From: Chloroflexota bacterium
GTDB taxonomy: Bacteria; Chloroflexota; Dormibacteria; CF-121
Assembly (NCBI GenBank): GCA_005880395.1
Contig: VBHQ01000059.1
Span: 1 to 32,878 of the forward strand
Direction of reading: 5' to 3'
Length of the DNA: 32,878 bases
In this document: positions 1-32,878 of the stretch, piece by piece
Position numbering within the stretch: position 1 is the stretch's first letter
Layout of the letters: each line of letters opens with the position of its first letter
The notes under the pieces: model-generated
The model's database searches: none
The model's input: the letters and a program-made list of their open reading frames with translations, nothing else
What the model was told of the DNA's origin: nothing
Program-made: the position numbers and the translations under genes

Positions 1-43
1 GGCGTGACCACCAGCGCTGGGCAATGCTCATCGACGATTGGCG

Positions 44-84
44 GAGCCCCCACCCCGATCCTCCCCCAGAGGGGGGAGGGAGAA
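44..84. repeat. GC-rich palindromic dispersed repeat, copy A
   Basis: GAGCCCCCACCCC is followed by a C-run/G-run palindrome (CCTCCCCC at 60-67 pairs with GGGGGAGG at 72-79, loop AGAG) and GAGGGAGA. The same layout recurs at 4820-4858 and, shorter, at 12609-12640. It lies just past the stop of the glutamine synthetase gene and could act as a 3' hairpin, but there is no U-tract on either strand, so it is not called a terminator. Confidence 0.6.
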
Positions 85-91
85 AACGAAG

Positions 92-1504
92 TTAGTACGT
101 CTCCAGGTACGCGTCGAGCTCCCAGGCGCTGACCTGCTTCTCATAGGTCTGCCACTCGATTTCCTTCGCCTCGATGAACCGCTCGAGCAGGTGGACGCCC
201 AGCGCCTCCCGGAGGACCTCGTCCTGCCGTAAAGAACGGAGCGCTTCCGCCAGCGAACCGGGGAGCTGGCCGAGCTGGTGGCGGGCGAGCCGCTCAGGAT
301 CGAAGGCATAGAGATTTTCCTCGACCGGAGGGGCGAGGGCCAGCTTCTGACGAATGCCGCTGAGCCCGGCGTGCAACATCGCCGCGAAGGCCAGGTAGGG
401 ATTGCAGGAAGGGTCCGGCGCGCGGAACTCGACGCGGATGGCCGCCCGGTCGGAACTGCTTACCCGAGGCACGCGAATCAGCGCCGAGCGGTTCATCTGT
501 GCCCAGCTGATCGCAACCGGCGCCTCGAAGCCGGGCGTGAAGCGTTTGTAGGAGTTGACCAGCGGGGCAACCACGGCGCACAGACCGCGAGCATGCGCGA
601 GCTGGCCAGCGATGAAGTGCTTGGCCACCGCGGACAGCCCGTATTGATCGGCACGATCGAAGAACGCGTTGGTGTCCTTCCCACTGTCGCTGAGGACCTG
701 ATGGGTATGCATCCCGGAGCCGGCGGCGCCGAAGATCGGTTTGGGCATGAAGGTCGCCAGCAGGCCACGGCGTTGGGCAATCGCCTTCACGGCATGCTTG
801 AGCGTCACCAGCTGGTCGGCGGCGCGGAGCGCATTGCCGAGTCCCAGGTCGAGCTCATACTGGCCGGCGGCCACCTCGTGATGACTGGCTTCGACCGTGA
901 TCCCCAACCGGTCGAGCGCGTCGACGATTTCTTGCCGGACCGTGCCAGCCAGGTCCACCGGGTGATCGAAGTAGCTGGCCCGATCATGCCGGCCGGGACG
1001 CGCCGCTCCGGTGACCGCATCCGGGCTCAACAGGAAGAACTCGAGCTCGATCGCCACCGTGTAATCGAAGCCGAGCGCCGCCGCGTCCGCCATCGCGCGG
1101 GCGAGCACGCCGCGCGGATCCCCCGCGAAATGCTCGCCGTCAGGGGTTAACAGGTCGCAGATGACCTGGGCGCTGGCAACGCCGTCGGTCTCGGCAACGC
1201 TGAGCGTGCCCAGGTCGGGCCGAAGGAACATGTCGCTCTCGAAGATGCGGGCGAAGCCTTCGACCGATGAGCCGTCGAACCACTCGCCGTGGCGCACCGC
1301 ATGTGGAAGGCGCTGTACGGGGATCGTAATGCTCTTGACGGTCCCAAGCACGTCGACAAAGCGCAGGTCGAGAAATCGGATGCCGCGCTCGGAAAGCCGC
1401 TCCAGCGCCCGATCGACGCCGGCGGGTGCGCTGCGCACACCGGCTTCAGTCTTCGGCGTCGGGTACTCCCCGATGATCAACCGTCGAAGAACCATCCGGT
1501 TCAT
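92..1504 (-). CDS. glnA: Glutamine synthetase, GSI-alpha type
   Basis: ATP-dependent synthesis of glutamine from glutamate and ammonia in the cytoplasm, as a dodecamer in this family. Family signatures in order: DGSSVEGF, the metal-ligand segment ELEFF, EASHHEVAAGQ, FMPKPIFG with GSGMHTH, NSYKRFTPGFEAP, NRSALIRVP and [17 protein letters not shown]. The C-terminus (FIEAKEIEW) and absence of the roughly 25-residue insertion mark the GSI-alpha branch typified by Bacillus GlnA; the feedback Arg in EGFARI is kept. From ATG 1504 the protein is 470 aa, about 22 longer at the N-terminus than the family, and this ATG has no Shine-Dalgarno. GTG at 1438 (448 aa) fits the family better and lies just after the stop of a small ORF (1446-1571). 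It lies downstream of the GSI-beta gene. Confidence 0.95.
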   Translation of the reverse strand: MNRMVLRRLIIGEYPTPKTEAGVRSAPAGVDRALERLSERGIRFLDLRFVDVLGTVKSITIPVQRLPHAVRHGEWFDGSSVEGFARIFESDMFLRPDLGTLSVAETDGVASAQVICDLLTPDGEHFAGDPRGVLARAMADAAALGFDYTVAIELEFFLLSPDAVTGAARPGRHDRASYFDHPVDLAGTVRQEIVDALDRLGITVEASHHEVAAGQYELDLGLGNALRAADQLVTLKHAVKAIAQRRGLLATFMPKPIFGAAGSGMHTHQVLSDSGKDTNAFFDRADQYGLSAVAKHFIAGQLAHARGLCAVVAPLVNSYKRFTPGFEAPVAISWAQMNRSALIRVPRVSSSDRAAIRVEFRAPDPSCNPYLAFAAMLHAGLSGIRQKLALAPPVEENLYAFDPERLARHQLGQLPGSLAEALRSLRQDEVLREALGVHLLERFIEAKEIEWQTYEKQVSAWELDAYLETY

Positions 1505-1571
1505 CCCAGGAGGGGCCGGGTCGGGGATGATCGCCAGGTCGCCAGGGCTTGTCTTTCGTCAGCTCTTCCAT
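1446..1571 (-). CDS. Candidate 41-aa upstream ORF before GSI-alpha glnA
   Basis: ATG at 1571 has a strong Shine-Dalgarno (GAGGAG, 7 nt spacing), better than either candidate start of the glutamine synthetase behind it. The ORF (begins MEELTKDKPW, ends PDAED) runs through the annotated ATG of that gene in another frame and stops at 1446, 7 nt before GTG 1438, the family-consistent start. This layout suits termination-reinitiation or translational control. The peptide is Pro/Asp-rich and resembles nothing I recognise. It may instead be a remnant or a chance ORF. Confidence 0.35.
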   Translation of the reverse strand: MEELTKDKPWRPGDHPRPGPSWDEPDGSSTVDHRGVPDAED

Positions 1572-1596
1572 CGGCCAGCTCCTCTTCGTTAGATAG

Positions 1597-1629
1597 GAGA
1601 CGGCTGCCAGGGCGAGTGACAGCCGCCTC
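1597..1629 (-). promoter_or_regulatory. Hairpin between the two glutamine synthetase genes
   Basis: GAGGCGGCTG pairs with CAGCCGTCTC on the minus strand (10 bp, one G-T wobble, 13-nt loop). It is followed by the Shine-Dalgarno of the 1571 ATG rather than a U-tract. It could be an attenuator, a processing site or an mRNA stabiliser separating the two glutamine synthetase messages. Confidence 0.45.
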
Positions 1630-1676
1630 GATGTCGGACGAACGAACTTGTCAGGGTGGCGGGATTTCCCGCTCGA

Positions 1677-3134
1677 CTAGATATCGTGGTAGAGGTAGAA
1701 CTCCCAGGGATGCGGACGAAGGGCGACCTGGTCGTACTCCTTGACGCGCTTGTAGTCGATCCAGGTCTGGATCAGGTCATCGGTAAAGACGCCACCGCGA
1801 GTCAGGTACTCGTTGTCGGTTTCGAGCGCATCGAGCACTTCCAGCAGCGAGCCCGGCGTGCTCTTCACCTGGCGCTTCAGCTCCGGCTCCAGCTCGTAGA
1901 GATCCTCGTCGATCGGCTTGGGGGGCTCGATCTTGTTGATGACCCCATCGAGCCCAGCCATCAGGCAGGCGGCGAACGACAGGTACGGGTTGCATGACGG
2001 GTCCGGCGTGCGGAATTCGAGGCGCTTGGCCTTGGGATTGTCGAAGTACATCGGGATCCGGACGCAGGCGCTGCGGTTGCGCTTGGAGTAGATCAGGTTG
2101 ATGGGCGCCTCGTATCCCGGCACCAGCCGGCGGTACGAGTTGGTGGTCGGCGCGGCAAAAGCAAGCAGCGACGCCGCATGCTTGAGCAGGCCGCCGATGT
2201 ACCAGCGGCACATGTCACTGATGCCCGCATAGCCGGCCTTGTCGTAGAAGAGCGGGACGCCGTCCTTCCAGAGGCTCTGATGCGTGTGCATCCCGGACCC
2301 GTTGTCCATGAAGAGCGGCTTGGGCATGAACGTCGCGACGAATCCATTCTGCGCGCAGACGTTCTTGACGATGTACTTGTACATCAGCACCTGGTCCGCC
2401 ATCTTGACCAGGGTGCCGAACCGCATGTCGATCTCCGTCTGCCCGGCGGTGCCGACTTCGTGGTGATGAACCTCGACGTCGATGCCGGCCTCGATCAGCT
2501 TGAGGACGATCTGCGAGCGGAGATCCTGCAGCTTGTCGGTCGGCGGGACCGGGAAGTAGCCCTCCTTGTAGCGGGGCCGGTAAGCCATGTTGGGCTCGCT
2601 GTTCTTGCCGGAATTCCAGACGCCTTCGACCGAGTCGATCTCGTACATCCCGGAGAACTGGTTCTGATCGAAACGCATGCTGTTGAAGATGTAGAACTCG
2701 CACTCCGGTCCCCAGAAGCTGGTGTCGGCGATCCCGGTCGAGCTCAGGTAGGCCTCGGCCTTTCTGGCGACATAACGGGGGTCGCGGGTGTAGGGCTCAC
2801 GCGTGATGGGATCGACGACGTCGCAGACCAGGTTCAGGGTGGGCACCCGCAGCACCGGGTCCACGATCGCCGTGCTGGCATCCGGAATCAGCAACATGTC
2901 GCTCTCGTGGATGTGCTGGAAGCCGCGAATGCTGGATCCATCGAATCCGATCCCGTCGTCGAACAGGCTCTTGCTCAGCTCCTGGACCGGGATCGAGAAA
3001 TGCTGCCAGGTCCCGATCAGATCGACGAACTTGAGGTCGACGATCTTCAAGCCCTGCTTGTGAGCCAGATCGATGACGGACTGGGCGTCCGCCTTCAGCT
3101 CTTTTTTCGAGCGCACGCCCTGATCAATCGCCAT
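1677..3134 (-). CDS. glnA: Glutamine synthetase, GSI-beta type
   Basis: Glutamine synthetase of 485 aa. Motifs: [42 protein letters not shown] with [34 protein letters not shown] and [17 protein letters not shown]. The segment [14 protein letters not shown] is the insertion that defines GSI-beta, and the C-terminus ([13 protein letters not shown]) also matches that branch. [10 protein letters not shown] keeps a Tyr at the place of the adenylylated Tyr of enterobacterial GlnA, so adenylylation is possible, but no glnE is in the window. The ATG is preceded by GGAGGG at 9 nt, which fixes the start. It is likely the main assimilatory enzyme and first gene of the pair. Confidence 0.97.
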
Positions 3135-3143
3135 AGATGACGT

Positions 3144-3149
3144 CCCTCC
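3144..3149 (-). promoter_or_regulatory. Ribosome binding site of GSI-beta glnA
   Basis: GGAGGG on the minus strand, 9 nt before ATG 3134. It is one of few canonical Shine-Dalgarno sites in a window where many genes look leaderless. I see no convincing -35/-10 pair in 3150-3260. Confidence 0.7.
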
Positions 3150-3260
3150 GTTAATTCCGAAGTAATCCGACGCTTTCGATGCTAGGGTCGGCCGAGCGCG
3201 CCGTCATCGGGCCGGGGAGACGACTTCCCGCCGCCCTTTTTGTGCGCCGCGCCTAAGGCG

Positions 3261-4004
3261 TCAGCCGGCGGAGCTTGGAGACGCCGAGGCGGGGCTCTGG
3301 CCGGCAGAGGCGGCGGGCGTCGCGCTGATTCGGTCGACGGTCAGCGTGTAGCCGCTCGAGGGGGGATCGATGCCGACCGAGAGGACGAAGTCCTCCTTGG
3401 TAAAGCGAACGATCGGGGTGGTTGCCGAGGTCTTGTCTTCAACCCATCCGGCTTTCGAAAGTGCGCGCTCGTAGAAGGGGACGATACTGCTCAAGTTCTG
3501 GGCGCTGAAGTCTTCGGAGATGGTTTCCGTGTCCTGTAAGCCAGGCGTCTCGTCGAGCAGCCTGGTGCCGGGAGGCCGGGGCAGGGCGTCGATCACCGGC
3601 CGGGTCAGGTGGACGTCCGCGCCCCGGAGGACGGTGTTGACGCTGGCATTTTCGACCAATCCATAGACGGCAAGCAGCCCGAGCAACGTCGCCGCCAGGG
3701 CGCCGACGGCGGAGATGATCGCGCGGGCGCGAAGGCCCTCGCGCATCCGCCGCCAGGCGATCCGCAGCAGGATGGTCAGGGTCATGCCCGCCAGGACGAG
3801 GACCGCGATCCCCAGCAATTCGAACCAGGCGCCCGGCATGTATTCCGCAAGCTGGTCGGCGGAGAGGATGGCAAGGGCGAGCGCACCGGCGTAGGCCAGC
3901 GAGATCGCCGGATAGAGCCAGAGACGATCGGGCAAGGCCACGGCGGGCAGCGGGCCAACCGGCCGGCTGAGCCGCCGGTCTAAAGGCCGGCGGCCTGCTC
4001 CCAC
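3261..4004 (-). CDS. Membrane protein of unknown function with extracytoplasmic C-terminal domain
   Basis: About 247 aa from GTG 4004, overlapping the end of the ABC-F gene by 25 nt. Three hydrophobic segments (near residues 30-50, 60-85 and 95-117) precede a polar region of about 110 residues that would face outward, then a low-complexity Ala/Ser/Pro tail (SPASASPSSAG). No domain is recognised; the soluble part resembles small alpha/beta periplasmic domains only in general character. The first 20 residues are Arg/Pro-rich, so the true start may be the in-frame GTG before ALPDRLW. The overlap suggests co-transcription with the ABC-F gene. Function unknown. Confidence 0.7.
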   Translation of the reverse strand: MGAGRRPLDRRLSRPVGPLPAVALPDRLWLYPAISLAYAGALALAILSADQLAEYMPGAWFELLGIAVLVLAGMTLTILLRIAWRRMREGLRARAIISAVGALAATLLGLLAVYGLVENASVNTVLRGADVHLTRPVIDALPRPPGTRLLDETPGLQDTETISEDFSAQNLSSIVPFYERALSKAGWVEDKTSATTPIVRFTKEDFVLSVGIDPPSSGYTLTVDRISATPAASAGQSPASASPSSAG

Positions 4005-5860
4005 TCCTGGTAAAGCGACCGCAGCCGAAGGCTTGCCTCCTCGTGGGCACGCGAGAGCTCGGCCACCTGCGCCGGGTCGTCGTATGTCTGATGGTCGGCG
4101 AGCCGCTCCTCGATCCGATGGATTTCGGCTTCGACGTCCTGGATCTGATCTTCGACCGATGCGCCCGCGGGCGTCGCAACCCGCAAAGGGCTGGCGGGCC
4201 GCGGCGATCGTGATCGTCCTTCATTCGCGGCCGCCGGCCGAGCGATGCGTTGGCGGCGTCGCTCCCAGTCGCTGTAGTTCCCGAGGTGCATGCTCACCGA
4301 GCCGTCCTCGACCACCCAGAGATGGGTCGAGACATCATCGATGAAGTAGCGGTCGTGAGAGACGAAGAGGATTGTTCCCTGGTAGTCATTGAGCGCGTCC
4401 TCGAGCATCTCCTGTGCCGGAATATCGAGATGGTTGGTGGGCTCATCGAGCATCAAGAGCCCGGCGTCGTCGAGCATCAGCTTAGCGAGCGCGACCCGGC
4501 TCTTTTCCCCGCCACTCAGTGACCGGATCATCTTGAAGGCGTCGTCGCCGCTGAAGAGAAGGCGGCCGAGAAATGTGCGCAGCGTTTCTTCGGGAAGACC
4601 AAAGACGTCCTGCAGCTCGGTGAGCACTGTCTTGTTCGGATCAAGGTCGGCGAGATGCTGATCGTAGTAGCGCATCGTGACCCGCGGCCCGGTCTTGACC
4701 CGTCCCTTCAGGGGCCGGAGCTCCCCGAGCAACGCTTTGAGCAGGCTGGTCTTTCCCGAGCCGTTCGGGCCGACGATCGCGATCCGCTCCCCGGCGCTGA
4801 CGGTAAAGGCAGGCACGTTGAGCCCCCACCCCTGCCCGCCGCCAGACGGAGAGGGAGACTTGTAGGCAAGGGTCAGGCCGTCGCTCTGATAGATGAGCTC
4901 GCTGGTCGCCGACGCGCGGAGGCGGATGCGAATCTGCTGATCCTCGGCCGGTGGGACGACTCGTTCCAGCCGGTCGAGCTTGGTCTGACGGCCGCGGGCT
5001 TCGCGCGCGCGCTGCCCGGCCTTGTAGCGACGGATGAACTCCTCCGTGCGGGCGATGTACTCTTGCTGCGCCTCGTATTCCTTCTGCCGCACGGAGCGGC
5101 GCTCCTGCCGCAGCCGGACGTATTGCCGGTAATTTCCCGGATACCATTCCCCGACGCCCGCCTGCAGCTCCAGGATGTCGTCGGCGACGCGCTCGAGGAA
5201 TCGCCGGTCGTGGGAGACGATCAGCATGCCGGCGTGCGAGACCCGGAGGAAGTCTTCCAGCCATTCGATCGCCTCCAGGTCGAGGTGATTGGTCGGCTCG
5301 TCGAGGAGGAGAAGGTCGGCCTCTTGCAAGAGGAGGCGGGCCAGCGCGAGCCGTCGCCGTTGTCCGCCACTCAGGGCGCTCGGCGCGAGCGCCTGGTCGG
5401 CCTCGGAGAGTCCGACGCCGTGGAGGACCTCGGCAACCCGGCTGTCATAGGCGTAGCCGTCGAGCCGCTCGTACTCGTGCTGCACGTCGCCGTACTCGTC
5501 GACCAGGCCCGGCAACGCCTCGCCACCGGTACGAGCCATGGCGTCCTCCAGCCCCTCCAGACGCTGGCGGAGTTCCATGATGTCGGAGCGGCTATGTAGC
5601 GCGTCGGCGTAGACACTCTCGTGCGGACCGGCTTCGAGCTCCTGCGGAAGGTAGGCCAGCCTGGATCGGGCCGCCAGCGCGACGGAGCCTCCCGCTGGCG
5701 GCACCTCGCCGGACAGGGCCTTGAGCAGGCTCGTTTTGCCGCTCCCGTTCGCGCCGACGATGCCCAGCCGCTGCCGTGGCTCGAGCTGGAAGGTCAGCTC
5801 GCGCAGGACGAGGTCGGCGCCGTACATCAGCGACAGCCGCTCGACTCGGACCAGGGGCAT
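3980..5860 (-). CDS. ABC-F family ATPase, ribosome-associated type
   Basis: Soluble protein of 626 aa with two ABC domains and no membrane segment. First domain: Walker A GANGSGKTS, signature LSGGQRRR, Walker B LLLLDEPTNHLD. The interdomain linker is charged and helical (EYIARTEEFIRRYKAGQRAR). Second domain: GPNGSGKTS, LSGGEKSR, LLMLDEPTNHLD. The C-terminal coiled coil (VEDQIQDVEAEIHRIEERL) is typical of the Uup/EttA/antibiotic-protection superfamily, which acts at the ribosomal E site; I cannot assign the subfamily. The start is placed at MPLVRVERLS because ABC-F proteins begin there; an in-frame upstream ATG at 5995 would add 45 atypical residues. Residues about 333-346 (SPSPSGGGQGWG) are encoded by a dispersed repeat lying inside the gene. 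Confidence 0.93.
   Translation of the reverse strand: MPLVRVERLSLMYGADLVLRELTFQLEPRQRLGIVGANGSGKTSLLKALSGEVPPAGGSVALAARSRLAYLPQELEAGPHESVYADALHSRSDIMELRQRLEGLEDAMARTGGEALPGLVDEYGDVQHEYERLDGYAYDSRVAEVLHGVGLSEADQALAPSALSGGQRRRLALARLLLQEADLLLLDEPTNHLDLEAIEWLEDFLRVSHAGMLIVSHDRRFLERVADDILELQAGVGEWYPGNYRQYVRLRQERRSVRQKEYEAQQEYIARTEEFIRRYKAGQRAREARGRQTKLDRLERVVPPAEDQQIRIRLRASATSELIYQSDGLTLAYKSPSPSGGGQGWGLNVPAFTVSAGERIAIVGPNGSGKTSLLKALLGELRPLKGRVKTGPRVTMRYYDQHLADLDPNKTVLTELQDVFGLPEETLRTFLGRLLFSGDDAFKMIRSLSGGEKSRVALAKLMLDDAGLLMLDEPTNHLDIPAQEMLEDALNDYQGTILFVSHDRYFIDDVSTHLWVVEDGSVSMHLGNYSDWERRRQRIARPAAANEGRSRSPRPASPLRVATPAGASVEDQIQDVEAEIHRIEERLADHQTYDDPAQVAELSRAHEEASLRLRSLYQEWEQAAGL
4820..4858. repeat. 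GC-rich palindromic dispersed repeat, copy B, inside ABC-F gene
   Basis: GAGCCCCCACCCC and CCAGA..GAGGGAGA match copy A in the same orientation. On the minus strand it is read through in frame as SPSPSGGGQGWG just before the second ABC domain (before VPAFTVSAGERIAIVG), at a surface position where family members normally have a short variable loop. Confidence 0.65.
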
Positions 5861-5868
5861 CACCGCCA

Positions 5869-5874
5869 AGTCTA
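5869..5874 (-). promoter_or_regulatory. Probable -10 box of the ABC-F gene, leaderless type
   Basis: TAGACT on the minus strand ends 8 nt before ATG 5860, so transcription would begin at or next to the start codon. There is no clear -35. Confidence 0.5.
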
Positions 5875-5994
5875 CGGCCGGGTTTTCGCAAACTCGGCGG
5901 AAAGATTGGCCGTCGATCCGGGAATAAAGCCGCGTCGATCGTGGTTTGCGACCGTATGCACGCGTTTCCAGCCGCATCAAATGAGGGTTCCTCA

Positions 5995-6375
5995 ATGACA
6001 GGATTGCTTGCGCAAACCAATGCCCATATCCGCGACGCCGAGCAACGGCACCGGGACCGGAAGGCGCGCCAGGATCGAGTGCGCCGGCCGATCGCGTTGA
6101 TCGATCGGTTGCTCCAGGAGCTGGAGGAGATGAACATCAAGGGCATGAAGCGGGTCCCGGTTTCCTATGAGCCACGCCTCGAGGAGCTCTTGGCCCTGGT
6201 CGGCCCAATGCCGGAGCTTGCCTCCGCCATGGCCAACATCAAAGTCAAGGTGGGCATCGCGAAGTTGATGGACGCCCTCTTTGCGGTCGAGGAAGCGCTC
6301 TTCACCGAGCGTCACGGCCCGCCGATCGACACCGACAACGAGCCCTTCGAGAGCCCCTTCTTCACCGCGGCGTAG
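5995..6375 (+). CDS. Hypothetical protein, 126 aa, helical
   Basis: I do not recognise a family. ATG 5995 is chosen because GAGGG lies about 8-12 nt upstream (AATGAGGGTTCCTCA) and because the in-frame sequence before it is Arg/Gly-rich and atypical; ATG 5956 is a weaker alternative. The protein is soluble, highly charged and mostly helical: a basic N-terminal half (HIRDAEQRHRDRKARQDRVR) may form a coiled coil, followed by amphipathic helices and an acidic tail (DTDNEPFESPFF). No signal peptide or membrane segment. It is divergent from the ABC-F gene. Confidence 0.6.
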   Translation: MTGLLAQTNAHIRDAEQRHRDRKARQDRVRRPIALIDRLLQELEEMNIKGMKRVPVSYEPRLEELLALVGPMPELASAMANIKVKVGIAKLMDALFAVEEALFTERHGPPIDTDNEPFESPFFTAA

Positions 6376-6441
6376 TCACATCCGGCGCGCGGGCCCGGCC
6401 GGGGCCAGTTCGTCCCAGGGCACGCGGGGATTTGCCGCGTG

Positions 6442-6447
6442 TACTAT
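6442..6447 (+). promoter_or_regulatory. Probable -10 box, leaderless, of the mgtC-like gene
   Basis: TACTAT ends 6 nt before GTG 6454. This supports that start rather than the in-frame GTG at 6439, which lies upstream of the box. Confidence 0.5.
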
Positions 6448-6453
6448 ACCGCC

Positions 6454-7134
6454 GTGCCGAACGCGCTCGACCTGATGCTGCGCCTGTTCGTGGCGCTGGT
6501 GCTGGGAGCGATCATCGGCCTCGAGCGGGAGCGCCAGGAACGGGCGGCCGGGTTGCGGACGGTGACGATGGTCTCGCTCGGCTCATGCCTGTTCACGGTG
6601 GCCGGCGCGTATGGCTTCCATCCAACGGATCCCTCGCGGGTGGCCGCCCAGATCGTCACCGGCATCGGTTTTCTGGGTGCTGGGACGATCTTTTTGCGCA
6701 AGGACCTGGTCCGCGGACTGACGACGGCGGCAACCATCTGGGCGACCGCCGCCGTGGGGATGGCCGCGGGGACCGCCCAGTACTTCGAGGCGTTCTTCAC
6801 CACGCTGCTCATCCTCGGCGTGCTGATGGTGCTCAAGCCGGTGGAGCGGCGATTCTTCAAGCGCCCGGGCGAGGCAAGCATCAACCTGGTCATGCCACGG
6901 GGAGAAGCCGAGCTGGAGCGGGTGCGGGCTGCGCTGGCCGGCATCGGCGCTTTCCCGGAGTCCGTGCGCGTCAACGAGCTGCCCGATGGGTTGGACCGGA
7001 TCGAGATGGAGATCGGCCTTCCGAACGACCGCACGACGTCCGACCTGCTCCGCCAGCTGCGCAGCGTCGAGGGCGCGCGCCAGATCCTCGTCTCTCGCGA
7101 CCTGATCGAGGACCGCGTTCGGGCCGGCAATTGA
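6454..7134 (+). CDS. MgtC/SapB family inner-membrane protein
   Basis: About 226 aa. N-terminal MgtC domain with four to five hydrophobic helices and family signatures LGAIIGLERERQERAAGLRT, TGIGFLGAGTI and TAATIWATAAVGMAAG. A cytoplasmic ACT-like C-terminal region follows (about residues 145-226). MgtC proteins are linked to growth at low magnesium and to control of the F-type ATPase in pathogens; the role in free-living bacteria is unclear. GTG 6454 matches the usual N-terminus and sits 6 nt after a TACTAT box. No Mg2+ riboswitch-like leader is possible if the gene is leaderless. Confidence 0.9.
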   Translation: MPNALDLMLRLFVALVLGAIIGLERERQERAAGLRTVTMVSLGSCLFTVAGAYGFHPTDPSRVAAQIVTGIGFLGAGTIFLRKDLVRGLTTAATIWATAAVGMAAGTAQYFEAFFTTLLILGVLMVLKPVERRFFKRPGEASINLVMPRGEAELERVRAALAGIGAFPESVRVNELPDGLDRIEMEIGLPNDRTTSDLLRQLRSVEGARQILVSRDLIEDRVRAGN

Positions 7135-7160
7135 TACCTGCGGGGATTCCCGCAAGCCCC

Positions 7161-7169
7161 TGATACAAT
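7161..7169 (+). promoter_or_regulatory. Extended -10 promoter of a tiny transcription unit
   Basis: TGATACAAT has the TGN-TANNNT extended -10 form with 5 of 6 consensus bases. There is no -35 at the proper distance, as is common for extended -10 promoters. Transcription would start near 7176. Confidence 0.6.
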
Positions 7170-7199
7170 GGCGCGCGTAAGGTCAGGGAGGTGGTGCCC

Positions 7200-7235
7200 A
7201 TGGCATTAGTTGACTTAAGTGAGAGCGGCGGGTAA
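7200..7235 (+). CDS. Candidate 11-residue small ORF within a short terminated transcript
   Basis: ATG 7200 follows GGGAGGTGGTGCCC, containing GGAGGTG, a full complement to the usual 16S rRNA tail, the strongest Shine-Dalgarno in the window. The ORF encodes MALVDLSESGG. It uses TTA twice, a codon otherwise rare in such GC-rich DNA. The stop codon (7233-7235) lies in the loop of the terminator hairpin. Promoter, ribosome site, ORF and terminator occupy about 100 bp, so this is either a real micropeptide gene, a translated regulatory RNA or an orphan attenuator. The only genes downstream are on the opposite strand. Confidence 0.4.
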   Translation: MALVDLSESGG

Positions 7236-7257
7236 CACCGCCGCTCTTATTTTTTTT
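7223..7257 (+). terminator. Strong intrinsic terminator
   Basis: GAGCGGCGG (7223-7231) pairs perfectly with CCGCCGCTC (7238-7246) around loop GTAACA, followed by TTATTTTTTTT. It is the best rho-independent terminator in the window. It serves the tiny unit and probably also the mgtC-like gene. A second hairpin (GGGCCGC/GCAGCCC, 7258-7276) follows directly. Confidence 0.9.
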
Positions 7258-7284
7258 GGGCCGCTAAGTGCAGCCCGTTAGGTT

Positions 7285-8076
7285 TTAGGGGCTGCCTTTA
7301 AAGGCCGGAGGGCGTTTTTCTACGAAGGCTCGAATTGCCTCGCGCGCGTCCTCGGTCTTGCCGGCCAGCGTTTGAAGGTGCGCCTCGAGCTCCAGCGTTT
7401 GTTCCAGGTCCAGGGTTAACGAGCGCTCGAGCCCACGCTTGATCAGCGCGATCGTTTCTCGCGGTCCCTCGGCGAGGCGGCGGGCCTGCTCGAGCGCCGC
7501 TGGCATCACTTGCTCTGGCGGGACGACCGCGGCCACCAGTCCGAGCTGCTGGGCCTCTTCAACCGCGATCGGCTCGCCCGTCATCGCCAGCTCGGTCGCC
7601 TTGCTCAGGCCGAGCATCCGCGTCAGGAAGAAGAGGCTCCCGGCATCGGGGACAAGCCCGACGCGAACGAAGGCCACGATCAGCTGCGCGCCTGCCGCGG
7701 CGATCCGCAGATCGCATGCCAGAGCCAGGCTCAGCCCAGCGCCGGCAGCCGTCCCGTTGAGCGCCGCGATCACCGGCTTGGGGCAGCCGCGAATCGCACG
7801 GGTCAGTGGCGCGTAGTTCTGGCGCAGGTCATCACCGACGCGCGTATCGCCGGCGTCGAAGCGGGCGCTGACATCCTTCAAATCCGCGCCGGATGAGAAG
7901 GCGCGGCCGGCGCCGGTCAGGACCACGGCGCCGATGTCACGGTCCCGTGATGCGCCCTCGAACGCCTGCTTGAGCTCCCCGGTGGTCTGGCGATTCAGCG
8001 CATTGAGCGCTTCCGGACGGTCGATGGTCACGATGAGCGTCGAGCCGTCGCGAGCGGTGTTGACCGGTTCGCTCAT
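7285..8076 (-). CDS. Enoyl-CoA hydratase/isomerase family protein, isomerase-like
   Basis: Crotonase fold, 263 aa. It has the oxyanion-hole segments AFSSGADL and GTAAGAGLS and ends with the usual FVEKRPPAFKG. The two catalytic Glu of true hydratases are absent: the first position (GGGCELA in hydratases) reads GAGLSLA and the second (QPE) reads FVR. Instead it has GLVPDAGS with an Asp, as in PaaG-type isomerases and other 2,3-enoyl-CoA isomerases. So a double-bond isomerase, or ring-opening/closing role in phenylacetate-like CoA degradation, fits better than hydration; the substrate cannot be named. Its ATG overlaps the stop of the preceding hydratase by 4 nt (ATGA), showing translational coupling. 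Confidence 0.9.
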   Translation of the reverse strand: MSEPVNTARDGSTLIVTIDRPEALNALNRQTTGELKQAFEGASRDRDIGAVVLTGAGRAFSSGADLKDVSARFDAGDTRVGDDLRQNYAPLTRAIRGCPKPVIAALNGTAAGAGLSLALACDLRIAAAGAQLIVAFVRVGLVPDAGSLFFLTRMLGLSKATELAMTGEPIAVEEAQQLGLVAAVVPPEQVMPAALEQARRLAEGPRETIALIKRGLERSLTLDLEQTLELEAHLQTLAGKTEDAREAIRAFVEKRPPAFKGSP

Positions 8077-8846
8077 CGACCGGTGAACTTGCCGGGCCGC
8101 TTTTCAAGGAAGGCGCGCATGCCTTCCCGTTTGTCTTCAGAGGCGAACAGCAGATAGAACAGCTTCCGTTCGTACTCCAGCCCCGCGGATAGGGAGGTCT
8201 CGAGCGCCTGGTTCACCGCCTCCTTTCCCAGGCGGACCGCCAGCGGCGGCCGCTGCGCAATCATCGTCGCCACGCGCATCGCCTCATCGAGCTGCGCACC
8301 GGCGGGAACGACGCGATTGATCAACCCGATGCGTTCCGCCTCGACCGCGCGGATCGGCTCGCCGGTGAGCACCGCCTCCATGGCGCGCACCTTGCCGGCG
8401 GAACGGATCCATCGCTGCGTGCCGCCGGCGCCCGGGATGATCCCGATCTTGACCTCGGGCTGGCCGAACTGGGCGTCGTCGGCCGCAATGACCAGGTCAC
8501 ACATCAGGGCGAGCTCGCAGCCGCCGCCGAGCGCGTAGCCGGCGACCGCCGCGATCACCGGCTTCTTGATCGCCCGAAAGCGCGCCCAATTCGCGAAGCG
8601 GTCGTCGTCGAGGACGTCGATGGCGCCGGCGTCGGCCATCTGCGCGATGTCAGCGCCCGCTGCAAAAGCCCGATCATCGCCGGTCAGGATCATGCATCGA
8701 ATGCCCGCCTCCCGGTCGAATCCTTCGAGCGCATCGACGAGTTCGGCGATGGTCTTCGCGTTGAGCGCGTTCCTGACCTGCGGTCGATTGATCTTGACGG
8801 TGCCGATGGCGCCCCGGGTCTCGGTCAGGACGAATTCGTAGGGCAT
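8073..8846 (-). CDS. Enoyl-CoA hydratase
   Basis: Crotonase-family enzyme, 257 aa from ATG 8846, hydrating trans-2-enoyl-CoA in fatty-acid or related acyl-CoA beta-oxidation. Oxyanion hole: AFAAGADI and ALGGGCELALMCD. Both catalytic Glu are present, in GGGCELA and FGQPEVKIG, followed by GIIPGAGGTQR. The C-terminus (FLEKRPGKFTGR) is typical. An upstream in-frame GTG at 8855 is possible, but a TAGACT box lies at 8857-8862, directly against that GTG, making ATG 8846 more likely. It forms an operon with the isomerase-like paralogue; the pair could supply hydratase plus isomerase for unsaturated acyl chains. Confidence 0.93.
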   Translation of the reverse strand: MPYEFVLTETRGAIGTVKINRPQVRNALNAKTIAELVDALEGFDREAGIRCMILTGDDRAFAAGADIAQMADAGAIDVLDDDRFANWARFRAIKKPVIAAVAGYALGGGCELALMCDLVIAADDAQFGQPEVKIGIIPGAGGTQRWIRSAGKVRAMEAVLTGEPIRAVEAERIGLINRVVPAGAQLDEAMRVATMIAQRPPLAVRLGKEAVNQALETSLSAGLEYERKLFYLLFASEDKREGMRAFLEKRPGKFTGR

Positions 8847-8856
8847 CGTTGCCACG

Positions 8857-8862
8857 AGTCTA
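8857..8862 (-). promoter_or_regulatory. Probable -10 box of the hydratase operon
   Basis: TAGACT on the minus strand, 10 nt before ATG 8846; it would give a leader of only a few nucleotides. There is no clear -35. Confidence 0.4.
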
Positions 8863-8912
8863 ATGCGATTGAACGTAGCGCCAGCCGCGGGCTCGACCCG
8901 CGTTATAGGAGG

Positions 8913-9482
8913 GTGAAACGGGTGGCGTTTGCCTTTTTGCTGGCCACCTGCGGCCTGCTCCTTCCCCTCGATGCCCTAGCGGATGACCAGCCGTTCACGA
9001 CCGTGATCGACGGCACGGTCCCCAAGATCAACGGCCTGACGATCCAGGGTGGAAACGGCGGATGCGACCTGGTCCTCCAGAACCAGACCAACCAGGACGT
9101 GGTGCTCTTCGACCTGAGCAAGCCGCCGAAACCGTTTCACTTCAGCGCCCAGCCGAAAAGCGCCTCACCACGGCCGCCCATTCCCGTACACCTGACCGGC
9201 GCCTGGCCCTGCGCAAGCCTGCCGGCGGTCACCGAAGACCAGCGATGGAATCACCTTCAGGTCACGGTGGAAACCTGGTCGATCAGCGGGACGGCCGGCG
9301 CGGTCAGCTTCAAGGTCAACGGACGGTCCGTCTATGACCCCGGGCTGGATCCCACGGCGGATCTTCTTATCTATCTGCGGTTTGGCGCCGGCGCCCTGGC
9401 AGTGAGCGGCTTGCTGATTGCAGGCCCCTACCTGTTTAAGAAGCGGCGAGAGCTCCTGGGCAGTAGCAAGAAAGCGGCCTGA
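8913..9482 (+). CDS. Secreted or anchored protein of unknown function
   Basis: About 189 aa. An N-terminal signal peptide (KRVAFAFLLATCGLLLPL, cleavage likely after ALA) is followed by an extracytoplasmic domain of roughly 120 residues with two Cys that could pair (GGCDLVLQNQ and AWPCASL), one C-terminal membrane helix (about residues 148-170) and a basic cytoplasmic tail (KKRRELLG). This is a type I membrane topology. GTG 8913 keeps the positive n-region of the signal peptide, but AGGAGGG sits directly against it; GTG 8922, 10 nt after GGAGG, is the alternative. The domain looks beta-rich and is not recognised. Confidence 0.7.
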   Translation: MKRVAFAFLLATCGLLLPLDALADDQPFTTVIDGTVPKINGLTIQGGNGGCDLVLQNQTNQDVVLFDLSKPPKPFHFSAQPKSASPRPPIPVHLTGAWPCASLPAVTEDQRWNHLQVTVETWSISGTAGAVSFKVNGRSVYDPGLDPTADLLIYLRFGAGALAVSGLLIAGPYLFKKRRELLGSSKKAA

Positions 9483-9503
9483 CGCAAATCGGAAACCTGG
9501 CTC

Positions 9504-9532
9504 TAGACGGCGGTCGAACCCGCCCATATAAT
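9504..9532 (+). promoter_or_regulatory. Promoter with perfect TATAAT
   Basis: TAGACG (9504-9509), 17-bp spacer, TATAAT (9527-9532). It would start transcription near 9540, just before ATG 9546 of the 27-residue ORF. It is the closest match to a sigma-70 consensus in the window. Confidence 0.6.
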
Positions 9533-9545
9533 CCGGGCCATCCTC

Positions 9546-9629
9546 ATGGAAGGAAAGAGGCCAGTCCTTGAAAAGTGTCATCTCGGCGGTTGCTTTTCTG
9601 ATAACGGTCTTGTAGAGTCGCCTTCATGA
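9546..9629 (+). CDS. Candidate 27-aa small ORF upstream of DUF5658-like gene
   Basis: The ORF begins MEGKRPVLEK, contains two Cys (KCHLGGC) and overlaps the next gene by ATGA (9626-9629), the arrangement used for translational coupling. Transcription from the TATAAT promoter would place its ATG within about 6 nt of the RNA 5' end. No homologue is known to me. A second promoter-like pair lies within it, so it may instead be leader sequence. Confidence 0.35.
   Translation: MEGKRPVLEKCHLGGCFSDNGLVESPS
9590..9618 (+). promoter_or_regulatory. Second promoter-like pair, leaderless, for the DUF5658-like gene
   Basis: TTGCTT (9590-9595), 17-bp spacer, TAGAGT (9613-9618), then 7 nt to ATG 9626. Confidence 0.45.
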
Positions 9630-9988
9630 TCGCGACCATGCGCCAGGCGGTCGTGCGGCGGGTCGAGGCTGTGAGCAAGAAGGAGATCTCGCCGGGAAAG
9701 CGGGCGCTGATCCTGATCGCGTTCTGCACCGCCCAATTGCTCGATATCGCCACGACCCATATCGGCTTGTCCGAAGGGCGGCAGGAACTGAACGGGGCGG
9801 CGGCCTGGATCATCGGCCATGATGGCGAGCTCGCCGTTTATGGGCTGAAGTTGGCCCTGGTTTCGGTCCTTGTCGGCTTTCTCCTGGTCTTTGGGCGGCG
9901 GCGCGCCGGGATCTGGAACGCCTACCTGGTCGCGGCCTGGATCACGACCTTCGCCGTGCTCAACAACGTCTACCGCATCCTGAGCTAG
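9626..9988 (+). CDS. DUF5658-like small membrane protein
   Basis: 120 aa. A cytoplasmic basic N-terminus (about 25 residues) precedes three hydrophobic helices. The segment LLDIATTHIGLSEG followed by ELNGAAAWI resembles the conserved LD..TT...L..G..E.NP core of DUF5658 proteins, whose function is unknown. ATG 9626 has no Shine-Dalgarno but lies 7 nt after TAGAGT and overlaps the stop of a 27-codon ORF. A helical pair with charged loop (FGRRRAGIW) ends the protein. Family assignment is from memory of the motif only. Confidence 0.65.
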   Translation: MIATMRQAVVRRVEAVSKKEISPGKRALILIAFCTAQLLDIATTHIGLSEGRQELNGAAAWIIGHDGELAVYGLKLALVSVLVGFLLVFGRRRAGIWNAYLVAAWITTFAVLNNVYRILS

Positions 9989-10041
9989 AACCACCTCCCG
10001 ACCCCTCGCGGAATAAGGGAAGGCCATGCCACGTTGTCGGA

Positions 10042-10047
10042 TACAGT
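10042..10047 (+). promoter_or_regulatory. Probable -10 box, leaderless
   Basis: TACAGT ends 6 nt before GTG 10054. Confidence 0.45.
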
Positions 10048-10053
10048 GTCCTC

Positions 10054-10503
10054 GTGACGCGCGCGGCGATCACGTTCGGCCAGATCCTGACACCACTCTT
10101 CTTTTACGTGGTCATCGCGGCCTATGTCGCGTTCCTGGTCGCATCCGCCTGGCAGTTCTCACGGCGGCCGGAGCCCGGCCGCAGCATCCGCGGCATCAAT
10201 CTGACTGTCGTTCCGCTCGGGGTGCTGGTTGCGCTCGTGGGCGTGCTGGCCGCCAGCTTCAACGCCTTTAACCAGCAAGAAGGAACGCCCAGCACCACCT
10301 GGGCGATCGTGATGGTCGCGCTCGGACTCGGCCTCTCCTCGCTGGTCCTGGCGGTCGAGGGTTTCGTGTTGCGCGGCCGGGTGCGGTCGTCGCCAGCGGA
10401 GCGGCGCGCGATCGGGATGCGGAGCCTGAGCCTGATCGCGACGACGGTGCCGCTGGTCATCCTCGGGGGCCTGTTCTTCGCCCTGGCCATCCACATCGCC
10501 TGA
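10054..10503 (+). CDS. Four-helix membrane protein of unknown function
   Basis: 149 aa from GTG 10054, with four hydrophobic helices (about residues 10-32, 48-70, 80-103 and 123-147) separated by short polar loops; the loop after helix 1 (RRPEPGRSIRG) and that after helix 3 (RGRVRSSPAERR) are basic and so cytoplasmic. No domain recognised. The start is supported by a TACAGT box 6 nt upstream; there is no Shine-Dalgarno. It probably forms its own transcription unit ahead of the Rrf2 operon. Confidence 0.7.
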   Translation: MTRAAITFGQILTPLFFYVVIAAYVAFLVASAWQFSRRPEPGRSIRGINLTVVPLGVLVALVGVLAASFNAFNQQEGTPSTTWAIVMVALGLGLSSLVLAVEGFVLRGRVRSSPAERRAIGMRSLSLIATTVPLVILGGLFFALAIHIA

Positions 10504-10545
10504 GCTATATTTGACCCGTCCGATCAACTATTAAGGGGTAGTGCC

Positions 10546-11007
10546 TTGCGGATGCGCTTTTCGATGAAAACGGAATATGGCGTCCGCGCCATCCTCGAAC
10601 TCGCGGCGCACAGCGGCCGGGGTGCCCTGCAGAGCGCCGAGATCGCAAGGCGCCAGGGGATTCCAGGGCCGTTTCTCGACCAGGTGCTGATGACGCTTCG
10701 CCGCGCCGGGATGATCACGTCGATCCGCGGGCCGCATGGGGGCCATGCGTTGGCACGAGGAGCCGAAGAGATCCGCCTCGATGAGGTCGTCGATTGCCTC
10801 GAAGGCAACGGTCGCGACGCCCGACACGACGATCGCCCCAGTGGCGACGCGCTCGTGCTGACCCGGGTGAGCGAGAAGGCCGAAGCAGCAGCTCGGCAGG
10901 TGTTCGCCGCCCACACGCTCGCCGACTGCTTGCGGATGCGCCGTCAGCAGCCGCCGGTCTTCCACGGCATCTTTCATCCCGTGCCGGCAAAATCGCGGGG
11001 CGTCTGA
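10546..11007 (+). CDS. Rrf2 family transcriptional regulator
   Basis: Winged-helix DNA-binding protein, about 150 aa. The N-terminal MRFSMKTEYGVRAILELA, the recognition-helix region (SAEIARRQGIPGPFLDQVL) and the wing (IRGPHGGHAL) are characteristic. The three-Cys cluster that binds [2Fe-2S] in IscR/NsrR-type members is missing from the expected place after VVDCLEG, so this is more like non-cluster members such as CymR, the regulator of cysteine metabolism. TTG 10546 lies 7 nt after AAGGGG; ATG 10552 is an alternative. It is the first gene of an operon with two E1-like enzymes and MTA phosphorylase (TGATG overlap with the next), and probably regulates it. Confidence 0.88.
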   Translation: MRMRFSMKTEYGVRAILELAAHSGRGALQSAEIARRQGIPGPFLDQVLMTLRRAGMITSIRGPHGGHALARGAEEIRLDEVVDCLEGNGRDARHDDRPSGDALVLTRVSEKAEAAARQVFAAHTLADCLRMRRQQPPVFHGIFHPVPAKSRGV

Positions 11008-11810
11008 TGGCGGCGCTCGACCTGCGACAGCGCCAGCGCTACGCCCGCCATCTCTCGCTGGCGGAGATCGGCGAAGCCGGACAGGAACGCCTCCTCCGTT
11101 CCAGGGTCCTGATCGTCGGCGTCGGCGCGCTCGGCTCACCCGCAGCGCTCTATCTCGCCGCTGCCGGCGTGGGCACCATCGGGCTGGCCGATCACGACCG
11201 CGTTCGCCTCTCGAACCTGCAGCGGCAGGTGATTCATTCGATCGACGGCCTCAACCAGCCAAAGGTGCAGGTTGCGGCGCAGGCGCTCCGCCGGCTGAAC
11301 CCTGAGCTGACCGTGGAAGCGATCGAGGCGACCGTCGACGAGCGCAACGCACTGGACTTGCTGGCGCGGTTCGATGTCGTCGTGGACGGCACGGACTCTT
11401 TTCGCGCGCGTTACCTGCTGAGCGACGCCGCCTATCTGCTTGGAAAGCCGCTCGTCCACGGCAGCATCTTTCGAGTCGAGGGGCAGGTCACGGTGTTCAA
11501 GCCGGGGCATGGCTGCTACCGCTGTCTGTATCCCGAGCCGCCGCCTCCGGGGGCGATCGAAACGTCAGAGGACGTCGGCATCTTTGCGGCCCTGCCCGGC
11601 ATCATCGGCACCATCGAAGCCGCGGAGACGATCAAACTCGTGACCGGCGCAGGCGACGCCCTGGTCAACCGCGTCCTGCTTCACGACAGCCTGGCGATGA
11701 CATTCCGCGAGATCCGCTACGAGCGCAATCGGGCCTGTCCCATCTGTGGTGATCGACCGACGGTCCACGCGTTGATCGACTATGGCGCCTTCGTTGGGGT
11801 GGCACCGTGA
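11007..11810 (+). CDS. E1-like ThiF/MoeB family adenylyltransferase, Cys-to-Ser at the thioester position
   Basis: 267 aa. Nucleotide-binding VGVGALGSPAALYLAAAG, Arg finger LQRQVIHS, catalytic Asp DGTDSFRARYLL, and two zinc CxxC pairs (CYRC and CPIC). These enzymes adenylate the C-terminal Gly of ubiquitin-like sulfur carriers (MoaD, ThiS, CysO). At the place of the conserved Cys (TCVEAG in MoeB) it reads TSEDVG: residue 187 is Ser (codon 11565-11567). The next gene is a paralogue that keeps the Cys. It overlaps the Rrf2 gene by 1 nt and the paralogue by 4 nt (GTGA). No sulfur-carrier gene is nearby, so the pathway is uncertain. Confidence 0.9.
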   Translation: MAALDLRQRQRYARHLSLAEIGEAGQERLLRSRVLIVGVGALGSPAALYLAAAGVGTIGLADHDRVRLSNLQRQVIHSIDGLNQPKVQVAAQALRRLNPELTVEAIEATVDERNALDLLARFDVVVDGTDSFRARYLLSDAAYLLGKPLVHGSIFRVEGQVTVFKPGHGCYRCLYPEPPPPGAIETSEDVGIFAALPGIIGTIEAAETIKLVTGAGDALVNRVLLHDSLAMTFREIRYERNRACPICGDRPTVHALIDYGAFVGVAP

Positions 11811-12604
11811 TCGACATGCGCCATCATCGCCAGCGCATCCTGGACGAGGTCGGGCCGGCAGGCCAGCAGCGTCTGACGAGTGCGTCGATTGCGATCGTCG
11901 GCGTCGGTGGGCTTGGAGCACCGGCGGCGCTCTACCTCGCAGCCGCAGGCATGGGACGGATCGGGCTGATCGACGACCAGCGCGTGGATCTCTCGAACCT
12001 CAATCGGCAGGTGCTTTACAGCCAGAGCGATATCGGGCTGCTGAAAGTCGACGCGGCCGTCCGGCGACTCCGCGCGATCGACCCCGCCATCCGGCTCGAG
12101 GCCCGCCGCGAAAATGTGCAGCCCTCGAATGTCGCGGAGGTCATGAACGCGTACGACGTGGTCATCGACGGGACCGACGCCTTTGAGACGAAATTTCTGT
12201 TGAACGACGCCGCGGTGCTGCTGGGCAAACCACTGGTCCACGGGGCGGTGCTGCAGTGGGGCGGACAGGTGCTTACCGTCCTTCCCGGCTGGCCGTGCCT
12301 GCGCTGCCTCTTTCGAGATCCGCCGGAGCCGGAGGTGGTGCAGACCTGCGAGGAGGCGGGCATCATCGGCGCGGCGACCGGAGTGATCGGCAGCGTGCAG
12401 GCTGAGGAGGCGATCAAGCTCGTCCTCGGCGTTGGAACGCCGCTTTCCGGTCGGATCTTCCAGCACGACGGGTTGCGCGGTGCGACGCGCATCACCGAAT
12501 TCCGGCGCGACCCGGATTGTCCTGTCTGCTCGGCGCATGCCACCATCAACGACCTCTCGCGCTACGTCGACCAGGTATCGGCCCGGGGCCATGTGCTCGT
12601 CTGA
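11807..12604 (+). CDS. E1-like ThiF/MoeB family adenylyltransferase
   Basis: 265 aa paralogue of the preceding protein. GVGGLGAPAALYLAAAG, Arg finger LNRQVLYS, DGTDAFETKFLL, zinc pairs CLRC and CPVC, and the conserved Cys in QTCEEAGII (residue 181). It probably activates a sulfur carrier for molybdopterin, thiamine or cysteine synthesis. The start is GTG 11807 (GTGA overlap) or ATG 11816. Arrangement as a Cys-bearing and a Cys-lacking pair allows a heterodimer, as in eukaryotic SAE1/UBA2; that is inference. It overlaps the MTA phosphorylase start by 1 nt (TGATG). Confidence 0.9.
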   Translation: MIDMRHHRQRILDEVGPAGQQRLTSASIAIVGVGGLGAPAALYLAAAGMGRIGLIDDQRVDLSNLNRQVLYSQSDIGLLKVDAAVRRLRAIDPAIRLEARRENVQPSNVAEVMNAYDVVIDGTDAFETKFLLNDAAVLLGKPLVHGAVLQWGGQVLTVLPGWPCLRCLFRDPPEPEVVQTCEEAGIIGAATGVIGSVQAEEAIKLVLGVGTPLSGRIFQHDGLRGATRITEFRRDPDCPVCSAHATINDLSRYVDQVSARGHVLV

Positions 12605-13431
12605 TGCATCGCCCCCACCCCGACCCTCCGGAGGCGGGATCCGCTGACATCGGGGTCTTTGGCGGCTCCGGCTTCTACGAATGGCTGGGAAGCACTCAGC
12701 CGATCACGATGGATACGCCGTACGGCGAGCCGAGCGGCGCCATCGCGATCGCCGAGGTGGCGGGGCGCCGGGTCGCGTTTCTTCCGCGCCACGGTCCCCG
12801 ACATACGATTCCGCCCCACCTGGTCAATTACCGCGCCAACGTTTGGGCCATGCATGAGCTCGGTGTTCGGCGCATCATCGGGCCGTCCGCCGTCGGCAGC
12901 CTCCAGCCGCAGCTTCATCCGGGCGACCTGGTCATCGCCGACCAGTTCATCGACCGGACGGCGGGACGAGCCGACACCTACTATCCGGGTCCTGAGGTGG
13001 TGCACGTGAGCGCGGCGGACCCCTACTGTCCCGAGCTTCGAAGGCTGGCGGCACGGTGCGCCGGCGATCGCTCGTTGCGGTTTCAGGCGACCGGGACGGT
13101 CGTGGTCGTCCAGGGTCCCCGCTTCTCGACCAGGGCTGAGAGCCGTTGGTACGGGCGGATGGGCTGGGACCTCATCGGCATGACCCAGTATCCCGAGGTC
13201 ATCCTCGCCCGCGAGCTCGAGATGTGCTACCTCAACCTGTCGCTCGTCACCGACTACGACGCCGGCCTGGAAGGGTCCCCGGACATCGGCGCGGTGCAGG
13301 CGCACGATGTCCTGCGGGTGCTCGGGGAGAACATCGCGCGCCTTCGCAACGTGCTTACCGCGCTGGTCCCGATGATCCCGGCGGCGCCCACCTGCACCTG
13401 TCAGCGGGCGCTCGAAGGAGCCAGGGTCTGA
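12604..13431 (+). CDS. 5'-methylthioadenosine phosphorylase / purine nucleoside phosphorylase family
   Basis: 275 aa. Phosphorolysis of methylthioadenosine (or a related purine nucleoside such as MTI) in methionine salvage. Motifs: GVFGGSGFYEW (phosphate loop), PRHGPRHTIPPHLVNYRAN, DQFIDRTAGRADTYY, VVVVQGPRFSTRAE, GMTQYPEVILARELEMCY and SLVTDYDAGLEG. The DQFIDRT and MTQ.PE segments favour the MTAP branch over plain PNP; substrate preference (MTA or MTI) is not settled. The first residues (MHRPHPDPPEAG) are the translation of the dispersed repeat (copy C), so the start has been moved or captured by that repeat. It is the last gene of the Rrf2 operon, linking it to sulfur metabolism. Confidence 0.9.
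   Translation: MHRPHPDPPEAGSADIGVFGGSGFYEWLGSTQPITMDTPYGEPSGAIAIAEVAGRRVAFLPRHGPRHTIPPHLVNYRANVWAMHELGVRRIIGPSAVGSLQPQLHPGDLVIADQFIDRTAGRADTYYPGPEVVHVSAADPYCPELRRLAARCAGDRSLRFQATGTVVVVQGPRFSTRAESRWYGRMGWDLIGMTQYPEVILARELEMCYLNLSLVTDYDAGLEGSPDIGAVQAHDVLRVLGENIARLRNVLTALVPMIPAAPTCTCQRALEGARV
12609..12640. repeat. GC-rich palindromic dispersed repeat, copy C, at the start of the MTAP gene
   Basis: GCCCCCACCCCGACCCTCCGG is cognate to copies A and B; the palindrome CCTCCGGAGG replaces their longer hairpin. It encodes RPHPDPPEAG at the N-terminus of the MTAP-like protein. Confidence 0.5.
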
Positions 13432-13433
13432 GC

Positions 13434-13466
13434 AAAGAAAAAGGCCGAGATTGGGGTCTCGGCCTT
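13434..13466 (-). terminator. Intrinsic terminator, efficient mainly on the minus strand
   Basis: AAGGCCGAGA (13441-13450) pairs perfectly with TCTCGGCCTT (13457-13466), loop TTGGGG. On the plus strand only TTC follows, but read on the minus strand the hairpin is followed by TTTTTCTTT. It directly follows the MTAP stop, so it may end that operon weakly while blocking antisense transcription into it. Confidence 0.65.
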
Positions 13467-13512
13467 CAAGGAAGGGGAAGCGAGGCCACGATAGGCCGGG
13501 GCCTGTTAAGGA

Positions 13513-13545
13513 CCCGTGAAGACACGGTAACGGCCGTGTCACGGG
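13513..13545 (+). promoter_or_regulatory. Inverted repeat ahead of the epimerase promoter
   Basis: GACACGG (13521-13527) pairs with CCGTGTC (13534-13540), extended by CCCGT/ACGGG with a small bulge. It lies between the MTAP hairpin and the -10 box of the epimerase gene. It may be a weak terminator or an operator. Confidence 0.4.
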
Positions 13546-13574
13546 CCCAATTCGCCGGCCCTTCGAACGTGGGG

Positions 13575-13580
13575 TATAGT
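13575..13580 (+). promoter_or_regulatory. Probable -10 box, leaderless, of the epimerase gene
   Basis: TATAGT ends 8 nt before GTG 13589. TTCGCC 18 bp upstream is a weak -35. Confidence 0.55.
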
Positions 13581-13588
13581 CGGCACGA

Positions 13589-14686
13589 GTGAAGGTGCTG
13601 ATCACCGGTGGAGCCGGCTTCATCGGTCAGCGAAGCGCGCAGTTATTGCTCAAACAGGGGCACCAGGTCACCGTCCTCGACAACCTGGGTCCGCCGGCGC
13701 ATGACGGCCCGCCCGCCTTGCCCGCCGGCATCGACCTGGTCGAAGGCGACGTTCGCAAGCGCGAGGATTGGGTCAAGGCGCTCAAAGACAACGAGGTCGT
13801 CCTCCACCTTGCCGACCATCATGATTACCTGCCCTCCTTCAGCAAGCTCTTTCACGTCAATGCAGTCGGAACCGGCATTCTCTTCGAGCTCCTTCTCGAT
13901 GGCAAGACCTCCGTTCGTCGGGTGGTGCTCGGCTCATCGACGGCGGTTTACGGCGAGGGAAAGTACCGATGCGGCAAGGATGGCGACGTCTACCCGCATC
14001 CCCGCTCGGTGGAGGCGCTCGAGCGGGGAACCTGGGAGCCGCCCTGCCCGCTGTGCGGCGGGGCGGTCAGCCCGATGGTGACGGACGAATCGGTGACGCG
14101 ACCGACCAGTGCCTACGGACTCAGCAAGCTTGCCCAGGAGGATCTCCTCAAGCTGGTCGCCGAACGCCAGCGAATGGAGTGGGTCATTCTTCGCTATGGC
14201 GCGGTGCAGGGCCGCCCGCAGCCCTTTCAGAACGCGTACTATGGCGCGCTGCGGATCTTCGCCTTACGCGCCGCGCACGATCAGCCGCCGGTGCTGCTCG
14301 AGGATGGGAAGCAGCTGCGCGATTTCATCGATGTCGAGGACGTCGCCCGGGCCAACCTGTCCGCCCTTGGGGACCTGCCGGTGGGGACCTACAACGTCGC
14401 CAGTGGTCGGGCGCACACGGTGATGGACCTGGCGCGCACGTTGGTGCGGGTGGCAGACCGCGAGCTGGTTCCCGAGACCCCGGGCCTCTTCCGGGTCGGC
14501 GATGCGCGGCACGCCGTCCCCGACGTCAGCCGGCTGAAAGCGGCCGGCTGGGAGGCGCAGGTGGGACTGGAGGCGATGGCGCGCGCCTACTGGCAATGGC
14601 TCCAGGAACAGCCCGGATTGGACACCTTTTTCGAAGGCGCCGAGCATGTGATGGCGCGCACCGGAACCGTTCGCATGTCGCGATGA
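13589..14686 (+). CDS. NAD-dependent sugar-nucleotide epimerase/dehydratase (extended SDR) with Cys-rich insertion
   Basis: 365 aa. Rossmann start VLITGGAGFIGQR, Asp in LDNLG for NAD binding, catalytic Ser region LGSSTAVYG and YGLSK (Tyr and Lys). Substrate region: LRYGAVQGRPQ and RDFIDVEDVARANL. Between the Ser motif and YxxxK sits an insertion with three Cys (YRCGKDG near residue 130, CPLCGG near residue 152) resembling a zinc-binding loop, known to me from relatives annotated as dTDP-L-rhamnose 4-epimerases. It probably makes an activated sugar for the glycosyltransferases downstream. GTG 13589 is fixed by the Rossmann motif; the ATGA overlap with the next gene indicates an operon. Confidence 0.88.
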   Translation: MKVLITGGAGFIGQRSAQLLLKQGHQVTVLDNLGPPAHDGPPALPAGIDLVEGDVRKREDWVKALKDNEVVLHLADHHDYLPSFSKLFHVNAVGTGILFELLLDGKTSVRRVVLGSSTAVYGEGKYRCGKDGDVYPHPRSVEALERGTWEPPCPLCGGAVSPMVTDESVTRPTSAYGLSKLAQEDLLKLVAERQRMEWVILRYGAVQGRPQPFQNAYYGALRIFALRAAHDQPPVLLEDGKQLRDFIDVEDVARANLSALGDLPVGTYNVASGRAHTVMDLARTLVRVADRELVPETPGLFRVGDARHAVPDVSRLKAAGWEAQVGLEAMARAYWQWLQEQPGLDTFFEGAEHVMARTGTVRMSR

Positions 14687-15228
14687 CCCGGGCCGCGACC
14701 CGTCGCTTCCCCATCCGCTACTCGATTCAGCGGTGGAGCGACGGCGTCTGGTTCTATGGGAGTTTTTTCATCATCCTGGTGGTCCTGATCGCGGGCAAGT
14801 TGATCGCGCATCAAAGCATCCTGTCCTTTGTTCCCGTGCTCATCCTGGATGGCGGCATCCTGCTCGCGTTCTGGCTGATGAGGCTGCTGTCGTACGTCGA
14901 GGTCAACGACGCCGGCCTGCGGATCCGATACGTCACGCGCAGGATGGACCTTCCCTACGCGGCCCTCTCGCGAGTCCGGCGGCAGCCGCTTGAAGTCGCC
15001 TTTCAGCCGGCGGAGCGCCGGCGATTCGTCAACCGCTTCGTCCGCCGCCTTGGGCGGCAGCCGGCGGCGTATATCCGCCTCGATCGGCGCCAGGACAACC
15101 TGCTCGTGCAGGCCGAGCGCCGCCTCGGTCCGCGGTTGGTCGCGGGCGCCGACATCGTCGTGCCGATCCTTGACATCGATGAGTTCGTCAGCGAGATGAA
15201 AGGCCGGCTTCGCGGCTCGGGAAGTTGA
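14683..15228 (+). CDS. Membrane protein with PH-like domain
   Basis: 181 aa from ATG 14683, overlapping the epimerase stop (ATGA). Two closely spaced membrane helices (about residues 25-42 and 47-65) form a hairpin; the remaining 115 residues are cytoplasmic. The segment YVEVNDAGLRIRY and the following LPYAALSRVRRQ resemble bacterial PH (bPH2/YdbS-like) domains, which follow such helical hairpins. Very basic central part (ERRRFVNRFVRRLGRQ). Function unknown; possibly membrane or envelope homeostasis. Confidence 0.65.
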   Translation: MTRAATRRFPIRYSIQRWSDGVWFYGSFFIILVVLIAGKLIAHQSILSFVPVLILDGGILLAFWLMRLLSYVEVNDAGLRIRYVTRRMDLPYAALSRVRRQPLEVAFQPAERRRFVNRFVRRLGRQPAAYIRLDRRQDNLLVQAERRLGPRLVAGADIVVPILDIDEFVSEMKGRLRGSGS

Positions 15229-15262
15229 TGAGCGGCCTGACGGACCTCTTCTTATCGCCGAC

Positions 15263-16897
15263 GTGATCCAGCCCGTGATCCACGCCAGGGAGGCGGCGCC
15301 GAAAAGCGGGCGATCCTGGTGGCGCATCGACCGGCAGGACGTCTACTGGCTACTGGCGCTGACCCTGATCGCCGGCATCCTTCGGTTTGCCAGCCCGATC
15401 TTCCTCGACGTCTTCAGCCACCCCACCAGCACCGCACCGATCAGCGCCTGGGGCATCGGGCACGACTACCAGGATCCGAAGATTCCGGGGCTGGGTAAGC
15501 CGAATGAGATCGCGCCGGCCTCGCCATTCGTCTTCGATGAGCTGTACTTCGCCAACGACGCCCACGACGACATCCTGGGACGCGACTACTTCGATCCCGA
15601 GCCGCCGCTGGCCAAGCTGATCATCGCCGTCGGCGAGGTGCTCTTCGGCTTCAACTCCTTCGGCTGGCGCGTCATGGTCGCCCTCTTCGGCACCGCCATC
15701 GTGCCGCTGATGTATCTGCTTGCCCGCCAGCTCCTCGCCGTGCGCTTCTTTGCGATCGCCGCGGCCATTCTGACGGCGTTCGACGGCTTGCTGTTCGTCG
15801 AGTCGCGGACGGCGGTGATCGACATCATCCCGATCACGCTTGTCGTGCTGACCTATCTGATCTTCCATCTTCACCTCAACGGCGACACGCCGGCGCGGCA
15901 ACGGTGGACCATCGTCCTGACCGGCATCCTGCTCGGGCTGGCGATCGGCGCCAAGTGGACCGCGATTGCCGCCTACGGCACGATCATTGTCATCCTGGCC
16001 TTCCGGCTGATCGCGGGCTGGACGCGCTATGACCGGGCCACGGCCGGCACGGCGCTCCTGAGCCTGGCCATGCTGCCCATCGTGTTTTACGGCTTCACCT
16101 TCATGCGCTACCTGATGATCGAGCACTCGATCACGAATCTGCCGCAACCGCCGCTTGCGTTCGCGCCCTTCCATTTCAATCTGGGCGCGGCCTGGACTGA
16201 CATCGCCGAATGGCACCGGCAGACGTGGCTGTATCACATCAACCTCAAGGCGGACCACATCTTCTACAGTCCGTGGTGGACCTGGCCGCTCGATTTCCGT
16301 CCGGTCGTCTACTACTTCACCAACACCGGGCTCGGGGTGGACCAGTCAACCGGCTCGGCGCTGGTCGCCGAGATCTTCAACCTGGGCAACCCCCTGAGCT
16401 GGTGGGGCGGCACCTTTGCGCTCGTCGGCATCGCCATCGGCCTGCCCTGGCTGATCCGCGACTACCGCAGCCGCCGCGCGATGGATGGCATCGAGCGCGA
16501 AGGGCGCGACCTGGCGGGCACGGTCGACCAGCGACTGCACACCTCGATCTTCCTGCTGACCGCGTTCATCGCCGCCTGGCTGCCACTGTCGCGGATTCCG
16601 CGCGGCCTCTTTCTCTATCACATGCTCGGCGGGCTGCCGGCCATGCTGCTGGCGCTGGCGCTGGGACTGACCTCCTTGCGGTCGCTGCATGGCCTGCTGC
16701 CGGGGTTTACGGCGCGGATCAGCGGGGCTGTCCCGGCCTATGCCTTCCTGCTGATGGTGATCGCCTTCTTCTTCTATTTCTATCCGCTCTGGACCGGCCT
16801 GCCCCTGACCGCTGATGCGCTCAACGGCCACATCTGGTTCGCGTTCGTCAAGCCCTGGCCGAACTGGTGTCTCTGCTACTGGACCAATCCGGGTTAG
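15263..16897 (+). CDS. PMT-family (GT39, GT-C) dolichyl/polyprenyl-phosphate mannosyltransferase-like protein
   Basis: 544 aa from GTG 15263. Polytopic with a short cytoplasmic N-terminus, first helix VYWLLALTLIAGILRF, then a large outer loop carrying the acidic catalytic pair FDELYFAND and DPEPPLAKLIIAVGE, diagnostic of protein O-mannosyltransferases. Further family features: FGWRVMVALFG, DGLLFVESRTAVIDI and a C-terminal multi-helix block with WNP-like ending. It transfers a sugar from a polyprenyl-phosphate donor to exported protein or envelope acceptors. It overlaps the next GT-C gene by 31 nt. No Shine-Dalgarno; a TTATCG stretch just before the GTG may be part of a promoter. Confidence 0.88.
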   Translation: MIQPVIHAREAAPKSGRSWWRIDRQDVYWLLALTLIAGILRFASPIFLDVFSHPTSTAPISAWGIGHDYQDPKIPGLGKPNEIAPASPFVFDELYFANDAHDDILGRDYFDPEPPLAKLIIAVGEVLFGFNSFGWRVMVALFGTAIVPLMYLLARQLLAVRFFAIAAAILTAFDGLLFVESRTAVIDIIPITLVVLTYLIFHLHLNGDTPARQRWTIVLTGILLGLAIGAKWTAIAAYGTIIVILAFRLIAGWTRYDRATAGTALLSLAMLPIVFYGFTFMRYLMIEHSITNLPQPPLAFAPFHFNLGAAWTDIAEWHRQTWLYHINLKADHIFYSPWWTWPLDFRPVVYYFTNTGLGVDQSTGSALVAEIFNLGNPLSWWGGTFALVGIAIGLPWLIRDYRSRRAMDGIEREGRDLAGTVDQRLHTSIFLLTAFIAAWLPLSRIPRGLFLYHMLGGLPAMLLALALGLTSLRSLHGLLPGFTARISGAVPAYAFLLMVIAFFFYFYPLWTGLPLTADALNGHIWFAFVKPWPNWCLCYWTNPG

Positions 16898-18834
16898 CGC
16901 TCGTCGCCGGCGGGCTTGCCCTCGGGTTGGGACTCGCGTCTGGAGGGCCACCCTGGCTGACGCTCGGCGAGCGGCTGGTCATCGGGATGGTCGTCTCGGT
17001 GATGGCGCTGACGGTCGCGGGCTACCTGCTGGCGCTGGCGACCGGCGCGACCGCCGGTTTGGTGCTGCTCGTGGCTCTCGCCGCGCTCGGCTGCGGCGTC
17101 CTGCTGCTGGTCCGGCACCGTGCGCGGATCCACCGCGAGCTGCTGTACATGCGCCAGGAGTTTGCCCCTGGTGACCTCGCGCTGCCAGCCGTCGTCGTCC
17201 TGGTCGCTGCGGCGATGGCGTACCTGTTCGGCCGCGCCGTCGAGGTCACGCCCGATGCCTGGCTGGCCCAATACAACAACACCTGGTCTGACTGGGCGCT
17301 GCATGCCAGCTATGCCACCGCCTTCACCTACGGCAACAACCTGCCGCCGCAGAACCCGCTGTTCTCGGGAACGCCCTTGCGCTATCCGTTCGCCCCCGAC
17401 TTCGCCAGCTCGCTGCTCATCGGCGGTGGCTGGAGCATTCCCGCGGCGCTGATCTGGCCAGGCTGGGCGATGACCACGCTTGCCCTCACCGGACTCATCC
17501 TTTGGGCCCGGCGGCTGACGGACGGGATCGGTGCCGGCGTGATCGCCGTGACGCTCACCCTCCTGGGTGGAGGCCTCGGGTTCTGGTTCTTCTTCGGCGA
17601 TGCCGCCCACCTGGGACTGGTGAACGCGCTGCTGCATATTCCGCGGGCTTACGACCGCTTCGATCCGCCGGTCAACATCCAGTGGTACAACCCGATCCTT
17701 TCCTACTATCTGCCGCAGCGGTCGTTCGTGTTCGGCGCCGCGATCGTGATCGCGATCCTGCTGCTGCTCACGCCGCCGCTCCTGCGGACGCCGTTCTTCG
17801 ACTGGCCCGCGACGCTCTCGGCGCTGAAGCTGGGCTGGCGCCGGCCGCTGATCAGCAGCGAGGCGGCGGCCTTCCTGGTTGCCGGCGGCCTGGCCGGCGT
17901 TCTGCCGCTCTTCCATGTGCACAGCCTCGTCGTGGTCGGCCTGGTCACCGCCTGCTGGGCGGTCTGCTATCCACGACCGGCGTGGATCGGGTTCTTCGCG
18001 GCCATGCTGGTGCTCGCCGTTCCCCGGTTGCTGATGGCGGTGCCCGGCGACCCCGGCCTGCCGCCGGAGCACCAGTATCCCCGGTGGTTGATCGGATGGA
18101 TGTCAGGATCCGACTTACCCGCCTGGTTCTGGATCAAGAACACGGGCCTGTTCTGGCCACTGCTCCTGCTGGCGCTGCTGAGTCCGCTGGCGCTGAACCG
18201 CCGGGCCCGGGCGCTGATCGCCCCGTTCAGCCTGGTGTTCCTGGTCGCCAACCTGGTGAAGTTCCAGCCGTGGGACTGGGATAACAGCAAACTGCTCGTC
18301 TTCTGGTACATGGCAAGCGCGGTTGCCGTCGGCGCGCTGATGCTTCGAATCTGGCGCATGGCTGCCGCGGGAGGGATCCTCGCCGGCGCCGCCTGGGTGA
18401 CCCTGATCGCCTCCGGAGCGCTCTCGCTGTTGCAGGTGCTGCCGCCGCAGGGGCCAAGCTTTGTCTGGTTTTCCGCCGAAGAGGTGCGCCTGGCAGCAGA
18501 GGTCCGGCAAGCGACGCCGCCCAGGGCGGTGTTCGTCACCGGCGAGGAACCGACCAACCCGATTGCCGACCTGGCCGGCCGATCGGTGTTGATCAGCTAT
18601 CCGGGGTGGCTGTGGAGCAGCGGGATCAATTACGCCCAACGGGAAGCGGACCTGGCGCGAATTTACAATGGCGGGCCGGCGGCGCTGGCCCTGCTGTCCC
18701 ACTATCACGTGCGCTATCTCGTGGTCGGTCCCAGCGAGCGGGCGACGCTCCATCCCAATGTCGACTACTTCAGCGCGACGTTCCGGTTGGTGCTCCAGAG
18801 TGCGAACTATCAGATCTACCAGGTCCCTGATTGA
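16867..18834 (+). CDS. Large GT-C-like membrane glycosyltransferase
   Basis: 655 aa with about 12-14 membrane helices. After the first helices an outer loop contains NTWSDWALHASY, the Asp-containing motif seen in several GT-C families, then NPLFSGTPLRYPF. Another loop holds WYNPILSYYLPQRSF; a later one has KFQPWDWDNSKLL. The C-terminal region (LSHYHVRYLVVGPSER) is extracytoplasmic and resembles the end of archaeal/Chloroflexus YYY-type (DUF2298-like) proteins. I place it as a lipid-linked-sugar-dependent transferase by analogy; acceptor unknown. GTG 16867 lies inside the PMT gene, so the two are coupled. Confidence 0.7.
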   Translation: MSLLLDQSGLALVAGGLALGLGLASGGPPWLTLGERLVIGMVVSVMALTVAGYLLALATGATAGLVLLVALAALGCGVLLLVRHRARIHRELLYMRQEFAPGDLALPAVVVLVAAAMAYLFGRAVEVTPDAWLAQYNNTWSDWALHASYATAFTYGNNLPPQNPLFSGTPLRYPFAPDFASSLLIGGGWSIPAALIWPGWAMTTLALTGLILWARRLTDGIGAGVIAVTLTLLGGGLGFWFFFGDAAHLGLVNALLHIPRAYDRFDPPVNIQWYNPILSYYLPQRSFVFGAAIVIAILLLLTPPLLRTPFFDWPATLSALKLGWRRPLISSEAAAFLVAGGLAGVLPLFHVHSLVVVGLVTACWAVCYPRPAWIGFFAAMLVLAVPRLLMAVPGDPGLPPEHQYPRWLIGWMSGSDLPAWFWIKNTGLFWPLLLLALLSPLALNRRARALIAPFSLVFLVANLVKFQPWDWDNSKLLVFWYMASAVAVGALMLRIWRMAAAGGILAGAAWVTLIASGALSLLQVLPPQGPSFVWFSAEEVRLAAEVRQATPPRAVFVTGEEPTNPIADLAGRSVLISYPGWLWSSGINYAQREADLARIYNGGPAALALLSHYHVRYLVVGPSERATLHPNVDYFSATFRLVLQSANYQIYQVPD

Positions 18835-18838
18835 TCCC

Positions 18839-18844
18839 TAGAAT
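18839..18844 (+). promoter_or_regulatory. Probable -10 box, leaderless
   Basis: TAGAAT ends 6 nt before GTG 18851; no matching -35. Confidence 0.5.
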
Positions 18845-18850
18845 GCGCAC

Positions 18851-19192
18851 GTGCTGACGCGCTTTCTGATCCACGTGGTTGCGCTGTTGATCGTCTTTTA
18901 CGTCGTCTGGCACGTCCACACCGGGTTGCTCGGCGCGGCGGTGGTGATGGCGATCATCCTCGCGCTGGTCAACACCATCATCCGGCCGGTGCTGATCATG
19001 CTGACGCTGCCGGTCACGATCCTGACGCTCGGGCTCTTCGTCCTGGTCTTGAACGCCCTCCTCTTTGCGCTGGCATTCGCCGTCCTGCAAGGGATCATGA
19101 ACGTCCACTTCGACGTCGGCTTGGGGCAGATCGTGCTGGGCTACGTGATCTACGTTGTGATCAGCATGGTGCTGACACGGCTGGTCCGCTAG
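18851..19192 (+). CDS. YvlD/phage-holin-family-4-like membrane protein
   Basis: 113 aa with four hydrophobic helices and the family core ALVNTIIRPVLIMLTLP followed by VTILTLGLFVLVLNALLF. These proteins (YvlD, DUF360) are widespread, small, of unknown role; the holin name is historic and does not imply a prophage. Possible link to envelope stress. GTG 18851 follows a TAGAAT box by 6 nt. Its stop codon (19190-19192) shares the palindrome CTAG (19189-19192) with the stop codon of the convergent mannosyltransferase remnant. Confidence 0.85.
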   Translation: MLTRFLIHVVALLIVFYVVWHVHTGLLGAAVVMAIILALVNTIIRPVLIMLTLPVTILTLGLFVLVLNALLFALAFAVLQGIMNVHFDVGLGQIVLGYVIYVVISMVLTRLVR

Positions 19193-20146
19193 AACGCCCA
19201 ATAGCCTCGGCCGAAGGCCAGGCCAAAGATCACCAGGCCGACCAGGGAGCTGACGATCATCGACAGGTATAGCCAGCGGCTCGTAATCCGCCCAACCAGC
19301 AGGAAGAGCGGGTACATGCCGAGGAGATAGCGGGGAATGCTCAGCCAGAAGGGAAGGAAGGTCACCATCACCGTGAGGACGGTCGCGTAGACCGCATCCG
19401 CGGGGCGCAGGCGTAGCCAGCTCAGCACGGCGGTGGCATAGGCCGCGATCCCGCCGGCAATCTCGCCGCCGCCGACGGTGACTTTCTCCCAGGGCACGCG
19501 CGTAGACGCCAAAGCCCAGCACGATCAGCAGTGAGGGCATGACGGCGTGCCACGCTCGAATCACGGTGCGGCGCGCCATCCACAGCTCGACAACAAGGAA
19601 CGGCAGCAGCGCCATCCCGGTCAGCCTCGTGGCGGCCGCCAGCCCGCCCAGCATTCCCGAGGCAACCCAGCGCTGCCGCCGCGCCGCCAGCACCGAGCCA
19701 AAAGCGATCGCGCAGAAGAGCGCTTCGGTGTAGCCGACCATCAGGAAGTAGGCCGTCGGAAAGAGCGTGAAGAAGGCGGCTGCCCGGAAGGCGCTGTTGC
19801 CGGGGCGGTCGAGTCGCGCAACCTCATAGAGAAGGATCGCCGCGGCGATTCCGGCGAGGTTGCTGATCAGGAGCGCGGCCAGCCGGAGCGGCAAGCCGAT
19901 CGCAGCAACGGCGCTGATCAGCGCCGGATACAGGGGAAAGAATGCGATCAGGTTGCGGGCGTCGCCGCTGTGGCTGTAGCCGTTGGCCGCCAGGTACAAA
20001 TAATGCTTGGCGTCCCATTGGTCCCAGGCCGCCCCGAGCGCGGTCAACGGGTCCGGGCCGATGCCATAGGCCGCCAGCGTCAGCCCGATCATCACGGCCC
20101 TGACCAGCAGCGCCAGGATCAGCAGGCTCAGCCACGGCCGAGGCAC
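19189..20146 (-). pseudogene. PIG-V-like mannosyltransferase, frame-broken with missing segment
   Basis: The N-terminal part (GTG 20146, or GTG 20230 with a longer tail) reads in one frame: VPRPWLSLLILALLVRA, WDAKHYLYLAANGY and FFPLYPALI, the Asp-rich first loop and signature of bacterial PIG-V-like GT-C mannosyltransferases. It continues to LLIVLGFGVYA near 19500 and then leaves frame. The C-terminal part resumes in another frame at VPWEKVTVGGG and runs to the stop at 19189, including SIPRYLLGMYPLFLL. At the junction about 30 residues expected in the family (the outer loop with the conserved HAQ..WGR..PW region) are absent. So this is a deletion with a frame change, real or from assembly. 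Without correction the protein is truncated. Confidence 0.75.
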
Positions 20147-20220
20147 GCTGACCCGCCAGACCGCCGGCGGCGAGGTTGGCGTACCATAGCCCGGCAACGG
20201 CCCCGCGGCCGTGTCACCGC

Positions 20221-21048
20221 TTGAGCTCACAGGACTGGCTTCCGCTGTTCCGCACCATCGCCTCGGAGGTCCGCGCCAGCGTGACGCCCCTCGCCGGGTC
20301 CCCCGCCGGAAGGGAGGTGGTTGGCGCCGGCGCCGGCGGCGATCAGACCATTTATCTCGATCAAATCGCCGAAGACATCGTGGTCCGCCACCTCGAGGAA
20401 GCCTATCGCAGGGGACTACGCTTCACGTTGATCTCGGAAGAGCTCGGGGAGCGAGATTTCGGCGGCCGCCCCCTGGTGCTGGCGGATCCGGTCGACGGCA
20501 GCTACAACGCGAAGTCGGGGCTGCCATACTATGCCGTCGTGCTGGCGGCCACTGAGGGTGACCAATTCCGCGATGTCACATTCGGCTATGTGCAGAATCT
20601 GGTGACGGGCGATGAGTTCTGCGCGGCCCGAGGCGGAGGAGCCTTCCGCAACGGCCGGCGGCTTCACCCCGAGCCGGCCAGCTTCGACGGCGGCTCGATC
20701 CCGCTGGCGCAGCTCGACGCTCCAACCGGGGTCGAACCCCGCGACCGGGCCTCGGCGATCTTAAAGCGCGCCGAGAAGATCCGGCAGCTTGGCTCGGCGG
20801 CGCTCAATCTGTGTCACACCGCAGCGGGCGGGATCGCGCTTCAGGTAACGCCGGCACCGGTCCGCGCGTTCGACCTGGCGGCGCCGTTGCGCATCCTCTG
20901 GGAAGCCGGCGGGGTGGCATCCGACTTCGACGGACGCCCGATCGAGGAGGTGTCGGTGCGGCTCGATTCGCGGACCACGCTGCTGGCCTCGGTGACCCCG
21001 GCGATTCATCGGTATGCGCTGCAGCTGCTGGGAGCGGCGGTGGCCTGA
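20221..21048 (+). CDS. Inositol monophosphatase/FBPase superfamily phosphatase
   Basis: About 275 aa from TTG 20221; upstream in-frame residues are atypical, and the start overlaps the 5' region of the divergent mannosyltransferase. Metal-binding motifs: ISEELGE, then LADPVDGSYNAKSGLPYYA (Asp-x-Val-Asp-Gly-Ser) and the C-terminal RAFDLAAPLRILWEAGG. The SYNAKSGLPYY form is close to archaeal dual IMPase/fructose-1,6-bisphosphatases. It hydrolyses a phosphorylated polyol or sugar; given the downstream GT4 and GH57 genes it may act in sugar or compatible-solute metabolism. Its stop overlaps the GT4 start (TGATG). Confidence 0.85.
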   Translation: MSSQDWLPLFRTIASEVRASVTPLAGSPAGREVVGAGAGGDQTIYLDQIAEDIVVRHLEEAYRRGLRFTLISEELGERDFGGRPLVLADPVDGSYNAKSGLPYYAVVLAATEGDQFRDVTFGYVQNLVTGDEFCAARGGGAFRNGRRLHPEPASFDGGSIPLAQLDAPTGVEPRDRASAILKRAEKIRQLGSAALNLCHTAAGGIALQVTPAPVRAFDLAAPLRILWEAGGVASDFDGRPIEEVSVRLDSRTTLLASVTPAIHRYALQLLGAAVA

Positions 21049-22370
21049 TGCTCGAACCGGACCAGACAACCTTCATTCTGCTGTCCTTCGAAGGCCCGGA
21101 TATCTACTCGCAAGCCGGCGGGCTCGGCGTTCGCGTCAAGGAACTGTCGCGGGCGCTGGCGGAGCGCGGCTTCAACACCCACCTGTTCTTTGTCGGTGAT
21201 CCGACCCTCCCGGCGGACGAAAGTGCGCTCGATGGCCGGCTCTGGCTGCATCGCTGGAGCCAGTGGATCAGCCGATATCACCCCGTGGGTGTCTACGACG
21301 GCGAGAACGACAAGGTAGCCGACATCAATCAAAGCCTTCCCGACACCCTCCTGGCGAAATACATCCGGCCGGCGATCGAGCGGGGCCAGACCGTGGTGAT
21401 CCTCGGTGAAGAGTGGCATATCGCGCATGTCATGACGCTGATCTCGGACGCGCTCTACTTCGCCGGGCTGCGCGACCGCTGCCTCCTGCTCTGGAACGCC
21501 AACAACCACTTTGCCTTTCATCGGATCAACTGGGGCCAGCTCGGCTTCACCACGACGCTGATGACCGTCTCGCGGTACATGAAGCACATCATGTGGCGCT
21601 GGGGAGTCAACCCGATCGTCGTCCCAAACGGTATCCCCAGCTCGATGATGGCGCGCGTCAGCCAGGCGCAGGTCCGGGCGGTCCGCTCCGCCGTCAACGT
21701 CCCCGCGCTGCTGTTCAAGATCGGCCGGTTCAGTCCCGACAAGCGCTGGCACCAGGCGATCACGGCCGTCGCGCAGCTGAAAGCGCGCGGGGTCGGCACC
21801 CGGCTCCTGATGCGAGGCGGCCTCGAACCGTTCGGCGGCGAAGTCCTACGACTGGCCGCCCAGCTTGGGCTCAAGGTGGTCCCGCTCGCGAACCGGATGG
21901 ATGATGTGCCTTCCCTGGTGAGAACCCTCAAGGACAATGCCGATGCCGACATCTGGAACCTCACCGCCTTTCTGCCGGACGACCTGCTCCCGGTTCTCTA
22001 TGCCTCGGCCACCGCGACCCTGGCCAACAGCGGCCACGAGCCGTTCGGGCTGGTCGGGCTGGAAGCGATGGCGTCGGGCGGTGTCGCCTTTGTCGGTGCC
22101 ACCGGCGAGGAGTATGCCGAGCCGTTCAAGAACGCCATCGTGATCGAAACCGAGGAGGCGGCGGAGATCGTTGCCTACGTGGCGCACCTGGCGGAGCACC
22201 CCGAGAACGCCCGGAACCTGCGGATTGCCGCGCAGCGGACGGCGCGTGATTACACCTGGCAGCGCGTGATCGATATTCTGCTGCAGCGCCTCGAGTTCGT
22301 CGCTCTCAAGCAAGGGCTCAGGCTGCCCGATTCCGCATCGTCGAGCCCGCCGGCGAGCGCCGGCCTTTGA
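21048..22370 (+). CDS. GT4-like glycosyltransferase
   Basis: 440 aa, GT-B fold. N-terminal acceptor-side motif SQAGGLGVRVKELSRALAERG, then VPNGIP, the donor-side start IGRFSPDKRWHQAI and the nucleotide-sugar Glu motif GHEPFGLVGLEAMASGG. It is cytoplasmic, with no membrane helix. The SxAGGLGV pattern recalls glycogen/sucrose-synthase-type GT4 and GT5 enzymes. Neighbours (phosphatase upstream, GH57 12 nt downstream) suggest synthesis or remodelling of an alpha-glucan or glucoside; donor and acceptor are not determinable. Low-complexity Ser/Pro/Ala tail at the end. Confidence 0.88.
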   Translation: MLEPDQTTFILLSFEGPDIYSQAGGLGVRVKELSRALAERGFNTHLFFVGDPTLPADESALDGRLWLHRWSQWISRYHPVGVYDGENDKVADINQSLPDTLLAKYIRPAIERGQTVVILGEEWHIAHVMTLISDALYFAGLRDRCLLLWNANNHFAFHRINWGQLGFTTTLMTVSRYMKHIMWRWGVNPIVVPNGIPSSMMARVSQAQVRAVRSAVNVPALLFKIGRFSPDKRWHQAITAVAQLKARGVGTRLLMRGGLEPFGGEVLRLAAQLGLKVVPLANRMDDVPSLVRTLKDNADADIWNLTAFLPDDLLPVLYASATATLANSGHEPFGLVGLEAMASGGVAFVGATGEEYAEPFKNAIVIETEEAAEIVAYVAHLAEHPENARNLRIAAQRTARDYTWQRVIDILLQRLEFVALKQGLRLPDSASSSPPASAGL

Positions 22371-22382
22371 GAGGATAGGGCG

Positions 22383-23588
22383 ATGCCTAACGCGCTCGTC
22401 ATCTACATGGTCGCGCACCAGCCGAGGCGCATCCGATTGCCGGCCCAATTGATCCAGCGCGGCACCGCCCCGGAAAAGATGGACGCGCTGATCTTCGACG
22501 AGGCGATGGATCGCCGCTATTTCGACAAGGTGGCGAAGTATTGCTATCGCCCGGCGACCGAATTGTTCTCCTCGCTGGTCGAAAAAGGGATGAAGATCTC
22601 GCTCGGCTTCTCGGTTTCCTTGCTGGAGCAGATGCGGCGGTTTGGGCCCGACGTGCTGACCGGATACCAGAAGCTCGTCGCCCATCCCAACGTCGAGCTG
22701 GTCGCCGTCGAACCGTATCACTCCTTCATCTTCTATCTGGACATCGCGGCGTTCGCCGAACGGATGGCCTGGGGCAAGGCGAAACTCGAGGAGACGTTCC
22801 AGAAGCCGATCGCGATCACGGACACGACCGAGATGTTCATGTCCAACGACGTCTACTTCCAGCTGCAGCGCAGCGGCTTCAAGGGCGCGGTCATGGACGG
22901 GCGGCCCTGGGTGATGGGATGGCGGGAGCCGACCCACGTCTATCGCTATCCCAATGAAGAGATGCGGCTGTTCACTCGGCACTTCGAGCTGAGCGACGAC
23001 GTCGGCTATCGCTTCAGCAACCGTGACTGGAACGGGTGGCCGCTGATGGCCGACACCTACGCCAGCTGGGTGCGGCAGGCGATGGGGGAGTTCGTCTTTC
23101 TCGCCTGGGATTTCGAGACCTTCGGTGAGCACCACCGTGCCGACTCGGGGATCTTTCCCTTCATGCATGCGCTGCATGACGACTTCGTCAAGCAGAAGAT
23201 GCGCTATCTCACGCCTTCAGAGGCGATTGCCGCGTTTCCCAAGGCCCACGAGATGCCGTTGCCGGAGTACGGCTGCACCTGGGCCGGCGACGGCGGGATG
23301 GATTTCTTCCTCGGCAACGAGGCGCAGCAGGGAATCTTCAGGCTGATGCACCACATCTACAACAAGGCGAAGCTGACCAAGCATCCCCACCTGATGGACA
23401 TCGCGCTGTGGCTGCTGCAGTCGGACAACCTGCACCTGATCCAGTGGTTCTCCAAAGCCGGGAGTCAAGCCGAGGTCTCCGCCTACTTCACGCCCGACGA
23501 GTGGTGGGAACTCGGAGGTCTTGGCATCCTCCGCGAGCAGCAACGGGTCTACGTGAATTTCCTCCGCGCCATGGATGAGTACGCCTAG
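22383..23588 (+). CDS. GH57 family alpha-glucan-acting glycoside hydrolase
   Basis: 401 aa. Conserved region 1 HQP (residues 12-14), region 3 with the nucleophile Glu in DTTEMFMSND (residue 150) and region 4 with the general-acid Asp in WDFETFGEHH (near residue 243). GH57 comprises retaining alpha-amylases, 4-alpha-glucanotransferases and branching enzymes; the short length suits the alpha-amylase-like group. No signal peptide, so it acts on cytoplasmic glucan. The ATG is preceded by GAGG with 8 nt spacing. It sits directly behind the GT4 gene, an arrangement suggesting an enzyme pair that builds and trims the same glucan. Confidence 0.9.
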   Translation: MPNALVIYMVAHQPRRIRLPAQLIQRGTAPEKMDALIFDEAMDRRYFDKVAKYCYRPATELFSSLVEKGMKISLGFSVSLLEQMRRFGPDVLTGYQKLVAHPNVELVAVEPYHSFIFYLDIAAFAERMAWGKAKLEETFQKPIAITDTTEMFMSNDVYFQLQRSGFKGAVMDGRPWVMGWREPTHVYRYPNEEMRLFTRHFELSDDVGYRFSNRDWNGWPLMADTYASWVRQAMGEFVFLAWDFETFGEHHRADSGIFPFMHALHDDFVKQKMRYLTPSEAIAAFPKAHEMPLPEYGCTWAGDGGMDFFLGNEAQQGIFRLMHHIYNKAKLTKHPHLMDIALWLLQSDNLHLIQWFSKAGSQAEVSAYFTPDEWWELGGLGILREQQRVYVNFLRAMDEYA

Positions 23589-23594
23589 GCACGG

Positions 23595-24041
23595 GTGCCC
23601 ATAGACGAAAGCGCCCGCAATGGCCGCGCCCGGCTACCGCGTAGCGTCCCCGCCGATGACGTCCCGCCGGTGCTCGTCGCCGACGATGATCGCGACGTCC
23701 GCATCATGCTCCGAACGTTGCTCGAGCTGGATGGTCACGAAGTGCTCGAGGCGAAGGATGGCGACGAAGCCTGGAAACTGTGTCTCGAGGTCCAGCCCAG
23801 TGTCGTGGTGGCGGACATCCAGATGCCGGGCATCGACGGTCTCGAGCTGTGCCGCAAGATCCGTCACAGCAAGCATTCCCCCGACATCAAGGTGATCGTC
23901 TACACCGCCGGGATGGCGACCGCCGAGCAGGCCAGGAGCGCCGGCTGCGATGAGTACTTTCTCAAGACCGATCCGCTGCCCCGGCTGCGCGACAAGGTGC
24001 GCGAGTACGTGAGCTCCCGCTCTGGCCCCCGGGGCTCATAG
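23595..24041 (+). CDS. Single-domain response regulator (CheY-like)
   Basis: 148 aa receiver domain without an output domain. Acidic pocket VLVADDDRD, phosphorylated Asp in VVVADIQMPGIDG, the conserved Thr in VIVYTAG and Lys in YFLKTDP. It has about 25 extra residues at the N-terminus (RNGRARLPRSVPADD) of unclear role. GTG 23595 follows the GH57 stop by 6 nt, so it belongs to the glucan operon. No histidine kinase is in the window; it would be phosphorylated by a distant kinase and act by protein contacts. Confidence 0.92.
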   Translation: MPIDESARNGRARLPRSVPADDVPPVLVADDDRDVRIMLRTLLELDGHEVLEAKDGDEAWKLCLEVQPSVVVADIQMPGIDGLELCRKIRHSKHSPDIKVIVYTAGMATAEQARSAGCDEYFLKTDPLPRLRDKVREYVSSRSGPRGS

Positions 24042-24082
24042 CCCGCTTCCGACGCGAGCGAATCCCCAATACGATCTGAATA

Positions 24083-24112
24083 CGGCGGCTGCAAGGTCGG
24101 CCGAAGCCGCCG
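24083..24112 (+). promoter_or_regulatory. Inverted repeat just upstream of a promoter
   Basis: CGGCGGCT (24083-24090) pairs with AGCCGCCG (24105-24112), ending 2 nt before the -10-like box of the next gene and covering its -35 region. It may end the upstream operon weakly or be an operator. Confidence 0.4.
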
Positions 24113-24114
24113 GT

Positions 24115-24120
24115 TATACA
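24115..24120 (+). promoter_or_regulatory. Possible -10 box, leaderless
   Basis: TATACA (in TTATACAT) ends 6 nt before GTG 24127. Confidence 0.4.
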
Positions 24121-24126
24121 TCAGGG

Positions 24127-24771
24127 GTGCCTGCCTTGCCCGTGCGTCAGTTGCCGGCTGTCATCGAACTGTCACTGGTCGCCGTGGCGTTGGGGTCGCT
24201 CTTGCTCCTCCGCCTGGCGCATGGCGTGCTGCCCTGGGGCCACCTGATGATCGCCGTTGGCCCAGATGGGCGCCCGATGCGGCCGCGGGTCAAATGGCAT
24301 CTGTGGTCGATCAGCCGCGGGGAACCACCGCGGGTCGCCGCGCTCGGCGGCTTCGCGTCGGTCACGCTCGGTGGCGTCGCCGGACTGGCCGTCGGGCCGC
24401 GCCTGGTCGATTCGATGTTTCGACCGGTGAGCTCCTTCTGGACGACCATGATGATCGTCACGCTGTCGCTTTCGACCATCCTGATTCCACTTGGACTTTC
24501 CGTGCTGGTCCGGGCGCTGCTGGACATCACGGCACGGCGCTCGTCGATGGTCGGCATCGTCGTCGGGATGCGCCGCGACAACGCGGTGTTCGGACGGAGC
24601 TACCGGATCGCCATCCAGGCCGGCGACCAGGCGATGGCAAAGCGGCTCTGGGCAGAATCGTTTCGGGTCAGCCGCCAGATTTTCGAGCCTCTCAGTCCGG
24701 GTGATCGAGTCAGTGTCGAGTACTCGCCGCGGCTTCGCTATGTGTACTCGACGGTTGTCGCCGACCGCTGA
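24127..24771 (+). CDS. Membrane protein of unknown function
   Basis: 214 aa from GTG 24127. Three membrane helices (about residues 12-33, 76-94 and 103-130) and a C-terminal cytoplasmic or outer domain of about 80 residues containing VGIVVGMRRDNAVFGRSYRI and GDRVSVEYSPRLRYVYST. The last part looks beta-rich, with a pattern like DUF-type NfeD or PH-like modules, but I cannot assign a family. The stop codon lies in the loop of a hairpin (24761-24784). Confidence 0.65.
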   Translation: MPALPVRQLPAVIELSLVAVALGSLLLLRLAHGVLPWGHLMIAVGPDGRPMRPRVKWHLWSISRGEPPRVAALGGFASVTLGGVAGLAVGPRLVDSMFRPVSSFWTTMMIVTLSLSTILIPLGLSVLVRALLDITARRSSMVGIVVGMRRDNAVFGRSYRIAIQAGDQAMAKRLWAESFRVSRQIFEPLSPGDRVSVEYSPRLRYVYSTVVADR

Positions 24772-24784
24772 AAAAAGCGGTCGG
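24761..24784 (+). terminator. Hairpin overlapping the stop codon, possible weak terminator
   Basis: CCGACCGC pairs perfectly with GCGGTCGG; the loop TGAAAAAA contains the TGA stop. No U-tract follows. The -10 box of the GH57-GT5 gene begins 6 nt downstream. Confidence 0.45.
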
Positions 24785-24789
24785 TTAGC

Positions 24790-24795
24790 TAGACT
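24790..24795 (+). promoter_or_regulatory. Probable -10 box, leaderless, of the GH57-GT5 gene
   Basis: TAGACT ends 8 nt before GTG 24804. Confidence 0.5.
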
Positions 24796-24803
24796 TCATC
24801 CCC

Positions 24804-27800
24804 GTGACGCGACCGCTGCATGTGGCCTTTGTCTGGCACATGCACCAGCCGTACTACAAGGACGACCTGGAGAACGTGTTTCTCCTCCCCTGGGTGCGGC
24901 TTCGGTGCGCAAAGGACTACTACAAGATGCCGGCCTTGCTCGACGAGTACCCGGCGATCAAGCAGACCTTCAACCTGGTTCCGGCGCTCGTCGACCAGAT
25001 CAACGACTACGTGGGCGGGGGTGTGACCGATGTCTATCTCGACCTCTGCCGGCGCCCGGTCAGCGAGCTCAGCGCTGAGGAACGTGCTTTTGTCGCTCGT
25101 TGGATGACGGAGTCGAGCCAGATCCGTCGCGTGCGCCAGTACCCCCGCTATCTCGAGCTGGTGCGAAAGCGAGAGCAGTTCGGGCCAGGGGGCGCCAATG
25201 AGCTCGCCCGGCTGTTCTCCGAAGCAGAACTCCGTGACCTGCAAGTCTGGTTCAACCTGTCGTGGATCGGGCCCGAAGTCGTCGAGCGCAACCCCGAGAT
25301 TGGGGCGCCGATCGCAAAAGGCCGGGACTTCGAGGAGGCTGACAAGACACCGATCTTTCGCGGCGCGACAGGACCTGGTGCTGCCACGGCTTCCCTTCCG
25401 CCATCCCGAGGACGCCCGCGAGCAACTGCGCCTGGGGATCGAGGCGCACCGGCGCGCGTTCTCGACGGCTCCGCGGGGCATCTGGCCGCCGGAGGCGGCC
25501 ATCGCCGACGAGGTCGCCCGGCTGGCGGCCCAGCAGGGAATCGCCTGGATGATCGGCGACGAAGGCGTCCTGGAGAAGTCGCTCGGAACCACGCTCAGCC
25601 GTGATGGCGAGGGCCGGATGATGCAGCCCGAGCTGCTGTATTCGCCGTACCGGTTCGACTCACGCGACGGGGCGGTCGACCTGCTCTTTCGTGACGCCCG
25701 ACTCTCCAACGCGATCGGATTCGAATACCAGAACGCGGGCCCGGACGAGGCCGCCAAGGATCTGATCGACCGGCTTGATGGCATTCGGCAGGGCCAGGGC
25801 GACGCGCCGTTACTCGCCGTCATCGCCCTGGACGGCGAAAACTGCTGGGACTTCTATGAAGCAAACGGGAACCCATTCCTACGAGCGCTCTATGGACGGC
25901 TCAGCCACGAGGCCGAGCTGAAGACGGTCACCATTTCAGAATTCCTGGGCGAGTTTCCAGCGACGCGCTCGCTGTCCCGGATCGAGCCCGGATCCTGGAT
26001 CAATGCCAGCTTCGACACCTGGGTCGGCGACGAGGAGCACAACATGGCCTGGGAACGCCTGGCGGAGGCGCGCGACTTCTTGAGTGAGCAGGAGCGAGGT
26101 GGAAAGGCGGGGGCCAAGCTCGAGCTGGCCCGACGGGAGGCGCTGATCGCCGAGGGCAGCGATTGGTTTTGGTGGTTCGGCCGGTCGCATGACTCGGGGA
26201 TGGACCAGATCTGGGACAGCCTCTTCCGCCTGCACCTGCGCAACATCTATATGTCGTTGGATCAGGCGCCGCCGCCAGGGCTCTACCAGCCGATCGTCAA
26301 GGATACCCAAGATACCGCTGCGAAGCGGCCAGAGCGCAAGATCACGCCGAAGCTGAATGGCGTCCTCGATGACGGCGAATGGCAAGCCGGCGGCTACGTC
26401 GACGTCACCGCCCTCTTCGGCGCCATGCACCCGCCGCGCGGCGCGCTCCGCCGGATCTGGTTCGGGCATGACGATCGCAACCTCTATTTGCGCTTCGACC
26501 TGCTCGGCGAGGGGCATGCCCCGAGACCGGTCGAGCTCGAGTTGCGCTTCAACGGGCACAACGGCCCGTCCCTGCGCTTGCACGCGACCCGCATGAACCG
26601 TGGATTCGAGCTGACGCTGACGGACGCCGAAGCCAACTCGACGCGCTGGTCAAGCCGAGCCGAAGCCCAGCAGGCGCTCGCCTTTGCCGTTCCCTTCGAT
26701 GCGCTCGGCCACGATCCCGGCGACACCATCGAGATGGTGGCCATCGCGTATGAGAACGGCAAGGCGGTCGAGCAGTTGCCGCCCACCGGCGCGATCGCCG
26801 TCAGGGTCCCCGGCGAAATCGCGGGTGGGGGACCGCAAACGCCGCTGAAGATCCTGCTGGTCTCGGCTGAAGTCGCGCCGTTCGCGAAGGTCGGCGGCCT
26901 CGCCGACGTCGCGGGCGCCTTGCCCAAGGCGCTGCGTGCGCTGGGACACGACGTGAGAGTCGTGATGCCCCGCTACGGCAGCATCGACGTGGAGAAATAC
27001 GGGCTTCGTCCGGTGCTGCGCGACCTTCCCGTGGCACTCGCGCACCAGCCGGTCAACGCCACCGTGCTGGAGGGACGGATCGGCGAGGACGTCCCGATTT
27101 ACTTCATCGACAATGCCCAATTCTTCGGGCGGGAGGGCATGTACGGCTTCTGGGATGACGATGCCCGCTTCATCTATTTCAGCCGCGCCGCGCTCGAGAT
27201 GCTGCGGCCGCTTGGCTTCCAGCCAGACGTCATTCATGTCAACGACTGGCACACGGCCGTGATTCCCAACCTGCTGGCGAAGCTCTACAGCGATCCCTTT
27301 TATGCGGCTATCGCCACCGTGCTCACGATCCACAACCTGGCCTTCCAGGGCGTGTACGGCTATGGCACGCTGCACCTCGCCGAACTGGAGCCCTGGGGTC
27401 TGATCAAGTCGGGGATCGGCGGGCTGGACGACATCGTGAATTTGCTCGGCCGGGGCGTCTGGTTTGCCGACGCGGTGAACACCGTCAGCAATCGCTACGC
27501 CGAAGAGATCCTGACGCCAGAGTACGGCGAGAAGATGGACCCGTTGCTCCGGGTCTTCAAGAGCAAGCTGCACGGCATCATCAACGGCATCGATTACGAA
27601 GTCTTCAATCCCGAGCGCGACGCCTCGATCGCAACCCGCTATGACATCGCGACCGTTGAGAAAAAGGCGGAGAACAAGCGGGCTCTGCAGCAAGAGGTCG
27701 GCCTCCCCCAAAACCCATCGATTCCGGTCATCGGGCTGATCTCCCGGCTCTATGACCAGAAGGGCCTGGACCTGATCGCCAACATCATGTGGGGGCTGAT

Positions 27801-28326
27801 GCGCCTGAATCTGCAACTCGTCGTCCTCGGTGCCGGCGACTCGCGCTACGAGGAGATGTTCCGGGCCAACGCACGCGACAACCCGCTGAAGGTTTCAGCC
27901 ACGATCGGCTTCAAGCCGGTGCTGGCGCAGCACATCTACGCCGGTTCCGACATGTTCCTCATGCCTTCGCGCTTCGAACCCTGTGGCCTGGGTCAACTGA
28001 TCAGTATTCGGTACGGAACGATCCCAATCGTCCGCGCGACCGGCGGACTCGCCGATACGATCCAGGATTGGGACCCGGTCCGGCAGACCGGCAATGGATT
28101 CGTCTTCGAGGCCTACGACCACTGGGACCTCTACGCGCAGGTAGTGCGCGCGCTGGAAACCTACCGGCAGCCTCAGCAGTGGCGGCGGCTTCAGGCCAAC
28201 GCCATGGCGAGCGATGTCAGCTGGACCAACTCGGCGAACAAGTACGTTGGGCTCTATCGGACGGCGATAAGCCGGCACGCCGAGGCCCAGGAGTACGCGC
28301 AGACGGCAAGCCCATCGGGTTGGTAA
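24804..28326 (+). pseudogene. GH57 - CBM9-like - GT5 glycogen synthase fusion, frame-broken near 25360
   Basis: GTG 24804 begins MTRPLHVAFVWHMHQP, GH57 conserved region 1. This frame holds to GRDFEEADKTPIF (about 25360) and then loses homology; the second frame takes over at ARQDLVLPRLPFRHPEDA. In relatives about 45-50 residues lie between these blocks, including conserved region 2 (GQIE.STTP..HP). So a segment not divisible by three is missing. Region 3 (GIWPPEAAI, nucleophile Glu) and region 4 (ALDGENCWDFY, Asp) follow, then a CBM9-like beta domain (KLNGVLDDGEW, 26350-26810) and from about 26850 a complete GT5 ADP-glucose-type glycogen synthase (VSAEVAPFAKVGGLADVAG, HVNDWHTA, SRFEPCGLGQL). 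Restored, the protein would have about 1,220 residues. The GT5 part is intact but lacks its own obvious ribosome site. Confidence 0.82.
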
Positions 28327-28405
28327 CGGCGCTCGTGGTCTCCTAACAAGAACCCAATAGTTCGCGGCGCTGCCTCTAATAGACGTTAATAATTTGACGA
28401 ATTTC

Positions 28406-28435
28406 TTGCTGTTTGGATCGGCGTTAGTGCATGAT
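28406..28435 (+). promoter_or_regulatory. Possible promoter of the peptide ABC operon
   Basis: In a locally AT-rich stretch (28376-28412, unusual for this DNA), TTGCTG is followed after 18 bp by CATGAT. A TTGACG also occurs at 28394-28399 without a partner -10. The leader would be about 65 nt. The assignment is weak. Confidence 0.3.
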
Positions 28436-28505
28436 TACGGCGATTCACGGGAATCTCGCTTGTCGGGCGAATCATTTTGGGTCGGATGGGAGGTCACAAA
28501 GATAC

Positions 28506-30245
28506 ATGGATCTAGCTATCGGTAAGACGCGATGGTTGCGAGTCGGCGCGCTTTTCGGCGCGATCGCGATGCTGGTCGCGGCGTGCGGCACGAATCAAGC
28601 GGCGAATGGCGGAGAGACGCCGAAAAACGGCGGGACATTGATCTGGGCAATCGACTCTGATGCCACGAGCTTGAACCCGTTCGTCATCTCGACGCTTCCA
28701 GAATTTCGGATCATGTCATTTCTCCTGCCGAACCTGTATTCGGTCGACAAGAATCTGAACGTCGTCCCGGACCTGGCAGACGGCTTGCCCTCGGTCTCGA
28801 GCGACGCCACGGTCTGGACCGTGAAGCTCAAGAAGAACGCCAAGTGGAGCGACGGGACCCCGATCACGGCCGACGATGTGATTGCCACCGAAAAGATTCA
28901 GGCCGACCCGAACCTTGATACCGACTACGGATACGACTGGAGCAAGGTCAAGACGGTCGAGAAGGTGGACGCGAACACTGTCAAGTTCACGCTCAGCGAG
29001 CCGTTCGCGCCTTTCCTGGCCGTCAATCTGGTCGGTTACATCGCGCCAGCGGAGGTGTATGGGAAGATCGACCCAGCAAAGATCCGCAATGACCCGGTCT
29101 CCAAGAACCCGACCGTGTTCGGCGGTCCATACAAGCTGGACAAATGGATCCCCGGCCAGGAGTTCGACTTTTCCGCCAACCCGACCTACTTCAACGGCCG
29201 GCCTCACTACGACAAGGCGATCGCCAAGGTCATCACCGACGCGACCGCGGCTGCCAACGCGCTGATCAACAACGACGTGGCCTGGCACCCGTCTTTGGGC
29301 GAGTCCGGCGCCGGCGGCATCAGCAAGGCCAAGCAGTCAAGCAACGTCGTGGTCCACACCTATCAGGACCTCTCCTACATCGACTTCCGCATGAACGAGC
29401 GCAAGGGCCACATTTTCGACAAGCTCGAGACACGGCAGGCGCTTTCCTCCGTGTTGGATAAGGCCTCGATTGTCCAAGCCGCCACCCAGGGCGCGGGCGC
29501 CCCCCTCTGGGGTGACATCGTGCCGGCCTCCTGGGCCTACAACGCGAACGCCATCGTCAAGTACCCATTGGACGTGAACAAAGCCAAGCAGTACATGCAG
29601 CAAGCCGGCTGGACGATCGGCTCGGATGGCATCGCCGTCCGGACCCTGGCCGACGGCTGCTCAGCCTGCACCCCGGTGATCAAACCCGGTGGCCAGCAGA
29701 AGTTTGTCGGCAAGATCCGGGTGCGCGCCGGCAAGCCCGACCGTCTCAAGGCGGCCGAGATCATCGCGGACCAGGTAAAGCAGATCGGCATGTCGCTGAC
29801 GCCTGATCCGACCGACTTCAAGGTGTTCTACCCGCCCATCATGAAGGGCCAGTTCGACGTGTTCATCGCCGGCTTCAGCCTGAACGCCGATCCTGATGAC
29901 TGGAGCACTGCCTCCTCCGCCCAGCTCCAGCCGGAGCACAAGCAAGGCCAGAACTGGACCGGCTACTCCAACCCGGAACTCGACAAGCTGATCGACCAGG
30001 AGCGGGCAACCGTCAAGGCTACCGATGCCGAAACCAAGGCCGCGCGCAAGCCAATCTTCGACAAGATCGAGAAGATCATCAGCGGCGACGTTCAGACTTA
30101 CATGCTCTGGGCTGATGTGTCCTCGATGGGCTGGTCGAGCAACGTCGGCGGCGTGGTGGCCGGGAACGGCGACAACACGATTTACCTCGACTCGGAATAC
30201 AACGTCAGCGCCCGCGCCGGATGGTTCTCGAAGAGTGGTAAGTAG
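28506..30245 (+). CDS. Peptide/oligopeptide ABC transporter substrate-binding lipoprotein (SBP family 5)
   Basis: 579 aa from ATG 28506, chosen because GGGAGG lies 12 nt upstream and a lipoprotein signal follows at once: basic KTRWLR, hydrophobic GALFGAIAMLV and lipobox VAAC. The mature protein shows family features: GGTLIWAIDSDATSLNPF, LADGLPSVSSDATVWTVKL with KWSDGTPITADDV, GGPYKL and the C-terminal lobe with FIAGFSLNADPDDW. It captures peptides (or other SBP5 ligands such as nickel or sugars) outside the membrane and delivers them to the permeases encoded downstream. Internal Cys pair in DGCSACTP. An in-frame ATG at 28431 is unlikely. Confidence 0.92.
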   Translation: MDLAIGKTRWLRVGALFGAIAMLVAACGTNQAANGGETPKNGGTLIWAIDSDATSLNPFVISTLPEFRIMSFLLPNLYSVDKNLNVVPDLADGLPSVSSDATVWTVKLKKNAKWSDGTPITADDVIATEKIQADPNLDTDYGYDWSKVKTVEKVDANTVKFTLSEPFAPFLAVNLVGYIAPAEVYGKIDPAKIRNDPVSKNPTVFGGPYKLDKWIPGQEFDFSANPTYFNGRPHYDKAIAKVITDATAAANALINNDVAWHPSLGESGAGGISKAKQSSNVVVHTYQDLSYIDFRMNERKGHIFDKLETRQALSSVLDKASIVQAATQGAGAPLWGDIVPASWAYNANAIVKYPLDVNKAKQYMQQAGWTIGSDGIAVRTLADGCSACTPVIKPGGQQKFVGKIRVRAGKPDRLKAAEIIADQVKQIGMSLTPDPTDFKVFYPPIMKGQFDVFIAGFSLNADPDDWSTASSAQLQPEHKQGQNWTGYSNPELDKLIDQERATVKATDAETKAARKPIFDKIEKIISGDVQTYMLWADVSSMGWSSNVGGVVAGNGDNTIYLDSEYNVSARAGWFSKSGK

Positions 30246-30260
30246 TTAGGGCGACGGGGC

Positions 30261-30296
30261 GATCATCCGGGGAGGTCGACGCCTTCCCGGGTGATC
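30261..30296 (+). promoter_or_regulatory. Strong intercistronic hairpin after the binding-protein gene
   Basis: A 15-bp stem (30261-30275 with 30282-30296, two G-T wobbles) has loop TCGACG and no U-tract. Such hairpins between a binding protein and its permease genes typically stabilise the 5' message or partially stop transcription so that the binding protein is made in excess. Confidence 0.65.
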
Positions 30297-30394
30297 CCAC
30301 TAGCGGCACCGATCGGCGCGTTCGCTATGCTTCTTGCGGGAGCGCTACCGGCCAATGAGCGGCAACCCCTGACCGAGGCGGAATAAAAGCGTCA

Positions 30395-30400
30395 TAGGAT
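30395..30400 (+). promoter_or_regulatory. -10-like box or Shine-Dalgarno before the permease gene
   Basis: TAGGAT ends 6 nt before GTG 30407, the same geometry as other leaderless starts here; however AGGA within it could equally serve as a ribosome site at 7 nt. Confidence 0.35.
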
Positions 30401-30406
30401 GAACAG

Positions 30407-32269
30407 GTGACCTTCTATCTGATCCGGCGGGTCGCCATCGGAATCTTCCTCCTATTTCTTATGTCCGCCATGTTCTTCACCCTGACGCGGGTGACGCCCG
30501 GTGCCCCGATCAGCGTAGGCGAGAACCCCCGCATTCATCAGGCGACGATCACCCTGCGGCTCCACCGGCTGGGCCTCGTCGATGAGCAGGGGAACTCATA
30601 CTCCATCCCCCAGCAGTACGTTCTGTATCTCGGCGCCCTGGTTCACGGTGACTTGGGCGACTCCTACGTCAACAATGAGCGGGTCACGACGCTCCTCATG
30701 CAGCGGCTGCCGAACTCCATCCTGTTGCTCGGCGCAGCCCTGCTCGTGGCGCTCGCCATCGGCATCCCCCTCGGGATCTTCGCCGCGACCCGCCAGTATT
30801 CCAAGCTGGACATGACGACCTCGGTTGTGTCGTATGTTGGCGTCTCGATTCCGAGTTTCGTCCTGGGCCTTTACCTTCTGCTCATCTTCGGCGTGTTGTT
30901 GAAACAGTCGCCCCTGCATTGGGGGTTCCCGCTCTTTGGCATGCACACGGGTGGCGTCGATGATCCGATCGACCTTCTCTACCACATGGTGCTCCCGGTG
31001 ACCTCGCTCGCCATCCTGCAGATCGCGATCTTCAGCCGGTTCATGCGGGCCAGCATGCTGGAGGTGCTCCATCAGGACTACATTCGAACGGCGCGAGCCA
31101 AGGGCCTTTCAATCGAAAAAGTGAACTACAAGCACGCCTTACGTAACGCCATCCTCCCGATCATCACGCTGGTTGCCATTGCGATTCCACAAATCGTCAA
31201 CGGCGCCATCATCACCGAAGGCATCTTCAGCTGGCCAGGGACCGGCCAATTGGCCTTCCAGGCGGTGGTCGACCGCGATTATCCGGTTATCCTCGGGGTC
31301 GTGATGCTGGTGGCGGCCGGAGCGACGCCCGACCAGTTGTCAATCGAGACCACAATCCAGCAGGAGCGGCAACTCGCGAAGCCGGGAGCGAAGGCAGACG
31401 AACTTGGCGGCGCCCCCGAGCTCGGTTTTTGGCGGCTGGCCGTCATGCGATTCCTGCACCACCGCACCGCGACAGGCGCGCTGATCATTCTTGGCACCAT
31501 CGTGCTGGCTGCTCTTGTCTACCCGATTGTCACCGGCAACCTGTACGCCATCCAGGATTATCGACACCCGTATAAGCCGCCCTTCGCCAGCCTTCAACAC
31601 CTCTTCGGGACCGATGACCTCGGCCGCGACGAGCTCGCCCGTCTCCTGCGTGGAGCCCGCGTTTCCATCGAGGTAGGCGTGCTGGCCGTGGTCGGATATC
31701 TGATCATCGGTGGCACGCTGGGAGCGCTCGCGGGCTTCTACGGCGGTTGGCTGGACAACGCCTTGATGCGCTTTACCGACATCATCATCTCGGCACCGTT
31801 TCTTCTGGTCGTCATCGCGATCACCGCGGCGACCGGCGGAGTTCGTCTGAGCACGGTCATCATCGTGATCGCGGCGACCGGCTGGTATGAGATCGGCCGG
31901 CTGATGCGGGCGCAGTTCCTCGTGCTTCGAGAACAGGAATTCGTCCAAGCGGCGCGAGCCCTCGGGGCCTCGAATTCAAGGATCATCGTTCGACACATCC
32001 TGCCCAATGCGCTCGCCCCGATCATCGTTTCGGCCACGTTGGGCGTCTCGGGCATTATCCTGCTGGAAGCGGCGCTCGGCTTTCTTGGATACAGCATCCC
32101 GCCGCCCGAGCCCAGTTGGGGCAACATGCTCCAGGAATTCGAGCAGTACTTGCTCGACGACAAGGCCTATCTCGTCATCTTTCCCGCCACTGCTCTCGTG
32201 ATCACCGCGCTCTGCATCAACCTCATCGGCGATGGGATCCGCGACGCTCTGGATCCGCGGCAGCGGTGA
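30407..32269 (+). CDS. Fused DppB-DppC-like peptide ABC permeases, DppB end missing
   Basis: 620 aa reading frame made of two permeases. Residues 1 to about 303 are DppB-like: first helix VAIGIFLLFLMSAMFF, coupling (EAA) loop DYIRTARAKGLSIEKV and SWPGTGQLAFQAVVDRDYP. It stops abruptly at VILGVVMLVA, in the middle of the last helix; the usual ending through LDPR is missing. In frame, at about 31315, it continues into a DppC-like protein whose cytoplasmic N-terminus (DQLSIETTIQQERQLAKPG) and helices are complete, with LFGTDDLGRD, EAA loop EFVQAARALGASNSRI and GYSIPPPEPSWGNML. The C-terminus is normal. The DppB end, the intergenic DNA and the DppC start appear to have been lost together. Function as a single chain is doubtful. 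Confidence 0.85.
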   Translation: MTFYLIRRVAIGIFLLFLMSAMFFTLTRVTPGAPISVGENPRIHQATITLRLHRLGLVDEQGNSYSIPQQYVLYLGALVHGDLGDSYVNNERVTTLLMQRLPNSILLLGAALLVALAIGIPLGIFAATRQYSKLDMTTSVVSYVGVSIPSFVLGLYLLLIFGVLLKQSPLHWGFPLFGMHTGGVDDPIDLLYHMVLPVTSLAILQIAIFSRFMRASMLEVLHQDYIRTARAKGLSIEKVNYKHALRNAILPIITLVAIAIPQIVNGAIITEGIFSWPGTGQLAFQAVVDRDYPVILGVVMLVAAGATPDQLSIETTIQQERQLAKPGAKADELGGAPELGFWRLAVMRFLHHRTATGALIILGTIVLAALVYPIVTGNLYAIQDYRHPYKPPFASLQHLFGTDDLGRDELARLLRGARVSIEVGVLAVVGYLIIGGTLGALAGFYGGWLDNALMRFTDIIISAPFLLVVIAITAATGGVRLSTVIIVIAATGWYEIGRLMRAQFLVLREQEFVQAARALGASNSRIIVRHILPNALAPIIVSATLGVSGIILLEAALGFLGYSIPPPEPSWGNMLQEFEQYLLDDKAYLVIFPATALVITALCINLIGDGIRDALDPRQR

Positions 32270-32878
32270 ACGATCTCCTCAGGGTTGAGGATCTTCACAC
32301 CCAATTTCACGTTCATGGCGGTACTGTCAAGGCGGTCGACGGCGTCAACCTGACCATTCGTCCGAAAGAGACGGTTGGTCTGGTCGGTGAGTCGGGATCG
32401 GGCAAAAGCATCACCGCCCTCTCGATCATGCGGCTCCTGGAGAAGAACGGCCGGATCACCGGCGGCCACGTCTGGTTGCGCGACCGCGACCTCGTCGCCC
32501 TGGCGGATGAGGACATGCAGGCCGTCCGTGGCAACGATATCTCGATGATCTTTCAGGAACCGATGACGGCCCTCAATCCGGTCTACACGTGCGGAGTCCA
32601 GATTGCCGAAGCGGTCCAGCTGCATGAGCACGTCGACGCCAAAAGGGCCTTCGATCGCGCGATCGAAGTTCTCCGCCTGGTCGGAATCTCGGATCCGAAG
32701 CGCCGGGCAAAACAGTATCCGCACGAGCTTTCGGGCGGGATGCGTCAGTGCGTCATGATTGCCATGGCGCTCTCGACCAATCCCGAGTTGCTCATCGCGG
32801 ATGAGCCGACGACCGCCCTCGACGTCACGATCCAGGCGCAGATTCTGCGCCTGATGCGCAACCTGAAGGGAGAATTCG
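32266..32878 (+). CDS. Oligopeptide ABC transporter ATPase (DppD/OppD-like), partial
   Basis: Starts at GTG 32266, overlapping the permease stop (GTGA); the first 204 residues are present and the rest lies beyond the window. Walker [10 protein letters not shown]-loop [12 protein letters not shown], signature LSGGMRQ and Walker [13 protein letters not shown] are all intact. The order of substrate-binding protein, permeases and ATPase is that of Dpp/Opp operons. The C-terminal region typical of this family (often a 4Fe-4S Cys motif) is not visible here. Confidence 0.95.

Follow-up and report, generated by a model that had tools for sequence, protein, structure and literature searches.

Coding small RNAs (sRNAs) are common, as a survey has documented (PMC5521070). 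Protein-coding and dual-function sRNAs, among them SR1 of Bacillus subtilis (PMC5521070; PMC8501984), combine a short stand-alone transcript with a Shine-Dalgarno (SD) sequence, a small ORF under selection and an intrinsic terminator. A further short RNA that unites a tiny ORF with a terminator is rnTrpL/peTrpL of Sinorhizobium meliloti, which provides a 14-amino-acid leader peptide and an attenuator sRNA that can both act in trans; rnTrpL is leaderless, beginning at its ATG, and derives from the attenuator before trpE (PMC7298713). Long SD-antiSD pairing that reaches near the start codon has been described for the extended SD sites of Staphylococcus aureus (PMC13009471). Type I toxin mRNAs encoding holin-like peptides are the remaining point of comparison.

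We examined an element of this general kind in a 32,878-nucleotide stretch of DNA from a Chloroflexota bacterium, referred to here as the window. A first-pass annotation had described an extended -10 element, a GGAGGTG ribosome site, the ORF MALVDLSESGG and a hairpin with a T-run at 7161-7257, and had taken them for a self-contained micro-gene, either a micropeptide gene or a translated sRNA. Direct reading of the sequence bore out this anatomy, and the conservation on which the proposal had been staked beforehand was found, with promoter, ORF and hairpin kept in 18 of 18 relatives. By its sequence the element shares the features listed above for protein-coding and dual-function sRNAs, with a predicted transcript and a probably selected ORF, but its ORF has 11-13 codons, enters the terminator hairpin and has its stop codon in the loop, and it occurs in one Chloroflexota family only. 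Unlike rnTrpL, it starts from a promoter of its own, carries a long extended SD, is followed by no operon and flips its orientation. The long pairing resembles that of the S. aureus sites, but the setting is a high-GC soil Chloroflexota in which few window genes have an SD, and the ORF served has 11 codons. With type I toxin mRNAs the link is the ribosome binding site (RBS) string GGAGGTGGTGCCAATGACA, common to the element and to one Eubacteriales locus, whose ORF of 38 codons is hydrophobic whereas the peptide of the element is short and hydrophilic. Our literature search, which was far from exhaustive, found no described family with the sequence of the element or with a stand-alone mini-ORF that has its stop codon inside the loop of its terminator.

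On comparative sequence evidence, the element is a real, selected and previously undescribed gene. We consider it likely to be a stand-alone translated sRNA, or micro-mRNA, specific to this one family. Few complete bacterial genes recognised from comparative evidence would be smaller, and the lineage is one known mostly via metagenome-assembled genomes (MAGs). An 11-codon ORF is invisible to ordinary gene callers, and sRNA surveys would label the element non-coding.

Anatomy and setting of the micro-gene

Table 1. Features of the micro-gene and its two neighbours (window coordinates).
Feature	Position	Strand	Basis
MgtC-family membrane protein gene, upstream neighbour	6439-7134	+	Pfam PF02308, E 1.9e-40
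Extended -10 promoter element TGATACAAT (TGnTAnnnT)	7161-7169	+	Read directly from the sequence
Predicted transcript of ~80 nt	7176-7257	+	Start placed 7 nt past the -10 box, 3' end within the T-run; fold and conservation block 7160-7256
Motif conserved at the 5' terminus, CCTAAG(G); window copy CGTAAGG	7176-7182	+	Alignment of 18 sequences
Extended Shine-Dalgarno GGAGGTGGTGCC (GGAGGTG at 7187-7193)	7187-7198	+	Invariant in 18/18
11-codon ORF MALVDLSESGG (ATG 7200-7202, stop TAA 7233-7235)	7200-7235	+	Intact in 18/18 relatives
Intrinsic terminator (stem 7217-7231/7238-7252, loop 7232-7237, T-run 7251-7257)	7217-7257	+	Terminator scan, fold, alignment
Enoyl-CoA hydratase/isomerase gene, convergent neighbour	7285-8076	-	Pfam PF00378, E 4.2e-68

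From the -10 box to the T-run the unit measures about 97 bp (Table 1). The TGnTAnnnT motif is present in all 18 genomes, 15-17 nt 5' of the SD and in both orientations, including the genera in which the unit is inverted (see below); inspection by eye recognised no -35 box upstream of it. The predicted 82-nt RNA folds with -39.4 kcal/mol (z = -6.0 against shuffles), and its hairpin is the top terminator-like site within the surrounding 5 kb. At the putative 5' end, the first C and the TAAG of the terminal motif are invariant in the 18 sequences and the second C is present in 17. The stop codon of the ORF sits inside the terminator loop, and a scan for an SD, an ATG or GTG, a short ORF and a stop in a terminator loop picked out this site alone in the window, and 60 first-order Markov simulations yielded no match. 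The first-pass annotation had also pointed to the two TTA codons of the ORF as rare. Their rarity is real (0.12% of the codons in the main ORFs of the window), but they are weak as a signal, as the first of them varies within the genus, being replaced by AAA or AAC in 3 of the 15 congeners. AT-rich early codons, TTA included, would be explained simply by an open start region in a genome of 65% GC.

The location of the element is constant: mgtC and an enoyl-CoA hydratase gene converge on it from either side. The mgtC gene adjoins it in 16 named relatives as well as in the window, and is found beside it on the same contig in all 18 genomes. No gene follows directly downstream on the same strand; a convergent gene stands there in both orientations. 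In most congeners the TGA stop codon of mgtC doubles as the start of the TGnTAnnnT box. The window's genome, alone among the 15 congeners, carries a 29-nt insertion (7132-7166) with TGATAC duplicated, one copy at each end, and TGCGGGGATTCCCGCA, a perfect inverted repeat, inside; through this duplication the roles of mgtC stop codon and -10 box have become separated.

Distribution, conservation and inversion

The element is single-copy in all 18 genomes and all four genera of the family, as judged by BLASTN, a covariance model and an exact RBS pattern. BLASTN against 61 genomes (the window's own and relatives) found it in 15 of 15 genomes of the genus, with relatives 88-96% identical over the length of the element alone, and in three other genera of the family at 73-74% identity, with no match in other families. 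The covariance model and the RBS pattern gave no convincing copy in 92 other genomes of the class, where the 4 matches to the RBS pattern equalled the level of a reversed control. Weak covariance matches in other families or elsewhere in the genomes of the family (G097 L065, G099 L066, L059 and L063) proved on reading to be plain hairpins without SD and ORF. Two of these, L063 in the window's own genome (C50:8399-8480) and L059 (G003 C33), have stems that resemble that of the element (AGAGCGGCG...), with neither SD nor ORF attached. A phylum-wide covariance search beyond the family returned weak hairpin matches only (E 1e-5 to 1e-3, 33 bits or less; not read singly), and none was found in the viral contigs searched. 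Rfam gave nothing at the gathering threshold; the best weak match was mmgR/suhB (22.6 vs. 41 bits), and relaxed thresholds produced chance matches. No analogous micro-gene was seen at the mgtC loci scanned in another family (f3). The several copies at varying sites that mark a mobile or repeated element are absent, as each genome has one convincing copy, at the same locus.

Within the genus, mean identity is 92% for the element, compared with 80% for mgtC coding DNA, 86% for the MgtC protein and 51% for four-fold sites of mgtC. The relatives' MAGs presumably come from one grassland soil project and belong to the Dormibacteria. Because the copies are strongly diverged, as the four-fold sites demonstrate, they are not re-assemblies of one organism. 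Column conservation is about 1.0 from 7187 to about 7206 and at 7217-7246, and falls to about 0.1 just 5' of 7160 and just 3' of 7257, where the flanks are unalignable. Since these limits coincide with the -10 box and the T-run, the conserved block is the very unit drawn in the first-pass annotation.

The strand of the element is that of mgtC in the window's genus (g1) and in g4, and the opposite one in g2 (L089) and g3 (L102). The inverted copies retain promoter, SD, frame and terminator, and the arrangement of the neighbours is the same, except that g2 is without the nearer hydratase (ECH) paralogue. In an MgtC tree with outgroups, g3 and next g2 branch off below g4+g1, which fits a single inversion, although the tree has some long branches and mixed support values. 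The ~100-bp intergenic unit was inverted in place, probably once. With its promoter motif kept in both orientations, the inverted unit points to independent transcription, and its flip between genera amounts to a clean natural test, one that shows an independent gene.

Reading frame, hairpin and rival explanations

The ATG, the frame and the stop are kept in all 18 sequences, with lengths of 11, 12 or 13 codons. The encoded peptides are of the MALVDLSESGG type in g1, MAKSTEISETGA in g4, MTETPQISESGA in g2 and MADSCSNGRESGA in g3. Relative to g1, the ORF is longer by 3 nt in g4, 3 nt in g2 and 6 nt in g3, all multiples of three. The hairpin tip reads GGG-TAA-CACC in g1 and GCC-TGA-GGGC elsewhere, so that an in-frame stop, TAA or TGA, occurs in the loop of two differently written tips (GGGTAACACC, GCCTGAGGGC). 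These length changes and the stop kept in two differently written loops argue that translation is probably selected. A rough estimate, based on few independent events, puts the survival of frame, openness and stop without selection at less than 1%. The sequence of the N-terminal half of the peptide is apparently not selected: codons 3-7 are rewritten between genera, and this half is not conserved. What is kept is an MA or MT start and an ...SE[S/T]G[G/A] end, the latter lying within the stem. The 11-bp stem core is paired in all 18 sequences, and two of its pairs show compensatory G-C to C-G changes, which turn Ser into Thr and Gly into Ala. Within the genus, 1 of 6 variable ORF columns is synonymous, about the 18% to be expected without constraint. 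Stem sites open to synonymous wobble change never vary, which suggests a sequence constraint on the putative RNA beyond coding.

This last observation, along with the stronger conservation of leader and stem than of peptide, is what would be expected of a non-coding regulatory sRNA, in which the G-rich leader GGGAGGUGGUGCC would be a seed for C-rich targets or for 16S rRNA and the ORF incidental. A G-rich single-stranded seed followed by a terminator is a common sRNA layout. However, the start codon, the frame and the in-loop stop have outlasted indels and a rewritten loop in every copy, and exact matches to the 12-nt complement of the leader are elsewhere in the 18 genomes about as frequent as those to a reversed control pattern. 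We consider such a non-coding sRNA rather unlikely. A toxin or signal peptide, either of type I toxin character or modulating MgtC in the way that MgtR of Salmonella acts on MgtC, has in its favor that the same extended SD sequence precedes a holin-like hydrophobic ORF on a Eubacteriales contig. Yet the peptides have 11-13 residues and are hydrophilic, with no hydrophobic stretch in MALVDLSESGG, MAKSTEISETGA or MTETPQISESGA; the element is single-copy, fixed in place and not mobile; and no antisense antitoxin gene was recognised, in what was not a systematic search. We give this explanation only a slight chance.

The inversion of the element speaks against both remaining explanations. The first-pass annotation had suggested an attenuator-like switch, in which a ribosome at the loop stop would open the terminator and read-through would yield antisense RNA over the convergent, isomerase-like gene. 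The stop is indeed in the terminator loop in all relatives and a convergent gene lies downstream. However, the antisense target would be the hydratase gene in g1 and g4 but mgtC in g2 and g3, which leaves neither of them as a conserved target; there is no conservation 3' of the T-run; and since the stretch from the ATG through the T-run spans only about 56 nt, polymerase is on kinetic grounds expected to terminate before 11 codons are translated. Such a switch appears very improbable. If the hairpin were nothing but an intrinsic terminator serving mgtC or the convergent gene, preceded by an ORF and SD that arose by chance, this would account for a strong terminator right behind mgtC in g1 and g4, but not for the conservation of -10 box, leader, SD, ATG and stop besides the hairpin, nor for its position behind the other gene in g2 and g3 with promoter and leader unchanged. 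The same stem arms recur at only 0-3 further places per genome and do not constitute a general terminator motif; we regard this as the least probable of the explanations considered. A conserved attenuator antisense to the hydratase gene is ruled out by the inversion in g2 and g3, and so is a terminator that merely serves mgtC.

Leader pairing and proposed mode of action

The 12-nt SD core GGAGGTGGTGCC is invariant in all 18 genomes. It pairs with the tail of 16S rRNA (GGAUCACCUCC; 3' end GGATCACCTCCTTT as read in two family members) over about 12 bp, with one G-U pair and one bulged G, at -19.7 kcal/mol; an ordinary GGAGG site forms a duplex of about -11 kcal/mol. The first-pass annotation had called this the strongest ribosome site. 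Strong it is, but it ranks second in the window by pairing energy when all positions are counted, genic or not, and is thus notable by its length and conservation, not its energy. The invariance of the leader is better explained by extended ribosome capture than by an unknown protein site. Most other genes of the window had been thought leaderless, a claim that our data check weakly: upstream of the first six start candidates of the 25 long ORFs, an SD-like motif was found in 5 and a TANNNT box in 8, consistent with frequent leaderless initiation. A pairing of the leader with the ORF (UAAG with CUUA) was considered and rejected, since it fits the 15 genomes of the genus but fails in the other genera.

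For the translated sRNA that we favor, RNA polymerase would start at the extended -10 promoter, which has no -35 box, and produce an RNA of about 80 nt that its own terminator brings to an end. Being complementary to almost the full 16S rRNA tail, the leader would then capture ribosomes very strongly. An initiating ribosome is expected to cover about 7180-7214 and the hairpin begins at 7217, just past its edge, so that by sequence geometry and known footprints the initiation complex and the terminator can coexist. The 11-13 codons would be translated through the left arm of the hairpin, ending at the stop in the loop. The functional product may be the short peptide, in which frame, start and end have been preserved, or else the RNA with its load of ribosomes. 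Our best reading is that the element is valued for ribosome loading, for the short ...SE[S/T]G[G/A] tail, or for both. The purer alternative, that capture through the 16S complement and translation to the in-hairpin stop are the conserved function and the peptide sequence is not, seems unlikely to us; such an RNA might titrate initiation-competent 30S subunits, for example, or report the state of translation or termination. The element makes testable whether selection can preserve ribosome loading and an open frame even as half of the peptide drifts.

Finally, the extended RBS GGAGGTGGTGCCAATGACA recurs, identical, at positions 5800-5980 (L093) of the Eubacteriales contig JAUNCG010000019, in front of a 38-amino-acid hydrophobic holin-like ORF (MTAYEIVMVIIGIIGLLVSHG...) that is followed by a terminator-like hairpin and is probably a type I toxin-like gene. 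That both sites pair with 16S rRNA is the best explanation of this identity, which fits convergence.
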